A stretch of 64,000 nt of DNA, taken from the NCBI RefSeq assembly GCF_001570565.1, contig NZ_BBXE01000028.1, positions 1 through 64,000 on the forward strand. Reading direction: 5' to 3'. Each line of letters starts with the position of its first letter. Positions within the stretch are counted from its first letter, which is position 1. The position numbers and the translations under genes are program-made. Under the pieces are notes generated by a model. The model was not told where the DNA came from, searched no databases, and saw nothing but the letters and a program-made list of their open reading frames with translations. This DNA comes from Herbidospora yilanensis. GTDB lineage: Bacteria > Actinomycetota > Actinomycetes > Streptosporangiales > Streptosporangiaceae. Positions 1-64,000 of the stretch are shown piece after piece.

Positions 1-1046
1 GCGGCGGCCTGCGTCTGGGCCGGACGGCCCGCGGCGGCGGCCGGGGCGGCGGGCTGCGGACGCGCGGTCTGCTGCGGCACCGGCTGGGCGCGCACCGGCT
101 CGGGCTCGTCGAACCCGGCCGCGATGACCGTCACGCGCACCTCGTCGCCGAGGGCGTCGTCGATGACCGTGCCGAAGATGATGTTGGCGTCGGGCGCGGC
201 GGCGTTGGAGACGAGCTGCGCGGCCTCGTTGATCTCGAACAGGCCCAGGTCGGAGCCGCCCGCGATCGAGAGCAGCACGCCGTGGGCGCCGTCGATGCTG
301 GCCTCCAGCAGCGGGCTGGAGACGGCCATCTCGGCCGCGGCGACCGAGCGGTCGTCGCCGCGCGCGTGGCCGATGCCCATGAGGGCCGAGCCCGCCCCCG
401 ACATGACCGACTTCACGTCGGCGAAGTCGAGGTTGATCAGGCCCGGGGTGGTGATGAGGTCGGTGATGCCCTGGACGCCCGAGAGCAGGACCTGGTCGGC
501 CGCCTTGAAGGCGTCGAGCACGCTGACCTGCCGGTCGCTGATCGACAGCAGCCGGTCGTTCGGGATGACGATGAGGGTGTCGACCTCGGCGCGGAGATTC
601 TCTATTCCGGCCTCCGCCTGCATCGCCCGCCGCTTGCCCTCGAAGGAGAAGGGACGGGTGACCACACCTATTGTCAGCGCGCCGAGCGAGCGGGCGATGT
701 TGGCCACGACGGGCGCGCCGCCGGTGCCGGTGCCGCCGCCCTCACCTGCGGTGACGAACACCATGTCGGCGCCCTTGATGACCTCTTCGATCTCCTCGCG
801 GTGGTCTTCGGCCGCCTTGCGGCCCACCTCGGGGTTGGCGCCTGCGCCGAGGCCGCGGGTGAGCTCCCGGCCGACGTCGAGCTTGACGTCGGCGTCACTC
901 ATCAGCAGCGCCTGGGCGTCGGTGTTGATGGCGATGAACTCGACGCCCTTGAGTCCCTCCTCGATCATCCGGTTGACGGCGTTGACTCCGCCGCCGCCGA
1001 TGCCAACGACTTTGATGACCGCGAGGTAGTTCTGCGGTGCTGCCAC
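1..1046 (-). CDS. ftsZ: Cell division protein FtsZ (3' end cut by window edge)
   Basis: FtsZ is the tubulin-like GTPase that polymerises into the cytokinetic Z-ring. About 348 codons are visible. The start is GTG at 1046 with a GGAAAGG ribosome site about ten bases upstream. The protein begins [20 protein letters not shown], so the N-terminal nucleotide-binding loop is complete. The tubulin signature GGGTGTG lies near residue 105 and the T7-loop region (NLDFADV) near residue 205. The visible C-terminal part becomes a Pro/Ala/Gln linker; the conserved tail that binds FtsA or SepF would lie beyond base 1. It is the last gene seen in the dcw cluster. A 188-bp gap with its own promoter separates it from ftsQ, in keeping with FtsZ being expressed more strongly than the rest of the cluster. 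Confidence 0.97.
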
Positions 1047-1161
1047 GACGAGGGGCCTTTCCGCTCGCTTACATATGTCCGTCACGGGCGGGTGCCCGCA
1101 CTAGCCAACTCTCACCCTCAAGTTGAGATTTAGAGTTATGTCAACCTGAGGATTGATACGG

Positions 1162-1190
1162 ACAGTAGGGTTGCGCCCCGCCAGGGTCAA
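1162..1190 (-). promoter_or_regulatory. Candidate ftsZ promoter
   Basis: In the ftsQ-ftsZ gap, read on the minus strand, TTGACC (1190-1185) is followed after 17 bases by TACTGT (1167-1162), a reasonable sigma-70/HrdB-type pair. Transcription would begin near 1155, leaving a leader of about 110 bases. A second perfect TTGACA (1144-1139) has no convincing -10 partner. The leader also holds the palindrome CTCAACTTGAG flanked by ACTCT/AGAGT. This is a motif reading only. Confidence 0.45.
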
Positions 1191-1234
1191 CTCACCGCGC
1201 CGCAACCGGCCCGGCGTGTCGTGAACACGTCTCC

Positions 1235-1969
1235 TCAGCGTACGGTGACGACTTCCGGAGAGCTCACGTCGAACGTCTGGGCCCGCTGGTCCAGCAGCCC
1301 GAGAAGGATACGGGTCTTGTCGGCCGCGCGCTCGGGCCCGCCGAAGACGACGGTGCGGCCGTCGGAGAGCAGCAGGGTCACCGAATCGGCCGTCTTGGCC
1401 TGCACCTCGTGGACCTTGCGCAGCAGATGGTCGGGCAGCACCCCGAGCACGGTCAGCGCGGCCCGCACCGCCGGGTCCTGCGGGTCGAGGCGCGGCAGCC
1501 GGACCACCGGCAGCCGGGGCGGGGCGACCGCGACGATGTCGAGCACCACGCCGTACCGGTCGACCACGGCCGACTTGCCGTTCATCGGCACCGAGGCCAG
1601 CGCGGTGCGCTCGCGGATCCTGATGACGACGGTGCCCGGCCAGACCCGCTCGACCTTGGCCGACTCGACCTCGGTCACCGCGGCCACCCGCTGCCGGACC
1701 GCCTCGGTGTCGACCGTGGCCATCGGCGTGTCGAGCGGCAGCGCGGCGGCCTGCTCGATCTGCTCGGCCGCCAGGCCCAGCACGCCCTCGACCCGGATCT
1801 CCTTGACCCCCAGCACGGGCGACAGGAACACCAGCCACCCCGAGACCGCCAGCGTGCCGCCGGTGATCAGGGCCGCGGTGGCGAACCGCCAGATGCCCGG
1901 CCGCTTGCGGACCGCCCGCTCGGCGGCGGGCGGCCTGTCGGTGAGCGCCGGAGCTTCCGAAGGGGTCAC
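1235..1969 (-). CDS. ftsQ: Cell division protein FtsQ
   Basis: FtsQ is a bitopic membrane protein linking early and late divisome proteins through the FtsQLB complex. This 244-residue protein has a basic cytoplasmic N-terminus, one membrane helix at about residues 27-50 (FATAALITGGTLAVSGWLVF) and then a POTRA domain beginning VKEIRVEGVLGL, followed by the FtsQ beta domain with IRERTALASV and VVDRYGVVL. The start overlaps the murC stop by 4 bases, so it is probably translationally coupled to murC. The length is usual for actinobacterial FtsQ. Confidence 0.94.
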   Translation of the reverse strand: MTPSEAPALTDRPPAAERAVRKRPGIWRFATAALITGGTLAVSGWLVFLSPVLGVKEIRVEGVLGLAAEQIEQAAALPLDTPMATVDTEAVRQRVAAVTEVESAKVERVWPGTVVIRIRERTALASVPMNGKSAVVDRYGVVLDIVAVAPPRLPVVRLPRLDPQDPAVRAALTVLGVLPDHLLRKVHEVQAKTADSVTLLLSDGRTVVFGGPERAADKTRILLGLLDQRAQTFDVSSPEVVTVR

Positions 1970-3363
1970 CGCGACCGCAGCTCCGCGACGATGCGGGGGC
2001 CGAGCTCGGTGACGTCGCCGGCGCCCATCGTGAGCACGATGTCGCCGGGACGGGCCCGCTCGGCGACCAGCGCCGGGACGGCCGCCCGGTCGGGCGCGTA
2101 GGCCACGTTGCCGGCCGGGAGCGTCACCTTGCCGGCCACCAGCGCGCCGGAGACCCCAGGCTCGGGGTCCTCGCGGGCGCCGTACACGTCCAGGACGATC
2201 GCCTCGTCGGCCAGGCCGAGCGCGGCGCCGAACTCGTCGGCGAAGAAGCGGGTGCGGCTGTAGAGGTGGGGCTGGAAGACGGCGATGACCCGGCCCGCCC
2301 CGGCCACCACGTCGCGGGCGGCGCGCAGGTCGGCGGCCAGCTCGGTCGGGTGGTGGGCGTAGCTGTCGAAGACGGTGACGCCGTCGGCCTCGCCCTTGGA
2401 CTCGAACCGCCGCTTGGCCCCGGTGAAGGCGGCCAGGCCGTCTCTGACCTCGTCGAACGGCAGGCCGAGGTCGAGGGCGACGGCGATGACCGCGGTGGCG
2501 TTGAGGGCGTTGTGGCGGCCCGGCACCGACAGGCGGACCGCGCCGTGGCCCTTGAGGGTGAACTCGACGCCGAGGCCGCGCGGCACCACGTCGCAGATGC
2601 GCAGGTCGGCCTCCTCGCCCTCACCGTAGGTGACGACCTTCAGGCCCCGCGCGCGGGCGATCGGGGCCAGCGCGGCGGCGCCCGGGTCGTCGGAGCAGAG
2701 CACGATCGTCTCGCCGACGCGCTCGACGAAGCGGGCGAAGCTGTCGTAGACGGCCTGCGGCTCGCCGTAGTTGTCGAGGTGGTCGGGCTCGACGTTGGTG
2801 ACCACCGCGATGCGCGGGGCCAGCATCAGGAACGAGCCGTCGCTCTCGTCGGCCTCGGCGACGAACGCCCGGCCGGTGCCCTCGTCGGCGCCCAGGCCCG
2901 TGGTGACGAGCTGGCCGCCGACGCAGTAGGACGGGTCGGCGCCGCACTTCTGCAGCGCCACCGTGAGCATCGAGGTCGTGGTCGTCTTGCCGTGGGTGCC
3001 GGCGACGGCGACCCCGGTCTTGCCGGTCATGACGGCCGCGAGCGCGGCGGCGCGCGGGATGATGCGCACGTTCTGCCGCAGCGCCTCCCCCAGTTCGGGG
3101 TTGGAGTCGCGGATCGCGGTGGAGACCACGACCGTGTTGACGTCGCGGATGTGCGAGGCGGCGTGGCCGACGTGGACGGTCGCGCCCAGCTCACGCAGCT
3201 CGGTCAGCAGGTCGGAGCTGCGGGCGTCGCTGCCCGAGACGGCCACCCCGCGCTTGAGCAGGATGCGGGCGATGCCGGACATGCCGGCGCCGCCGATCCC
3301 GATGAAGTGGACCCGCCCGAGTTCCTCGGCGGGGATGGGCTCAACCAGTTTGACCAGACTCAT
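1966..3363 (-). CDS. murC: UDP-N-acetylmuramate--L-alanine ligase MurC
   Basis: MurC adds L-alanine to UDP-MurNAc, the first amino acid of the peptidoglycan stem, in the cytoplasm. The 465-residue protein starts at an ATG that overlaps the murG stop (ATGA). It shows the N-terminal Rossmann motif [13 protein letters not shown] (about residues 19-31), the P-loop [12 protein letters not shown] (about 115-126), the Mur-ligase sequence HLDNYG and the C-terminal domain with DSYAHHPTE. Length and motifs fit active MurC. The open frame runs upstream through murG, but that part is an antisense-free shadow of murG and not coding. It sits between murG and ftsQ in the dcw operon. Confidence 0.97.
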
Positions 3364-4439
3364 CGGGCTGCGATCTCCAGAACCTTGCGGGCGAGCGTCA
3401 CGTCGGCGTCCTTGCGTCCCATCCGGGCGGCGGCCTCCGACATGGCCGCTATCCGGTTGGGGTCGTGGAGCAGGGGCGCGAGGTTGCGCATGATCCAGTC
3501 GGGGGAGAGCTCGGCGTCGTCGACCATCAGGCCGCCGCCCGCCCGCACGATCGGCTCGGCGTTCAGGCGCTGCTCGCCGTTGCCGTGGGGCAGCGGCACG
3601 TAGGCGGCCGGGAGGCCGACGGCGGTCAGCTCGGCGGTGGTCATCGCGCCGCTGCGGCAGAGCACCAGGTCGGCGGCGGCGTAGGCCAGGTCCATGCGGT
3701 CGACGTAGGGCAGGATGACGTACTGCGGGTCGCCGGGCGGGGGCTCGACCTCGACGGTGTTCTTCGGGCCGATCACGTGGATGACCTGGATGCCGGCGCG
3801 GCGCAGGTAGGGCTCGGCGTTGAGGGCCGAGTTGTTGATCGAGCGGGCCCCCTGGGAGCCGCCGAACACCAGCAGCGTCGGGCGGTCGCTCTCCAGGCCG
3901 AAGTAGGACCGCGCCTTGTCGCCCAGCGAGAACCGGTCGAGCGTTGAGACGTCTTTGCGGAGCGGGATGCCGACGTGCTCGGCGTTGGGCAGCGGCGTGT
4001 CGGGGTGGCCGGTGAACACGTGGGTCGTCAGCCGCGCGCCCAGCCGGTTGGCCAGGCCCGGGCGCGGGTTCGCCTCGTGCACGACGATCGGCACGCCCTT
4101 GCGGCGCGCCCCCAGGTAGCCGGGCGTGGCGACGTAGCCGCCGAAGCCGACCAGGATGTCGGCCCCCACCCGCTCCAGGATGTTGCCCGCGGCGCTGATC
4201 GCCCCGGCGAGCCGCCCCGGCACGGTCAGGAGCTGAGGCGTCAGCGCGCGGGGCAGCGGAACCGCGGGCACGAGCGCGAGCTCGTAACCCCGGGCCGGGA
4301 CCAGCCGCGTCTCCAGGCCGCGTTCGGTGCCGAGGCAGGTGATGCCGATCGACGGGTCGAACTGACGAAGCGCGTCGGCCAGCGCCAGCGCCGGCTCGAT
4401 GTGGCCGGCCGTCCCGCCGCCGGCGAGGACAACCCTCAT
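3360..4439 (-). CDS. murG: UDP-GlcNAc:lipid I GlcNAc transferase MurG
   Basis: MurG is a membrane-associated GT-B glycosyltransferase that adds GlcNAc to lipid I to make lipid II. The 359-residue protein starts [18 protein letters not shown], the glycine-rich loop that binds the lipid acceptor. It has the second glycine-rich stretch [14 protein letters not shown] (about 94-107), [14 protein letters not shown] (about 190-203) and the donor-site sequence [11 protein letters not shown] (about 260-270). It is followed by murC with a 4-base overlap and preceded by ftsW with a 42-base gap, so lipid II synthesis and flipping/polymerisation genes are adjacent. Confidence 0.97.
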
Positions 4440-4481
4440 GTCTCTCCCTAGTCGTGCTATGGACCGATTCGCCCAGGGCGG

Positions 4482-5735
4482 TCAGGTCTTGAGGCCAAGC
4501 CAGCTTAGAGCCCGTGCGGCCGGGCCGGGGCCCCGTGCGGCCAAGGCCTCGGCGGCCCCCGGCTCGCGTTTGGCGAACGACAACAACATGCCAAGCGCGG
4601 CGAGCGTCGGCAACAGCGCCGATCCGCCGTAGGAGACCAGGGGCAGCGGGATGCCGGTGATCGGCAGCGCGCCGATGACGGCGCCGATGTTGACGATCGC
4701 CTGCCCGCCGATCCAGGCCGTGCAGGCCGCCGCGGTCAGCCGGATGAACGGGTCTCTGGTCCGGGAGGCGATGCGCAGCCCGGCGTAGCAGAGCAGGCCG
4801 AACAGGGCGAGCACCGTGAGGGTGCCCATCAGGCCGAGCTCCTCGCCGAGGATCGCGAAGATGAAGTCGCTCTCGCCGTGGGGCAGCCAGTCCCATTTCT
4901 GCCGTGACGACCCGAGGCCCAGCCCGAACCAGCCGCCCGACCCCATCGCGATCTGCCCCTGGGCGGCCTGGTAGCCCGACCCCTGCGCGTTGCCCCAGGG
5001 ATTCAGCCAGCCCTCGATGCGGTCGGACCGATATCCCTCAGAGATGATCATGAAGACGGTGGCCATGGCGAGGAGGGACAGGATGCCGGCGAAGAGCCGT
5101 ACCGGAGCCCCGACGACCCACAGCAGCGCCAGGAAGATGATCATCAGCACGATCGTGGTGCCGAGGTCGCGGCCGAGCATGACCAGCACGGCCAGGATGG
5201 CGACGCCGGGCATCAGCGGGACCAGCAGGTGCCGCCACTCGATCATCCCGTTGCGCGCCCTGCGGGCGAGCAGGTCGGCGCCCCAGATCACCATGGCCAG
5301 CTTGGCCGGCTCCGACGGCTGGATGGTCAGGCTGCCGATGTAGATCCAGCGCTGCGCGCCGAGCTCGGCGGAGCCGATGAAGATGGTCATGACCAGGCCG
5401 ATGATGGACAACGCCATCAGCGGATATCCGGCCAGCCGGAAGTAGCGCTGCGGGAGCTTCGAGCAGACGTACATGAGCGGCAGGCCGAGCCCGACCGACA
5501 ACGACTGCTTGAGGAACCAGTAGAACGGGTCGCCCATCATCTGCAGCGCCTCGATCGACGAGGCCGACAACACCATCATCAGGCCGAGCGCCAGCAGCAG
5601 GGCGCTGCAGCCGAGGATCAGGTAGTAGGAGGTCAGCGGGCGGCTCAGCAGCTCGCGCAGGGCGCCGAGCTGGGTCGCCGCCCACGACGGACGCGACCGG
5701 GTCTGGGTCTCCTCCGCCTCCTGGGTGGCGGTCAC
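4482..5735 (-). CDS. ftsW: Lipid II polymerase FtsW (SEDS family)
   Basis: FtsW is a polytopic SEDS glycosyltransferase that polymerises lipid II at the septum together with its partner FtsI. The 417-residue protein begins at a GTG that overlaps the murD stop (GTGA). About ten membrane segments are visible after a cytoplasmic, Glu/Thr-rich N-terminus. SEDS hallmarks include GAQRWIYIGSLTIQPSEPAK (about residues 126-145), the large extracellular loop with GWLNPWGNAQGSGYQ and HGESDFIFAILGEELG (about 280-295), and PLVSYGGSALL near residue 370. FtsI is encoded in the same cluster. Confidence 0.96.
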   Translation of the reverse strand: MTATQEAEETQTRSRPSWAATQLGALRELLSRPLTSYYLILGCSALLLALGLMMVLSASSIEALQMMGDPFYWFLKQSLSVGLGLPLMYVCSKLPQRYFRLAGYPLMALSIIGLVMTIFIGSAELGAQRWIYIGSLTIQPSEPAKLAMVIWGADLLARRARNGMIEWRHLLVPLMPGVAILAVLVMLGRDLGTTIVLMIIFLALLWVVGAPVRLFAGILSLLAMATVFMIISEGYRSDRIEGWLNPWGNAQGSGYQAAQGQIAMGSGGWFGLGLGSSRQKWDWLPHGESDFIFAILGEELGLMGTLTVLALFGLLCYAGLRIASRTRDPFIRLTAAACTAWIGGQAIVNIGAVIGALPITGIPLPLVSYGGSALLPTLAALGMLLSFAKREPGAAEALAARGPGPAARALSWLGLKT

Positions 5736-7093
5736 CGCTCTTCCAGGGTGCGAACGGCGCGCGCGAAGGCGTCTCCCCGCGCGCCGTAGTTGGCGAACAT
5801 GTCCAATGACGCCCCGGCGGGGGCCAGCAGCACGGTGTCACCCGGGGAGGCGAGCCGGGCGGCTTCGGTGACGACACGGTCCATGACCCCAGTGTCTTCC
5901 CCGCCGACCTCCACAACGGGAACATCCGGCGCGTGTCGCGCGAGCGCCTCGGCGATCCTGGCGCGGTCGGCGCCCAGCAGCACCGCGCCGCGCAGCCGCT
6001 TGGCGGACCTCGCGACCAGCTCCTCGACGTCGGCCCCCTTGAGCTGCCCGCCCGCGACCCACACGATCGAGCCGTACGCCGCCAGCGACGCCCCCGCCGC
6101 GTGGGGGTTGGTGGCTTTGGAGTCGTCGACGTAGGAGACCCCGTTCACGGTCGCCACGTGGGCGATCCGGTGGGGGTCGGGGGTGAACGCCGTCAGGCCC
6201 TCGCGCACCGCCTCGGGCGGCACGCCGAACGACCGGGCGAGCGCGGCGGCGGCCAGCGCGTTGGCGACGTTGTGGGGCGCGAACGGCCTGATGTCGCCCA
6301 GCGTGGCCAGCTCGACCGCCGAGGTGCGCGGGTCGTCGACGAAGGCCCGGTCGACCAGCAGGTCCTCCACCACGCCCAGTTCCCCCGGCCGGGGCACCTG
6401 GAGCGTGCAGCCCACCGAGTCGTAGGGCTCGGCGAGCCGGGCCGACCAGGGGTCGTCGGCGTTGTGCACGACCACGCCGGCGTTGGCGAAGATGCGGGCC
6501 TTGGCGGCGGCGTACTCCTCGAAGGAGCCGTGCCAGTCGATGTGGTCGGGCGCGACGTTGAGGATCGCGGCGGCCGCCGGGGCGACGCTGGACGACCAGT
6601 GGAGCTGGAAGCTCGACAACTCCACGGCCAGCACGGTGGTGTCGCCGGGGTCGAGCACCGCCTCGATGATCGGCGTGCCGACGTTGCCGACCGCGAGCGG
6701 CCGCTCCCCCGCCTTCTCCAGGATGGACGTCAGCATCCGCACAGCCGTCGTCTTGCCGTTGGTCCCGGTGAGCGCCAGCCACGGCGCGGCGCCCTCGTGG
6801 CGCAGCCGCCAGGCCAGCTCGACCTCGCCGATGACCTCGACGCCGGCCGCCGCCGCTTCGAGCAGCAGCGGGTGGTCGGGCCGCCAGCCGGGCGAGGTGA
6901 CGACCAGTTCCACCTTGTCGGGCAGCCCGGCGGCCTTCTCGACCCCCAGATCGGCCAGCTCCGCGGGGAGCGGCCGGTCGGACTGCTCGACCACGACGAC
7001 CCGCTCGCCGCCCAGGGCCAGGCCGCGCGCGGCGGCGGTGCCCGAGACGCCGAGCCCGGCGACGACGACACGGCTCACGTCTTGGGCATCCAT
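5732..7093 (-). CDS. murD: UDP-MurNAc-L-alanine--D-glutamate ligase MurD
   Basis: MurD adds D-glutamate to UDP-MurNAc-L-Ala. Motifs are an N-terminal dinucleotide-fold sequence [16 protein letters not shown], the P-loop [14 protein letters not shown] (about residues 118-131), [12 protein letters not shown] in the central domain and [13 protein letters not shown] in the C-terminal domain. Two starts are possible: ATG at 7093, inside the mraY 3' end, and GTG at 7078, which makes the 4-base GTGA overlap used at most junctions of this cluster. I give the longer form (453 residues); the shorter would be 448. Neither has a strong ribosome site. Confidence 0.96.
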
Positions 7094-8151
7094 TCCACGT
7101 AGAAGAGACCGAGCCCGGCCGCGGCGCACAACATCGCGATCAGCCAGAACCGGACCACGATGGTGGTCTCGGCCCAGCCCTTGAGCTCGAAGTGGTGCTG
7201 GAGGGGCGCCATCCGGAAGATGCGTTTCCTGGTCATCTTGAAGAACCCGACCTGGATGATCACCGAGGAGGTGATGATGACGGTCAGGCCCGCCAGGAGC
7301 AGCAGCAGGAGCTGGGTGCGGGTGGTGATGGCCAGACCGGCGATCACGCCGCCGAGGGCCAGCGACCCGGTGTCGCCCATGAAGATCTTGGCCGGGGGGG
7401 CGTTCCACCACAGGAACCCGATCAGCGCGCCCAGCACGGCGGCGGCGACGACGGCCAGGTCGAGGGGGTCGCGCACGATGTAGCAGTTGGGCCCGAGGAT
7501 CGCGGTCGTGCAGCTGTTGCGGAGCTGCCAGTTGCCGATGAGCACGTACGACGCCAGCACCACGCCGGTCGCCCCGGAGGCGAGGCCGTCGAGGCCGTCG
7601 GTCAGGTTCACCGCGTTGGAGAACCCGACGATCATGATGAGCACCCAGATGATGAAGCCGATGAGCCCGATCGGGGGACCGAAGTCGCGGAGGAACGACA
7701 ACCGCGTCTCGGCGGGGGTGACCGCGTAGGCGTTGGGGAAACGCACCACGAGGACGGCGAAGACGACGCCGACGAGGAGCTGGCCGAGGGCCTTGGCGCC
7801 CGACCGCAGGCCCAGGCTGCGCTGCTTGTAGATCTTGATGAAGTCGTCGAGGAAGCCGACCACGCCCAGGCCGGTCATGAGGAAGAGGACCAGGAGGGCG
7901 GAGGCGGTGGGGGGCGAGGGGTTGGCCGACAACATGGTGGCCAGGTGGGCCACGGCGTAGCCGAGGAGGGCGGCGATCACGATCACCGTGCCGCCCATGG
8001 TGGGCGTGCCCTTCTTGTCGTAGTGGCCCTGGGGGCCCTCCTCGCGGATGTTCTGGCCGTAGCCGCGCCGCCCGAACAGCCGGATCGCGATGGGGGTGCC
8101 GAGCATCGAGACGACGAGCGCGACCGCTGCGGCGACGATGATGTCTCTCAC
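7075..8151 (-). CDS. mraY: Phospho-N-acetylmuramoyl-pentapeptide transferase MraY
   Basis: MraY transfers phospho-MurNAc-pentapeptide to undecaprenyl phosphate, giving lipid I at the inner face of the membrane. The protein has 358 residues and about ten membrane segments. Family signatures include [17 protein letters not shown] (about residues 37-53), [15 protein letters not shown] (aspartate-rich motif, about 101-115), [15 protein letters not shown] (about 178-192), [12 protein letters not shown] (about 257-268) and the histidine cluster [12 protein letters not shown] near the C-terminus. GTG start overlaps the murF stop by 4 bases. Confidence 0.97.
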
Positions 8152-9527
8152 CGGGCGTCACCCCCCGACCCCGTGGTCAGCAGCGCTTCGGCGACCTTCT
8201 CCAGCCCGGCGGCCCGGGGTCCCTTGATCAGCACGACGTCTCCCGGCGCGAGGCGGCCGGTGAGCTCGGCCACGGCGGCCTCGACGTCGGGGGCGTGGAT
8301 CGCGTCGGGGGCGCCGGCGATGATCTGCCCGGCGTCGTCGCCCACGACCACCAGGGCCTCCAGACCGGCTCCCGCGGCCAGCCGGCCGACCCCCGCGTTG
8401 AGCTCGGCGGCGTCGTCGCCCAGCTCGCGCAGGGAGGCCACGACCGCGAACTTGCGGCGGTGGCCGGCCAGGGCGTGCATCGCGGCGAAGGCGGCGCGCA
8501 TCGAGTCGGGGTTGGCGTTGTAGGCGTCGTTGATCACGGTCACGCCGTCGGCGCGGTCGGTGACCTCCATCCGCCAGCGGCTGCGCGGCTCGGCCAGCGA
8601 CAACTCCTCGGCGATGGCGGCCGGCGACAGCCCCAGCTCGTGGGCGGCGGCCGCGGCGGCCAGGGCGTTCTCGACCGCGTGGGCGCCGTGCAGGCGCAGC
8701 GCGACCTCGGCCTCGCCCGAGGGGGTGTGGAGGGTGAACCGGGCCCGGCCGCGGTCGTCGAGGGTCTCGTGGGAGGCGCGCACGTGCGCGCCGCGCGAGC
8801 GGCCGAAGTAGAGGACCCGCGCCCGGGTGCGCCCGCTCATCGCGGCGACCAGCGGGTCGTCGAGGTTGAGCACCGCGACGCCCGAGGAGGGCAGCGCCTC
8901 GGGCAGCTCGCCCTTGGCCCGCGCGATGGCCTCCTTGCCGCCGAACACGCCGAGGTGCGCGGTGCCGACGTTGAGGACCACCCCGATGGACGGCGGGGCG
9001 ATTCCCGCCAGATAAGCGATATGTCCGGCATTACGCGCCGAAAGCTCCAGCACCAGGAACCGCGTGTCCTCATCGGCCTTGAGCACCGTGAGGGGGTGCC
9101 CGATCTCGTTGTTGTACGACCCCACCGGCGCCACCGTTGGACCGATCCTGGCCGTCAGCCGTGCCAGGAGGTCTTTGGTCGACGTCTTGCCGGCCGACCC
9201 GGTCACGCCCACCACGGTCGCCTTCGGCAGGTTCGTGACGACGGCGTTGGCCAGCTTCGCCAGCGCCGCCACGACGTCGCCGACCACGACGGCGGGCCCG
9301 TCGACCGGCCGGGAGGCCAGCACGGCGGCCGCGCCCGAGGCGAGGGCCTGGGCGGCGAAGTCGTGGCCGTCGGCCCGCTCGCCCCTGATCGCGGCGAACA
9401 ACGACCCCGGCTCGGCGGCCCGCGAGTCGATCACGACCGGGCCTCTCACGACGGCGCCCGGGTCGGCCTGGCCCGTGAGGGCGCCCGATGTGATCTCTGC
9501 GACCCGGCCCAGCGGCAACGGGATCAT
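8148..9527 (-). CDS. murF: UDP-MurNAc-tripeptide--D-Ala-D-Ala ligase MurF
   Basis: MurF adds D-Ala-D-Ala to complete the UDP-MurNAc-pentapeptide. In the 459-residue protein the N-terminal domain has [19 protein letters not shown], the P-loop is [14 protein letters not shown] (about residues 109-122), [14 protein letters not shown] follows as in MurF proteins, and the C-terminal domain contains [15 protein letters not shown] (about 333-347), the DAYNANP signature that separates MurF from MurE. ATG start with a 4-base overlap on the murE stop. Confidence 0.97.
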
Positions 9528-11080
9528 GCGTTCCTCCTGCTGATGGCGGCGGCGACCACGTCACGGTCATCGAACGGGACGACTTCGCGGGCGAAGTACT
9601 GCCCCTGTTCGTGGCCCTTCCCGGCCACGACGACGACGTCGCCCCGGCCGGCCCTGGAGATCGCCAGGTCGATCGCGGCGGCCCGATCGGGCTCGACGAC
9701 CACGCGCGCGCGATCCTCGCGCGGCACGGCCAGCGCGCCGTCGAGCATCGCGGCGATGATCGCGAGCGGGTCTTCGCTGCGGGGATTGTCACTGGTGAAC
9801 ACGGCCACGTCGGCCAGCCGCGCGGCGGCCTCGCCCATGAGGGCGCGCTTGCCGCTGTCACGGTCGCCGCCGCAGCCGAGGACGACCGTCAGAGTACCGT
9901 CGGTGACCTCGCGCAACGCACGCAGCACCGACTCGACGGCGCCCGGTTTGTGGGCGTAGTCGACGATCGCCTGGAACCCGTCGCCGCCCGGCACCCGCTC
10001 CATCCGCCCCGGGACGCCGCGGAACCCGCTCACCCCGTGGACGGCGGTCTGCAGCGGCACCCCCGACTCCACGAGCGCCACGAGCGCGCCCAGGGTGTTG
10101 GCGACGTTGAACGGCCCCGGCAGCCCGACGGTCACGTCGGCCTCGACCCCGCCCGGCCCGACGACCCGGAAGGAGCTCCCGTCGGCCCCGAGCCGGACGT
10201 CGGCTGCCCGCCACTCGGCGTCGGCCGCGCCCTCGGCGGAGAACGTGGTGACCGGGATCTTCACGAACCCGGCCAGCTCGCGCCCGTGGGGGTCGTCGAC
10301 GTTGATCACGCCGAGCCGGGAGAACTCGGGCGTGAACAGGCGGGCCTTGGCGGCGAAGTAGTCGTCGAAGTCCTTGTGGAAGTCGAGGTGGTCCTGCGAC
10401 AGGTTGGTGAAGATCGCGACGTCGTAATAGAGGCCCTCGACCCGGCCCAGCGCCAGCGCGTGGCTGGAGACCTCCATCGTCGCGGCGGTCACCTTCTGCT
10501 CGCGCATCAGCGCGAACAGGCCCTGCAGGTCGCTGGCCTCGGGGGTGGTGAGCTCGGGCTTGATCGTGACGTCGCCCGCGTGGATCTCGACGCCGCCGAC
10601 CAGGCCGGTGCGGTGCCCGGCCGCGCGCAGCCCCGCCTCAAGCAGGAACGTCGAGGTCGACTTGCCGCTGGTGCCGGTGACCCCGATGACCGGGATGTCG
10701 GCGGCCGGCTGGCCGTAGACCCAGGCGGCGACCTGGCCGAGCACCGCGCGCGGGTCGGGCAGCACGAACACCGGCAGGCCGGTCTCGGCGGCCATCTCGG
10801 CGCCGTCGTGGTCGGTCAGGATGGCGCTCGCGCCCGCGCCCATGGCGGCCGAGCTGAAGGTGGCGCCGTGAGCGGTCTTGCCCTGGACGGCGACGTAGAG
10901 GTCGCCCCGGCGGACCCGGCGGGAGTCGATCGTGACCCCGGTGACCACGCCACGCCCCGCGCCGGCGACCGACTGCACGCCGAGCAGGGCCGTCAGCCCA
11001 GAGAGCGGGCGCGGCGGGCTGGACGACGGGCGCATCTGCTGATCCGGAGAGGGCCGGGCGGTGCGGTCGGGCTCGTTCAC
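9524..11080 (-). CDS. murE: UDP-MurNAc-dipeptide--meso-DAP ligase MurE
   Basis: MurE adds the third stem-peptide residue. The 518-residue protein has GVTIDSRRVRRGDLYVAVQG in the N-terminal domain, the P-loop VTGTSGKSTSTFLLEAG (about residues 137-153), the TTPEASDLQ substrate motif and SQDHLDFH. The C-terminal sequence FTSDNPRSEDP contains the DNPR motif that, in characterised MurE enzymes, recognises meso-diaminopimelate rather than lysine, so the organism should have DAP-type peptidoglycan. GTG start; 22 bases separate it from ftsI. About 35 extra disordered residues (DRTARPSPDQQMRPSS) precede the fold. Confidence 0.97.
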   Translation of the reverse strand: MNEPDRTARPSPDQQMRPSSSPPRPLSGLTALLGVQSVAGAGRGVVTGVTIDSRRVRRGDLYVAVQGKTAHGATFSSAAMGAGASAILTDHDGAEMAAETGLPVFVLPDPRAVLGQVAAWVYGQPAADIPVIGVTGTSGKSTSTFLLEAGLRAAGHRTGLVGGVEIHAGDVTIKPELTTPEASDLQGLFALMREQKVTAATMEVSSHALALGRVEGLYYDVAIFTNLSQDHLDFHKDFDDYFAAKARLFTPEFSRLGVINVDDPHGRELAGFVKIPVTTFSAEGAADAEWRAADVRLGADGSSFRVVGPGGVEADVTVGLPGPFNVANTLGALVALVESGVPLQTAVHGVSGFRGVPGRMERVPGGDGFQAIVDYAHKPGAVESVLRALREVTDGTLTVVLGCGGDRDSGKRALMGEAAARLADVAVFTSDNPRSEDPLAIIAAMLDGALAVPREDRARVVVEPDRAAAIDLAISRAGRGDVVVVAGKGHEQGQYFAREVVPFDDRDVVAAAISRRNA

Positions 11081-11102
11081 GGCGAGAGCGTATCGTTCCC
11101 GG

Positions 11103-13970
11103 TCACCGGAGAAGGCTCGTCGACCCGGTCGGCGGGATTTTCTTGGTCTTCAACGCAAAAGTCATGACTTCCTGGAAAACGGGCGCGGCAATCGTACCGC
11201 CGTAATGGTCTTTTTTCGGGTCCTGAATGACGGCCAGGGCCATCAGGCGGGGCGCTTCGGCGGGGGTGAAGCCGACGAAGGTCGCCGTATAACCGCAGTA
11301 TCCGCCACATTTCTGGTCATAGCGCATGGCGGTTCCGGTCTTGCCCGCCACCCGATAGCCCTCGATGGCGGCGGCGCCACCGGTTCCGTCGGCTCCGGCG
11401 ACCGCCTTCTCGAGCATGCCGGCGAGCTGGCGGGCGGTCAGCTCGCTGATCACCCGGGTCTGCTTCGGCGCGGCGGCCGGGACCAGGTGGCCCTTCTCGT
11501 CGGTGGTGCCCGCGACGATCGAGGGGGTCAGCCGCACGCCGCCGTTGGCGATGGTCTGGTAGACGCTGGCCATCTGGAGGGCGGTGACGGAGATGCCCTG
11601 GCCGTACATGATGGTGCAGCGCTGGGAGCCGCTCCAGTCCTGCCAGTCGGGCAGCAGGCCGGCCTCCTCGCTCGGGATGCTCCCGCCGCTCTTGGCGCCG
11701 AAGCCGAAGGCCGTGAACATGTTGTGCAGCCGCTGATCGGTGATCTTGGTGCCCGCCATGATCGTGCCGACGTTGCTCGACTCCTCGAGGATCTGGGCGA
11801 AGGTCATCTGCTCGGTCGGGTGGGGGTGGGCGTCGCGCAGCACCTTGTCGGCGCACTGGATGTTGTCGGGCACCGTGAACAGCGTCGACGGCGCGACCAC
11901 GCCCGCCTCCAGCGCGGCGGCGGCGGTGATGACCTTGTTGGTGGAGCCCGGCTCGAACACCTCGGCGGCGGCCTTGTTGCCCCGGTCTTCGGCGCGGGTG
12001 GCCTGCCAGTTCCGCAGGTCGACCTCGGGCGCGTTGGCCATGGCGAGGATCTGCCCGGTCTTGACGTCCATGACGATGACGCTGCCGCTGCGCGCCCCGA
12101 CCGCCTTGACCTGCTTGGCGATCGCCTCGTAGGCGGCCCACTGGATGTAGCGGTCGATCGTCAGCCGCAGGTCGCGGCCCGGCACCGGCGCCACGCGGGT
12201 GCTGCGCGTCATCGGGATGCGCTCGCCGCCCCGCCCGATCTCGATGCTCTGCTGGCCGTCCTGACCCGCGAGCGTCTTGTTGTACGCCTGCTCCAGCCCC
12301 TCCAGCCCGAACCCGTCGTCGCCGACGAACCCGACCAGCCCGCCGGCCAGCGTGCCGCCGGGATAGAGCCGCCGGTACGTGGGCTTGGAGCCCACCCCGC
12401 GGAAACCCATGCCCATGATCTTGCGGGCGACCAGCGGGTCGACGTCGCGGGCGACGACCAGGTAGCGCTTGTCGACCTGGGCGAGCTTGGCGGCGATGCC
12501 CTCCTTGGGCTTGCCGAGCTCGGCCGAGAGCGTGGTGGCGATCAGCTCCCGCTGGGTCTCCTTGACCTCCTTGGGGTCGAGGTAGATCTCCCGCGCGTCG
12601 GCCGTGACGGCCAGCTCGTTGCCGTTGACGTCGGTGATCGACCCCCGCTTGGCCGGCAGGACCTCGGGCGTGACCCGCTGGTCGGCGGCCTTGGCCTGGA
12701 ACGTCTTGGAGTTCAGCCCCTGAAGCTGCACCAGCCGCCCGGCGAACAGCGACAACACCACGGCCATGGCCATCAGCGCGATGTTGATCCGCCGCCGCGG
12801 ACTCCCCAGCCGCAACACGGCGGGCCTCGGCGGCGGCCCCGGACGGCGCGGCGGCCCCCCGGGCCCGGCGGGACTCCGGCGCGGCGGCCCGTCACCGTCC
12901 CGCCCCCGGACCGGCCGCTCCCCCGGCCGCAGAGGCCGGACCGGCCTTTCTCCGGGGCGCACCGGCCTCCCCGCCCCGTCCCGCCCGCGAGCACCCTCAC
13001 GAAGCGGCCCGTCGGCCGGGCGGCCACCCTCACGAAGCGACCCGCCGGAGGTGCGTCCGCCGCGAAGCGGCCCGTCGGCCGTGCGGCCGCCGTCACGGGA
13101 AGGTCCGTCACCGGCCCGCCCGCCCGCGCGGGAACGCCCGTCGGCGGAGCGCACGTCATCCCTGGTATCCCTGGAATCCCTGGACCGGCCTTCGCCGTCG
13201 CGTGCCCGCCCGGCGCCGTCACGGCTCCGGCCGTCGTCGCGAAGGACGGAGTCACCGCCGCGCCCGCCGTCACCGGCAGACCCTCTGTCGCGGGAACGCG
13301 CGCCGCCGTCACCGGCCCGCCCACCATCACGAGAACGCGGGCCACCGTCAGCAGCCCGGCCGACATCACGCGAACGCGGGCCGCCATCAGCAGCCCGCCC
13401 ACCATCACGGAAACGCGCGCCGCCATCAGCAGCCCGTCCACCATCACGTGAACGCGGCCCACCGTCAGCAGCCCGCCCACCATCACGCGAACGCGGGCCG
13501 CCGTCAGCAGCCCGCCCGCCGTCACGGGAGCGTGCGCCACCATCAACAGCCCGCGCACCATCACGCGAACGAGAGCCACCGTCAGCAGCCCGCCCGCCGT
13601 CACGCGAACGCGGGCCACCATCGGCAACCGGCCCGCCGTTACGCGAACGCGGGCCACCATCAGCAGTGCGCCCGCCGTCGCGGGAGCGTGCGCCGCCCTC
13701 GGCGGGGCGGCGGTTGTCGCGGGAGGTCTCAGGCCGGTCGTCGTCGTGGCGGCGTGGATCGTCGGCCGGACGGCCCTTGCGGGGGCCGCCCGGTTCGGTG
13801 TCGGCCTCGCGGGAGCGTCCGGCGTCGTCGGGGCGACGGGGGCGGCCCGGTCCGTCGGCGCGGCCCGGGTGGGAGCCCGAGCCCGAGGCGCGGCGGCCGT
13901 CGCGTGGGCCCCGGTCGCCGGGGCCACCCGGCCGGCCCGGGGACGGTGGGCGGCCGCCGCCACTGCTCAC
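11103..13970 (-). CDS. ftsI: Septal class B penicillin-binding protein FtsI with giant disordered N-terminal extension
   Basis: FtsI is the septal transpeptidase that cross-links peptidoglycan with FtsW. The start is a GTG at 13970 that overlaps the stop of the preceding ftsL-like gene (GTGA), which gives 955 residues against roughly 550-650 in most homologues. Residues 1 to about 390 are Arg/Gly/Asp/Pro-rich with no hydrophobic segment; residues 92-234 are eleven 13-residue repeats of the RSRDGGRAADGG type. A single membrane helix (about 394-415, IALMAMAVVLSLFAGRLVQL) is followed by the dimerisation domain and the transpeptidase domain. The active-site triads are intact: STNK with Ser near 676, SSN in EESSNVGT, and KTG in VAGKTGTAM. 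The extension must be cytoplasmic. Its coding status is supported by the open frame, the coupled start and in-frame repeat units; its function is unknown. Confidence 0.93.
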   Translation of the reverse strand: MSSGGGRPPSPGRPGGPGDRGPRDGRRASGSGSHPGRADGPGRPRRPDDAGRSREADTEPGGPRKGRPADDPRRHDDDRPETSRDNRRPAEGGARSRDGGRTADGGPRSRNGGPVADGGPRSRDGGRAADGGSRSRDGARAVDGGARSRDGGRAADGGPRSRDGGRAADGGPRSRDGGRAADGGARFRDGGRAADGGPRSRDVGRAADGGPRSRDGGRAGDGGARSRDRGSAGDGGRGGDSVLRDDGRSRDGAGRARDGEGRSRDSRDTRDDVRSADGRSRAGGRAGDGPSRDGGRTADGPLRGGRTSGGSLREGGRPADGPLREGARGRDGAGRPVRPGERPVRPLRPGERPVRGRDGDGPPRRSPAGPGGPPRRPGPPPRPAVLRLGSPRRRINIALMAMAVVLSLFAGRLVQLQGLNSKTFQAKAADQRVTPEVLPAKRGSITDVNGNELAVTADAREIYLDPKEVKETQRELIATTLSAELGKPKEGIAAKLAQVDKRYLVVARDVDPLVARKIMGMGFRGVGSKPTYRRLYPGGTLAGGLVGFVGDDGFGLEGLEQAYNKTLAGQDGQQSIEIGRGGERIPMTRSTRVAPVPGRDLRLTIDRYIQWAAYEAIAKQVKAVGARSGSVIVMDVKTGQILAMANAPEVDLRNWQATRAEDRGNKAAAEVFEPGSTNKVITAAAALEAGVVAPSTLFTVPDNIQCADKVLRDAHPHPTEQMTFAQILEESSNVGTIMAGTKITDQRLHNMFTAFGFGAKSGGSIPSEEAGLLPDWQDWSGSQRCTIMYGQGISVTALQMASVYQTIANGGVRLTPSIVAGTTDEKGHLVPAAAPKQTRVISELTARQLAGMLEKAVAGADGTGGAAAIEGYRVAGKTGTAMRYDQKCGGYCGYTATFVGFTPAEAPRLMALAVIQDPKKDHYGGTIAAPVFQEVMTFALKTKKIPPTGSTSLLR
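13269..13697 (-). repeat. Eleven-copy 39-bp in-frame minisatellite in ftsI
   Basis: Eleven tandem units of 39 bases encode 13 residues each, consensus G-G-[PA]-R-S-R-D-G-G-R-A-A-D. Unit variants include RSRNGGPVAD, RSRDGARAVD, RFRDGGRAAD, RSRDVGRAAD and RSRDRGSAGD. Every unit length is an exact multiple of three and no unit breaks the frame, so changes in copy number would lengthen or shorten FtsI without disrupting it. Confidence 0.92.
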
Positions 13971-14497
13971 TGCGCGCTGCTCCCCGTCTCCGATGCGTCC
14001 GCCGCGCCGCCGGGCTCGGTGCGGCCCGACGTGGTGGGCCCGGCGTCGTCGGCCGCCGGCGTGTGGCCGCCGCCGACCCACTTGGGGGCCGACTGGTCGG
14101 GTGAGACGCCGTGCTGGACGGCGCCCTTGGCGACCGCGTCGGGCTGGCGGGCGTCGCGGATGCGGCCCTTCTCGGCCTCGGCCTGCTGGCGGAGCTGCTC
14201 GTTGACGCGGCGCAGCTCGTTGTGCTTGAACGAGTCCTGCGCCAGGACCGTGTTGAGCAGGAGCAGGCTGACGAGACCGCCGCCGAGCAGGCCGACGACG
14301 AGCATGACGAAGGGCGCCCTCGGCGGGCGCCGCCGTTCGGACGGCGGTTGCGGCGCACGGCGGGCGACCGGCGTCTCGGGCCGCTCGACCGGGCGGGCGT
14401 GGGTCACGGGACCGCGCGGACGACGGCGGACGTCGGGCTTGGCGCCGGGCTTCACGCCGGTCTTCGGGTCTTTCAGTGGGCTCATCGTTGGCCTCAT
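13967..14497 (-). CDS. ftsL: FtsL-like bitopic divisome protein
   Basis: This 176-residue protein lies where ftsL is found in dcw clusters, between rsmH and ftsI. The first ~60 residues are cytoplasmic and rich in Arg and Pro ([17 protein letters not shown]). One membrane helix spans about residues 62-86 ([18 protein letters not shown]) and is followed by a short heptad-like segment ([20 protein letters not shown]), the layout of FtsL, which pairs with FtsB/DivIC and FtsQ outside the membrane. The C-terminal ~50 residues are low in complexity (Gly, Ala, Thr). Sequence conservation in FtsL is poor, so the call rests on topology and position. Starts ATGA on the rsmH stop; a second ATG lies 12 bases in. 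Confidence 0.82.
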
Positions 14498-15453
14498 CCC
14501 TGGCGGATCCTCTCTGCCGCCCGCAACCGGGCCGAGGCGGCCCGCGGGTTGCGGGCCAGCTCGTCGTCGTCGGGGAGCTCTGCCCCCCTCGTCAGGTGAC
14601 GGAACCGGGGCTGGTGAGCCTCCAACGGGACGGGCAGCCCGGGAGGGCCGGTGTCCCTGGTTCGCGCCGCGAGGACCTGCTTGGTGAGCCGGTCCTCCAA
14701 GGAGTGGTAGGAGAGCACGACCACGCGCCCGCCCACCGCGAGCGCGTCGAGCGCGGCGGGCAGGGCCACGTCGAGGGCGGCCAGCTCCGCGTTCACTTCG
14801 ATGCGCAACGCCTGGAAGGTTCGTTTCGCCGGGTTGCCGCCGGTGCGGCGGGTCGCGGCGGGGATCGCCTCGCGGACGAGGTCGGCGAGGCGTTTGGTCG
14901 AGGTGATCGGTTCGACGGCCCGTTCCTTGGCGACCCGCTCGGCGATGCGCGCGGCGAAGCGTTCCTCGCCGAAGTCGCGCAGCACCCGGGCCAGGTCGCG
15001 GGGTTCGTAGGTGTTCACCACGTCGGCGGCGGTCAGCTCCTGGTCGCGGTCCATGCGCATGTCGAGGGGCGCGTCGTAGGAGTAGGCGAACCCGCGGCCG
15101 GCCTCGTCGAGCTGCGGCGAGGAGACGCCGAGGTCGAACAGCGCGCCGTGGATGACGGGGTGGCCGCTCTCGGCGAGCACCCGCTCCAGGTCGCTGGAGA
15201 CGGCGCGGACGATGGTCGTGCGGGCGGCGTAGGGCGCCAGCCGTGCGGTGGCGTGGTCGATGGCGAACGGGTCGCGGTCGATGCCGATGAGGTGCACGTC
15301 GGGATGGGCGGCGAGGATCGCCTCGGCGTGACCCCCGAGGCCCAGGTTGGCGTCGACGACCACCGGGGACGGCCCGGTGAGCGCCGGAGCCAGCAGCTCC
15401 AGCACACGGCCGAGCAGCACCGGAACGTGCCCACCGGTGTTCTGGTCGGTCAT
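14494..15453 (-). CDS. rsmH: 16S rRNA (cytosine1402-N4)-methyltransferase RsmH
   Basis: RsmH (MraW) methylates N4 of C1402 in the 16S rRNA decoding centre using S-adenosylmethionine. The 319-residue protein has [13 protein letters not shown] at the N-terminus, the SAM-binding sequence [16 protein letters not shown] (about residues 36-51), [10 protein letters not shown], the [18 protein letters not shown] motif (about 124-141) and the C-terminal [10 protein letters not shown] and [10 protein letters not shown] signatures. It is second in the dcw cluster, 284 bases after mraZ and overlapping the ftsL-like gene by 4 bases. Confidence 0.97.
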
Positions 15454-15737
15454 TCGTCGTACACCCCCATGAAAGGAAGGCAGGTCGTGGCTCGCGCCGC
15501 GGATCCGCCTCGAACGATTGCCGCTTCCGGGCTCGCGGTCGCGGCGCCCCGTCGGCTAGACAGTCCCCACCCTCGGTCGACTGCGCCGCAGAGAACTATG
15601 GCGGAGAGCCGACCCGTCCGGCCAGGTCCCCATCCGCGGACCGCGTCTCGTGGCACCTGACACCGGGGAAGGTGCATCAGGTACCCGGCGGGCGGGTGGA
15701 GACCTCGCCGAACGTCACCGACGGGTCATTTGAAAGG

Positions 15738-16169
15738 TCACAGGATCCCTGGCAACACCTCCTCGGAAAGGTCGGCGAATGCCTGCTCCTGGTCGGCGAG
15801 ATAGGCCTCCCACGCCGGGGCGGCCCAGATCTCCAGCCGGGTGTTGGCGCCGATGACCACGCAGTCACGATCGAGCCCGGCGTACTGGCGCAGGCCGGAC
15901 GGGATGGTGACGCGCCCCTGTTTGTCGGGGGTCTCATCGGAGGCACTGGCGAAGAAGACGCGGCTGTAGTCGCGGACGGCCTTGGCGGTCACCGGCGCGG
16001 TGCGCAAAGCCTCAGTGATGCGCTGGAACTCCTCTACGGGGAAGACGTAGAGGCAGCGCTCCTGGCCTTTGGTGATCACAAGACCCTCCGCCAGCTCCTC
16101 GCGATACTTCGCCGGCAGGAACAGCCGTCCTTTGTCATCGAGGCGCGGGTGGTGAGTGCCGAGGAACAT
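15738..16169 (-). CDS. mraZ: Transcriptional regulator MraZ
   Basis: MraZ is a ring-forming, AbrB-fold DNA-binding protein that represses its own dcw promoter in the bacteria where it has been studied. The 143-residue protein has two SpoVT/AbrB-like halves, [19 protein letters not shown] near the N-terminus and [13 protein letters not shown] near residue 80, each with the DxxGR core. The frame is open ten codons further upstream, but the ATG at 16169 is chosen because GGGAGGTGG lies seven bases before it and MFLGTH is the family N-terminus. It heads the cluster and its own operator lies just upstream. Confidence 0.95.
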
Positions 16170-16209
16170 CGGCGCCACCTCCCGTGCCATGGGGAACACG
16201 AAGCCCTAC

Positions 16210-16261
16210 AGCCACGGTCCTCCATTGGGCTCCACCATACTCCACTTCTCTCCACCGTCAA
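16210..16261 (-). promoter_or_regulatory. mraZ promoter overlaid by five MraZ operator boxes
   Basis: Read on the minus strand, five hexamers begin exactly every 10 bases: GTGGAG (16255), GTGGAG (16245), GTGGAG (16235), ATGGAG (16225) and GTGGCT (16215). Evenly spaced short direct repeats upstream of mraZ are the known mode of MraZ binding. TTGACG (16261-16256) and TATGGT (16239-16234) form a promoter with a 16-base spacer, so the boxes cover the spacer, the -10 and the start site. This fits direct autorepression of the dcw cluster. Confidence 0.8.
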
Positions 16262-16579
16262 CTGATTCAAACGGTATGACGATCTCGTTTATCGGGCGTT
16301 TTCGCAGGTCAAATGCGGTGGTGCGAAGTGGGGGGCCGGAGCGGCGCGGGCGTGTCGCGCTCACCGGCGTCAAAGGGAAGGCGTCAAGTCGCGGACCCGG
16401 CGTGTCACGGAATCAGGACTGACGTACCACAGGATCCGGACCGCATAGCACGACACTGTGGGCAGTTCACGCTTCTTTCTGCACAAAGTCGCCCGAGAAC
16501 CACGTGCGGCATAGTCTCGGTACACACAATGGATGGAAATGGCAAACCCCCAGCAATACGGCACGCCCTTGGAGGCCCG
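16262..16579. other. Divergent intergenic region between mraZ and moxR
   Basis: Apart from the mraZ promoter at its left edge I see no gene here. The stretch is somewhat AT-richer than its surroundings and should contain the moxR promoter. The only candidate I see is a TAGTCT -10-like hexamer at about 16513 without a clear -35. No tRNA or obvious RNA structure was recognised. Confidence 0.5.
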
Positions 16580-17566
16580 GTGGCAGTAACTCACGGCGTC
16601 GGTGACAAAACCGGCTCGGAGAGTCTCAACGAGCTGGTCGAGACCGCGCACCGGATCCGGGACGCGATCGAATCCGTCATCGAAGGCAAGAGCGACGTGG
16701 TTCGGCTGACGCTGACCGTATTGCTCGCGGAAGGTCACCTTCTCATCGAAGACGTACCGGGTGTGGGAAAGACGATGCTCGCCAAGGCGCTGGCGAAGTC
16801 GATCGACTGCCCCATGCGCCGCGTGCAGTTCACCCCCGACCTCCTCCCCTCCGACATCACCGGTGTGAGCGCCTACAACCAGCAGACCCGGGAGTTCGAG
16901 TTCAAGCCCGGGCCGGTGTTCGCCAACATCGTGGTCGGCGACGAGATCAACCGGGCCTCGCCGAAGACCCAGTCGGCCCTCCTGGAGTGCATGGAGGAGC
17001 GGCAGGTGACCGTCGACGGGCTCACCCACCGGCTCGACGCGCCGTTCATGGTCATCGCGACCCAGAACCCCATCGAGATGGAGGGCACCTACCCCCTCCC
17101 CGAGGCGCAGCGCGACCGGTTCACCGCGAAGATCGCCATGGGCTACCCCGAGCCGGTGGCCGAGCTCGAGATGCTCGACGTGCACGGCGCCTCCCAGCCG
17201 CTCGACAAGCTGGAGCCGGTCGCCACCACCGCCGAGGTGAAGGCGCTGATCGAGGCGGTCCGCGCGGTCTACGTCTCGCAGCCGGTGAAGAAGTACGCCA
17301 TCGACCTGGTCACCGCCACCCGCCAGACCCCCGACCTGCGGCTCGGCGCCTCCCCGCGCGCCACGCTGCAACTGGTCAGGGCGGCCCGCGCGCACGCCGC
17401 GCTCTCCGGCCGCGACTACGTGATCCCCGACGACCTCCAGGACCTGGCGACGCCGGTCCTGGCCCACCGCCTGCTGCCCAGCATGGAGGCGCAGGGCCAG
17501 CGGCGGACGCCCGAGCAGTCGCTCGCCGAGCTTGTGCGCCGCGTCCCGGTGCCCGACACGAAGTAG
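16580..17566 (+). CDS. MoxR-family AAA+ ATPase
   Basis: MoxR ATPases act as chaperones that help assemble or activate partner complexes, often with VWA or DUF58 proteins. The P-loop is EDVPGVGKTMLAKAL (about residues 57-71), Walker B is VVGDEINRASPKTQ (about 119-132) and sensor 1 is VIATQNPIEMEGTYPLPEAQ-like (about 162-181). The frame opens further upstream, but GTG at 16580 has GGAGG close before it and gives 328 residues, the usual length; an ATG at 16529 lacks a ribosome site. It is followed 11 bases later by a DUF58 gene and then a transglutaminase gene, a conserved actinobacterial triad of unknown exact substrate. Confidence 0.94.
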   Translation: MAVTHGVGDKTGSESLNELVETAHRIRDAIESVIEGKSDVVRLTLTVLLAEGHLLIEDVPGVGKTMLAKALAKSIDCPMRRVQFTPDLLPSDITGVSAYNQQTREFEFKPGPVFANIVVGDEINRASPKTQSALLECMEERQVTVDGLTHRLDAPFMVIATQNPIEMEGTYPLPEAQRDRFTAKIAMGYPEPVAELEMLDVHGASQPLDKLEPVATTAEVKALIEAVRAVYVSQPVKKYAIDLVTATRQTPDLRLGASPRATLQLVRAARAHAALSGRDYVIPDDLQDLATPVLAHRLLPSMEAQGQRRTPEQSLAELVRRVPVPDTK

Positions 17567-17577
17567 GACTCCTCTCT

Positions 17578-18816
17578 ATGACCGGACTCAGGGCGCTCAC
17601 CGCCCGGGGCAGGTCGTTCCTCGCTTCCGGGATCGCCGCCCTGGTGTGCGCGTTCCTGCTCGGGGAGCACGACCTCATCCGGGTGGCGATCCTGATCGTC
17701 GCGCTTCCGCTGCTGGCCGTCATGGTGGTGGCGCGGACCCGTTACCGGCTGAGCTGCGCGCGCCGCCTCGACCCCTCCCGGGTCGAGGCCGGCAACGACA
17801 GCACGGTCACGCTGCGGCTGGAGAACGTGACCCGGCTGCCCACCGGCCTGCTCCTCATCGAGGACACGCTCCAGTACGCCCTCGGCACCCGCCCCCGCTT
17901 CGTGCTCGACCGGGTGGAGGCCAAGGGCATCCGCGAGATCGACTACAAGGTGCGGTCGGACCTGCGCGGGCGCTACTCCATCGGGCCGCTGTCGGTGCGC
18001 ATCACCGACCCGTTCGGGCTGGTCGAGCTGGCCCGCACGTTCACCGCGACCGACACCCTCGTGGTGACCCCGCAGGTCATCCCGCTGCCCTACGTCCGCC
18101 TGTCGGGCGAGTGGGCGGGCGGGGGCGACAGCCGGACGAGGTCGGTGGCGGCGGCCGGCGACGACGACGTCGCGCCGCGCGACTACCGGCAGGGCGACGA
18201 CCTGCGCCGGGTGCACTGGCGCTCGACCGCCCGCTACGGCGAGCTGATGGTGCGGCGCGAGGAGCAGCAGTGGCAGAGCCGCGGCGCGCTCCTGCTCGAC
18301 ACGCGGCGGCCCGCCCACCGGGGCGAGGGGCCGCGTTCGTCGTTCGAGGTCGCGGTCTCGGCGGCGGCCTCCATCGGCGTGCATCTCGCGCACGAGGGGC
18401 TCGGGCTGCGGCTGGTCACCGACCAGGGGCCGCAGCAGCTCCTGGAGGGCGGTGTGCAGGCCTCGCTGCTCGACACGCTCGCGGTGGTGCGCAACAGCCA
18501 GGCCCGCTCCCTGTCCAACGGCATCGCCGGGCTGCGGCAGGGCGGCGGCGAAGGACTGATCGTGGCGGTGCTCGGGGCGCTCGACCTCGACGACGCCCAG
18601 TCGCTGGCGCGGCTGCGGCACGGCCACATGACCGGCGTCGCGGTGCTGCTCGACGTCGCGACCTGGGAGGGCGGCGCGGAAGGCGAGGTCTCCCCCGAAC
18701 ACGAGCAGGCGCAGGCGGTGCTGGCCGCGAGCGGCTGGCGGGTGCTGCGGCTGCCCGCCGGGGTGTCGCTGGCCTCGGTCTGGCCCGACGCCGCGTACAA
18801 GAGGAGTGCCGCGTGA
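17578..18816 (+). CDS. DUF58 domain-containing membrane protein
   Basis: This 412-residue protein has two N-terminal membrane helices (about residues 13-50, with ASGIAALVCAFLLG and VAILIVALPLLAVMVV), a beta-rich middle part and the DUF58 signature RDYRQGDDLRRVHWRSTAR (about 202-220), which leads into a VWA-like C-terminal domain lacking a full MIDAS. Proteins of this family are encoded next to MoxR ATPases and transglutaminases and are thought to be MoxR partners at the membrane; the molecular role is not known. ATG start with AGGA eight bases upstream; its stop overlaps the next start (TGATG). Confidence 0.92.
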   Translation: MTGLRALTARGRSFLASGIAALVCAFLLGEHDLIRVAILIVALPLLAVMVVARTRYRLSCARRLDPSRVEAGNDSTVTLRLENVTRLPTGLLLIEDTLQYALGTRPRFVLDRVEAKGIREIDYKVRSDLRGRYSIGPLSVRITDPFGLVELARTFTATDTLVVTPQVIPLPYVRLSGEWAGGGDSRTRSVAAAGDDDVAPRDYRQGDDLRRVHWRSTARYGELMVRREEQQWQSRGALLLDTRRPAHRGEGPRSSFEVAVSAAASIGVHLAHEGLGLRLVTDQGPQQLLEGGVQASLLDTLAVVRNSQARSLSNGIAGLRQGGGEGLIVAVLGALDLDDAQSLARLRHGHMTGVAVLLDVATWEGGAEGEVSPEHEQAQAVLAASGWRVLRLPAGVSLASVWPDAAYKRSAA

Positions 18817-21377
18817 TGCGACTGCCGATCGCTTCGGGGGCGGCCACCGGGGCCGTCGCGCTCACCCTTTATCCGTTGTTCTCCGAGGGCTCGTGGTTCT
18901 GGGCGACGCTCGGGATCCTGCTGTGCACGACGCTGGCGGCGGCGCTGGTGTCGCGGTACGCCCAGCCGGCGTTCGCGGCGCCGATCGCGATGGCGCTGGC
19001 GGCGATCGTGTTCATGACGGTCACCTTCGCCCGCGACGAGGCGTGGTGGGGGTTCATCCCCAACTTCGACTCCACCGCCCGGATCGCGCAGACGATGGCC
19101 GAGGGCTGGGACGAGATCCAGAAGTTCGCCGCGCCGGTCCCCTCGACCGGGGGCATCAGCCTGCTGACGGCGGGCGGCGTCGCGTTCATCGCGATCCTGG
19201 TCGACGCGTTCGCGGTGCGGGTGCGCCGGGCGGCCCTGGCGGGCCTGCCGCTGCTCGGGCTGTTCACTGTCCCGGCCGCGGTGCTGAACGAGCCGATCGC
19301 CTGGCCCGCGTTCCTCATCGGCGCGCTCGGGTTCGTCGGCCTGCTGGTCTCCGACGGGCGCGAACGGGTGTCCCACTGGGGCCGGGCCGTGCTGGTACGG
19401 CGTTCGCGGACGACCACCACCACCCCCGACGCGGGCAAGCTGGTCCTGTCGGGCAAGCGCATCGGGGTCACCGCCGTGGCGCTGGCCATCGGCATCCCGG
19501 CGCTGATCCCCACGCTGACGCCCAACCCGCCCTTCGGGTTCGGGGTCGGCAACGGCCTGGGGCCGGGCGGCCGCAACGTCGGCATCCCCGACGCCATCGC
19601 CAAGCTCAGCGGGCAGCTCTCCCATCCGGTGAACGCGCCGGTGCTGACCTACACGTCCAAGGACGACGTGCCGCGCTACCTGCGCATCTACTCGCTCGAC
19701 GAGTTCGACGGGCAGCAGTTCAAGTCGAGTTCGCTGCGCGGGCGTCCCGAAGACCGGGTGAGCGAGAGCGTCATGCCGCCCGCGCCGGGCCTGTCGGCCA
19801 TGACGCCGGGGGGCCCCATCGACCAGACCATCACCATCAGCGAGGACATCGAGGAGCTGCGCTTCCTGCCGCTCCCCTACCCGGCCACCCAGGTCATCGC
19901 CGACGGCGACTGGCGGGCCGACCGCAACACCCTCATGGTCTTCTCCACCGAGGACGACGCGGCCGGGCTCGAATACCAGGTCATCGGCAAGGACGTGCGG
20001 CCCACGCCCGAGATGCTGGACAACGCGCCGCAGGCGCCGATCGAGGTCCAGGGCCGTTTCCTGACGCTGCCCGCCGACATCGACCCCGCGGTGGTGGCGC
20101 TGGCCGACGACGTCACCCGCGACGCGGCCACGCCCTACCAGCGCGCGGTGAAGCTGCAGGAGTGGTTCACCCGCACCGGCGGGTTCACCTACGACCTGCA
20201 GACCAAGGGGTCGGGGCTCGACGCGCTGACCGACTTCCTGCTCGTCGGCAAGTCGGGCTACTGCGAGCAGTTCGCCAGCGCCTTCGCGGTGATGGCGCGC
20301 GTGCTGGGCATCCCGTCGCGGGTGTCGATCGGCTACACCGGCGGCACCAAGTCGGAGGGCCGGTGGATCGTCCGGACCCACGACGCCCACGCCTGGCCGG
20401 AGCTCTACTTCGAGGGCGCCGGATGGCTGACCTTCGAGCCGACCCCGTCGGGCGGGTTCGGGCAGGCGACGGCGCGGGTGCCGTCGTACACGCTGCCGCA
20501 GTCCGACTCGGCCGAGCCCTCGCCCGGGGCGTCGGCCCGGCCCTCGGACGACCCCGCGGCCTCGCCCGGGGCGAGCAACCCGGCGCGCGGCATCGACAAT
20601 GCCGAGCGGGAACTCGGGCCGACCGGTCTGCCGGCGGTCGAGGAGAGGTCGATCTGGGGGAACGTCGGCATCGGCGTCGCCGTCGCGCTGCTGCTGTCGC
20701 TGATCCCCGCGTTCATGCGGGCGGTGCTCTGGTTGTGGCGGCGGCGGGTGCTCAACCGGGCCGCGGCGGTGCCCGACGACGAGGTGCCCGTGGTGAAGCC
20801 GGAGAAGGACGACGACGACGGCTGGAGCGGCGGCGAGGTGATCGGCGGGGAACCCGCCGGGAGGCCCCTGTCGGTCTGGGCCGACGCCGGGGAGCCCCCG
20901 GCCCCCGCGAGGCGGGAGAACACCTTCGCGGCCCCGGCCGTGGAGGCCGCCTGGGCCGAACTCTGCGACACCCTGGTCGACCTGGGCATGCCCAAGGCCG
21001 GCAGCGAGACCCCCCGGGCGCTCGGCCGGCGGCTGGCGGCGGCCTACCCCCTCGACACCGAGGCGGCCAAGGCGCTGACCAAGATCGCCACCAGCGAGGA
21101 GAAGCTGCGGTACGCCCGCACGCCCGGCGAGGTCACGCCTCTGGTCGACGACCTCAAGGCGGTCAGGCGGGGCCTGGCGGCGTCGGTGTCGCGGGGGCGG
21201 CGGATCGCGGCCGTGCTGGCGCCCATGTCGTCGCTGCTGCGGGTGCGCGGCCTCGGGGAGCGGGTGCTGGACGGGTTCGACCGCCTGGAGAACATCCGGT
21301 TGCGGCCGGCCCGGAAGGACGACGAGACCGCGGCCCCCGACGACGTGCTGGAGTCACAGGTCGGGTCGCGGCGGTAA
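18816..21377 (+). CDS. TgpA-type membrane transglutaminase-like protein
   Basis: A large integral membrane protein of about 853 residues. The N-terminal part holds five or six hydrophobic segments (DUF3488/TgpA region). An extracytoplasmic transglutaminase-like domain contains the catalytic cysteine in KSGYCEQFASAFAVMARVLG (about residues 483-502), the histidine in RTHDAHAWPELY and FEPTPSG nearby. A Ser/Pro/Ala-rich linker, another membrane helix (IGVAVALLLSLIPAFMRAVL) and a cytoplasmic DUF4129-like tail follow. In Pseudomonas, TgpA is essential; its role in actinomycetes is unclear but likely concerns the envelope. GTG at 18813 is an alternative start. It ends at a strong terminator. Confidence 0.92.
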   Translation: MRLPIASGAATGAVALTLYPLFSEGSWFWATLGILLCTTLAAALVSRYAQPAFAAPIAMALAAIVFMTVTFARDEAWWGFIPNFDSTARIAQTMAEGWDEIQKFAAPVPSTGGISLLTAGGVAFIAILVDAFAVRVRRAALAGLPLLGLFTVPAAVLNEPIAWPAFLIGALGFVGLLVSDGRERVSHWGRAVLVRRSRTTTTTPDAGKLVLSGKRIGVTAVALAIGIPALIPTLTPNPPFGFGVGNGLGPGGRNVGIPDAIAKLSGQLSHPVNAPVLTYTSKDDVPRYLRIYSLDEFDGQQFKSSSLRGRPEDRVSESVMPPAPGLSAMTPGGPIDQTITISEDIEELRFLPLPYPATQVIADGDWRADRNTLMVFSTEDDAAGLEYQVIGKDVRPTPEMLDNAPQAPIEVQGRFLTLPADIDPAVVALADDVTRDAATPYQRAVKLQEWFTRTGGFTYDLQTKGSGLDALTDFLLVGKSGYCEQFASAFAVMARVLGIPSRVSIGYTGGTKSEGRWIVRTHDAHAWPELYFEGAGWLTFEPTPSGGFGQATARVPSYTLPQSDSAEPSPGASARPSDDPAASPGASNPARGIDNAERELGPTGLPAVEERSIWGNVGIGVAVALLLSLIPAFMRAVLWLWRRRVLNRAAAVPDDEVPVVKPEKDDDDGWSGGEVIGGEPAGRPLSVWADAGEPPAPARRENTFAAPAVEAAWAELCDTLVDLGMPKAGSETPRALGRRLAAAYPLDTEAAKALTKIATSEEKLRYARTPGEVTPLVDDLKAVRRGLAASVSRGRRIAAVLAPMSSLLRVRGLGERVLDGFDRLENIRLRPARKDDETAAPDDVLESQVGSRR

Positions 21378-21394
21378 CGCCGGAACAAACGAGC

Positions 21395-21422
21395 GGGCTC
21401 GGGGCGTGTCTGCCCCGGGCCC
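21395..21422. terminator. Hairpin terminator between convergent tgpA-like and DUF3040 genes
   Basis: GGGCTCGGGGC (21395-21405) pairs along its full 11 bases with GCCCCGGGCCC (21412-21422), with one G-T wobble and a GTGTCT loop. It sits 17 bases after the tgpA-like stop and faces the convergent DUF3040 gene, so it can serve both. There is no T-run, as is common in actinomycete terminators. Confidence 0.7.
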
Positions 21423-21464
21423 GTCGTGTTCGCGTGGTTACTGTGACAAGTGAAACCGCGGCGG

Positions 21465-21863
21465 CTAACGCTCGTCGTTACGACGGCGCCAGCGCTCCTC
21501 CATGCGCTCCATGAAGCCGGGACGGCGCCCACGGCGGGCGGCCGGCCCCTGCTGCTGCGTGGACGTGGCGGAGCGGCTGTCGCCGTGGAAACCGTTCATG
21601 CGTTTCCAGCTGGACAGACCCCACAGACACGTCGCGAGCATGACCACAAAGCCGGCGACCCCGAGCCAGATGACGGTGGACACGACGCCGACCATCAGCA
21701 GGACGACGCCGAGTGCGAAGCCGATGGAGGCCTTCACCAGGCGGCGCTTGTAATGGCTGCGTGGGTCACTGATCCGGACGGTATTGGCCCACTTCGGGTC
21801 CTCGGCATAGAGGGCCTGCTCGATCTGGTCGAGCAAGCGCTGCTCGTGCTCAGACAGCGGCAC
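21465..21863 (-). CDS. DUF3040 membrane protein
   Basis: DUF3040 proteins are small actinobacterial membrane proteins of unknown function. The 132-residue protein begins VPLSEHEQRLLDQIEQALYA, the family hallmark, followed by a basic stretch (HYKRRLVK), two membrane helices (about residues 45-85, GFALGVVLLMVGVVSTVI and LGVAGFVVMLATCL) and an Arg-rich cytoplasmic tail. The GTG at 21863 is chosen over an upstream start because GGGAGG lies five bases before it and it restores the family N-terminus. It stands alone, convergent with the tgpA-like gene and downstream of dinB. Confidence 0.88.
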   Translation of the reverse strand: MPLSEHEQRLLDQIEQALYAEDPKWANTVRISDPRSHYKRRLVKASIGFALGVVLLMVGVVSTVIWLGVAGFVVMLATCLWGLSSWKRMNGFHGDSRSATSTQQQGPAARRGRRPGFMERMEERWRRRNDER

Positions 21864-22019
21864 GGCGCCTCCCAAGGACGGCCCCAAGACGGGGAAGACG
21901 GCAACGAACGAAGGATGTCCGAACCCTGCGGTCGGTTATCCCCAGAATACGAGTCTGTAGACGTGGGCGAAAGAAAACGGTCAGAACGTCCACAAGCGCG
22001 GTCCAATGCGGAGGTGACG

Positions 22020-23258
22020 TCATAGATCCATTGGACCAAACCGTTTTCGGACGAGCGAGGCGGGGCGGACCGCATCGGGCCCGAACCTCCGGATCGCCTT
22101 GTCCATGGCCTGTTCCGCCTCCCGCCAGCCGATCTCGCGGTCTCCCAGGCCGATTTGCCTGGTCGCCGTGTCTGCCGGGCGGAGGTTCTCCATCCGGACG
22201 CCTACGAGTCGCAGCCGCACTCTATCGAGACCCGCGGCCCTGTAGAGGTCGCAAGCGGTGGTATGTATCTCTTTCGCCACATCTGTGGCCTCTCGGAGGG
22301 TACGCGACCGGGTGATGGTCGTGAAATCGGACCGGCGCAGCTTCACGCTGACGGTCCGGCCGACGTAGCCGGCGGCGCGCAGCCGGGCGGCGACCCGCTC
22401 AGAGAGCCGGAGCAGCTCCCGCATGATCGTCTCAGGGTCGTCGACGTCGTGGGCGAAGGTCTCCTCGTTGCCGATGCTCTTGTCGGGGACGTGGGCGGTC
22501 ACCCGGCGCTCGTCGCGGCCCCACGCCAGCGCCGCCAGATGGCTCCCCGCGGCCCCGAACTCGCGCTGGAGCGTGGCAACGGGCACCCGGGCAAGGTCGC
22601 CCACCGTTTTGATGCCCAGCCGCGTCAGCGCCTGCTCAGTGCGTTCGCCCACGCCCCACAGGGCGGCGACGGGCAGCGGGTGGAGGAACTCGACGACACC
22701 CTCGGCCGGGACGACCAGGAGGCCGTCGGGCTTGCACTGGCGGGAGGCGAGCTTGGCGACGAACTTGGTGGAGGCGACCCCGACCGAGCAGGTCACCCCG
22801 AAGCGCTCGGCCACCTGGGCCCGGATCGCCGCCGCCACCTGAACCGGGGACCCCAGCCTGCGGCGGGCCCCGGCGACGTCGAGGAAGGCCTCGTCGACCG
22901 AGAGCGGCTCCACGAGCGGGGTGACCGCGTGGAAGATCTCGAAGACGCCCTTGGAGATAGCGCCGTATTTGCCGTGGGAGGGCGGGATGACCGTCGCCTG
23001 CGGGCACAGGCGCATCGCCCGGGTCATCGGCATCGCCGAGTGGACCCCGAACCCGCGGGCCTCGTAGGTGGCGCTCAGCACCACGCCCCGCGCCCCGGCG
23101 GCGCCGACGATCACGGGGGTGCCCCGGAGCTCCGGGCGCTCGATCAGCTCGACCGCCGCGAAGAACGCGTCCATGTCGACGTGGAGGATGGGGCAGCCGG
23201 TGTCGTCGGCGACTTGGGCCGGGCCGGTGACCTGCGGCAACACCTGTTTCCTCGACAT
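22020..23258 (-). CDS. dinB: DNA polymerase IV (Y family)
   Basis: A distributive Y-family polymerase for translesion synthesis. The 412-residue protein has the catalytic carboxylates in HVDMDAFFAAVE (about residues 26-37) and SVDEAFLDV (about 118-126), the palm/finger sequence SATYEARGFGVHSAMP, a helix-hairpin-helix thumb (LWGVGERTEQALTRLGIKTVGDLA) and the little-finger domain (SIGNEETFAHDV, TVSVKLRRSDFTTITR). All key residues seem intact. No classic C-terminal beta-clamp motif is obvious, although RKRFGPMDL-type ends occur. A LexA box lies in its promoter, and the -10 is so close to the ATG that the message may be leaderless. Confidence 0.95.
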   Translation of the reverse strand: MSRKQVLPQVTGPAQVADDTGCPILHVDMDAFFAAVELIERPELRGTPVIVGAAGARGVVLSATYEARGFGVHSAMPMTRAMRLCPQATVIPPSHGKYGAISKGVFEIFHAVTPLVEPLSVDEAFLDVAGARRRLGSPVQVAAAIRAQVAERFGVTCSVGVASTKFVAKLASRQCKPDGLLVVPAEGVVEFLHPLPVAALWGVGERTEQALTRLGIKTVGDLARVPVATLQREFGAAGSHLAALAWGRDERRVTAHVPDKSIGNEETFAHDVDDPETIMRELLRLSERVAARLRAAGYVGRTVSVKLRRSDFTTITRSRTLREATDVAKEIHTTACDLYRAAGLDRVRLRLVGVRMENLRPADTATRQIGLGDREIGWREAEQAMDKAIRRFGPDAVRPASLVRKRFGPMDL

Positions 23259-23264
23259 GGCGCG

Positions 23265-23287
23265 AGTCTAACCGAACAGGGGTTCGA
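23265..23287 (-). promoter_or_regulatory. LexA (SOS) box and -10 element of dinB
   Basis: The sequence CGAAC-AGGG-GTTCG (23273-23286) is a perfect 5-base inverted repeat with a 4-base spacer. With flanking bases (23272-23287) it matches the actinobacterial LexA consensus TCGAAC-N4-GTTCGA at every fixed position but the first. It lies upstream of a TAGACT hexamer (23270-23265, minus strand), seven bases from the dinB start codon, in the -35/-10 spacer. This is the position of an SOS operator. Confidence 0.78.
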
Positions 23288-23467
23288 CCGGAACGGCGCC
23301 CCTGAGAGGTCGGCCGAACATGCCCGCCTGGGCCGGACGCCGGGCGGGCTCGCTCTTTTCGCCCGACCCGCTCGTTGGGCACGACGAGGGAGCGGGTGGC
23401 CGGCGCCGGATACGGCGGGATCCGGGGGCGGCGGGCGGTGTCGGGGTGGGCGGAGCCGTGACGGAAG

Positions 23468-23486
23468 AAAGGGCTTGTGAGCCTTT
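23468..23486 (-). terminator. Candidate terminator after the nusB-methyltransferase genes
   Basis: On the minus strand AAAGGCT, loop CACA and AGCCCTTT form a seven-pair hairpin with one bulged C, followed by TTTCTTCC. It begins 7 bases after the methyltransferase stop. The rest of the 235-bp gap to dinB shows no gene. Confidence 0.45.
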
Positions 23487-23493
23487 AAGGCCG

Positions 23494-24189
23494 TTACCGG
23501 TGGGCCAGGAGGTGGATCCTGGTCGCGATGTCCCTCAGGACGGGGTGGGCGGTGGCGGCCCTTTCAAGCTCGATCAAGCCATCTGGGTCGTCTTCGGCGA
23601 AGCGGCTGGGGACCAGGTCGGTGAAGATGCGGGCGCCCTGCACCTCGCCGACGGTGAAGCCCGCCTTGCTCAGGAGGGCCGCGAGGGCCTCGCCGGTGAA
23701 GCGGCGGGGGGTCGGGTCCTTCTCGCCCCAGGTGCCCGTCTCCAGGACGTCGCGGGCCTCGGCGAAGTTGCCCGCCAGGGCGCGGTGGATGGCGGTGGCG
23801 ACGGGGTTGGCGGCCAGGACGCTGACCACTCCCCCGGGCCGGACGACCGTGTGGACCGACGCGAGGGCGGCCGACGGGTCGTCGACGTATTCCAGGACGC
23901 TGTGGCAGAGCACCAGGTCGGCGCTGGCGGGCGGGAGGAGGTCGGCCAGGTCGCCGGCGTCGCCCTGGAGGCCGGTGACGGTCACGCCCGCCTCGGCGGC
24001 GCGGCGCTCCAGCGCGGCCAGCGAGTCGGGCGTGGGGTCGACCACGGTCACCGAGTGGCCCAGGCGGGCCAGCGGCACCGCGAAGCCGCCGGTGCCGCCG
24101 CCGGCGTCGAGGATGTCGAGCGCGGATCTGCCGGCGATGACCGCTTGGAGCGACTCCCAGACGACGGCCTGCCGCGTGGCGTCACGCAC
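23494..24189 (-). CDS. Class I SAM-dependent methyltransferase
   Basis: The 231-residue protein has a Rossmann-type methyltransferase fold: motif I ILDAGGGTGGFAVPLA (about residues 26-41), motif II VTVVDPTPDSL, GDAGDL, motif IV ADLVLCHSVLEYVDD (about 90-104) and VVRPGGVVSVLAAN. It resembles SmtA/CmoM-like or ubiquinone-type small-molecule methyltransferases; the substrate cannot be read from the sequence. GTG at 24189 is chosen because GGAGG lies six bases upstream; the frame is open 12 codons more. It lies 60 bases downstream of nusB and may be cotranscribed with efp-nusB. Confidence 0.85.
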   Translation of the reverse strand: MRDATRQAVVWESLQAVIAGRSALDILDAGGGTGGFAVPLARLGHSVTVVDPTPDSLAALERRAAEAGVTVTGLQGDAGDLADLLPPASADLVLCHSVLEYVDDPSAALASVHTVVRPGGVVSVLAANPVATAIHRALAGNFAEARDVLETGTWGEKDPTPRRFTGEALAALLSKAGFTVGEVQGARIFTDLVPSRFAEDDPDGLIELERAATAHPVLRDIATRIHLLAHR

Positions 24190-24249
24190 GGTGATCCTCC
24201 GAAAAGTCGACGACGACGTAGGCACGCCAGCCTACGCCGCCGCCGGAGC

Positions 24250-24660
24250 TCAGAGCGTCAGGGACGGCTTGAGCTGCTTGAAACGGGCCAGCAGGCCGTT
24301 GACGAACTGGGGCGACTCGTCGGTCGACAACTCACCGGCGAGGGCCACCCACTCGCTGATCACGACGCCCTCGGGCACGTCCTCGACCCAGAGCATCTCG
24401 TAGGTGCCGACCCGGAGGATGTTGCGGTCGACGGCGGGCATGCGCTCCATCGTCCACCCCTCCGAATAGGTCGAGATGAGCTCGTCGATGCGGCCCAGCC
24501 GCCCGGCCACGCCCTCGACCAGGCTGATCGTGTATTCGTTGACCGGAGGCTCGGCCCGCTCGACCCGCTCGGCGAGGATGTCGAGCGGGTTGGTGTCGCG
24601 TGCCTCGGCCTCGAAGAGGATGTCGAGCGCGCGGCGGCGCGCCTTCCCCCGGGCAGACAT
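24250..24660 (-). CDS. nusB: Transcription antitermination factor NusB
   Basis: NusB binds boxA RNA with NusE (S10) in ribosomal RNA antitermination complexes. The 136-residue all-helical protein begins [19 protein letters not shown], whose arginine-rich start contacts RNA, and contains LVEGVAGRLGRIDELIS, VDRNILRVGTYEML and VVISEWVALAGELSTDESPQ-like segments typical of the family. The ATG overlaps the efp stop in TGATG, so the two are coupled. An efp-nusB pair is usual in actinomycetes. Confidence 0.95.
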   Translation of the reverse strand: MSARGKARRRALDILFEAEARDTNPLDILAERVERAEPPVNEYTISLVEGVAGRLGRIDELISTYSEGWTMERMPAVDRNILRVGTYEMLWVEDVPEGVVISEWVALAGELSTDESPQFVNGLLARFKQLKPSLTL

Positions 24661-25220
24661 CAAGCGCGACCGAGGTAGTCGCCGGTGCGGGTGTCGACCT
24701 TGACCTTCTCGCCGGTCGTGATGAACAGCGGCACCTTGATCTCGGCGCCGGTCTCGAGCGTGGCGGGCTTGGTGCCGCCGGTCGAGCGGTCGCCCTGGAG
24801 GCCCGGCTCGGTCTCGGAGATCGTCAGCTCGACGGCGGCCGGGAGCTCGACGTAGAGGACGTTGCCCTCGTTGATCGCGACCGTGGCGGTCATGTTCTCG
24901 AGCAGGTAGTTGGCGGCGTCGCCGACGGCCACGCGGGAGACGTTGAGCATGTCGTAGGTCTCGGTGTCCATGAAGACGAACTCGTCGCCGTCCATGTAGG
25001 AGAACTGCATCTCACGGCGGTCGACGGTCGCCACCTCGACCTTGACGCCGGCGTTGAAGGTCTTGTCGACGACCTTGCCCGACATGATGTTCTTCAGCTT
25101 CGTGCGGACGAACGCACCGCCCTTACCGGGCTTGACGTGCTGGAACTCCACGACCGACCAGAGGTCGCCGCCGTCGAGTTTGAGCACGAGTCCGTTCTTG
25201 AGGTCGTTCGTGGTCGCCAC
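24660..25220 (-). CDS. efp: Elongation factor P
   Basis: EF-P binds between the P and E sites of the ribosome and rescues ribosomes stalled at polyproline. The 186-residue protein has the KOW-like domain I with the tip sequence [14 protein letters not shown] (about residues 29-42), an OB domain with [11 protein letters not shown], and a third domain with [20 protein letters not shown]. The tip lysine (PGKGG) is present. No genes for EpmA/EpmB-type modification are nearby. It lies 30 bases after the M24 peptidase gene, as in many Gram-positive pepQ-efp-nusB operons. Confidence 0.97.
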
Positions 25221-25250
25221 GTGAAGTCTCTTCTCCTGCGTGCGGGCCGC

Positions 25251-26306
25251 TCACAGGACGAGCAGCTCCCTGGTGGTGAGTGTGAGCAGTTCCGGCAATG
25301 GGTCACGCGTCACGAGCGTGTCCTCGATGCGCACACCGCCCAACCCCGGCAGGTAGACCCCGGGTTCGACGGTGATCGGAACTCGATCCTCTAGTCTACC
25401 GGTCCTGCCGGGGCCCAGAAACGGCTCCTCGTGGATCTCCAGGCCGACGCCGTGGCCCAGGCCGTGGCCGAAGCGGTCGCCGTACCCGGCGGCGGCGATC
25501 AGGTCGCGCGCGGCGGAGTCGATCTCGCCGGCCGTCGCCCCCGGGCGCACGGCGGCGCGTCCCGCCGCCTGGGCGTCGTGGACGACGGTGTAGATCTCGT
25601 GCTGCCAGGCCGACGGCTCGCCCAGGGCGACGGTCCTGGTCATGTCGGCGTGGTAGCCGGCGTACAGGGCGCCGAAGTCCATGGTGACGAGGTCGCCGCG
25701 CCGGACCGGGCGGTCGCCGGGCGAGTGGTGCGGGACGGCGCCGTTGGGGCCGCTCGCGACGATCGTCTCGAAGGCGGGCCGGTCGGCGCCGAGCTCCGTC
25801 ATCCGCAGTTCGAGCATCCGGGCGATCTCGCGTTCGGTCATTCCGGCCGCGATCTGTCCGATGACCAGGGAGAACGCCTCGTCGGTGAGAGCGCAGGCGC
25901 GGGCCAGGGCGGCGATCTCGGCGTCGTCCTTGACCCTTCTGAGGTCTTCGACGAGACCCTCCGTGAGGGGCGCCCTCCCGCCCAGGCGGTGGTATTCGGC
26001 GACCGTCAGGTGGTGGGCCTCGACGGCGGCGCCGGGTTCCAGGAGGTCGCCGGCGACGTCGCGGGTCTCCTTGATCCGCACGTCGTCACCGAGCCCCCGG
26101 GCCGTCTCGATGTAACGGGAGTCGGTCGCGAGGACCGCGGTCGCGTCGGCCCGCACCAGCACGGCGGCGTTGGAGCTGGCCAGGCCGGTCAGGTAGCGCA
26201 CGTTGACGGGCCGGGTGACCAGCAGGCCGGCGTGGCCGCCCTCGGTGAGGAGGGCGGCCAGGCGGGCGCGGCGTTCCGCGAAACTCATGGTCAGAATGTA
26301 GGACAT
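25251..26306 (-). CDS. M24-family Xaa-Pro aminopeptidase
   Basis: Metallopeptidases of this type cleave an N-terminal residue before proline. The 351-residue protein has a creatinase-like N-terminal domain (LLVTRPVNVRYLTG) and a pita-bread catalytic domain with the metal ligands in TMDFGALYAGYHADMTRT (two Asp, about residues 208-225), GHGLGHGVGLEIHEEP (His, about 285-300), TVEPGVYLPG and GVRIEDT (Glu residues). The ATG at 26306 lies two bases after the stop of the AAA gene; another ATG at 26288 is possible. It is upstream of efp, which fits a role in turnover of proline-rich peptides. Confidence 0.9.
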   Translation of the reverse strand: MSYILTMSFAERRARLAALLTEGGHAGLLVTRPVNVRYLTGLASSNAAVLVRADATAVLATDSRYIETARGLGDDVRIKETRDVAGDLLEPGAAVEAHHLTVAEYHRLGGRAPLTEGLVEDLRRVKDDAEIAALARACALTDEAFSLVIGQIAAGMTEREIARMLELRMTELGADRPAFETIVASGPNGAVPHHSPGDRPVRRGDLVTMDFGALYAGYHADMTRTVALGEPSAWQHEIYTVVHDAQAAGRAAVRPGATAGEIDSAARDLIAAAGYGDRFGHGLGHGVGLEIHEEPFLGPGRTGRLEDRVPITVEPGVYLPGLGGVRIEDTLVTRDPLPELLTLTTRELLVL

Positions 26307-26307
26307 A

Positions 26308-27735
26308 TCAGCATTTAGGAGGTTCCAGGCGGGCTTTGGGACGGACGTCCTTCCGTTCCGCCGCGCCGCCGAGGAGGGCCCGGGTCAGCGACTCGCCGTC
26401 TCCGGCCATCCGGGTGAGGACCGCGGTGAAGTGGTCGTCGGTGAGGGCGTGCTCGTCTCGTCGCAGGGCCGTGAGGACGACCCTTCTGAGCAGTTCCTTG
26501 ATGAAGGAGGCGGTGACCCCCTCGGTGGCCTTCACGACGGCGGCCACGTCGGCCTCGATGGGACGGTTGCGGGCGTAGAGGCGGATCAGGCGGTCGCGGG
26601 CGGTCGCGTCCGGGGGCGGGACCTCGACGGCCAGGTCGATGCGGCCGGGCCGCTGGACCAGCGCCGCCTCCAGGGTCTCCACGCGGTTGGTGGTGAGGAG
26701 GAAGGTCACGTCGGCGTCTCCGGTGACGCCGTCCATGGCGTCGAGGAGGGCGAAGAGCAGAGGGCTGGTCTCGAACTGGGAGCGGTCTTCGGCGATGAGG
26801 TCGACGTCCTCGATGACCACGATCGACGGCTGGAGCCGCCGGGCCAGCGCCACCGCGAAGTCGATCTTCGACATGCCCTCGGCGGTCATCAGGATCGCGG
26901 TGCTCTCGGGCCGCCGGCCGATCAGGTAACGGACGGTGTGGGTCTTGCCGGTGCCGGGCGGGCCGTAGAGCAGCAGGCCCCGGCGCAGGTGCTGACCGGC
27001 CTCGCGTAACCGGTCGGCCTCCCGGCCGATGCCGACGACGTGGTCTTCGAGCGCCTCCAGGCGGCCGTCGGGCAGCACCACCTCCTCGGGGGTGAGCGCG
27101 GCCCGGGGGATGAAGGTGAGCAGTTCGTTCTCGCGGTGCTCGGAGAAGCCGAAGCTCACGACCTGGCCGCGCAGCGGGTCGAGGGTGTCCTTCAGGCGGT
27201 CGACCTCCTCGCGCACGGCGGTCGCCGCCGCCCTGTCGGTGGCGAGCACGGTGAGGAGGGCGTACTTGTTGTAGTCCTCGCGGTTGCTGACCGCCAGGAT
27301 CACCGGCGTGCCGTCGGGGGCGTGGGTGCACACCATGCCGAGCAGGATCACGTCCATGGTGTCGTCGGGCCCGATGGAGGCGACCGCGTAGTCGGGGCGG
27401 CCGAGGAGCACGCCGCCCGACTTCATGGCGCTGGTGATCATGTTGATGAGGCTCTCCCAGCGCCGGTCGGAGCCGACGATGCCGAACCACTCGGCTCCGG
27501 GGCTGTGCTCGCTGAGGTAGCGGTCGGCGGCGAGTTGGAGGGCGGCGTGCTCGAAGAGGCGGTACCTCTCCTCGACCACGACCACCTCCCCGATGGGGCG
27601 GCCCAGGTGGCCGGTGACCCTGGCGGCGAGGGGCGAGGCGGCGTTCTCCTCGGTCACCCGTTGCGCGACCGCGTCATAGACCCGGCGGAGGCCTTCGGCC
27701 AGGGCGCGGGCGTCGTGCGAGTCGATTGACGTCAC
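26308..27735 (-). CDS. AAA+ ATPase of unknown role
   Basis: A 475-residue protein whose N-terminal ~225 residues are of no recognised domain. It then has a single classical AAA module: Walker A LLLYGPPGTGKTHTVR (about 252-267), Walker B IVVIEDVDLIAED (about 301-313), a second-region sequence with LLTTNRVETLEAALVQRPGRID carrying sensor 1 and arginine-finger positions, and a helical lid with SFIKELLRRVVLTA. This is the CDC48/FtsH-like clade. GTG at 27735 is preferred, since upstream starts would overlap the MFS gene. It is followed directly by the M24 peptidase gene (one base between stop and start), hinting at a linked function in protein handling, but that is inference. Confidence 0.85.
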   Translation of the reverse strand: MTSIDSHDARALAEGLRRVYDAVAQRVTEENAASPLAARVTGHLGRPIGEVVVVEERYRLFEHAALQLAADRYLSEHSPGAEWFGIVGSDRRWESLINMITSAMKSGGVLLGRPDYAVASIGPDDTMDVILLGMVCTHAPDGTPVILAVSNREDYNKYALLTVLATDRAAATAVREEVDRLKDTLDPLRGQVVSFGFSEHRENELLTFIPRAALTPEEVVLPDGRLEALEDHVVGIGREADRLREAGQHLRRGLLLYGPPGTGKTHTVRYLIGRRPESTAILMTAEGMSKIDFAVALARRLQPSIVVIEDVDLIAEDRSQFETSPLLFALLDAMDGVTGDADVTFLLTTNRVETLEAALVQRPGRIDLAVEVPPPDATARDRLIRLYARNRPIEADVAAVVKATEGVTASFIKELLRRVVLTALRRDEHALTDDHFTAVLTRMAGDGESLTRALLGGAAERKDVRPKARLEPPKC

Positions 27736-27760
27736 CCGGCCATGTTGCCAAACGGAGGCC

Positions 27761-29341
27761 TCAGGCGGGCTGCCCACTGCGGGAGCGCTCGTGCCTGCCG
27801 TGCCGGCCGTGCCTGCCGGGCTCGCCCGGTGAGGGGGCGCCGCCGCCGCGCAGCGGCACCTCCTTGAGGAACAGGACCGCGATCACGCCGAGCACGGCGG
27901 CGGGCACGCCGACCAGGAACACCGTCTGCATGGCTTCGGTGTACGACTCCAGCACCGCCCTCACCACCTGCGGCGGCAGGCCGTGGATGGCCTCGGGGGT
28001 ACCGAGCTGGGGCGCGGCGGCGACGCCGCCGAGACGGGCGGCCAGTTCGTCCTTGACCCGGTTGGTGAGGATCGCCCCGAACGCGGCGACGCCGACCGCG
28101 CCGCCCAGGCTGCGGAAGAACGTGACGCCGGACGTGCTGACCGCCATGTCCTCGCGGGAGGCGGCGTTCTGCGCGGCCAGCACGAGCATCTGCATCGTCA
28201 TGCCGAGCCCCGCGCCCATGATCGTGATGTACGCCCCGATCTCCACCGGCGTGGAGTCGACGTGCAGGCGCGACAGCAGGAACAGGCCGATCGCGACCAG
28301 CACCAGCCCGACGGCCGGGAACGCCTTCCACCGCCCGGTCGACGAGGCGACCTTGCCGGAGACGATCGAGCTGAGGAACAGCCCGATCACCATCGGGAGG
28401 GTCATCAGGCCCGACTCGGTCGGCGACATGCCCTTGACGATCTGGAGGTACTGCGGCAGGTAGATCATCGCGCCGAACAGGGCGACGCCGACCAGAAGCG
28501 AGGCGATGCTCGCCAGCACGAACGTGCGGTCGCGGAACAGCCGGGGCGGCAGGATCGGCGAGGCCGCCGCCCGCTCGGCCACGACGGCCGCCGCGACCAG
28601 CACCACGGTGATCGCGCCCAGGGCGTAGGTCCACGCCGAGTTCCACTCGAACTCGTGGCCGCCGAACGACAACAGCAGCATGAGGGCGGTCGCGCCGCCG
28701 GTCAGCGTGGTGGCGCCCCACCAGTCGATGCGGGCGTCGCGGCTCTCGTGATCGAACCGGAGCACCCGCTGGACCACCGCGAAGGCCACCACCGCGAGCG
28801 GCACGCAGACGTAGAAGCACCAGCGCCAGCCCAGCCAGTCGGTGTCGACGATGAACCCGCCGAGCAGCGGCCCGGCGACGGTCGAGAGGCCGAAGACCGC
28901 GCCGACGTACCCGGAGTAACGCCCCCGCTCCCGGGGCGGCACGATGTCGCCCAGGATGACCTGGGTGAGCGCCGACAGGCCGCCCGTGCCGAGACCCTGG
29001 ACGGCGCGGGCGGCGATGAGCATGCCGATGTTCTGCGACAGCCCCGCCACCACCGAGGCGGCCACGAACAGGCCGAGGGCGATCTGGAAGAGGCGCTTGC
29101 GGCCGAAGATGTCGGACAACTTGCCCCAGAGCGGGGTGGACACGGTCATCGTGAGGAGGGTCGCGCTGGCCACCCAGGAGAGCTGCTCCTGGCCGCCCAG
29201 GTCGCCGACGATCGTGGGGAGGGCGGTGCCGACGACCGACGTCGAGAGCATCGAGGTCATGAGGGCGAGCAGGAGGCCGGAGAGGATCTCCAGGACCTGG
29301 CGATGGCTGTAGGTGCGTTGCGGTGCGTCCAAGAGAGTCAA
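27761..29341 (-). CDS. DHA2-family (14-TM) MFS drug efflux transporter
   Basis: A proton-driven exporter of the EmrB/QacA subfamily, about 526 residues with 14 hydrophobic segments. Signatures are the motif-A loop GKLSDIFGRKRLF (about 83-95), motif C GPLLGGFIVDTDWLGWRW (about 149-166) and RAVQGLGTGG. The His/Arg/Gly-rich C-terminal tail (GRHGRHGRHERSR) is unusual. The start is uncertain: TTG at 29341 has a GGGGGGA ribosome site about nine bases upstream and gives MTLLDAPQRTYSHR; GTG 29374 and TTG 29407 extend it. It is divergent from a TetR gene across an operator-like palindrome, so export of an amphipathic toxin or drug under TetR control is likely. Confidence 0.92.
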   Translation of the reverse strand: MTLLDAPQRTYSHRQVLEILSGLLLALMTSMLSTSVVGTALPTIVGDLGGQEQLSWVASATLLTMTVSTPLWGKLSDIFGRKRLFQIALGLFVAASVVAGLSQNIGMLIAARAVQGLGTGGLSALTQVILGDIVPPRERGRYSGYVGAVFGLSTVAGPLLGGFIVDTDWLGWRWCFYVCVPLAVVAFAVVQRVLRFDHESRDARIDWWGATTLTGGATALMLLLSFGGHEFEWNSAWTYALGAITVVLVAAAVVAERAAASPILPPRLFRDRTFVLASIASLLVGVALFGAMIYLPQYLQIVKGMSPTESGLMTLPMVIGLFLSSIVSGKVASSTGRWKAFPAVGLVLVAIGLFLLSRLHVDSTPVEIGAYITIMGAGLGMTMQMLVLAAQNAASREDMAVSTSGVTFFRSLGGAVGVAAFGAILTNRVKDELAARLGGVAAAPQLGTPEAIHGLPPQVVRAVLESYTEAMQTVFLVGVPAAVLGVIAVLFLKEVPLRGGGAPSPGEPGRHGRHGRHERSRSGQPA

Positions 29342-29378
29342 AGCCGGCGTCCCCCCGTGTAAAGAATGCTCCACAACA

Positions 29379-29417
29379 GAGTTAGTAGACGCTTGTTTAC
29401 TTGTCAAACGCAGCTAA
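29379..29417. promoter_or_regulatory. TetR operator palindrome and MFS promoter
   Basis: TTAGTAGACGCTTG (29382-29395) and CAAACGCAGCTAA (29405-29417) form an imperfect inverted repeat with a 9-base centre between the divergent genes. On the minus strand a perfect -35 TTGACA (29407-29402) and TAACTC (29384-29379) with a 17-base spacer lie within it, so a dimeric regulator bound here would block the efflux promoter and probably the tetR promoter. Confidence 0.6.
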
Positions 29418-29418
29418 T

Positions 29419-29976
29419 ATGCGTCAGGTGACGAGAGATCGGGAGGCGACCAGCCGGAGGATCCTGGAAGCGGCCGGCGACCTGTTCGCGGCACACGGCT
29501 ACGACCAGGTGACGATGCGGATGATCGCCGCCGAGGCCGGGGCCAACGTGGCCCTGGTGAACCGCTACTTCGGCACGAAGGCGGCCCTCTTCGCCGAGGC
29601 CCTGGCGACCGGCTCGACGATCGAGTCGGTGATCGCCGGCGACCCCGCCGGACTGGCCGGCAGACTCGCCCACCGCCTGGCGGTCCGCCTGCAGAGCGGC
29701 GCGACCGAGCCGGTCACCCGCATGGTCGACCGCGCGGGCACCAGCCCCGAGATCCAGGCCATCCTCCGCGCCCACGTCGAGGCGACCGTGGTCAAGCGCA
29801 TCGCCGCCCAGCTCGACGGCCCCCACCCGGAACAGCGGGCCCTGCTGGCCGCCACGATGATCCTGGGCACCGGTTCGGTACGCCGCCTCTTCGGGCCGGG
29901 CGTGATCGAGGCGGTCGACGCGGAAGAGGTCGAGGCCCGGCTGCGCTCGATGTTCGAGATCTGCCTGCGCCCCTGA
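29419..29976 (+). CDS. TetR-family transcriptional regulator
   Basis: The 185-residue protein has the N-terminal TetR DNA-binding domain: RRILEAAGDLFAAHGYDQVTMRMIAAEAGAN-like helices with the recognition helix NVALVNRYFGTKAALF (about residues 38-53). The C-terminal ligand domain is helical and not assignable to a ligand; VDRAGTSPEIQAILRAHVEA resembles the TetR_C group seen with drug pumps. The start is taken at ATG 29419; six upstream codons are possible but would run into the operator. It is divergent from the DHA2 efflux gene, its most likely target. Confidence 0.9.
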   Translation: MRQVTRDREATSRRILEAAGDLFAAHGYDQVTMRMIAAEAGANVALVNRYFGTKAALFAEALATGSTIESVIAGDPAGLAGRLAHRLAVRLQSGATEPVTRMVDRAGTSPEIQAILRAHVEATVVKRIAAQLDGPHPEQRALLAATMILGTGSVRRLFGPGVIEAVDAEEVEARLRSMFEICLRP

Positions 29977-30058
29977 GCACCTCGCCCCACCCGCCCGAGT
30001 CCCGCCAGGCCGGAGCGCGGGCCGCTTGCCCGCTCGGGCCGCGTCCGTCGCCGGCGTT

Positions 30059-31093
30059 TCAGCCCGCGAGTTCCTTCACCTTCTCGATCAGTCGCACGCG
30101 TTCCTCGTGGGTCGAGGCGATCGGGGTCACGTTGACGGTCGTGACGCCGCTCTCGCGCATCGCGGCCAGCCGGTCTCTGACGAAGCCCTCGCTGCCGATC
30201 AGCGACATCTTCTCCAGCAGCTCGTGGGGCACCCGGGCGGCGGCCTCGTCCTTCCTGCCCGCGAGGTAGAGGTCCTGGATCTCGGCGGCCTCCTTCTCGT
30301 AGCCGTAGCGGACGGCGAGGTCGTTGTAGAAGTTCTTGCCCTTGGCGCCCATGCCGCCGATGTAGAGCGCGGCCATCGGGCGGCCGAACTCCAGGAAGCC
30401 CGCCACGTCGTCGCCGATGGCCAGGTGGGCGGTGGCGATGACGTCCAGGCCGCCGAGTTCGGGAGCACGTCTGGCCGCGCCGGCCGCCAGGGACGGGCCC
30501 CACACGTCGGCGGCCTTCTCTGGCATGTAGAAGATGGGCAGCCAGCCCTCGGCCAGTTCGGCGGCCAGTTCGACGTTCTTGGGGCCGATGGCGGCGACCA
30601 CGATCGGGATGCGCTCGCGGACCGGGGCGTTGATCAGCTTCAGGGGCTTGCCGAGGCCGGTGCCGCCCTGGAGGGGCATCGTGTAGTGCTTGCCCTGGTA
30701 TTCGAGGCGTTCGCGCTTCCACACCTTGCGGGCGATCTCGATGACCTCGCGGGTGCGGCCCAGCGGGGCCGAGTAGGGCACGCCGTGGAAGCCCTCGATC
30801 ACCTGGGGGCCGGAGGCGCCGAGGCCCAGGGTGAAGCGGCCGTCGGAGACGTAGTCGAGACCGGCCGCCGTCATGGCCAGCAGGGCGGGGGTGCGGGAGT
30901 AGACCGGGAGGATGCCGGAGGCGATCTCCAGGCGCTCGGTCCGGGCGGCGATGTACCCCATCTGGCTGACCGCGTCGAAGCTGTAGGCCTCGGCGACGAA
31001 CACGATGTCGAGGCCGGCCTTCTCGTAGTCGGCCAGTTCGGCGACGGTCTCCTTGAAACCGCCGGAATAGCTCAGGGCCATCCCGATCCGCAT
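30059..31093 (-). CDS. LLM-class F420-dependent oxidoreductase
   Basis: A luciferase-like TIM-barrel oxidoreductase of 344 residues. It starts MRIGMALSYSGGFKETVAELADYE and contains VFVAEAYSFDAVSQMGYIAA, IASGILPVYSRTPALLAMTAAGLD (about residues 78-101), GRFTLGLGASGPQVIEGFHG (about 105-124) and GRTREVIEIARKVW, the pattern of the F420-using subgroup rather than the FMN alkanesulfonate group. The substrate is unknown. GGAGG lies five bases before the ATG. It is convergent with the TetR gene (82-bp gap with GC-rich inverted repeats) and stands alone. Confidence 0.9.
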   Translation of the reverse strand: MRIGMALSYSGGFKETVAELADYEKAGLDIVFVAEAYSFDAVSQMGYIAARTERLEIASGILPVYSRTPALLAMTAAGLDYVSDGRFTLGLGASGPQVIEGFHGVPYSAPLGRTREVIEIARKVWKRERLEYQGKHYTMPLQGGTGLGKPLKLINAPVRERIPIVVAAIGPKNVELAAELAEGWLPIFYMPEKAADVWGPSLAAGAARRAPELGGLDVIATAHLAIGDDVAGFLEFGRPMAALYIGGMGAKGKNFYNDLAVRYGYEKEAAEIQDLYLAGRKDEAAARVPHELLEKMSLIGSEGFVRDRLAAMRESGVTTVNVTPIASTHEERVRLIEKVKELAG

Positions 31094-31205
31094 AGATCCT
31101 CCTGGACCGAATGTTGTTCCGGTAGTACGGCATTCCGAGGGTACATGTCGGCTCACCTCCTCCGTATACGGGGAGCCGTACACTTTCCCGGCAGGGGGAG
31201 GGATC

Positions 31206-32093
31206 TTGCTGGCTCGTGTGGTGTCGGTGGTCGCGGTGGCGCTCGCCGCGATCCTGGCCGGGCATCGGCTGCTGCCCGAACTGGGCGGGGTGACGCCGGT
31301 ACTCGAAAGCGTGTTGCCTTGGCTCGGGGTGGCGATCGTCCCGCTGGTCGCGCTGGCGGCGGTGGCCCGCTCGCGGGGGGCGGTCGTGGCGTCGCTGACC
31401 CCGGCCGTCGTGTGGGGCGTGATGTTCGGGCCGGGCGTCTTGCGGCAGCCGCCCGGCGGCGACAGCGACTTCACGGTGGCGACGCTCAACGTCGGGGTGG
31501 CCAACGACCTGTCCGGCGAGGCGGTGCGGGCCGCGGCCGAGGGCCGTGACGTGGTGGCGGCGCAGGAGCTGACCCCGGGCGGCCCGGCCGCCAAGGAGCT
31601 CAGCCGCATCTTCCCCCACCGTTTCCAGGTCGGGACCGTCGGGTTGTGGAGCAAGTACCGGCTCGACGACGCCAAACGCGTCGACGTGGGGCTCGGCTGG
31701 GCCAGGGCGCTGCGCGCCGTCGTCAAGGCAGAGAAGGGCGACGTGACCGTGTACGTCATGCACCTGGCCTCCGCCCGCCCCGGCGAGACCTCCTTCCGTG
31801 ACAAGACCTTGCAGGAGGCCGGCGAGGTCATCGCCAAGGACAAGAGCCGCCGGCTCGTCCTGCTGGGCGACCTGAACACCGCCACGACCGACCGGGCCCG
31901 GGGCAACCTGGTGCCGCCGCTGCGCGACGCCCAGGAGGAGGCGGGCCGGGGCTTCGGCTTCACCTGGCCGTCGGGCTTCCCGATCACCCGCCCCGACCAC
32001 ATCCTCTACCGGGGCATGGAGGCCACCCTGGCCGAGGTCCGCCAGGCCGCCGGCAGCGACCACCGCGCGGCCGTCGCCGACCTGAGGTTCTAG
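31206..32093 (+). CDS. Membrane-anchored endonuclease/exonuclease/phosphatase-fold protein
   Basis: The 295-residue protein has two or three N-terminal membrane helices (VVSVVAVALAAILAG, WLGVAIVPLVALAAVA, SLTPAVVWGVMFGPG) followed by an extracytoplasmic EEP-fold domain. The catalytic series is complete: VATLNVG (about residue 92), AAQELTPGG (Glu), MHLASARPG (His), LLGDLNTA (Asp and Asn, about 222-229), RPDHILYRG and GSDHRAAVADL at the end (Asp-His). Such actinobacterial proteins may act as phosphatases or nucleases outside the cell; the substrate is unknown. Starts at TTG with GGGGGAGGG upstream. Its TAG stop shares the palindrome CTAG with the convergent MobA-like gene. Confidence 0.87.
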   Translation: MLARVVSVVAVALAAILAGHRLLPELGGVTPVLESVLPWLGVAIVPLVALAAVARSRGAVVASLTPAVVWGVMFGPGVLRQPPGGDSDFTVATLNVGVANDLSGEAVRAAAEGRDVVAAQELTPGGPAAKELSRIFPHRFQVGTVGLWSKYRLDDAKRVDVGLGWARALRAVVKAEKGDVTVYVMHLASARPGETSFRDKTLQEAGEVIAKDKSRRLVLLGDLNTATTDRARGNLVPPLRDAQEEAGRGFGFTWPSGFPITRPDHILYRGMEATLAEVRQAAGSDHRAAVADLRF

Positions 32094-32644
32094 CCCGCCG
32101 GCAGGTCGCCCGGCTCGTCGATGTCGGCCGGGTCTCCCGCGTCGTCGCAGGGCACCTCGGTGACCAGCTCGGCGTGCCGCTTCAGGTAGGGGCGCGCGCC
32201 CACGTCGCCCTCCAGTGAAGCGGCCACCCCGGCGATGTGGTCGCGGCCGATCAGCACGGGGTTGCGCCGCGCTCCCCCGTAGGTGGCGACGGCGAGTCCG
32301 GCCCCGGCCTGGAAGGCGGCGACGAGCCGTTCGACCGCCTCGGGACGGATGAGCGGCTGGTCGACCAGCGCGACCACCACGCCCGCCGCCTCGGGCGGGA
32401 CCGCCGCCAGGCCGACGCGCAGCGAGGAGCCCATCCCGGTCGCCCAGTCGGGGTTGAGGACGGTCACCGCACCCCGTACCGGAGTGCAGGCGGCCCCCAG
32501 CACGACGACGACCGGATGGCACCCGCCCTCTTCGAGCAGCCGCACCCCCCGGTCGACCAGGCGTTCGCCCTCGTATTCGACCAGGGCCTTGGGGCGGCCG
32601 AACCGGCGGCCCGCGCCGGCGGCCAGCAGGACTCCGGCGATCAC
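32090..32644 (-). CDS. MobA-like NTP transferase (molybdopterin nucleotidyltransferase type)
   Basis: A 184-residue nucleotidyltransferase with the signature VLLAAGAGRRFGRPKAL (about residues 5-21), CHPVVVVLGAA, MGSSLRVGLA (about 70-79) and VVVALVDQPLIRPEAV (about 87-102). It resembles MocA/MobA-like proteins that make the dinucleotide form of molybdopterin for xanthine-dehydrogenase-type enzymes. The GTG start makes a 4-base overlap with the xdhC stop, placing it last in a four-gene maturation operon. Whether it uses CTP or GTP cannot be told from the sequence. Confidence 0.85.
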   Translation of the reverse strand: MIAGVLLAAGAGRRFGRPKALVEYEGERLVDRGVRLLEEGGCHPVVVVLGAACTPVRGAVTVLNPDWATGMGSSLRVGLAAVPPEAAGVVVALVDQPLIRPEAVERLVAAFQAGAGLAVATYGGARRNPVLIGRDHIAGVAASLEGDVGARPYLKRHAELVTEVPCDDAGDPADIDEPGDLPAG

Positions 32645-33744
32645 GCGAGTTCGCCGTGGATGCGGCCCTCGGTGGTGGTCAGCGGGCGGCCCGAGCCGCC
32701 CCAGCGCAGTTGGATGAGCTCGGCCGCGATCGACACGGCCGTCTCCTCGGGGGTGCGGGCGCCCAGGTCGAGGCCGATCGGCGAGCGCAACCGGGACAGT
32801 TCCACGTCGGTCAGCCCGATCTCGCGCAGGCGGGCCATGCGGTCGTCGTGGGTCCGGCGCGAGCCCATCGCGCCCACGTAGGCGGCGGGGGTGCGCAGGG
32901 CCACCTCCAGCAGCGGGACGTCGAACTTCGGGTCGTGGGTCAGCACGCAGATGACGGTGCGTTCGTCGACCGCCGCGTGGGACAGGTAGTCGTGCGGCCA
33001 CTTCACCACGACCTCATCGGCGTCGGGGAAGCGCTTGGAGGTCGCGAACACCGGGCGGGCGTCGCAGACGACCACGTGGTAGCCGAGGAACTTGCCGACC
33101 CGGGCGACCGCCGCCGCGAAGTCGATCGCGCCGAACACCAGCATCTTCGGCGGCGGCGCGAACGACTGGACGAACACCTGGAGGTCGTCGAGGCGGCGTT
33201 CGCCGTCGCGGCCGTAGCGGCGGACGCCGGTCGTGCCCTGGGCCAGCATGCCCCGGGCGTCGTCGTCGACGGCGGCGTCGAGCCGGGGCGAGCCCAGCGT
33301 GCCGGAGACGTGGTCGTCCCACACGACGCGGCGGGCGCCCACCCTGCCGGGGCCGGACAGTATGGTCGCCACCGCCACCGGGACCCGCTTCTCGATCGAC
33401 GCCGCGATCTCCCCCAGCTCGGGGTAGGCGTCCCGGGAGACCGGCTCGACGAAGACATCGATGATCCCCCCGCAGGTCAGGCCCACGGCGAAGGCGTCGT
33501 CGTCGCTCACGCCGTAGCGCTGGAGCACGGGTCTCCCGGAGGCGACGACCTCCTGGGCCAGTTCGTAGACGGCGCCCTCGACGCAGCCGCCCGACACGCT
33601 GCCGACCGCCTCGCCGCCCAGGACGGCCATGGCCGCGCCGGGCTGGCGTGGCGCGCTGCGGAAGGTGCCGACGACCGTGGCCAGGCCGAACACGCCCTGG
33701 CCGGCCGTCCACCAGCGGTTGACCTGAGACAGGATGTCACGCAT
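32641..33744 (-). CDS. XdhC/CoxI-family molybdenum cofactor insertion protein
   Basis: XdhC-type proteins bind and sulfurate or deliver molybdenum cofactor to molybdenum hydroxylases. The 367-residue protein has the CoxI N-terminal domain with SVSGGCVEGAVYEL (about residues 49-62), LTCGGIIDVFVEP (about 89-101) and the Rossmann-type C-terminal domain with MLVFGAIDFAAAVARVGKFLGY-like start, CDARPVFA, and YVGAMGSRRTHDDRMARL (about 298-315). ATG at 33744 overlaps the VWA gene stop by 8 bases. The frame stays open upstream but that is within the VWA gene. Confidence 0.93.
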   Translation of the reverse strand: MRDILSQVNRWWTAGQGVFGLATVVGTFRSAPRQPGAAMAVLGGEAVGSVSGGCVEGAVYELAQEVVASGRPVLQRYGVSDDDAFAVGLTCGGIIDVFVEPVSRDAYPELGEIAASIEKRVPVAVATILSGPGRVGARRVVWDDHVSGTLGSPRLDAAVDDDARGMLAQGTTGVRRYGRDGERRLDDLQVFVQSFAPPPKMLVFGAIDFAAAVARVGKFLGYHVVVCDARPVFATSKRFPDADEVVVKWPHDYLSHAAVDERTVICVLTHDPKFDVPLLEVALRTPAAYVGAMGSRRTHDDRMARLREIGLTDVELSRLRSPIGLDLGARTPEETAVSIAAELIQLRWGGSGRPLTTTEGRIHGELA

Positions 33745-34825
33745 GACCGGCTCTCCTTCCCGCGAGGAGCCCGGCCAGCTCCTCGTAGGCGGCCAGGCTG
33801 TGCCCGGCCACCAAGTCGTCGATATGGGGCAGCGCCGCCCGCATCCCCCCGGTGAGCGGCCGGTACGCCGGGTCGCCCTTATGGGGGTTGACCCAGATGA
33901 CCCGGTGGGCCATCCGGCCCAGCCGCTCCATCTGGGCGCCGAGCAGGGACGGATCACCACGTTCCCATCCGTCGGAGGCGATCACCACGATCGCGCCCCG
34001 CGCGTCGGGCAGCCGCAGGAACGCCCGCAGCTCCTCTCCCAGGCGGGTGCCGCCGCTCCAGTCGGGGATGGCCGCCGAGACCTGGTCCATGGCGCGGGCG
34101 GCGTCCCTGACGCGCAGCTCGGCGGTGAGCCGGGTCAGCCGGGTCCCGGCGGAGAAGACCTCGGTGGCGCGGGGCGCCGACCGCACCACGGCGTGGGCGA
34201 GCCGCAGCAGGGTGTCGGCGTACGCCCTCATCGAGCCGCTCACGTCGATCAGCAGCACCACCCTGCGGGGTTTGCGCCGCCGGTCGCGGAACCGGAGCCT
34301 GGCCGGTTCGCCGCCGCGCCTCATCGCCTCCCTGACGATGCGGCGGGGATCGAGGGAGCCGCGTCTGGACGCGGTCAGGCGGCGGGAGACGCGCGTCTCA
34401 CGGGCGGTCCGCAGGAGGGCCAGCAGGCGGTGGACCTCGGCGCGCTCCTCGGGGGTGAGGGTCGCGACGTCGCGGGAGCGGAGCACTTCGAGGGTGCTGG
34501 CGGTGGCGGCGGTGGTCCGCTCGCCCGGGTCTTCGCACCCGCCGTCGGGTGAGGCGACGTATCGGGTGACCGTGGCGGCGGGCCCCACGGGCCCCGGGAA
34601 GGTGCGGCCGTCGAAATAGGCCGCGAAACAGCGGTCGTATCGGGGCAGGTCGTCGGGGCCGGCACACAAAGTCAGCCGGCCGGCCCAATAGACGTCTTTC
34701 CGGTCTCCGGCGTCGAGATTCTCCAGTGCGGTCAGAAAACCCCGGGTCCGCTCATGGTCGGCCGCCACTCCGGCGGCCCGGAGTGTGCGGACGAATCCCA
34801 CCATCGACGAAACGACGTCAGGCAT
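33737..34825 (-). CDS. CoxE-like VWA-domain protein
   Basis: A 362-residue cytoplasmic protein with a basic helical N-terminal half and a C-terminal von Willebrand A domain. The MIDAS metal site is complete: DVSGSMRAY (about residues 196-204), the threonine in WSGGTRLGEEL and the aspartate in ASDGWERGD. CoxE works with the CoxD AAA ATPase in maturing the copper-molybdenum site of CO dehydrogenase, and related pairs serve other molybdenum hydroxylases. It overlaps the AAA gene and xdhC by 8 bases each, so the four proteins are probably made together. Confidence 0.9.
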   Translation of the reverse strand: MPDVVSSMVGFVRTLRAAGVAADHERTRGFLTALENLDAGDRKDVYWAGRLTLCAGPDDLPRYDRCFAAYFDGRTFPGPVGPAATVTRYVASPDGGCEDPGERTTAATASTLEVLRSRDVATLTPEERAEVHRLLALLRTARETRVSRRLTASRRGSLDPRRIVREAMRRGGEPARLRFRDRRRKPRRVVLLIDVSGSMRAYADTLLRLAHAVVRSAPRATEVFSAGTRLTRLTAELRVRDAARAMDQVSAAIPDWSGGTRLGEELRAFLRLPDARGAIVVIASDGWERGDPSLLGAQMERLGRMAHRVIWVNPHKGDPAYRPLTGGMRAALPHIDDLVAGHSLAAYEELAGLLAGRRAGHA

Positions 34826-35681
34826 CGAGAAGCCCGTCGCGAAGGGCGGCCTGCTGGTCTTCGCGGTATTTCAGCGCGGCCCCCAGCGTCACGGCCGCGG
34901 TGTCGGGGTCGAGCCGGTTGACCCCCAGCGTCAGCAGCGCCTCGGCCCAGTCGAGCGTCTCGGCGATGCCGGGCGGTTTGAGCAGGTCGGCGGCCCTCAG
35001 CCGGGCCGCCGCGCGGGCGACCTGTTCCGCGAGAGCGGACGTACAGGACGGCAGGCGGCGCAGCAGGATGGCGACCTCGCGGTCGAATCCCGGATGGTCG
35101 AGCCAGTGGTAGAGGCAGCGCCTCTTCAGCGCGTCGTGGACTTCGCGGGTGCGGTTGGAGGTCAACACGACCAGCGGCGGCGCGGCGGCGCGAATGGTGC
35201 CGAGTTCCGGAATGGAGATGGTGAAATCCGAGAGCACCTCCAGGAGAAAGGCCTCGAACTCGTCGTCGGCCCGGTCGATCTCGTCGACGAGAAGGACGGC
35301 GGGCTGCGATTCGATCGCCTGCAGCAACGGCCGGGCGATCAGGAAACGGCGGTCGTAGATCTCGCCTTCGAGGGCCCCGAGGTCGGTGATCCCGGCCGCT
35401 TCGGCGGCCTTCAGGTGCAGCAACTGGCGGGCGAAGTCCCAGTCGTAGAGGGCCTGGGCGGCGTCGAGCCCCTCGTAGCACTGCAGGCGGATCAGCGGGG
35501 CGCCGAGGACGGCGGCGAGGGTCTTGGCGAGCTCGGTCTTGCCGACTCCGGCCTCCCCTTCGAGGAACAGCGGCCGGCCCATGCGCAGGGCCAGGTAGGC
35601 GGCGGTCGCCAGGCCCGCGTCGGCCAGGTAGTCGCGCTGTTCGAGGAGGTCCCGCAGGGCCTCCGGGGAGTCGATTTCCAC
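34818..35681 (-). CDS. CoxD-like MoxR-family AAA+ ATPase
   Basis: The 287-residue ATPase has Walker A FLEGEAGVGKTELAKTLA (about residues 40-57), LQCYEGLDAAQALYDW, Walker B VLLVDEIDRADDEFEAFLLE (about 129-148) and the sensor sequence VLTSNRTREVHDALKRRCLYHW (about 173-194). The pattern is that of CoxD, which remodels the active site of CO dehydrogenase together with CoxE. GTG start. It heads the operon CoxD-CoxE-XdhC-MobA-like and is divergent from the HD-domain gene with 58 bases between. Confidence 0.9.
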   Translation of the reverse strand: MEIDSPEALRDLLEQRDYLADAGLATAAYLALRMGRPLFLEGEAGVGKTELAKTLAAVLGAPLIRLQCYEGLDAAQALYDWDFARQLLHLKAAEAAGITDLGALEGEIYDRRFLIARPLLQAIESQPAVLLVDEIDRADDEFEAFLLEVLSDFTISIPELGTIRAAAPPLVVLTSNRTREVHDALKRRCLYHWLDHPGFDREVAILLRRLPSCTSALAEQVARAAARLRAADLLKPPGIAETLDWAEALLTLGVNRLDPDTAAVTLGAALKYREDQQAALRDGLLDA

Positions 35682-35739
35682 CCGTCCAGGCTACTTCGGC
35701 GCGTGATCACGCGGCGCTCGCCCTTGGTAGGTTCGCCGG

Positions 35740-36327
35740 GTGACGCAGGATTTCCCCGATTCCCCCGCGGGGCGCGCCCTGGTCGCGGAGTTGTCCGCAC
35801 GCTGGGCCGAACCCCACCGCCGCTACCACACGACCCGCCACCTGACCGAGGTCCTGGCGGCGATCGAACCGCTGGCGGCCCATGCCGCCGATCTCCGAGC
35901 GGTCCGGCTGGCGGCCTGGTTCCACGACGCCGTCTACGACGGCCGGCCGGGCCTCGACGAGGAGCGCAGCGCCCAGCTCGCCCAGTCGCGCCTGACGGCC
36001 CTGGGGCTGCCGATCGCGCGTGAGGTCGCCCGGCTGGTCCGGGTGACGGCCACCCACTCCTACCCCGAGGGCGACGGGAACGCGGCGGTGCTCTGCGACG
36101 CCGACCTGGCCGTGCTCGGCCAGAGCCCGGAGCGGTACGACGCCTACGCCGAAGCGGTCCGGCGGGAATACCGCCACGTGCCCGACCCCCTGTTCCGGGT
36201 GGGCCGGGCCGAGGTGCTCCGGCGGCTGCTCGACGGTTCTCTCTACGGCACCCAAACGGCCCGTGACCTGTGGGAAGACCAGGCCCGGCGCAACCTGGAA
36301 CGGGAGCTCCGGCACATTACCGATTGA
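35740..36327 (+). CDS. HD-domain metal-dependent phosphohydrolase-like protein
   Basis: The 195-residue helical protein has the metal ligands of the HD superfamily: YHTTRHLTEVL (His, about residues 28-38), AAWFHDAVYDG (His-Asp, about 58-68) and CDADLAVLG (Asp, about 114-122). HDAVYD with the upstream H is typical of small predicted metal-dependent phosphohydrolases; the substrate is unknown. GTG start (VTQDFPDSP). It is followed by the sulfonate operon, whose candidate promoter begins within its stop codon. Confidence 0.83.
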   Translation: MTQDFPDSPAGRALVAELSARWAEPHRRYHTTRHLTEVLAAIEPLAAHAADLRAVRLAAWFHDAVYDGRPGLDEERSAQLAQSRLTALGLPIAREVARLVRVTATHSYPEGDGNAAVLCDADLAVLGQSPERYDAYAEAVRREYRHVPDPLFRVGRAEVLRRLLDGSLYGTQTARDLWEDQARRNLERELRHITD

Positions 36328-36351
36328 CTTGGTAGGAAATATGGGTAACTC
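36324..36351 (+). promoter_or_regulatory. Candidate promoter of the ssu operon
   Basis: TTGACT (36324-36329) and TAACTC (36346-36351) are separated by 16 bases, and the start codon of ssuC is about 40 bases further on. The AT-rich stretch GGTAGGAAATATGGG within the spacer stands out from the GC-rich surroundings and could bind a sulfur-starvation regulator, but I see no clear operator symmetry. Confidence 0.35.
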
Positions 36352-36390
36352 TGGGGGCGGTCCACTCACCGCTCTCTGCGAGGTTCCCGT

Positions 36391-37212
36391 ATGTCCGTCG
36401 TCGAGCTGGCGCGCCCGGTCGAAAGACCGCGCGCCACGCCGAAAGGGCCGCGGCGCCGCGTCACCGCGTGGCATCGCTGGCTGAGCCCGCTCGCCCTCCT
36501 CGTGATCTGGCAGATCGCCAGCGCCACCGGTCTGCTGCCCGAACGCCTGCTGGCCGCACCGGCCACCATCGCCGCCACCGCCGTCGAACTGACCCAGGCG
36601 GGGACGCTGCCGACCGCGATCGGGGTCTCGCTCCAGCGGGTGCTGATCGGCTTCCTGGTCGGCGGCGCGGCCGGAATCCTGCTCGCCCTGGTCGCGGGGC
36701 TGAGCCGGGCGGGTGAGAACGCGGTCGACCCGATCATGCAGGCGCTGCGGGCGCTGCCGTTCTTCGGCCTCATCCCGCTGTTCATCCTGTGGTTCGGCAT
36801 CGGCGAGGAGCCGAAGATCCTGCTGGTGGCCCTGGCGGTGTCGTTCCCCCTCTACCTCAACACCTTCTCGGGCATCCGGGGCGTCGACGGCAAGCTCGCC
36901 GAGGTCGCCACGACGCTGAAGTTGTCGCGCGGCCAGTTGATCAGGCACATCGTGCTGCCGGGCGCGCTGCCCCAGACGCTCGTCGGGCTGCGGCAGGCCC
37001 TCGGCGTGGCCTGGCTGGCGCTGATCGTGGCCGAGCAGGTGAACGCGACCACCGGCCTCGGCTACATGATCAACGACGCCCGGGAGTTCCTGCGCACCGA
37101 CGTGATCGTGGTCGGGCTGCTCGTCTACAGCGCGCTCGGGCTGGCCACCGACGCGATCGTCCGGCTGCTGGAGCGGAGGGCGCTCGCATGGCGACGCGGC
37201 TTTCTGGCGTAG
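36391..37212 (+). CDS. ssuC: Sulfonate ABC transporter permease SsuC
   Basis: The 273-residue membrane protein has six or so hydrophobic segments of the BPD_transp_1 fold. After a basic cytoplasmic N-terminus the first helix is SPLALLVIWQIASATG. Key family sequences are LRALPFFGLIPLFILWFGIGEEPK (about residues 114-137) and the ATPase-contacting EAA-type loop LRQALGVAWLALIVAEQV (about 202-219). It resembles SsuC/TauC permeases for aliphatic sulfonates. Its 3' end overlaps the ATPase gene by 25 bases. The operon order is permease, ATPase, binding protein, monooxygenase. Confidence 0.9.
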   Translation: MSVVELARPVERPRATPKGPRRRVTAWHRWLSPLALLVIWQIASATGLLPERLLAAPATIAATAVELTQAGTLPTAIGVSLQRVLIGFLVGGAAGILLALVAGLSRAGENAVDPIMQALRALPFFGLIPLFILWFGIGEEPKILLVALAVSFPLYLNTFSGIRGVDGKLAEVATTLKLSRGQLIRHIVLPGALPQTLVGLRQALGVAWLALIVAEQVNATTGLGYMINDAREFLRTDVIVVGLLVYSALGLATDAIVRLLERRALAWRRGFLA

Positions 37213-37883
37213 CACGCGCGTTCGGCGACCGGGTCGTGCTCGACTCGCTCGACCTGGAACTGCGCGACGGCGAGTTCACCGCCCTGCTGGGGCGCAGCGG
37301 CTCCGGCAAGTCGACCCTGCTCCGGGCGCTGGCCGGGCTCGACGACGAGGTCACCGGAACGATCGACGTCACCGGCTCGGTCGCGGTGGCCTTCCAGGAG
37401 CCCCGGCTGGTGCCGTGGAAGCGGCTGCTGGCCAACATCACGCTCGGGCTCGACGCCCCCGCCGGCAAGGCGAAGGCGGCGCTGGCCGAGGTCGGGCTGG
37501 CCGAACGGTCCGACGCCTGGCCGCTCACCCTCTCGGGTGGTGAGGCACAGCGCGCGAGCCTGGCCCGCGCGCTGGTCCGCGAGCCCGAACTGCTGCTGCT
37601 CGACGAGCCCTTCTCGGCCCTCGACGCCCTCACCCGGATCACCATCCACCAGCTCGTGCTGGAGTTGTGGGCCCGGCACCGCCCGGCCGTGCTGCTGGTC
37701 ACCCACGACGTGGACGAGGCGCTGCTGCTGGCCGACCGGGTGCTGGTGCTCGACGAGGGCCGCATCGCCCACGACATCTCCATCACGGCCGAGCGTCCCC
37801 GCCACCGCGAGGACCCCGGCCTGGTCACCCTGCGAAACACCCTGCTCGCCGCGCTCGGCGTCTCACCCGAAGGAAGATCATGA
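37188..37883 (+). CDS. ssuB: Sulfonate ABC transporter ATP-binding protein SsuB
   Basis: The 231-residue ATPase has Walker A LLGRSGSGKSTLLRALAG (about residues 35-52), Q-loop VAFQEPRLVPWKRL (about 68-81), signature LSGGEAQRASLARAL (about 118-132), Walker B LLLLDEPFSALDALTR (about 138-153) and H-loop LLVTHDVDEALLLADRV. The Q-loop and PFSALD sequences are those of the nitrate/sulfonate/taurine (NitT/TauT) subfamily. ATG at 37188 lies inside ssuC; the stop overlaps the ssuA start by 4 bases. Confidence 0.93.
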   Translation: MATRLSGVARAFGDRVVLDSLDLELRDGEFTALLGRSGSGKSTLLRALAGLDDEVTGTIDVTGSVAVAFQEPRLVPWKRLLANITLGLDAPAGKAKAALAEVGLAERSDAWPLTLSGGEAQRASLARALVREPELLLLDEPFSALDALTRITIHQLVLELWARHRPAVLLVTHDVDEALLLADRVLVLDEGRIAHDISITAERPRHREDPGLVTLRNTLLAALGVSPEGRS

Positions 37884-38839
37884 AACGCGCACTGCTGGCC
37901 GCCGTCCTGCTGCTGGCCGCCGCGTGCGGCAGCCCGTCGACCGACGCCGGCGCCCCCGAGGGAACGGTCACGCTCCGCGTGGGCGACCAGAAGGCCGGGG
38001 CGCAGGCGCTGCTGAAGGCGGCCGGGCTGCTCGACGGCGCCCCGTACAAGATCACGTTCGCCCAGTTCACCTCGGGCCCGCCGCTGCTGGAGGCGATCAA
38101 CGCCGGGGCCGTCGACATCGGCGGCGTGGGCAACACTCCCCCGATCTTCGCGGCGGCGGCCGACTCGAAGATCAAGGTCGTGGCGGCCTACAAGCAGAAC
38201 GTGACGGGGGCGGCGGTGGTCGTACCGGCGAACTCGACCCTGACCGGCCCGGCCGACCTCAAGGGCAAGAAGATCGCCGTGGCCAAGGGCAGTTCCTCCC
38301 ACCACCACCTGCTGTCGGTGCTGAAGAAGGAGGGCCTGGCCTTCTCCGACATCCAGCCGCAGTACCTCCAGCCCGCCGACGCGCTGGCCGCCTTCTCCGG
38401 CGGCACCGTCGACGCCTGGACGATCTGGGAGCCCTTCACCTCCCAGGCGATCCTCCAGCACGAGGCGAGGGTGCTGGTCGACGGCACCGGCTACGTCAAC
38501 GGCCTGAACTTCCAGGTCGCGGCCCCCGAGGCGATCGAGACCAAGGCCGACGCGGTCCGCGACTACCTGACCCGCATCGCCAAGGCCCGTCAGTGGGCGC
38601 TCGGTCACAAGCCCGAATGGGCCAAGGTGTGGGCGGCCGAGACCGGCCTGCCGCAGGAGGTCGCCGACGCGGCCGTCGACAACGCGGTCATGTCGCCGAT
38701 CGTCATCGACGACGCCGTGGTCACCTCGGAGCAGCAGATGGCCGACGCCTTCGCCGCCGAGGGCCTCATCCCGGGCGGGCTGAAGTTCGCCGACTTCGTC
38801 GACCGGCGCTTCAACGACATCGTGGAGGCGGCGCAGTGA
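37880..38839 (+). CDS. ssuA: Sulfonate ABC transporter substrate-binding lipoprotein SsuA
   Basis: The 319-residue protein is exported as a lipoprotein: MKRALLAAVLLLAAACGS has a basic start, a hydrophobic core and a lipobox ending at Cys 18 (AAAC). The mature part shows the NMT1/SsuA fold: VTLRVGDQKAGAQALLKAAG, ITFAQFTSGPPLLEAINAGAVDIG (about residues 61-84), GNTPPIFAA, LKGKKIAVAKGSSSHHHLL (about 128-146) and DAWTIWEPF. It should capture alkanesulfonates outside the membrane. Starts in ATGA on the ssuB stop and overlaps the ssuD start by 4 bases. Confidence 0.92.
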   Translation: MKRALLAAVLLLAAACGSPSTDAGAPEGTVTLRVGDQKAGAQALLKAAGLLDGAPYKITFAQFTSGPPLLEAINAGAVDIGGVGNTPPIFAAAADSKIKVVAAYKQNVTGAAVVVPANSTLTGPADLKGKKIAVAKGSSSHHHLLSVLKKEGLAFSDIQPQYLQPADALAAFSGGTVDAWTIWEPFTSQAILQHEARVLVDGTGYVNGLNFQVAAPEAIETKADAVRDYLTRIAKARQWALGHKPEWAKVWAAETGLPQEVADAAVDNAVMSPIVIDDAVVTSEQQMADAFAAEGLIPGGLKFADFVDRRFNDIVEAAQ

Positions 38840-39942
38840 GATTCCACTGGTTCCTGCCGACGACCGGCGACGGCCGCTCGATCGTGGCCGGCGGCCACGG
38901 CCTCGGCCGCACCCACGGCGACGCCGAATACCGCGCCCCGTCGGTCGAATACCTGGGCCAGATCGCGAAGGCGGCCGAGCAGGTCGGCTTCGAGGCGGTG
39001 CTGACCCCGACCGGCACCTGGTGCGAGGACGCCTGGCTCATCACGGCGGCCCTGACCCAGGTGACGACCCGGCTGAAGTTCCTGGTGGCGTTCCGGCCGG
39101 GCCTGCTCTCCCCGACGCTGGCCGCGCAGATGGCCGCCACCTACCAGCGCGTCTCGGGCGGGCGGCTGCTGCTCAACGTGGTGACCGGCGGCGAGGCGGC
39201 CGAGCAGGCCCGGTTCGGCGACCACCTGAGCAAGGACGAGCGCTACGCCCGCACCGACGAGTTCCTCAGCGTCGTGCGGGGCGCCTGGCAGGGCGGCCTC
39301 GACTTCACCGGGACCTACTACGACGTGGCCGACGCCCGCGTCGCCGCCCCGCCGGAGCCCGCACCGGAGATCTACTTCGGCGGCTCCTCCGGCGCGGCCG
39401 GCCCGGTGGCCGCCAAGCACGCCGACGTCTACCTGACCTGGGGCGAGCCGCCCGCGCAGGTGGGCGAGAAGCTGCGCTGGATCCGCGACCTGGCCGCCGC
39501 GGAAGGGCGCACGCTCCGGTACGGCGTGCGCCTGCACGTCATCACCAGAGACACCAGCGAGGAGGCCTGGGCCGAGGCCGGACGCCTGCTGGAGCGCATC
39601 CCGAGCGGCGACGTCGCCAAGGCCCGCGAACTGCTGTCGACGAGCGAGTCGGTCGGCCAGAAGCGCATGCTCGCCCTGCACGAGGGCTTCACGGGCGGCA
39701 GGGCCCGCGACCTGGAGATCCACCCGGGCCTGTGGGCCGGGGTCGGCCTGGTGCGGGGCGGCGCGGGAACCGCGCTGGTGGGCAGCCACGCGGAGGTCGC
39801 CGACCTGCTGGAGGAGTACGCCGCCCACGGGGCGTCGGAGTTCATCCTGTCGGGCTACCCCCATCTGGAGGAGGCCTACTGGTTCGGCGAGGGCGTGCTG
39901 CCCGAACTGCGCAGGAGGGGCCTGGTCGCGAAGGCGGCCTAG
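38836..39942 (+). CDS. ssuD: FMNH2-dependent alkanesulfonate monooxygenase SsuD
   Basis: SsuD uses reduced FMN and oxygen to release sulfite from alkanesulfonates, supplying sulfur under starvation. The 368-residue protein starts at GTG (VRFHWFLPTTGDGRSI) with a 4-base overlap on ssuA. Family residues include the cysteine in PTGTWCEDAWLITAAL (near 57), LKFLVAFRPGLLSPTLAAQM (about 73-92), LLLNVVTGGEAAEQARFGD (about 110-128) and RLHVITRDTSEEAW (about 234-247). The flavin reductase SsuE that normally feeds it is not encoded in the window. Its TAG stop shares a CTAG palindrome with the convergent PH-domain gene. Confidence 0.93.
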   Translation: MRFHWFLPTTGDGRSIVAGGHGLGRTHGDAEYRAPSVEYLGQIAKAAEQVGFEAVLTPTGTWCEDAWLITAALTQVTTRLKFLVAFRPGLLSPTLAAQMAATYQRVSGGRLLLNVVTGGEAAEQARFGDHLSKDERYARTDEFLSVVRGAWQGGLDFTGTYYDVADARVAAPPEPAPEIYFGGSSGAAGPVAAKHADVYLTWGEPPAQVGEKLRWIRDLAAAEGRTLRYGVRLHVITRDTSEEAWAEAGRLLERIPSGDVAKARELLSTSESVGQKRMLALHEGFTGGRARDLEIHPGLWAGVGLVRGGAGTALVGSHAEVADLLEEYAAHGASEFILSGYPHLEEAYWFGEGVLPELRRRGLVAKAA

Positions 39943-40391
39943 TGGTCGGGGGCCTCGCTCTTGATCTTGATCAGCGCGTTCAGCTCCGCCACCGCCCGCG
40001 CCGCCCGCGCCTTCTCCGAGCCCTGGATCCCCATCGCCCCCACGACGCTCCCGTCGGCGAGGTCGAGGCGGGGCCAGGGCTCGGCCTCCGGGAGGGAGAC
40101 GCCGAGGATCTCGGCCCACTCGTAGCGGTGCACCCGCACCGCGTTGACCACGGTCACGCCGTCGTCGTCGGCCACCACCCGCAGGCGGCCCAGCAGGTGG
40201 AGGAGGAAGGCGACGGCGCAGCCGAACACGAAGACCCCGATGCGGTCGGGGAGGTGGAACTGCTCCGGAAGGACGACCGCCAGGATCAGCGCGCCGCCCA
40301 CCATGATCGCCGCGAGCGTGTAGGCCACGACGCGGGCCCTCTTCGGACGCCAGACGACGGGGAGGGGCGGCGCGGGAACACTCGGGAACAT
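39939..40391 (-). CDS. Bacterial PH-domain membrane protein
   Basis: A 150-residue protein. A Pro-rich N-terminus (VPAPPLPVVWRPKRARV) is followed by two membrane helices (YTLAAIMVGGALILAVV and IGVFVFGCAVAFLLHLLG), then a small beta-rich domain RVVADDDGVTVVNAVRVHRYEWAEILGV that looks like the bacterial PH (bPH) family often encoded beside ribH in actinomycetes. The function is unknown; a membrane-linked binding domain is likely. It is 11 bases upstream of nothing else in its direction and downstream of ribH by 11 bases, so it may be the last gene of the rib operon. Confidence 0.8.
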   Translation of the reverse strand: MFPSVPAPPLPVVWRPKRARVVAYTLAAIMVGGALILAVVLPEQFHLPDRIGVFVFGCAVAFLLHLLGRLRVVADDDGVTVVNAVRVHRYEWAEILGVSLPEAEPWPRLDLADGSVVGAMGIQGSEKARAARAVAELNALIKIKSEAPDH

Positions 40392-40402
40392 GAGACCGAA
40401 CG

Positions 40403-42095
<1,693 letters not shown>

Positions 42096-42099
<4 letters not shown>

Positions 42100-42716
42100 A
42101 CTGCGACGGCCTCCTGCTTGCGCCAGTTGACGAATCCGGTGAGGACCAGGACGAAGAACACCGCGTAGACCGCCCCGGAGACGACGAGCCCCGACCGGAA
42201 GGCCAGCGGCACTCCGACGAGGTCGACGGCGATCCAGACGAGCCAGAAGTCGGTCAGCGCCCTGCCCTGGGCCCAGGTCGCGACCGCGCTGCCGACGAAG
42301 ATGTAGGCGTCGGCCGCCACCAGGAAGTAGCCCTCGGGAAGGGGGGCGTGCGCGCCCCACGAGAGCCCGGTGACGAAGAAGAACCAGCCGACCAGGGCGG
42401 TCCCGGCGACGACGGTCCCGGCCAGGAACAGCCGCTCGGCGTACGTCGCGGTCCGCACGGCCAGCACCTCGCCCTGGCTCTTCCACCGCACCCAGCCGTA
42501 CACGGCCAGCACGCCGAACATGACCTGCTTCAGCGCGTTGCCGGTCAGCCCCGCGTCGATCGAGGCGGCCAGCAGCAGCACCGACGCGGTGAGCTGGACC
42601 GGCCAGGTCCACAACGACCTGCGGATGGCGAACACGACCGTGGCCAGGGCCAGGATGTTGCCGATGAGGTCGGTCCACAGGACGGTCGTCCCGAAGACCT
42701 CGAAGGTGGCGTTCAC
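42096..42716 (-). CDS. ribM: PnuC-family transporter, probably riboflavin uptake (RibM type)
   Basis: The 206-residue protein has seven or so hydrophobic helices of the PnuC fold, with [23 protein letters not shown]-like and [11 protein letters not shown] (about residues 72-82) sequences near its start and [14 protein letters not shown]-like ([13 protein letters not shown]) near residue 160. PnuC proteins carry vitamins by facilitated diffusion. Family membership does not fix the substrate, but RibM of Streptomyces and Corynebacterium is a PnuC-type riboflavin transporter encoded in FMN-riboswitch-controlled operons, and here the gene lies between ribE and ribBA with 4-base overlaps on both sides. 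I therefore call riboflavin rather than nicotinamide riboside. Confidence 0.85.
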
Positions 42717-43300
42717 CGGGCCACCAGCTTCTCCACGTACTTGGCGATGACGTCGGCCTCCAGGTTCACCGGGTCGCCGGCGACCTTGCCGCCGAGGGTC
42801 GTCAGGGCGAGCGTGGTGGGGATCAGGCTGACGGTGAACTCCTCGCCGGAGACCGACGCGACGGTCAGCGAGACGCCGTCGACCGTGATCGAGCCCTTGT
42901 GGACGACGTAGCGGGCCAGGTCGGCGGGCAGGGAGATGGTCACGACCTCCCAGTGCTCGCCGGGTTCCCGCTTCAGCAGCGTCCCGGTCCCGTCGACGTG
43001 GCCCTGCACGATGTGGCCGCCGAGCCGCTGGTCGGCGCGGACCGCGCGCTCCAGGTTCACCGGCGAGCCCACGGTCAGCGCGCCCAGGCTGCTCCGGTCG
43101 AGGGTCTCCTTCATGACGTCGACGGTGAAGACGTCGTCGTTCACCTCGACGACGGTCAGGCAGACGCCGTTGACGGCGATCGAGTCGCCGTGCCCGGCGT
43201 CCTCGGTGACCTTGGGGCCGCGGAAGGCCAGCCGGGCCGCCTGCGGGAGAGGGTCGACGGCGACGACCTCGCCGAGTTCCTCGACGATTCCGGTGAACAT
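42713..43300 (-). CDS. ribE: Riboflavin synthase alpha chain RibE
   Basis: Riboflavin synthase dismutates two lumazine molecules to riboflavin. The 195-residue protein has the characteristic internal duplication: first lumazine-binding domain from [16 protein letters not shown] with [15 protein letters not shown] (about residues 39-53), second from [16 protein letters not shown] (about 95-110) with [15 protein letters not shown]. Start ATG is two bases after the ribD stop. In this operon the synthase, the uptake protein and RibBA are coupled. Confidence 0.96.
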
Positions 43301-43302
43301 GC

Positions 43303-44358
43303 TCAGTTCTCCTTCGGGGGCGCCGGCCGCGCGGTCACGCGCAGGTCCGGTCCAATGGGGACGACGTCTTCGAACTCCCAGCGGTGGATGCCGCCGACGC
43401 CCGTCACCCCGGCCTCGCCCAGGGCGCTGAGCCCCGAGCCGAGGAAGGCGGGCGCCAGGTAGGCGACGACCCGGTCGACCAGACCGGCGCGCAGGAAGCT
43501 CCCGGCGAGGGTGGGGCCGCCTTCGAGGAAGACGCTGACGATCCGGCGGCGGTGGAGTTCGGTCAGCAGGGCGGGCAGGTCGAGGCCGTGGGGGCCGCGC
43601 GGGACGCGAACGGCGTGCGCGGAGGGGAGGTCGACCCCGACGGCGAGCAGGGTGGGCGCGGCGTCGTCGAGCACCTTCGCGTGCGGGGGCGTGCTGCCCT
43701 CGCTGTCGACGACGACACGCAGGGGTTTCGCGGCGCCGGGCCGGACCGTCAGGTGGGGGTCGTCGGCCAGCACGGTGCCGATCCCGGCCATGATCGCGTC
43801 GTGCTGCGCGCGCAGGCGGTGCACGTCGGCGCGGGCCTCGGGCGAGGTGATCCACCGGCTGGTGCCGTCGGCGGCGGCCGACCGGCCGTCGAGGGTCGCG
43901 GCGAACTTCCACGTGACGAACGGCCGCCTCATCCGCGTGTACGTCAGCCAGTGGGCGTTCCCCCGCTCGGCCTCGGCCCGCAGCAGCCCCGTCTCGACGG
44001 CGACGCCCGCACGGCGCAGCCTCTCCGCGCCCCCGGCCGCGACCGGGTTCGGGTCGGGCACCGCGACGACGACACGTTCGATCCCGGCCTTGAGCAGCGC
44101 CTCGGAGCAGGGGCCGGTCCGGCCGTGGTGGTCGCAGGGTTCGAGGGTGACGTAGGCGGTGCCGCCCCGGGCCAGCTCACCGGCCTCGCGCAGCGCCCAG
44201 ACCTCGGCGTGCGGCCCGCCGGCCGCGGCGTGGAAGCCCTCGCCGACGACGGAGCCCCCGGCGGACGTGATCACGCACCCGACCACCGGATTCGGGCTCG
44301 TCGTGCCCAGCCCGCGCGCGGCGAGGTCGATCGCCCGGCGCATGAAGTGGTCGTCCAC
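43303..44358 (-). CDS. ribD: Bifunctional riboflavin deaminase/reductase RibD
   Basis: RibD deaminates and then reduces the GTP-derived pyrimidine. In the 351-residue protein the N-terminal deaminase has the zinc site GGPHAEVWALREAG (about residues 47-60) and TLEPCDHHGRTGPCSEALL (about 71-89); the C-terminal reductase domain has VTWKFAATLDGRSAAADGTSRW-like residues, HDAIMAGIGTVLADDPHLTVR (about 185-205) and VFLEGGPTLAGSFL. It is the first gene after the FMN riboswitch. The start is GTG at 44358, with a ribosome site GAAGGGA overlapped by the palindrome CCCTGATTCAGGG. Confidence 0.95.
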   Translation of the reverse strand: MDDHFMRRAIDLAARGLGTTSPNPVVGCVITSAGGSVVGEGFHAAAGGPHAEVWALREAGELARGGTAYVTLEPCDHHGRTGPCSEALLKAGIERVVVAVPDPNPVAAGGAERLRRAGVAVETGLLRAEAERGNAHWLTYTRMRRPFVTWKFAATLDGRSAAADGTSRWITSPEARADVHRLRAQHDAIMAGIGTVLADDPHLTVRPGAAKPLRVVVDSEGSTPPHAKVLDDAAPTLLAVGVDLPSAHAVRVPRGPHGLDLPALLTELHRRRIVSVFLEGGPTLAGSFLRAGLVDRVVAYLAPAFLGSGLSALGEAGVTGVGGIHRWEFEDVVPIGPDLRVTARPAPPKEN

Positions 44359-44446
44359 CCCGGTCCCTTCCCTGAATCAGGGCTCCGGGGCATGGGCATG
44401 GAAGCGCCCAAGGACGGACGCACCCCGAACAGGGGCCTCGTCCGCC

Positions 44447-44573
44447 GCGTGCTGCCTCCCATCCGGACTTTCACCGTCGGTCCTGGAATTCCACCAGGTC
44501 AACCGGCCGATGGATTCGGCCGGGTCGCGGACTGTCACCGCCGGTTCGGACTTTCACCGACCCCGGAGCACGC
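44447..44573 (-). promoter_or_regulatory. FMN riboswitch (RFN element) controlling the rib operon
   Basis: On the minus strand the element runs from GCGTGCTCCGGGGTCGG to GGGAGGCAGCACGC, and GCGTGCT/AGCACGC form the closing P1 stem. Conserved RFN blocks are all visible: GGTGAAAGTCCGAACCGGCGG near the 5' end, GACAGTCCGCGACCC, CCGACGGTGAAAGTCCGGATGGG near the 3' end. It precedes ribD by about 90 bases. The stretch between contains a GCCCC/CGGGG hairpin and CCCTGATTCAGGG overlapping the ribosome site, so control by sequestering translation (or early termination) is plausible. Confidence 0.95.
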
Positions 44574-44649
44574 ATTGTTTCTTCGGTACGCGTAAAGGCT
44601 GTTGCCTACGCAAGTTATTCCCAGTCTGCCACGAGGGTTCCGGGCGGCG

Positions 44650-45429
44650 TCAATGTGGCACGGGTCGCAGTGCCCTCGGGACGGCGTTCAGGCCGGTCCG
44701 GACGGTGCGCAGCGTCATCGTCGCCCACACGTCGCCGAACGGGGTGGCGGGCAGGCCGTAGAGACGTCTGGCCCAGCGGGGCAGGCTGGCGAAGGCCACG
44801 GCGGTGATCCACGGGAAGATCGGCTTGATCAGGGTGAGCCGCGCCGGCAGCGGCGGGTTCAGCGACATCAGCAGCGGGTGGGGCGCCTCGGGCACGAACC
44901 GCAACTTCGGCCGCTCCCCCTCGATGTAGTCGCGCATCTCGCCCACCGAGTGGGGCACCTCGTCGGGTGACAGGCCGACGACCTCGGCGGCGCGGCGCCA
45001 TTCGTACACGAACCGGTCGGCCTCCTCGTCGGTGAGGGGGACCCCGGCGCGGCGGGCCGTGGACAGGTAGGAGTCGACCTCCCCGACGTGCACCCAGCGC
45101 AGCGCGTCGGGCTCGTCGAGGTGGTAGCGGTCGCCGACGTCGGGGTCGTAGGCGGTCAGGGTGGCGTGGATCTTGCGGACCCGGGAGGCGGCCTTCTCCA
45201 CCTCGGCCGCCGAGCCGTAGGTGCGCACCCGGACGAACTCGGTCGTGCGCAGGAAACGCGCCCACGCCTCGGACGGATCGAACAGGGCCGAGTTCTGGAT
45301 CACCCCGCGCATCGCCCGGGGGTGGAGGCCCTGCATCAGCAGGGCCCGGAAGCCGCCCACGAAGAGCACCGGCTCCGCCATCACCCGCCAGGTGACCGAA
45401 CCGGGCCCGAACAGCCCGTCTTGGCTCAT
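44650..45429 (-). CDS. DUF2236 (MpaB/Lcp-like oxygenase family) protein
   Basis: The 259-residue helical protein belongs to the DUF2236 family, whose characterised members (latex-clearing protein Lcp, MpaB) bind a b-type heme or are predicted oxygenases. Visible signatures are GPGSVTWRVMAEPVLFVGGFRALLMQ near the start (about residues 8-33, split), HPRAMRGVIQ, RKIHATLTAYDPD and LRWVHVGEVDSYL (about 109-121). The conserved H and R positions of the family seem present. Substrate is unknown. It is 76 bases downstream in orientation from the riboswitch region and 9 bases after nothing, lying 9 bases before the rpe stop on the same strand. Confidence 0.82.
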   Translation of the reverse strand: MSQDGLFGPGSVTWRVMAEPVLFVGGFRALLMQGLHPRAMRGVIQNSALFDPSEAWARFLRTTEFVRVRTYGSAAEVEKAASRVRKIHATLTAYDPDVGDRYHLDEPDALRWVHVGEVDSYLSTARRAGVPLTDEEADRFVYEWRRAAEVVGLSPDEVPHSVGEMRDYIEGERPKLRFVPEAPHPLLMSLNPPLPARLTLIKPIFPWITAVAFASLPRWARRLYGLPATPFGDVWATMTLRTVRTGLNAVPRALRPVPH

Positions 45430-45438
45430 GACCTCACG

Positions 45439-46098
45439 CTACGCCCCCTCGGCGAGCGCGCGAAGGGCGCGGACGGCGGCGGCGGGGTCGTCGCGGCCGT
45501 AGACGGCGTTCCCGGCCACGAAGACGTCGGCGCCCGCCTCGGCGCAGCGCTCGATCGTCTCGTCGGCCACCCCGCCGTCGACCTGGATCCAGACCTCCAG
45601 ACCGTGCTTGGAGACCAGTTGCCGGGCCCGGCGGATCTTCGGCAGCACCCCGTCGAGGAACGGCTGCCCGCCGAAGCCGGGCTCGACGGTCATCAGCAGC
45701 AGCATGTCGATCTCGGGCAGCAGGTCTTCGTAGGCGTCGACGGCCGTCGCCGGGTTCAGCGCGAACCCCGCCCGCGCGCCCTCCTTGCGGATCGCCCGGA
45801 GGGTGCGCACCGGCGCCTTGGCCGCCTCGGCGTGGATGGTCACGCTCCTGGCGCCCGCCTCGGCGTAGCCGACCGCCCACCGGTCGGGGTCTTCGATCAT
45901 GAGGTGGCAGTCGACCGGCGTCGAGACCGCCTTCAGCAGCGCCTCCACCACGGGCAGGCCGAGCGTCAGGTTGGGCACGAAGTGGTTGTCCATCACGTCG
46001 ACGTGGAGCCAGTCGGCCACTCCCGCGACCCGGGCGGCCTCGTCGGCCAGTCGGGCGAAATCGGCGGACAAAATGCTGGGCGAGATCTGTACGGCCAT
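45439..46098 (-). CDS. rpe: Ribulose-phosphate 3-epimerase
   Basis: Rpe interconverts ribulose 5-phosphate and xylulose 5-phosphate in the pentose phosphate pathway; ribulose 5-phosphate is also the RibBA substrate. The 219-residue TIM barrel has [16 protein letters not shown] at the start, [17 protein letters not shown] (about residues 31-47, metal-binding His and Asp), [12 protein letters not shown] (about 64-75), [14 protein letters not shown] (about 138-151) and [13 protein letters not shown] (about 171-183) with the second catalytic Asp. ATG at 46098. The frame stays open upstream but that region is the start of the divergent ABC gene. Confidence 0.96.
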
Positions 46099-46173
46099 GA
46101 CGCCGAAGTCTACGCGGCAAGGTTTTGTCCCCTCATGAACCTGCGGATGATCAGCGCGAACTAGCCTCGAACC

Positions 46174-47067
46174 ATGATCAGCGCATCCGGCCTGACCAAG
46201 GTCTACGGCGGCAAGACCGCCGTAGACCACGCCGACTTCACGGTGCGGCCGGGTGTGGTGACGGGCTTCCTCGGCCCGAACGGGGCGGGCAAGTCGACCG
46301 CGATGCGGCTCATCCTCGGTCTCGACCGGGCGACCTCCGGCTCGGTCACCGTCAACGGGCGCCTCTACCGCGACCTGCCCGCGCCGCTGCGCGAGGTCGG
46401 CGCGCTGCTGGAGGCCAAGGCCTGGCACGGCGGGCGGTCGGCCTACAACCACCTGCGGTTCCTGGCCCGCACCAACGGCATCCCCAACCGCCGCGTCCGC
46501 GAGGTGCTCGACATCGTCGGCCTCCACGACGTCGCCGCCAAACGCGCCAGGGGCTACTCGCTGGGCATGGGCCAGCGGCTCGGCATCGCCGCCGCCCTGC
46601 TGGGCGACCCCGCGATCCTGATGTTCGACGAGCCGGTCAACGGGCTCGACCCCGAGGGCATCCTGTGGATCCGGCGGCTGATGCAGTCGCTGGCCGCCGA
46701 GGGACGCACCGTGTTCGTCTCCAGCCACCTGATGTCGGAGATGGCGCTCACGGCCGGGCACCTGATCGTGATCGGCCGGGGCCGGATCCTGGCCGACACC
46801 CCGATGGCCGACTTCATCCCCGCCAGCCACGTGCGGGTCCGCTCCCCCGACCTGGCCGCCCTCGGCCGGGCCGTCGCCGCCGAGAACTGGCGGGCCCGCA
46901 CCGCCGAAGAGGCCCTCCTGGTGTACGGGGCGACGCCCGCCGACGTCGGCGACCTCGCCTACCGGCACGGGATCCGCATCCACGAGCTGTCGCCCGTCCA
47001 TCCGTCGCTGGAGGAGGCGTTCATGCGCCTGACGGCCGACAGCGTCGAGTTCCACGGGGGCGGTTGA
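46174..47067 (+). CDS. ABC exporter ATP-binding protein (DrrA/CcmA-like)
   Basis: The 297-residue ATPase has Walker [20 protein letters not shown] (about residues 31-49), the signature [17 protein letters not shown] (about 128-144), Walker [17 protein letters not shown] (about 149-164) and H-loop [15 protein letters not shown]. The C-terminal ~80 residues are the DrrA-like accessory domain ending in [18 protein letters not shown]. Such ATPases pair with ABC-2 permeases for export of antibiotics, peptides or lipids. It is translationally coupled to the permease gene (TGATG) and is on the strand opposite to its neighbours. A TAGCCT -10-like hexamer eight bases before the ATG suggests a leaderless message. 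Confidence 0.93.
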
Positions 47068-47855
47068 TGGTCCTCCGGAAGGCCACCTTCGCGGGAGCCG
47101 TGGCCGGGGAGTGGATCAAGATCTGGACCGTGCGGTCGACGTTGTGGACCATGTTCTCCACCGTCGTGGTGACCGTGGGGCTGTCGTCGCTGCTGGCGCT
47201 GGCGTACACGTTGTCCTACGACCGGCTCGGCTTCCGGGCCCGGCTGGCCTTCGACCCGGTCGCCTACGGGCTGGCCGGGCTGAACTTCGGGGTGATCACC
47301 CTGGGCGTGCTCGGGGTGCTGGCGGTCTCGACCGAGTTCTCGTCGGGGCTCATGCGGACCTCGCTCTCCGCCGTGCCGCGCCGCTCGCGCCTGCTGGCCG
47401 CCAAGGCCGTCGTGCTGGCCGTGATCGCGCTGGCCGTGGGGCTGATCTCGTCGTTCGCGGCGTTCTTCGCCTCGCAGGCGATCTTCTCGATGCGGCGGCT
47501 CGGCGTCGGGATCGGCGACCCCGAGGTGCTGCGCGCGGTCACCGGCGGCGGGCTCTACCTCACGCTGATCGCGCTGATCTCGCTCGGCGCGGGGGCGATC
47601 GTGCGGCACACCGCCGGGGCGATCACGTCGGTGCTCGGGGTGCTGTTCGTGGCGCCGATCTTCGGGGTGTTCCTGCCGGAGGACTGGGGGCGTACCGTCC
47701 AGAAGTTCCTGCCCCCGGCGGCCGGGAGCGCGATCCTGACCACCCGCGAGACGCCGGTCACCCTGCCGCCGTGGCAGGGGTTCGGCGTCTTCGCGGGTTA
47801 CACGGCCCTGGTGCTCCTGGTCGCGTTCGTGTTGTTCAGGCGTCGCGACGTCTGA
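47067..47855 (+). CDS. ABC-2 type exporter permease
   Basis: A 262-residue membrane protein with six hydrophobic segments, among them [59 protein letters not shown] and [10 protein letters not shown] near the C-terminus. [26 protein letters not shown] (about residues 89-114, split) is the cytoplasmic segment typical of this permease class. Partner of the preceding ATPase; exported substrate unknown. Its last 20 bases overlap the convergent rsmB gene. Confidence 0.9.
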
Positions 47856-49245
47856 GCAGCGCCAGGAACATGGCGTCGGTGCCGTGGCGGTGCGGCCAGA
47901 ACTGGGCGTAGGGGCCGTCGCCGAGCCCCGGGACCTCGGGCAGGTAGGCGCGGGCGTCGAGCGTCTCGGCCAGGTCGGCCATGTCGCCCACGACGGCCCG
48001 GGTCTCGGCGATGTGGGGCGAGCAGGTCACGTAGGCGACCACGCCGCCCGGCCGGACCGCCCTCAGCGCCGACCGCAGCAGCGTGCGCTGCAGCGCGGTG
48101 AGCTCGGGGATGCCGCGCTGGTCACGCCGCCACCGGGCCTCCGGACGGCGCCGCAGCGCCCCCAGGCCGGTGCACGGCGCGTCGAGCAGAACGCGGTCGA
48201 ACACACCCTCCCGCCAGGGCGGGTTGGTGCCGTCGGCCACCACGACGGTGGCCTCCTTGGTCGCCTGCCAGGCCAGCCGGGCGCGGTGTTCCTGCGAGTC
48301 GCCCGCGAGCAGCCGCGCGCCGGTCTGCGTCGCGATCGCGTCGAGCAGGCCCGCCTTGCCGCCGGGGCCCGCGCACATGTCGAGCCAGGTCCCGTCGCGG
48401 TCGTCGAGCGGCACCCGGGTCAGGGCCAGGGCGACGAGCTGGCTGGCCTCGTCCTGCACCGCCGCGCGCTGCTCGCCGACCGCCTTGAGCTGGCCGGGGT
48501 CGCCCTCGGTCAGGTAGGCGCCGTAGGGCGAGTAGGGGGCGGGCTCGGCGCCGGCGTCGACGAGCTCGTCGATGGTCGCGCGGCCCGGCCGGGCCACCAG
48601 GGCCACCCGGGGCCGCTCGTTGTCGGCCTCCAGGACCTTGGCGGTCTCGTCGATCGAGCCGCCGACGGCGTCGCGCAGGGCGGTGACGATCCACTTCGGG
48701 TGGCTGTAGGTGACGGCCAGATGGCCGATCGGGTCGTCTTCGACCGGCGGCGCGACCGCCTTCAGCCACTCGTCGAGCGAACGCTGGCTGACCTTGCGCA
48801 GGATCGCGTTGGCGAACCGCGACGGCCCCTGGCCGACCCGCAGCCGGACCAGGTCGATCGTGGCCGAGACGGCGGCGTGGGCCGGGATGCGGGTGCGCAG
48901 GAGCTGGTGGACGCCCAGCCGCATGGCGTCGAGGAGCGGCGGGTCGATCTCCTCCGGCGGGCGGTCGCTGCAGGCGGCGATCACCTCGTCGTAGGTGCCC
49001 AGACCCCGCAGGGTGCCGTAGGCCAGCTCGGTCGCGAGGGCGGCGTCGCGGCCGGTGATGTCACGCTGCCGCAACATCTGCGGCAGCAGCAGGTTGGCGT
49101 AGGCGTCGCGCTCGTCGACGGCCCTCATCAGGTCGTACGCCGCGTTTCTTGCCTCGTCACGGACGGGCTTGGGGGGCCTCGGAGGGCCGCCGCGCCGACC
49201 GGTGGAGCGGGCCCGTCCTGAGGGGTTGTTGCCCCGGTTCGTCAT
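47836..49245 (-). CDS. rsmB: 16S rRNA (cytosine967-C5)-methyltransferase RsmB
   Basis: RsmB (Sun/Fmu) methylates C967 of 16S rRNA. The 469-residue protein starts with a basic, Gly/Pro-rich tail, then a NusB-like domain (ARNAAYDLMRAVDERDAYANLLLP; LATELAYGTLRGLGTYD, about residues 67-83), then the methyltransferase domain: LDMCAGPGGKAGLLDA (about 291-306), DRVLLDAPCTGLGALRRRPEARW (about 349-371, with the PC catalytic pair) and VAYVTCSPHIAET (second cysteine). It follows fmt by 48 bases in the def-fmt-rsmB order and overlaps the 3' end of the convergent ABC permease gene. Confidence 0.96.
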   Translation of the reverse strand: MTNRGNNPSGRARSTGRRGGPPRPPKPVRDEARNAAYDLMRAVDERDAYANLLLPQMLRQRDITGRDAALATELAYGTLRGLGTYDEVIAACSDRPPEEIDPPLLDAMRLGVHQLLRTRIPAHAAVSATIDLVRLRVGQGPSRFANAILRKVSQRSLDEWLKAVAPPVEDDPIGHLAVTYSHPKWIVTALRDAVGGSIDETAKVLEADNERPRVALVARPGRATIDELVDAGAEPAPYSPYGAYLTEGDPGQLKAVGEQRAAVQDEASQLVALALTRVPLDDRDGTWLDMCAGPGGKAGLLDAIATQTGARLLAGDSQEHRARLAWQATKEATVVVADGTNPPWREGVFDRVLLDAPCTGLGALRRRPEARWRRDQRGIPELTALQRTLLRSALRAVRPGGVVAYVTCSPHIAETRAVVGDMADLAETLDARAYLPEVPGLGDGPYAQFWPHRHGTDAMFLALLRRRDA

Positions 49246-49293
49246 CTGGCGGTTGCCTTTGGTTGGTGGTGGCGAGCGATCATCCAGGGTAGC

Positions 49294-50220
49294 TCAGCCC
49301 AGGTGGTCGCCTTCCCCGATTCGGGCACCGCGGGCCCAATCGCCCGCCGTCATGGGCTTCTTCCCCTCGGCCTTCACCTCGCCGAGCAGAACGGGGTGGC
49401 TGGCCGTGCCGGCCCAGACCCGGTTCTTCTGGACGCGGATCTCTCCCGGCGCCAGCTTCTCGGCGTCGGGGGCCGGGGTGACCGGGCCCAGTTTGAGCCG
49501 GTGGCCGCGGAACTCGGTCCAGGCGCCGGGATTGGGCGTGCAGGCCCGGACGAGCCGGTCGACCCGGAGGGCCGGGGCGGTCCAGTCGACCCGGGCGTCG
49601 TCGACCTGGATCTTGGGAGCCAGGCTGACCCCCTCGGCGGGCTGCGGGCGCGCTTCGAGGGTGCCGTCTTCGATGCCGTCGATCGTGGCGGCCAGCAGGC
49701 CGGCGCCCGACTCGGCCAGCCGCGCCAGCAGCTCGCCGCTGCTGTCGGACGGCCGTATCTCCTCGGTCACCACCCCGAACACCGGACCGGCGTCGAGCTC
49801 CTTGACGATCCGGAACGTGGCCGCGCCGGTGATCTCGTCGCCGTGGAGCACGGCGTGCTGGACGGGGGCCGCGCCGCGCCAGGCCGGCAGCAGCGAGAAG
49901 TGCAGGTTGACCCAGCCGTGGACCGGGATGTCGAGCGCCGCCTGCGGCAGCAGCGCGCCGTAGGCGACCACCGGGCAGCAGTCGGGCGCGATCTCCCGCA
50001 GCCGGTCGAGGAACACCGGGTCGCCGGCCTTCGCGGGCTTCAGCACCTCGACGCCCGCCTCGGCGGCGAGCTCGGCGACCGGGCTGGGATGGAGCCTGCG
50101 GCCGCGCCCCGACTGGGCGTCGGGCCGGGTCACCACGGCCGCCACCTCGTGACGGGAGGCCAGCAGTGCCCGCAGCGACGGGAGCGCGGTCTCGGGGGTG
50201 CCCGCGAAGACGAGACGCAC
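49294..50220 (-). CDS. fmt: Methionyl-tRNA formyltransferase
   Basis: Fmt formylates the initiator Met-tRNA with 10-formyl-tetrahydrofolate. The 308-residue protein begins at GTG ([19 protein letters not shown]). It has [53 protein letters not shown]-type sequence (about residues 88-125) with the catalytic Asn-His and the SLLP loop, and [12 protein letters not shown]. The C-terminal OB domain binds tRNA. It overlaps def by one base (TAGTG), so deformylase and formyltransferase are made together. Confidence 0.97.
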
Positions 50221-50768
50221 TAGATCGCCCTCCCGAACGTGGCGTGCGGCGAGAACTTCACGACCGGGGCCGACAGGCCACTCCACTCGGCCTCGCGGAC
50301 CGCCTTCATCGCGAGCTTGCGCTGCTTGGCGTCCATGCGGTCGACGAACAGGATGCCGTCGAGGTGGTCGGTCTCGTGCTGCAGGCAGCGGGCCATCAGG
50401 TCGGTGCCCTCGATCGTGACCGGGTCGCCGTGCATGTTGAAGCCCCTGGCGACCGCGCGGATCGCGCGCGGCGTCGGGAAGGCCAGGCCGGGGAAGGACA
50501 GGCAGCCCTCCTCGCCCTCCTCGTCGCACTCGTCACCAAGGTCGAGGACCGGGTTCACCAGATGGCCGACCACGTCGTCGATGTTGTAGGTGAAGACGCG
50601 GAGCCCGACGCCGATCTGCGGGGCGGCGAGGCCGGCGCCCGGGGCGTCCATCATCGTGTCGGTCAGGTCTTTGACGAGCTTGCGCAGTTCCTTGTCGAAG
50701 GTCTTCACCGGCTCCGCCGGAGTGCGCAACACGGGGTCGCCGAACAGGCGGATCGGCTGAACTGCCAC
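50220..50768 (-). CDS. def: Peptide deformylase
   Basis: Def removes the formyl group from new proteins. The 182-residue metalloenzyme has the three motifs of the family: [12 protein letters not shown] (about residues 44-55), [11 protein letters not shown] (about 87-97, metal-binding Cys) and [18 protein letters not shown] (about 128-145, HExxH-type HETDH). The CLSFP variant (Phe for the usual Ser) places it in the actinobacterial type. GTG start with AAGGAG eight bases upstream. First gene of def-fmt-rsmB. Confidence 0.97.
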
Positions 50769-50813
50769 CAGAAGGCTCCTTGGACTAGGGATCAGCCCAG
50801 TTTAAGGGCGCTC

Positions 50814-52043
50814 TCAGCGCGACCGGGTCTTCATCGCCGCCTTGCGGGCGGCCTTGGCGACCACGACGTCGGGATGGTTCTTGCCGAGCAGTTCGAGCAC
50901 GGCCAGCGCGTCGGGATGGTCGGCCGCGCCCATGATGGGCACCAGGCTGAGCAGGTCGTCGCCGAGCACGTCGAGGTCGCCGCCCTTGGCCGGGGCGCCC
51001 AGGTAGAGCAGGGCGGCCAGGGTGTCGACGGCCACCCAGGCGCCGTCGGCCTCGCCGAGGGCCGGGGCGTCGAAGTCGCGCACGCCCAGCCAGGCGGCGG
51101 CGTAGCGCCACATCAGCGGCTCGTCGAGCGCCTCCCGCACGGCCGGGGCGGCCTCCGGGCCGAGCTCTTCGAGGATGGTGCCGGCGGTGCCGCGCTGGGC
51201 GGCGTTGCCGGTCGCGGCGATCTTGATCAGGTCGCGGGCCGCCTCTTCGGGGGCCCGCCGCTCCAGCCACAGGCTGGCCGCGCTCGCCGACGCCTTCCCG
51301 GCGATCAGCGCGTCGATGAGCTCGCCGGCGGTCAGCAGGGCCAGGCCCTCGATCTCGCTCAGCGAGGGGGCGTCGTGGCCTTCGCGCAGCAGGTCGCGGC
51401 GGACCGCCCACACGCCGATCGGGGTGAGCCGCACCGAGTCGGCCCCCGCGGACTCGATCAGCCCGCAGTAGGCCAGCAGCTCCATCGCCGCGGCCAGCTC
51501 GGCCGGCAGGGCCAGGCGCAGCCGCCGCAGCTCCTGGAGCCCGGCCTCGCAGCCGACTTCGTGGGCCTGGAGGATCCCGGTCGTGAGCAGCGGCACCGCC
51601 ATGCCCTCGCGCACCGAGTACATCGTGGCCAGGATCTCGGTCAGGTGCTCGTCGACGACGGCCGAGCCGGTCAGCCCCTGCTCGTCGGTCCGGTCGAGCA
51701 CGTCCATGACGACGCCGTCCCAGAACTCCATCGTGTCGCGCACCCCGGGCCCCGGCCGGGCGCCCTCGGGGGTGATCTCGATGAGGCGGCCGTTGACCGC
51801 CACGATCCACAACAGCCGCAGGCGGTCGGCCTTCAGGCCGAGGTCGTGGACGACCTGGGCGGCGTCACCCGGCCGGAGGGTGTGATCGTCGGCGACGGGG
51901 CGGGTGCCGGTCCAGGCGGCGAGGCGGGCCGCGTCGCGTACCAGGGGGACCGCCCGCACCTGAGCGGCGAGCTCGTCGTCGAGCGCCAGCTCGACCGGCG
52001 GGAAGGTGAGCACGTCGCTGTCGAGGATCGCTGAACCTGGCAT
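50814..52043 (-). CDS. Uncharacterised protein, shorter member of a paralogous pair
   Basis: A 409-residue, cytoplasmic, strongly acidic and mostly helical protein that I cannot assign to a known function. It has no signal peptide or membrane segment. Central residues RLTPIGVWAVRRDLLREG (about 205-222) resemble a winged-helix end. The C-terminal third has HEAT-like helical pairs (IAATGNAAQRGTAGTILEELG; MWRYAAAWLGVRDFDAPAL) and ends with a basic helix DVVVAKAARKAAMKTRSR. It is homologous over its whole length to the following gene: VPLVRDAARLAAW matches VPLLRDAHTVVAW, TGSAVVDEHL matches TGSAVVDKEV, and the basic tail matches. It lies 45 bases upstream of the def start on the same strand. Confidence 0.8.
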   Translation of the reverse strand: MPGSAILDSDVLTFPPVELALDDELAAQVRAVPLVRDAARLAAWTGTRPVADDHTLRPGDAAQVVHDLGLKADRLRLLWIVAVNGRLIEITPEGARPGPGVRDTMEFWDGVVMDVLDRTDEQGLTGSAVVDEHLTEILATMYSVREGMAVPLLTTGILQAHEVGCEAGLQELRRLRLALPAELAAAMELLAYCGLIESAGADSVRLTPIGVWAVRRDLLREGHDAPSLSEIEGLALLTAGELIDALIAGKASASAASLWLERRAPEEAARDLIKIAATGNAAQRGTAGTILEELGPEAAPAVREALDEPLMWRYAAAWLGVRDFDAPALGEADGAWVAVDTLAALLYLGAPAKGGDLDVLGDDLLSLVPIMGAADHPDALAVLELLGKNHPDVVVAKAARKAAMKTRSR

Positions 52044-52066
52044 TCCTGCAACTTACTCCACACTGG

Positions 52067-53752
52067 TTACCTGATACCCCGCGAACGAGCCTTGAAGGCG
52101 GCCTTCCTGGCGGCCTTGGCGGCGTTCCGGTCGGGCAGGGTGTGGCCGAGCAGTTCGAGCACCTGCACGACGTCGGGGTGCTCCACCTTCCACATGTCCT
52201 CGATCACCTCGGGCGACGGCCCGGAGGCGGCCATGTTCTCGGCGAACGACTCGGGGTCGGCCTCGGCCGCCGGGATCGCCAGGGCGAGCATGTCGACGCT
52301 GACCCAGAGCATCTCGTCTTCGGTCAGCGGCGGCGCGCCCAGCCGGCGGGCCGACAACCAGTGGATGACATGGGGCCGCAGCTCCGGGTCGGACAGGTAG
52401 CGCCGGACGGCGGGCTCGGCCTCGAACCCCAGCCGGTCGACGATCGTGACGGCCACCCCGCGCACCTCGGCCGGCGCCCCGACGACCGCTTCGAGCAGCT
52501 CCCCGGCGGCCTCGGCGGGCGACCGGGCGCCCAGCCACCGGACGATGTCGGGCTCGGCCGCCTCGGGGGTGACGCCGTCGGACAACAACCCCGCGATGAG
52601 CCCGCTCGCGTCGCCCTCGGCCAGGTCGGGCGCGATGGGCGCGTCGAGGCCGAGCTCGGCGTACATCTCGCGGATCCCCCACATGCCGTGAGGGGTCAGC
52701 ACGAGACCCTCGTCGGTTATGGCGACGGTGCCCGCGGCGACGAGCCCTTCGAGGGCCTCGGTCAGGTCGCCGACCGGCCCGTCGTCGGCCACCTCGCTGA
52801 GGTAGTCGCCCACGGCCTCGACCGGGACCGGGACCTGGAGCCGGTAGAGCAGGTCGTGGATGGCGTAGACCTCCTTGTCGACCACCGCCGACCCGGTGAC
52901 CTCGCCGCGGTCTTCGCCCAGGAACTCGACCAGCCCCACCCAGAGGTCGAGCACGTCTTCGTCGGCCCGCTCCTCAAGGGCGCGGAACCCCGCCTCGGCG
53001 CTGACCCGGACGCCGTCGAGCTCGGCGAGCCCGAGCTCCAGCGCCAGCCCCCAGGCGACCGACGGCCGGGCCACCCCCTGGCCCGCGAGCTCTCTGGCGT
53101 CTTTGACCCTGAGGGCCTTGCGGGTGGTCGCGGTCGCGCCGTTCCCGACCATCCAGGCCACGACGGTGTGGGCGTCGCGCAGCAGCGGCACCTCGCGCAC
53201 CATCGTGGCGACCTCACCCGGCGCGGCCAGCCGCACGGGCGGCAGCGGCGCGCAGCCGGGGCAGTCGCAGTCTTCGTCGAGGGTGAGGCTGCGCCCCTGC
53301 CCGAGCCGCGGCGCGGCGTCGTCGACACCCGGCTCGATGAGCTCGAAGGTGTCGGCGCCGATGACACTGAAGATGCTCTTGGCCATGCCGAACTTGGACG
53401 AGTCGGCCAGCGCGGCCGGCATCAGCGGCCCCACCCGGTCGAGCGTGGCCCGCATCTCGGCGGCGGTCGGGCCGTCGACCTCACCGGTGGCGGCCAGGAA
53501 GTCGACGAGCGAGTGGGCGGCCGCGACGGTTCCCGGCGCGCTGTCGGGCGGGGTGATCACCTTGCGGGGATAGATCTCCAGCAGCAGTTCCTCGAAAGTG
53601 GCGGGCCGGAAATCCCCCGGCGCGGCGACCTCCAGGTAGTCACTGGCGTAGTCGCACAGCAGCCTGACCTCATCGGCATCGGGAGTGACGCCGTTCTCGT
53701 GCCCCCAGACACGCAGGCCGTCGATGGCCCGGTTCACCCATTCGATCGACAC
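52067..53752 (-). CDS. Uncharacterised protein, longer member of a paralogous pair
   Basis: A 561-residue acidic protein of unknown function. Residues 1 to about 165 are not present in the shorter neighbour and end in the cysteine cluster DEDCDCPGCAPLPPVRL (about 158-174), a possible metal site. From there the protein aligns with the shorter paralogue throughout, including LTPHGMWGIREMYAELGL (winged-helix-like), WLGARSPAEAAGELLEAVVG, LWVSVDMLALAIP and the basic tail AAKAARKAAFKARSRG. GTG start with weak ribosome site; 23 bases separate it from the shorter paralogue, so the two are probably cotranscribed. A similar Ala/Lys/Arg tail occurs in other large actinomycete proteins as far as I recall, but I cannot name the family with confidence. 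Confidence 0.8.
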   Translation of the reverse strand: MSIEWVNRAIDGLRVWGHENGVTPDADEVRLLCDYASDYLEVAAPGDFRPATFEELLLEIYPRKVITPPDSAPGTVAAAHSLVDFLAATGEVDGPTAAEMRATLDRVGPLMPAALADSSKFGMAKSIFSVIGADTFELIEPGVDDAAPRLGQGRSLTLDEDCDCPGCAPLPPVRLAAPGEVATMVREVPLLRDAHTVVAWMVGNGATATTRKALRVKDARELAGQGVARPSVAWGLALELGLAELDGVRVSAEAGFRALEERADEDVLDLWVGLVEFLGEDRGEVTGSAVVDKEVYAIHDLLYRLQVPVPVEAVGDYLSEVADDGPVGDLTEALEGLVAAGTVAITDEGLVLTPHGMWGIREMYAELGLDAPIAPDLAEGDASGLIAGLLSDGVTPEAAEPDIVRWLGARSPAEAAGELLEAVVGAPAEVRGVAVTIVDRLGFEAEPAVRRYLSDPELRPHVIHWLSARRLGAPPLTEDEMLWVSVDMLALAIPAAEADPESFAENMAASGPSPEVIEDMWKVEHPDVVQVLELLGHTLPDRNAAKAARKAAFKARSRGIR

Positions 53753-53812
53753 AGGGAGACGCTAACGGGTTACTGACCGCATCGCGAATCGACGCCCTCG
53801 CCCCTAGATCAG

Positions 53813-53862
53813 GTCACAGCAGTTCAACCACCCCGATCCCCACCCTGACCACCTCGGAGACC
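53813..53862 (-). repeat. Degenerate second copy of the priA 3' end
   Basis: These 50 bases match the last 50 bases of the priA region (53881-53930) at 37 of 50 positions with no gaps, 68 bases apart. The match includes the stop codon: priA ends EVVRVDIDPLDLL-stop, and the copy, in a different frame from priA, reads EVVRVGIGVVELL-stop. It lies in the 130-bp gap between priA and the unknown-protein pair. Nothing else was recognised in this gap. Confidence 0.6.
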
Positions 53863-53881
53863 CGCCTCCTGGATCCGTCCG

Positions 53882-56209
53882 TCACAACAGGTCCAGCGGG
53901 TCGATGTCCACCCGGACCACCTCGGCGGCCTTGCGCGCGGACCTGACCCCGGCGGCGCCCTTGAGGACCCTGGCCAGCTCGGCCCCCTTGGACTTGGGCG
54001 CCCGCAGGACCGCCCGCTCCTCGCCGGCACGTCCGACCGGCACCGGCCCCAGCACCTCCACGCCCTCCGGGAGCGCGGTGACGCCGAGCATCTCCCTGAT
54101 CGCGGCCGGCGACCCGGTGAGCGTGGCGACGTGGGTGACGGGCGGGAACCCGAGCTCGGCGCGGTCGCGGAGCTCCCGTTCGGCGTGCGTGACCGGATCC
54201 CACCGGACGAGCGCCTGGGTGACCGGCGCCTGCCCGTCGGTGAGCACGACGACCTCACCACCCGGCCGGACCAGCGCCGCGGCGTTCAGCCACCTCCGGA
54301 GCGCCTCCTCGGCGGCCCGGAGGTCGGGCCTGCTCAGCATCGCCCACCCGTCGAGCAGCGCCGCCGCCGCGTAGCCGCCCTCTGCCACGGGTTCGGCCCC
54401 CGGCGTGGCCACCACGAGCGCCGCCGAACCGGGCACCGAGGCGAGCACCCCGTCCCGCCCCGACGTCGTGACCCTGGTCGACGGAAACGCCCGTCCCAGC
54501 TCTTCGGCCGTCCTGCGCGCCCCCACGACGGCCGCTCGCAGGCGCGGGGACCCGCAGTTGTGGCAGCGCCAGTCTCCGGCGATCCGGCCACACCAGCGGC
54601 AGTAGGGCGCCGCGTGCCCGTTCGTCAGCGCCAGCGGCCCGGAGCAGTTCGTGCACCGCGCCCGGGTCCGGCAGTCCTGACAATTCAACGCCGGGAGATA
54701 TCCGCGCCTCGGCACCTGGACGAGCACCGGCCCCCGCTCCAGCCCCGCCTTGAGCGCCCGCCACGCGACGCTGGGCAGCCGGGCGGCCTTCGCGGCCTGG
54801 TCGCGCCCGAGCTCGGCGTCGTCACCGGCCGGCCTGACCCGTGGCGCCCACCGCCTGACCTCGTCACGGGCGGCGGCCAGCGGCCTCGCCCACCCGGTGG
54901 CGATGAGCCGTGTCCCTTCGGCGGTACGCGCGTACCCCCCGATCAGCATCGCCGCACCCGCCGCGTGAACCCGGGTGGCCAGCACCTCCCGGGCGTGCGG
55001 GTAGGGCGCCAGCCGCTCGGAGTGCAGGTCGTCCCCGTCGTCCCAGAGCACCGCGAGCCCCAGGTCCCGTACGGGCGCGAACGCCGTCGCCCGGTTCCCC
55101 ACGGCGACCGCGACCTCGCCCCGCAGCACCCTGAGCCACCGCCGATAACGCTCGGCGGGCCCCAGATCAGCGGTGATGGCGACGTGGGGCGTGTCGTCGA
55201 GCGCGGCGCCGACGAGCGCGACGTCCTTCCCGTCGGGGACCACCACGACGACCCCCCGCCCGGCGGCGACGGTCTGCCGAACGGCTTCGGCGACCGCTCC
55301 GGGCCAGGTCGGCGGCCCACCGGGCAGCGCGGTCCAGACGGCCCGCACCGGCCGCCCCTCCCGGAGCCCGGCGAGGAAGGAGAGCCCGGCGGGATAGGCG
55401 CCCCAGTAGTCACTCGACTCCCGCACCCGTCCCGAAATCAGGTGATCGGTCTGGGCGGGGAGGGCAACCGAGATCTCGCGATTCACGGGGGTGGCGCGCG
55501 GCGAGGGAACACTCCCTTCACCAGAAATCTCGCGACTTACATCCCCCGCTCCGCCCGGCATCTCGGCGTCCGCGCCCGGCCCTGACACGGCCCCGGCGTC
55601 CAAGCCCCCGGAAACCGCATCACCCGCCATAGGCCCCGATGCGGCCGCGCCAACCGAAATCTCAGGACCCGCACCAGGCAAGGCCTTCCCGCCGGAGGCG
55701 GCGTCGCCGGCCCCCAGCCGCACGGTCACCCCGGCCTCACGCCGCCCGCCCGAGGCCGCCGACTCGCGCCCCGCCTCAGCCCGCGCGTGCCGGGGCGGGA
55801 TCGCCAGCCGCAGCACATCGGACAACGTCCCCGCATACCGATCGGCCACGCCCCGCGCCAGAGCGGCGATCTCCGGCGTCAGCACCCGCTCCGGCGAGAT
55901 CACCCGGTCGAGGAAGAGGAGCGCCCCCTGATGCTCGCTGGACTCCACCCGTTCCAGTAGGAAGGCGTCGGTCAGCTTGCCCGCGAACCGCACCCGCACC
56001 CGCACCCCGGGCCGGGCGGCCTCGTCGAGCGAGGCGGGCACGAGATAGTCGAAGGGCCGGTCGAGGTGGGGCAGCGGGTTGTCGACCACGACACGCGCGA
56101 CCGGAGAGGAGTCAGCCGGTGAGGGCGCGCCTGCGGCCCTCCCTCGGGCTCCCGGGGAGGTCGCGTCGGAGGGAAGCGCGATCAGCGCCTCCTGCGAACC
56201 CTCGCTCAC
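53882..56209 (-). CDS. priA: Primosomal protein PriA, helicase motifs degenerate
   Basis: PriA reloads the replisome at stalled forks. The 775-residue protein keeps the N-terminal fork-binding domain (VVVDNPLPHLDRPFDYLVPA, about residues 39-58) and eight zinc-binding cysteines in four CxxC-type pairs (NCQDC, RCTNC, YCRWC, RCHNC; about 508-555). The Walker A GxTGSGKT expected after the AVWTALPG stretch is absent and the DEEH box is replaced by LWDDGDD, so it is unlikely to be a helicase, as noted for actinobacterial PriA in general. Residues about 140-263 are a low-complexity insert (Ala, Gly, Ser with three REIS-like motifs). GTG at 56209 is preferred to TTG 56218. A terminator lies between it and metK. 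Confidence 0.9.
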   Translation of the reverse strand: MSEGSQEALIALPSDATSPGARGRAAGAPSPADSSPVARVVVDNPLPHLDRPFDYLVPASLDEAARPGVRVRVRFAGKLTDAFLLERVESSEHQGALLFLDRVISPERVLTPEIAALARGVADRYAGTLSDVLRLAIPPRHARAEAGRESAASGGRREAGVTVRLGAGDAASGGKALPGAGPEISVGAAASGPMAGDAVSGGLDAGAVSGPGADAEMPGGAGDVSREISGEGSVPSPRATPVNREISVALPAQTDHLISGRVRESSDYWGAYPAGLSFLAGLREGRPVRAVWTALPGGPPTWPGAVAEAVRQTVAAGRGVVVVVPDGKDVALVGAALDDTPHVAITADLGPAERYRRWLRVLRGEVAVAVGNRATAFAPVRDLGLAVLWDDGDDLHSERLAPYPHAREVLATRVHAAGAAMLIGGYARTAEGTRLIATGWARPLAAARDEVRRWAPRVRPAGDDAELGRDQAAKAARLPSVAWRALKAGLERGPVLVQVPRRGYLPALNCQDCRTRARCTNCSGPLALTNGHAAPYCRWCGRIAGDWRCHNCGSPRLRAAVVGARRTAEELGRAFPSTRVTTSGRDGVLASVPGSAALVVATPGAEPVAEGGYAAAALLDGWAMLSRPDLRAAEEALRRWLNAAALVRPGGEVVVLTDGQAPVTQALVRWDPVTHAERELRDRAELGFPPVTHVATLTGSPAAIREMLGVTALPEGVEVLGPVPVGRAGEERAVLRAPKSKGAELARVLKGAAGVRSARKAAEVVRVDIDPLDLL

Positions 56210-56237
56210 AAGGCCCAAGTCCTAGCAGCAACCAAAA

Positions 56238-56263
56238 GATCCCCGGGCCGGAGCCCGGGGATC
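56238..56263 (-). terminator. Intrinsic terminator after metK
   Basis: On the minus strand GATCCCCGGGC and GCCCGGGGATC pair perfectly over 11 bases around a TCCG loop, followed directly by TTTT (56237-56234). It begins 9 bases after the metK stop and 29 bases before the priA start, so priA must be expressed by read-through or its own promoter. Confidence 0.85.
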
Positions 56264-56271
56264 CGGGAAGA

Positions 56272-57459
<1,188 letters not shown>

Positions 57460-57549
57460 CTCGTGGCTCCTCATGCAGCGGCTGCTGTCGGCTAAATGGC
57501 TTCGCTGAGTGTAGCCGGACGACCGTCACCCCCGCGAAACCGTCTCACG

Positions 57550-57906
57550 TTACAAGTCGGGTAGCGGATCCCTCGGGAGGTCCCCCGGCGCGAACGCCTC
57601 GGCGTCGGCCGCCCCGACGACGGCGACGTACTCGTCGGCGACCTCGAACGACACGCCGCCGAGCTCGATGACCGGACCGGGCGAGAAGTCGACCGGGCCG
57701 AGGCGGGTGCGCCGAGGATGGCGCGCCCACACCGACGCGGGTTCGTGCCGGCCGAACACCTTGGTGGCCAGGACCGTGATCGACCGGTCGGTCACCACGA
57801 CGAGATAGCCGGCGCCCTCGGCGTGGGCCGGGAAGACGTAGCGCAGGTCCTCGCCCGGCGGGAGCAGGGCGCGGCAGCGTTCCCGGATCGCGGCGGACAC
57901 GGGCAT
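57550..57906 (-). CDS. Small PH-like uncharacterised protein
   Basis: A 118-residue acidic protein lying between coaBC and metK on the same strand. LRYVFPAHAEGAGYLVVVTDRSITVLATKVFGRHEPASVWARHPRR (about residues 18-63) alternates beta strands in a way that resembles small bacterial PH-like domains: a strand pair, then VLATK and the RRTRLGPVDF turn. No catalytic motif or membrane segment is seen. ATG at 57906 is taken since GAAGGAG lies six bases upstream. Function unknown. Confidence 0.75.
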   Translation of the reverse strand: MPVSAAIRERCRALLPPGEDLRYVFPAHAEGAGYLVVVTDRSITVLATKVFGRHEPASVWARHPRRTRLGPVDFSPGPVIELGGVSFEVADEYVAVVGAADAEAFAPGDLPRDPLPDL

Positions 57907-57977
57907 GGCCATCTCCTTCAAGGGCCAAACGAGCCTTTTATGGGCCCCATTCCCTCTTTGTCCCGCGAACCGGCGGG

Positions 57978-59177
57978 TTACACCAGCCTCGCGGCGATCA
58001 GATCCCAGACGACCCCGGCGAGGTCGTCTTTGGGCCCGCGCGGGATCTCGACCGGGTCTCCCCCCGCCACCAGGACGGTCGCCGCGTTGTCGGGCGTCCC
58101 GAAGGCGAGGTTCTCCCCCACCTGATTGACGACGAGCAGGTCGCAACCCTTCCGCGCGAGCTTGGCCTGCCCGTTGGCCAGCACGTCGTCCGTCTCGGCC
58201 GCGAACCCGACGATCACCGCGGGCGATTTCTCCCCCGCCCGGCGCCGCTCTCCGAGCTCCGCCAGGATGTCGGGGTTCTTGGTGAGATGAATGGCCTCGG
58301 GCTCGTCGCCGGTTTTCTTGATCTTCGTACGACTCGGGGCGACCGGCCGGAAGTCCGCCACCGCCGCCGCCATGACCACCGCGTCGGCGTCGGCCACGGC
58401 GTCGAGCACGGCCTCGCGAAGCTGCCGCGCCGACTCGACCCGGACGACGTCCACCCCCGCCGGGTCGGGCAGCGAGACGTTGGCCGCCACGAGCGTGACC
58501 GCGGCCCCCCGGGCGGCCGCGACGCGGGCCAGCGCGTACCCCTGAAGCCCCGACGACCGGTTCCCGATGAACCGCACGGGGTCGATGGCCTCCCGCGTCC
58601 CTCCCGCGGAGACGACCACCCGCCGCCCCGCGAGATCGGCGGCGCCCCCGGCGAGCACGTCGCGGCACACCTGGAAGATCGCCGCGGGATCGGGCAACCG
58701 CCCCTTCCCGGAGTCGGCCCCGGTCAGCCGCCCGACGGCCGGCTCGATCACGATGGCCCCCCGCGCCCGGAGGGTCGCGACGTTGGCCTGGGTGGCCGGG
58801 TGCTCCCACATCTCGGTGTGCATCGCGGGCGCGAACACGACGGGACACCGCGCCGTGAGCAACGTGTTGGTCAGCAGATCGGAGGCCAGCCCATGAGCCG
58901 CCTTGGCGAGAATGTCCGCGGTGGCCGGCGCCACGACGAGAAGATCGGCACTCTGCCCGATCCGCACATGCGGAACCTCCTCCACCGAATCCCACACCTC
59001 AGCGGAAACGGGATTCCCGGAAAGCGCCGCCCACGTCGGCGCCCCCACAAACCGCAAAGCATCCCGCGTAGGCACAACACGGACAGAATGCCCCGATTCG
59101 GTAAACAACCGAAGAAGTTCACACGCCTTATAGACCGCGATCCCCGCGGAAACCCCCAACACCACCCGATTCGCCAC
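57978..59177 (-). CDS. coaBC: Phosphopantothenoylcysteine synthetase/decarboxylase CoaBC
   Basis: CoaBC joins cysteine to phosphopantothenate and decarboxylates the product in coenzyme A synthesis. The 399-residue protein has the flavin-containing decarboxylase first (VVLGVSAGIAVYKACELLR; ADLLVVAPATADILAKAAHG, about residues 77-96; FAPAMHTEMWEHPA with the catalytic His, about 113-126) and the synthetase second (VVVSAGGTREAIDPVRFIGNRSSG, about 188-211; LTKNPDILAELG). GTG start at 59177. The first ~100 codons are unusual: of the first 43, only about five end in C, whereas many end in T or G, unlike the rest of the gene and its neighbours. Confidence 0.96.
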   Translation of the reverse strand: MANRVVLGVSAGIAVYKACELLRLFTESGHSVRVVPTRDALRFVGAPTWAALSGNPVSAEVWDSVEEVPHVRIGQSADLLVVAPATADILAKAAHGLASDLLTNTLLTARCPVVFAPAMHTEMWEHPATQANVATLRARGAIVIEPAVGRLTGADSGKGRLPDPAAIFQVCRDVLAGGAADLAGRRVVVSAGGTREAIDPVRFIGNRSSGLQGYALARVAAARGAAVTLVAANVSLPDPAGVDVVRVESARQLREAVLDAVADADAVVMAAAVADFRPVAPSRTKIKKTGDEPEAIHLTKNPDILAELGERRRAGEKSPAVIVGFAAETDDVLANGQAKLARKGCDLLVVNQVGENLAFGTPDNAATVLVAGGDPVEIPRGPKDDLAGVVWDLIAARLV

Positions 59178-59410
59178 AGAGAAACCCTACCGACCCCTCT
59201 CCCGCCAATCGGCGCACCCCACCGGGAGCACAGCCCGAACAAGAATCTTCTTCTATTCCGTTACGGCTCCGCCCACCCGACACCACCCGCCGCACACGGC
59301 CCCCACCGCCGTCTCCGCCAACCACCGCACAACAACCCACCGCAACGAACAGACGGGCAACCAAGCCGACACCCCAGCCTCCCCCGCCCCCTCACCCAAG
59401 TCGCGCCCCC

Positions 59411-59496
59411 CGCCAAAGAGTCGCGCGAGCCGCCAAAGAGTTGCGCGAGCCGCCAAAGAGTTGCGCGAGCCGCCAAAGAGTTGCGCGAGCCGCCAA
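59411..59496. repeat. 20-bp tandem repeat, four copies plus a partial
   Basis: The unit CGCCAAAGAGTYGCGCGAGC is repeated at 59,411, 59,431, 59,451 and 59,471, with a partial fifth copy at 59,491. Only one base varies (C or T at position 12). The unit length is not a multiple of three, so it is unlikely to be coding. Confidence 0.9.
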
Positions 59497-59512
59497 GAAG
59501 AAGAGAGCGCCC

Positions 59513-59638
59513 GAGGCAGAGAGAGTGGCTGAGGCAGAGAGAGTGGCCGAGGCAGAGAGAGTGCCCGAGGCCAGGAGAGTGCCCGAGGCCAGGAGAGTGC
59601 CCGAGGCCAGGAGAGTGCCCGAGGCGAAGAAGAGAGCA
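59513..59638. repeat. 18-bp purine-rich tandem repeat, six copies, flanked by a 21-bp direct repeat
   Basis: Six units of 18 bases start at 59,513: three of GAGGCAGAGAGAGTGSCY type, then three identical GAGGCCAGGAGAGTGCCC. The array is bracketed by GAAGAAGAGAGCRCCYGAGG-type copies at 59,497 and 59,626 (19 of 21 bases identical). The plus strand is mostly purine throughout, giving a long G/A tract. Confidence 0.88.
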
Positions 59639-60085
59639 CCTGAGGCCGCCGAACAAGGAACCCCGGTCACCAACGGGCAAAGTGCCTGGCCGAGAAGGCC
59701 GCAGGCACTCCGGCGGTCATCACCTGACCGGCGAACTCGACAGAGACACCAGCCGCCCGGAGGTCTTCTTCGTGATCAATCACCTACGGCCACGGTCACC
59801 AAGATCTCGGCCAAGTACACCTGGCGCACGCCGAAGCACCCGAAGATGCCCGTCCCACCACCAAGCGACCGACTGCGGGCAAGAGCAGACGTACACGACC
59901 AAACGAAAAGGCCCGGAGGTGAACAAGAGTGTTCATCCCCCAGGCCACACAGAACATCCAGGGCAATCAAAAACCGCAGCTCGTATGGTGCCCGCTCGGG
60001 CGCGCCCGTGTCTGGACCGAGGAGCGCAGGAGAGCGAAGCGAACCGGAGCGACGAGGGAAGACACGGGCTCAAAGCGCCCGAGCC

Positions 60086-60142
60086 GCGCGTGCGGAGCAC
60101 GCGCCGTATACACAGCCCGAGCCGCGCGTGCGAAGCACGCGC
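60086..60142 (-). terminator. Tandem GC-rich hairpins after rpoZ
   Basis: Two 8-bp perfect stems with 3-base loops lie 38 bp apart within a direct repeat: GCGCGTGC-GGA-GCACGCGC (60,086-60,104) and GCGCGTGC-GAA-GCACGCGC (60,124-60,142). They start 18 bases after the rpoZ stop on the minus strand. There is no T-run, so they may be actinomycete-type terminators, RNA-stabilising ends or copies of a palindromic repeat family. Confidence 0.55.
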
Positions 60143-60159
60143 AATCAAACACGCGCGTA

Positions 60160-60429
60160 CTACACAGCGCCTTCGATCGGCTCCGACGTCAGCAGGCCCT
60201 CGGAGACCTCGCGCAGCGCGATCGACAGCGGCTTCTCCTGGGCGTGGGTCTCGACCAGCGGGCCGACGTATTCGAGCAGGCCCTCGCCGAGCTGGGAGTA
60301 ATAGGCGTTGATCTGACGCGCACGCTTGGCGCCCATGATGACCAGGCTGTACTTGCTGTCGACCACGTCGAGCAGCGAGTCGATCGACGGGTTGGTGATG
60401 CCCTCGGCGTAGGCGGAGCTGGTGGTCAC
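60160..60429 (-). CDS. rpoZ: RNA polymerase omega subunit
   Basis: Omega helps fold and assemble the beta-prime subunit of RNA polymerase. The 89-residue protein has the conserved core [32 protein letters not shown] (residues about 13-44, in parts), which binds beta-prime, and a C-terminal part with [14 protein letters not shown], typical of actinobacterial omega. GTG start with AGGGGA upstream. It lies 12 bases after gmk; the gmk-rpoZ pair is conserved across bacteria. Confidence 0.95.
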
Positions 60430-60441
60430 AGTAGGGGTCCC

Positions 60442-61005
60442 CTAGCTAGTCGGATCGTCGGCCATCAAATCTATCAGCCGCCGACATACCTCTTGCACCG
60501 ACGTGTTGACAAGGGTGAGGTCGAATTCTTTCTCGGCCGCCATCTCGACCCGCCCGGCCTCAAGGCGGCGGGCGATCACGTCGGGTGGTTCGGTGCCGCG
60601 TCCGCGCAGGCGGCGTTCGAGCTCTTCCCAGGTCGGTGGGGCGAGGAAGACGAGCAGGGCCTCGGGCATGCTGGCCCGGACCTGGCGTGCGCCCTGGAGG
60701 TCGATCTCGAGGAGGGTGGGTTCACCCTTGGCGAGGCGTTCCTCGACGGCGACGCGGGGGGTGCCGTAGCGGTTGCCGGCGAACTCGGCCCACTCCAGCA
60801 GGTCTCCGTCGGCGACGAGCCGGTCGAACTCGGCGTCGTCGGCGAAGAAGTATTCGACCCCGTGGGTCTCCCCGGGGCGGGGTTTCCGGGTGGTCACCGA
60901 GACCGACAGCCACACCTCTGGGTGTGCCCGCCGGAGCTCGGCGACGACCGTGGACTTGCCGACGCCGGACGGCCCGGACAGGACCGTCAGGCGTGTCAGA
61001 GGCAT
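60442..61005 (-). CDS. gmk: Guanylate kinase
   Basis: Gmk phosphorylates GMP to GDP. The 187-residue protein has the P-loop [16 protein letters not shown] (about residues 9-24), the GMP-binding sequences [21 protein letters not shown] (about 34-54) and [15 protein letters not shown] (about 69-83), and [17 protein letters not shown] (about 96-112). ATG at 61005 gives the normal length; a longer frame upstream adds 28 residues of no family likeness. It lies between mihF and rpoZ, the usual actinomycete order. Confidence 0.96.
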
Positions 61006-61153
61006 GGAGTCACCGTATCGCGCCCCGTCCCCTCCGGTTTCCGCGGCCTCGTGAGCCGTGCCGCCGTCGGACCAGGACGTCGTGGTCAACTCAATGCCCC
61101 TCTGGTGTCACGCGATCCCCGGCCATCCCGGGGGATGGCCGAAAGCGTACGCC

Positions 61154-61477
61154 TCAGCTTTCCGCGCCACCGAATTCGCGCTCCAGAGAAGCGCGCTGGT
61201 TGGCGCCAAGTCCGCGCACGCGGCGGGATTCGGCGATACCAAGACGTTCCATCAGCTGCTTGGCGCGGACCTTGCCCACGCCAGGGAGCGACTCAAGCAG
61301 AGCCGAGACCTTCATCTTGCCGATGACGTCGTCGGTCTGCCCATCCTTGAGCACCTCGGCAAGAGACACCGCGCCATGCTTGAGGCGGTTCTTGACCTCA
61401 GCACGCTCCTTGCGGGCCTTCGCAGCCTTCTCAAGTGCTGCGGCGCGCTGCTCGGGGGTCAGGGGAGGAAGAGCCAC
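61154..61477 (-). CDS. mihF: Actinobacterial integration host factor mIHF
   Basis: mIHF is an essential nucleoid-associated protein of actinobacteria, unrelated to IHF-alpha/beta of proteobacteria. The 107-residue protein has a long N-terminal helix rich in Ala, Arg and Lys (PPLTPEQRAAALEKAAKARK), then VKNRLKHGAVSLAEVLK, and the DNA-binding helix-two-turn-helix LLESLPGVGKVRAKQLMERLGI (about residues 61-82, in parts), followed by RRVRGLGANQRASLERE. GTG start with AGGTGA upstream. The 160 bases before it are AT-rich for this genome and probably hold a strong promoter. It separates pyrF from gmk. Confidence 0.96.
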   Translation of the reverse strand: MALPPLTPEQRAAALEKAAKARKERAEVKNRLKHGAVSLAEVLKDGQTDDVIGKMKVSALLESLPGVGKVRAKQLMERLGIAESRRVRGLGANQRASLEREFGGAES

Positions 61478-61638
61478 GCCGGGTCACCTCGAATTTCTGT
61501 CGATGTACTCGGACGAGAGGGGAAATTAGCTGGTCCTTGCCCCTTCCGGCAACGTCAAGACCTGTTTCTAGCAAAGAAATCCAAATAAACTACGCCCAGT
61601 AATCGCCATTTAACTGTCCGTCGATGAAAACGGCCTCA

Positions 61639-62343
61639 TCAGGGGCGGGACAGTGATGTGCGCCTCAGTGCCGCGGCGATGGCCGCGGCGCTCGCTCCGG
61701 GGTCGGCCGAACCGGTGATCGGGCGTCCGATCACGAGGAGGTCGGCGCCGTCGGCAAGCGCTCTCTCGGGGGTCGCGACGCGCGCCTGGTCCTGTGAGGC
61801 GGCGCCCGCGGGGCGCACTCCGGGGGTGATGAGGGTGATGTCCTCCCCCACCTCGGCCCGGACGGCCGCGACCTCCATGGGCGAGCACACGAGCGCCTGG
61901 GCCCCCGCGCCCACGGCGAGGACGGCGAGGCGGCGTACGGCGTCCTGAGGCGGCCCCTGGAGGCCGATGGCGGCCAGGTCGGCCTCTGACAGCGAGGTGA
62001 GCACCGTGACGGCGGCGATGCGCGTCTGAGGGGCCGCCTCGACGGCCGCGCGGATCATCGCGGCGCCGCCGGAGGCGTGGACGGTCAGGAAGGCGGGCTT
62101 GAGCCGGGCGACGGCCTTGGTGGCGCCGGCGACGGTGTTCGGGATGTCGTGGAGCTTCAGGTCGAGGAAGACCTGCACGCCGCTGGCGCCCCGCACGGAG
62201 GCGATCACGTCGGGGCCGTAGCGGAGGTAGAGCTCCAGGCCGACCTTGACGGTCGAGACGTGGGGGGTCACCAGGCTCGCCCAGCGGGCCGCGGTCTCCA
62301 GGTCGGGCGCGTCCAGGGCGACGGCGATGGGTGCGGGCGTCAC
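61639..62343 (-). CDS. pyrF: Orotidine 5'-phosphate decarboxylase PyrF
   Basis: PyrF makes UMP from OMP, the last step of pyrimidine synthesis. The 234-residue TIM barrel has [18 protein letters not shown] at the start, [16 protein letters not shown] (about residues 33-48), the catalytic [17 protein letters not shown] (about 60-76, DxKxxDIPNT), [11 protein letters not shown] and [21 protein letters not shown] (in parts) near the phosphate site. This is the short, type 1 form. GTG start overlaps the pyrD stop by 4 bases. Confidence 0.96.
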
Positions 62344-63299
62344 GGGGAAATCTCCTCACGGTCGGTGCGGTGGGACGGGCGGTGGGCCAGCCCCACCGCG
62401 TCGGCGAGCCGGTCGAACCCGCGCTCCTGGAGGAGTTCCTCCAGCTCTCTGAGCACGCGGTGGCCGGCGTACGGGTCGTGGAACAGGACCGTACCCACCG
62501 CGACCGCGCAGGCTCCGGCCAGGACCAGCTCAAGGGCGTCGCGGCCGCTCGTGACGCCGCCCATGCCGATGACGGGGGTGCCGGGCAGGGCGGCGTGCAC
62601 CTGCCAGACGCACTTGACGGCCAGCGGCCGGATCGCGGGGCCCGACAACCCGCCGGTGCCGGCGGCCAGGGCGGGGCGCATGCGGTCGACGTCGATGGCC
62701 ATGCCGACCGGATTGTTGATCATCGAGAGGGCCTCGGCGCCGCCGTCGACGCACGCCTTGGCGATGGCCACCACGTCGGCCACGTCGGGCGTGAGCTTGG
62801 CGATCACGGGCAGGTCGTAGCGGGCGGCGGTCCGGACGGCCGAGACGACCTCGCCGGCGGCCGAGGGGTCGCGGGCGAAGACGCGGCCCCGGTCCTCGAC
62901 GTTGGGGCACGACAGGTTGACCTCCAGCGCGGTCACGCCGGGGGCGTCGGTGAGCTTGCGGGCCAGCGCCGAGAACTCGGCGACGCTGCCGCCGCCGATC
63001 GACACGACGGTCCGGGCGCCGCGCTCGGCCAGCCAGGGCAGCTCGCGGTCCAGGAAGACGTCGACCCCCGGCCCCTGGAGCCCGACGGCGTTCAGAAGCC
63101 CTGAGGGCGTCTCGGCCATGCGGGGGGTGGGACGGCCCGCCCGGGGCGCCATCGTGATCGTACGGGTCGTCAGGGCCCCCAGGCGGGTCACGTCGGCGAA
63201 GGGGGCCAGCTCGCGGCCGGTCCCGGCGCAGCCGGAGGCGGTCAGGATCGGGTTGGGCAGCTCGACGTGCGCCAGGTAGGTGCGCATGTCAGCGGGCAC
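62340..63299 (-). CDS. pyrD: Dihydroorotate dehydrogenase, class 1B catalytic subunit PyrD
   Basis: Class 1B PyrD oxidises dihydroorotate and passes electrons through PyrK to NAD. The 319-residue FMN barrel has [20 protein letters not shown] (about residues 16-35), [18 protein letters not shown] (about 67-84), [17 protein letters not shown] (about 125-141, with the active-site Cys in LSCPN) and [23 protein letters not shown] at 63299 is chosen because GGGAGG lies five bases upstream; an ATG at 63287 follows the pyrK stop directly. The pairing with pyrK confirms class 1B. Confidence 0.96.
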
Positions 63300-64000
63300 G
63301 GTCGCCTCCCGGCGCCCCGTGGGCGTCGAACGGGATCGTGCCGACGTCGTCGAACCGCACCCGCTCGCCCCGGAAGACCGGCCCGTCGACGCACGCCCTG
63401 GTCATGCGGGTGACGCCGTCGTCGCCGATCACGGGAACGGTACAGGTCATGCAGAGCCCGATCCCGCACGCCATCAGCTCCTCGACGCTCACCTGCACGG
63501 GGATGTCGAACTCGGCGCACACGGCGGTCACGCCGCCGAGCGTCGCCATCGGCCCGCAGGCGTAGACGACGTCGGCGTGCGTGTCGGCGATCACCCCGGG
63601 CAGCACGTCGACCACCGACCCGCGTACGCCGAGGGAGCCGTCGCGGGTCGTGAGGGTGGCCGTCTCGGCCATGCGGCGGGCGCGCAGAGCCCCGAAGACG
63701 CGGTCGGAGGAGGCCGCCCCGAGCACGAAGTCGACCCGGCAGTTGCGCTGCTGCAGCGCGTCGGCCAGGGCGAACAGCGCGGCGGCGCCGTACTCCGAGC
63801 CGACCAGCAGGCAGGTGGCGGGGTCGCGCGGCAGCGGGAAGGGCCGCCCCAGCGGGCCGATGAGATCCAGCGGATCACGGGCCCGCCGGTCGGCCAGCCA
63901 GGCGGTGCCCGCGCCGCGCACGGTGAAGACCAGCTCGACGGTGCCGCCGTAGTCGGGCTTCACGTCGTGGACGGCGAAGGCCCGGCGGGTGAGGGTGGAG
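63289..64000 (-). CDS. pyrK: Dihydroorotate dehydrogenase electron-transfer subunit PyrK (5' end beyond window)
   Basis: PyrK carries FAD and a 2Fe-2S cluster and links PyrD to NAD. The visible C-terminal ~237 residues include the end of the FAD domain (AVHDVKPDYGGTVELVF), the NAD-binding part (DPLDLIGPLGRPFPL, LLVGSEYGAAALFALADAL, VVYACGPMATL) and the cluster ligands ELMACGIGLCMTCTVPVI with ACVDGPVF (four cysteines). A GTG at 63963 would start a shorter frame, but coding similarity continues upstream of it to the window edge, so the gene extends beyond base 64000. It overlaps pyrD by 11 bases. Confidence 0.93.
   Translation of the reverse strand, partial: STLTRRAFAVHDVKPDYGGTVELVFTVRGAGTAWLADRRARDPLDLIGPLGRPFPLPRDPATCLLVGSEYGAAALFALADALQQRNCRVDFVLGAASSDRVFGALRARRMAETATLTTRDGSLGVRGSVVDVLPGVIADTHADVVYACGPMATLGGVTAVCAEFDIPVQVSVEELMACGIGLCMTCTVPVIGDDGVTRMTRACVDGPVFRGERVRFDDVGTIPFDAHGAPGGDRAR

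Follow-up and report, generated by a model that had tools for sequence, protein, structure and literature searches.

A long, repeat-bearing cytoplasmic tail on the septal transpeptidase FtsI of Herbidospora and its relatives in the Streptosporangiaceae

Why would a septal transpeptidase carry nearly 400 residues on the cytoplasmic side of its membrane helix? E. coli FtsI has only a short cytoplasmic stub, and work on the recruitment of septal penicillin-binding proteins (PBPs) has dealt mostly with their transmembrane and periplasmic parts. The question arises from a 64-kb stretch of DNA of the soil actinomycete Herbidospora yilanensis (the window), for which an initial annotation proposed a long, repeat-built extension on FtsI. 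None of the open-access matches listed deals with the FtsI tail of Streptosporangiaceae in its title or abstract, in a search that leaves subscription journals mostly uncovered.

The gene itself (ftsI, 11103–13970, minus strand) is a single open frame of 955 aa with a GTG start. It lies in a dcw cluster of the order mraZ, rsmH, ftsL, ftsI and then Mur ligases, which is the ftsL–murE place of a septal class B PBP. Its product matches the Pfam PBP dimerisation domain (PBP_dimer, residues 438–585, 52.3 bits) and the Transpeptidase domain (residues 629–936, 242.7 bits), and S676-T-N-K679, S731-S-N733, and K877-T-G879, which we take to be the SxxK, SxN, and KTG motifs of septal class B PBPs, are invariant in 34 aligned relatives. 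There is a single N-terminal hydrophobic helix (~391–416), and among relatives of known structure the best are PbpB/FtsI, with the match starting at about residue 403–434. By position, motifs, and helix alike, the product is a septal class B PBP (FtsI/PbpB). The upstream gene, ftsL (13967–14497, minus strand), had been called FtsL-like with an Arg/Pro-rich tail; it does match NCBIfam FtsL_Actino (62.5 bits, cut-off 55), and an Arg/Pro-rich cytoplasmic tail precedes its helix.

The start of the hydrophobic helix falls at about residue 391–397, which makes the cytoplasmic tail ~390–396 residues long (residues 1–396, 12783–13970, minus strand, as delimited by frame and relatives). The frame opens GTG AGC AGT, and its GTG overlaps the ftsL TGA as GTGA, a 4-nt overlap; a Shine-Dalgarno-like GGGGAG (13980–13985, minus strand) can be read from the sequence 9 nt upstream of the GTG. 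We compared this locus across a clade with core identity of 58% or more within Streptosporangiaceae (58 loci, 21 genera). All 51 delimited clade tails start at the same 4-nt ftsL overlap (48 GTG, 3 ATG), which bears out the coupled start first proposed and removes the reading of the tail as an artefact. Stops or frameshifts in relatives, named at the outset as evidence against the extension, were looked for and none was found: delimiting a tail does require an open frame, yet five of the seven undelimited clade loci are also open through the head. Two of the seven (L010, L056) are cut by contig ends, and the five missed by the ftsL-stop criterion (L042, L088, L091, L096, L101) have the same head. 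Eighteen further named loci (L016–L033) were excluded from the 51. Thirteen of them look like duplicates of genomes with G handles, with which they have the contig or the tail in common; L028 and L031 are truncated within the tail; and the other three, L024, L029, and L032, come from additional species and have open, coupled tails of 155, 342, and 325 residues. The H. galbida contig ends inside the tail, and this species is absent from the head counts. A repetitive FtsZ linker was considered as the cause of shared contig ends and rejected; in H. mongoliensis, where the contig continues, the linker is GC-rich with no tandem array evident by eye.

Clade tails run from 109 to 422 residues (median 246, n = 51), although in the undelimited L101 the tail would reach only about 94. 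Coupled tails of other actinomycete families have a median of 75.5 aa (n = 22). Regions were hand-picked from match lists and lean to high-scoring matches, so the medians of the non-clade groups are not those of a random sample; in the rest of the family 13 of 35 loci were not delimited and lengths use only the 16 with the 4-nt overlap, and in other families 12 of 44 were not delimited and lengths use only the 22 with it. The tail had been described as far longer than normal for a septal PBP, which holds against other families and fails inside its own clade: it is exceptional beside the former and ordinary in the latter. Basic, Pro/Arg-rich tails occur outside the family as well (net +12 to +52 in the 26 of at least 40 aa).

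Codon-position counts bear on whether this region is read as protein. Within Herbidospora, substitutions per 1000 at the three codon positions are 53/33/218 in the head, 162/169/551 in the array described below, 78/76/281 in the juxtamembrane segment, and 31/30/127 in the core; ungapped differences among the 11 array units show the same bias (81/94/311). The bias shows that the array is translated and under constraint. A wrong frame or an untranslated region is rejected by this third-position excess in head, array, juxtamembrane segment, and units, together with the coupled start of all 51 tails, and the ~390-residue cytoplasmic tail of Herbidospora FtsI is confirmed as genuine. Median GC3 is lower in tails than in cores (0.83 versus 0.97; lower in the tail in 51 of 51).

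The window tail has a net charge of +34, 23% Arg, and 0.25% aromatics, and all 51 clade tails are alike in this respect (net +18 to +44; aromatics ~0.3%, median). High positive charge, hydrophilicity, and a near lack of aromatic residues are what marks an extension of the kind known from mycobacterial FtsK (nFtsK), and by composition the FtsI tail is presumably intrinsically disordered. Residues 1–390 have no predicted secondary structure, but overall confidence in the AlphaFold model is low (mean pLDDT 52.5, pTM 0.44), and the low pLDDT of the tail therefore counts only weakly in favor of disorder. Net charge climbs with tail length (Spearman 0.89), the middle carrying about +0.10 per residue; the middle is thus not a neutral spacer, and a constant total charge with a neutral spacer is ruled out.

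Conservation is concentrated at the two ends. The head (residues 1–70, 13761–13970, minus strand; delimited by alignment and motif counts) has the core GGRPPSPGRPG in Herbidospora, of which the common form elsewhere in the family is GGR.PGPGRGG or similar. At the other end, in the alignment, a Pro/Arg-rich juxtamembrane segment (residues 346–396, 12783–12935, minus strand) ends in the conserved box PPRPAVLRLGSPRRRIN. With 34 proteins aligned, columns at least 90% conserved before residue 386 occur only at residues 1–22 and 377–386, plus residue 30 in one alignment, and these conserved end columns were not reproduced in five tail shuffles; the strongly conserved parts are the first ~15–30 and the last ~20 residues, to which the initial annotation drew no attention. 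Motif counts over the 51 clade tails agree: a double GR (GR..GR) in the head is found in 48 (1.4 expected after shuffling), GPGRGG occurs 28 times (1.7 in shuffles), and PPRPP 62 times (2.7 in shuffles). The head motif differs by genus, and a double GR as defined is missing from three of the 51 tails, which leaves a single docking pocket for it uncertain. A search of the host genome for the head gave a single occurrence and no second protein at E ≤ 0.01, which rules out, at that threshold, a head common to another protein of the same genome. On alignment, then, the ends of the tail are conserved across the clade and the middle is not.

Eleven in-frame 13-residue units of consensus SRDGGRAADGGPR (13257–13685, minus strand; TRF and unit comparison) occupy the Herbidospora middle, as originally described. 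Their TRF score of 543 is the highest of any tandem repeat in the window, the next separate array scoring 172; codon shuffling of the 51 clade tails never gave more than 111 in 50 rounds. Arg codon choice is specific to unit position, with CGT at positions 2 and 13 (9/11 units each) and CGG at position 6 (8/11), which points to descent of the units by duplication. They now differ by ~23% in DNA (486 differences over 55 pairs × 39 nt), so the array is old and not recently slipped; the term minisatellite is apt for its origin, with this correction. A second, weaker repeat region was detected by TRF at 12975–13124 (minus strand; units of 30–33 and 63 bp), and no copies of the array were found elsewhere in the host genome at E ≤ 0.001.

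Such arrays are widespread in the clade. In-frame tandem arrays at TRF ≥ 60 are present in 46 of 51 tails (5.9 after codon shuffling) and at TRF ≥ 100 in 30 of 51, and none was found in the 38 cores checked, those with at least 1500 bases. The period is divisible by three in 89 of 93 arrays. Arrays at TRF ≥ 100 are seen in 15 of 21 genera with differing unit sequences; array formation in these tails is recurrent, from different repeats in different lineages. The ftsL segment just upstream of ftsI also reaches TRF ≥ 60 in 14 of 49 cases, and weak repeats are thus in part a property of the genomes at large, but only two of 49 reach 100, and at that threshold FtsI tails stand out from the control. 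Within Herbidospora, tail length ranges over 215–396 residues at 93–98% core DNA identity, the frame being kept throughout, as the annotation had expected; the tails of H. mongoliensis (233) and H. cretacea (215) are nearly without the Arg/Asp array.

Aligned sequences thus give a three-part architecture common to a large Streptosporangiaceae clade: a basic head (GR..GR.G), a variable repeat middle, and a Pro/Arg juxtamembrane box. Conserved ends around a repeatedly regrown middle suggest an adjustable tether and not a one-off oddity. The explanation we favor, in which confidence and doubt are about evenly matched, is a basic, disordered tether whose conserved ends make the contacts and whose middle, grown from repeats, is elastic; it would work like mycobacterial nFtsK. 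The basic ends would contact acidic septal surfaces weakly and reversibly (candidates being anionic lipids, acidic sites of divisome scaffolds, or both) and would thereby confine or pre-position FtsI, while the repeats would set reach and not specificity. A more specific "fishing line" version, which we put forward tentatively as the less probable of the two, has an undescribed N-terminal peptide (GR..GR.G) docking FtsI on a divisome hub or the septal membrane, with lineages tuning its reach by gaining or losing in-frame repeats.

Should no specific function attach to length, the tail might be mostly tolerated growth, a permissive disordered linker shaped by in-frame slippage and drift under selection only for hydrophilicity and positive charge. 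The fast length change within one genus, the divergence of units between genera, a GC3 dip that fits relaxed codon selection, and the weak arrays in neighboring ftsL segments are all consistent with this; we nevertheless consider it unlikely, as head and juxtamembrane box are strongly constrained, third-position bias persists within the array, and none of the 51 delimited tails is shorter than 109 residues, though L101 may be.

A function for the Arg/Asp array itself, as a multivalent, copy-number-tuned polyampholyte for FtsZ, nucleic acid, divisome partners, or condensates, was the initial suggestion. Protein-level constraint on the eleven units agrees with it, and recurrence of arrays in many genera fits selection for iterated basic/Gly/Pro units. 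As the key binder, however, the array fares badly: other genera have other arrays, two Herbidospora species almost lack it, and conservation lies at the ends. Neither RGG (110 versus 142.5 shuffled) nor GRG (133 versus 142) is enriched in the 51 tails, and nFtsK, the closest precedent to be assayed, does not bind DNA according to the available text of PMC13277299. We regard the proposal as quite improbable, and an RGG-box nucleic-acid binder in particular is not supported, RGG lying below composition (two in the window versus 5.7 shuffled).

Equally doubtful in our estimation is docking to an adaptor, in which tail arginines would bind the groove of a DivIVA domain, as Firmicute PBP mini-domains bind GpsB, and bring FtsI to septa or new poles. 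The best-scoring of five DivIVA proteins in the genome keeps Tyr22, Asp28, and Asp32, in a stretch aligned with solved Wag31 and GpsB N-terminal domains; they probably correspond to BsGpsB Tyr25, Asp31, and Asp35, and the available part of PMC6335420 describes a tyrosine/aspartate dyad as conserved in actinobacterial GpsB homologues. A Wag31–FtsI interaction has been reported under oxidative stress, as cited in the accessible portion of PMC9878328, but the mycobacterial two-hybrid described there did not confirm it. Against docking, too, SRxxR(R/K) occurs three times versus 9.5 shuffled in the 51 tails (one in the window, 0.5 expected), and the motif as published forms a helix close to the membrane, whereas the low-confidence model predicts no helix in the FtsI tail; a GpsB-client mini-domain is not supported.

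Least probable by far are two forms, the long protein plus a short conventional FtsI from an internal GTG at residue 385 (12816–12818, minus strand), about ten codons before the helix: 40 of 58 clade members show a start-type codon there, 31 of the 41 Val codons at this position are GTG, and the window, G006, and H. galbida have a GAGG 6 nt ahead of it, but 18 of 58 have a non-start codon at the exact position (L040 and L096 having an adjacent start-type codon), most lack a purine-rich, Shine-Dalgarno-like stretch upstream, and the conserved head and frame would be left unexplained. The same counts reject a sole start at the membrane helix.

Throughout a large clade of multicellular actinomycetes, then, up to ~420 residues are spent on a cytoplasmic tail whose ends are conserved and whose middle has been rebuilt again and again. 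The clade offers a natural tail-length series, in one genus and across 21 genera, for studying how septation is controlled by a cytoplasmic tether on the septal synthase. It is also a clean example, in a core division gene, of repeat expansion shaping a presumably disordered region while the frame stays under constraint. Were the "fishing line" version true, the reach of a septal transpeptidase would be a trait evolving by minisatellite change.

Among known systems, the FtsZ C-terminal linker is likewise variable and disordered and ends in a conserved peptide, but this is an analogy of design only, FtsZ being another protein with its linker at the C terminus and no basic head. Other actinobacterial FtsI/PbpB (PBP3) proteins are the same enzyme in the same dcw place and have basic Pro/Arg-rich tails, but clade tails exceed them ~three- to fivefold in length and also have tandem arrays and a distal head that is conserved. 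The Firmicute mini-domains that bind GpsB are also short Arg-containing cytoplasmic PBP segments used as docking sites; in the available part of PMC6335420 they are short and helical and carry SRxxR(R/K), features for which the FtsI tail gives no enrichment and no predicted helix. Mycobacterial FtsQ, FtsB, and FtsL have extended disordered cytoplasmic termini on divisome proteins, but their N-terminal termini are shorter (about 50–95 aa) and appear only as predicted models in the accessible part of PMC9846249. The closest parallel is nFtsK, which in the available text of PMC13277299 differs in belonging to a DNA translocase rather than a septal transpeptidase and in its length (95–121 aa in the species quoted versus 109–422 for FtsI tails). 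That text does not mention tandem arrays, and nFtsK function was assayed whereas the FtsI tail is known from sequence. As described there, nFtsK is disordered, with a net charge of +23 in M. smegmatis; cardiolipin and phosphatidic acid are among what it binds, DNA is not, and it keeps FtsK confined to the septum. It shares with the FtsI tail the form of a long, Arg-rich, positively charged N-terminal cytoplasmic extension, of species-variable length, on a membrane divisome protein of an actinomycete lineage.

The window carries the dcw cluster on its minus strand, in the order mraZ, rsmH, ftsL, ftsI, Mur ligases. The ftsI open frame (13970 to 11103, minus strand) encodes a 955-residue product; its GTG start overlaps the ftsL TGA stop, with GGGGAG 9 nt upstream. 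About 390 residues precede the hydrophobic helix. The first Pfam-recognised domain starts at residue 438; alignments with the best solved PbpB/FtsI structures begin at about residue 403–434. This tail is 25% Gly, 23% Arg and 15% Asp/Glu with a single aromatic residue, and contains eleven 13-residue units (13257–13685, minus strand). The long extension claimed in the initial annotation is confirmed as an observation. AlphaFold models the full-length protein poorly (mean pLDDT 52.5), so the unstructured tail in that model adds little.

The core of FtsI (the part after the tail) was matched in 100 of 120 family genomes (E ≤ 1e-120) and 293 of 296 class genomes (E ≤ 1e-60); in the family search, two genomes (G022 and G098) have two strong FtsI matches each. 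Across 137 loci we searched for where ftsL stops and for the closest start codon lying in an open frame, permitting start offsets of −25 to +60. Tails were delimited in 51 of the 58 loci of the nearest clade (core identity 58% or more), and all 51 start in a 4-nt overlap (48 GTG, three ATG). Two of the seven others are cut by contig ends and five are open with the head (the first ~70 residues) present, including L101, where the tail would be about 94 residues. The frame read through the tail in the window is also open in these relatives. The 51 delimited clade tails span 109–422 residues (median 246), so that of the window is near the upper end of its own clade and within its range. A coupled start is found in 16 of 35 loci in the rest of the family (median tail 96) and in 22 of 44 in other families (median 75.5, range 19–284). 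Long tails (218–284 aa) at L136, L141, L149 and L164, loci of other actinomycete families, apparently have independent origins.

Herbidospora belongs to the Streptosporangiaceae, and six further genomes share the genus label. Tails up to the helix measure 396 (window), 370, 311, 284, 233 and 215 residues, a list from which H. galbida, cut by a contig end, is absent. Core DNA is 93%–98% identical to that of the window; hence the tail alters in length far more rapidly than the enzyme does in sequence. Residues 1 to ~70 are near-identical in the six Herbidospora showing them, the middle is variable, and the last ~50 residues are again conserved. Contig breaks within the FtsI tail in H. galbida and in two Microbispora (L016, L028, L031) mean that the array may be misreported or lost in draft assemblies. 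The window itself starts (1–1085) at a contig end within the FtsZ C-terminal linker, which is where the contigs of 6/7 Herbidospora genomes terminate. Where the contig continues, in H. mongoliensis, this linker is GC-rich with no tandem array evident by eye, and sequencing drop-out is therefore a likelier cause than a repeat.

Tandem arrays occur in 46/51 tails at a TRF score of at least 60 and in 30/51 at 100 or more (15/21 genera), versus 5.9 and 0.16 codon-shuffled tails; none of 38 cores checked by TRF has one. As a caution, ftsL segments also carry weak arrays (14/49 and 2/49 at the same thresholds). The window array scores 543, and 50 rounds of codon shuffling over the 51 tails gave at most 111. 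Periods are multiples of three in 89/93 best non-overlapping arrays and in 170/342 shuffle matches, the latter including overlapping ones. Examples of units are SRDGGRAADGGPR in Herbidospora and RPSRPESSGRSP-like, PGAQGR, RDGTRARGDGT or PGAPGK elsewhere; judged by eye, those of different genera look unrelated. Third-position GC is below that of the own core in all 51 tails (medians 0.83 vs 0.97) and is 0.75 in 30 arrays. In the window array, T-ending codons, rare elsewhere in these genes, are frequent (third-position GC 0.55 vs 0.98 downstream). Two adjacent minisatellites (20 bp × 4.3 and 18 bp × 6.9) lie at 59410–59625, the 20-bp period not being a multiple of three; the 674-aa open frame around them has no Pfam hit (E ≤ 0.001) and probably does not represent a gene.

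The codon-position pattern, in the units and across Herbidospora, means that the tail is translated, with a constraint on its amino acids that is strongest in the head. Among the eleven units, an ungapped comparison gives 81/94/311 differences at codon positions 1/2/3. The head (six species) shows 53/33/218 substitutions per 1,000 codon pairs; in seven species the array shows 162/169/551, the Pro/Arg-rich juxtamembrane part 78/76/281 and the next 200 residues 31/30/127. The protein-made alignment behind these counts favours position 3, a bias from which the unit comparison is free. An internal GTG lies ten codons before the helix (12816–12818, minus strand). A start-type codon is found near the helix in 40/58 clade members and none at that position in 18/58, the latter counting against a start there; GTG makes up 31/41 valine codons at the site, and three Herbidospora have GAGG 6 nt before it.

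Both tail ends are conserved. In 34 aligned clade proteins, the columns conserved at 90% or more in the stretch up to residue 386 are residues 1, 6, 7, 12, 13, 15 and 22 on the N-terminal side and 377, 380, 382, 383 and 386 near the helix; a separate listing agrees and adds residue 30, whereas five shuffled-tail alignments retain, beyond residue 1, stray prolines only. Independently of alignment, G-R/K at residues 4–8 followed a few residues later by a second [GA]R[GP] is found in 48/51 tails (mean 1.4, maximum 6, in 1,000 shuffles). GPGRGG occurs 28 times (1.7 in shuffles) and PPRPP 62 times (2.7) in the 51 tails, and the head occurs once in its own genome. RGG and GRG are not enriched over shuffles in these tails. 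Constant net charge was rejected, as charge grows with length.

A conserved basic distal peptide, an elastic middle and a conserved basic membrane-proximal box are what would be expected of the parts of a tether. By analogy with the mycobacterial FtsK extension, which binds cardiolipin and phosphatidic acid and keeps FtsK confined to the septum (PMC13277299), the most likely reading is that the two ends hold FtsI near the septum by weak electrostatic contacts. Alternatively, the array may be a multivalent binder, as the initial annotation proposed, or tail growth may be mostly tolerated. The interpretation in the initial annotation is supported in part, the long repeat-built extension standing and multivalent binding being one alternative. 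In a further alternative the tail would dock in a DivIVA-domain groove: the Tyr and two Asp residues of such a groove (PMC6335420) are present in the genome's own best DivIVA, but the GpsB motif SRxxR(R/K) is rarer in tails than in shuffles (3 vs 9.5), and a mycobacterial two-hybrid test did not confirm the earlier-reported Wag31–FtsI contact (PMC9878328). The FtsI tail is confirmed as real, clade-wide, unusually long and repeat-built, with conserved ends, and, presumably disordered itself, it is a variant of the basic and disordered extensions known from divisome proteins of actinomycetes.
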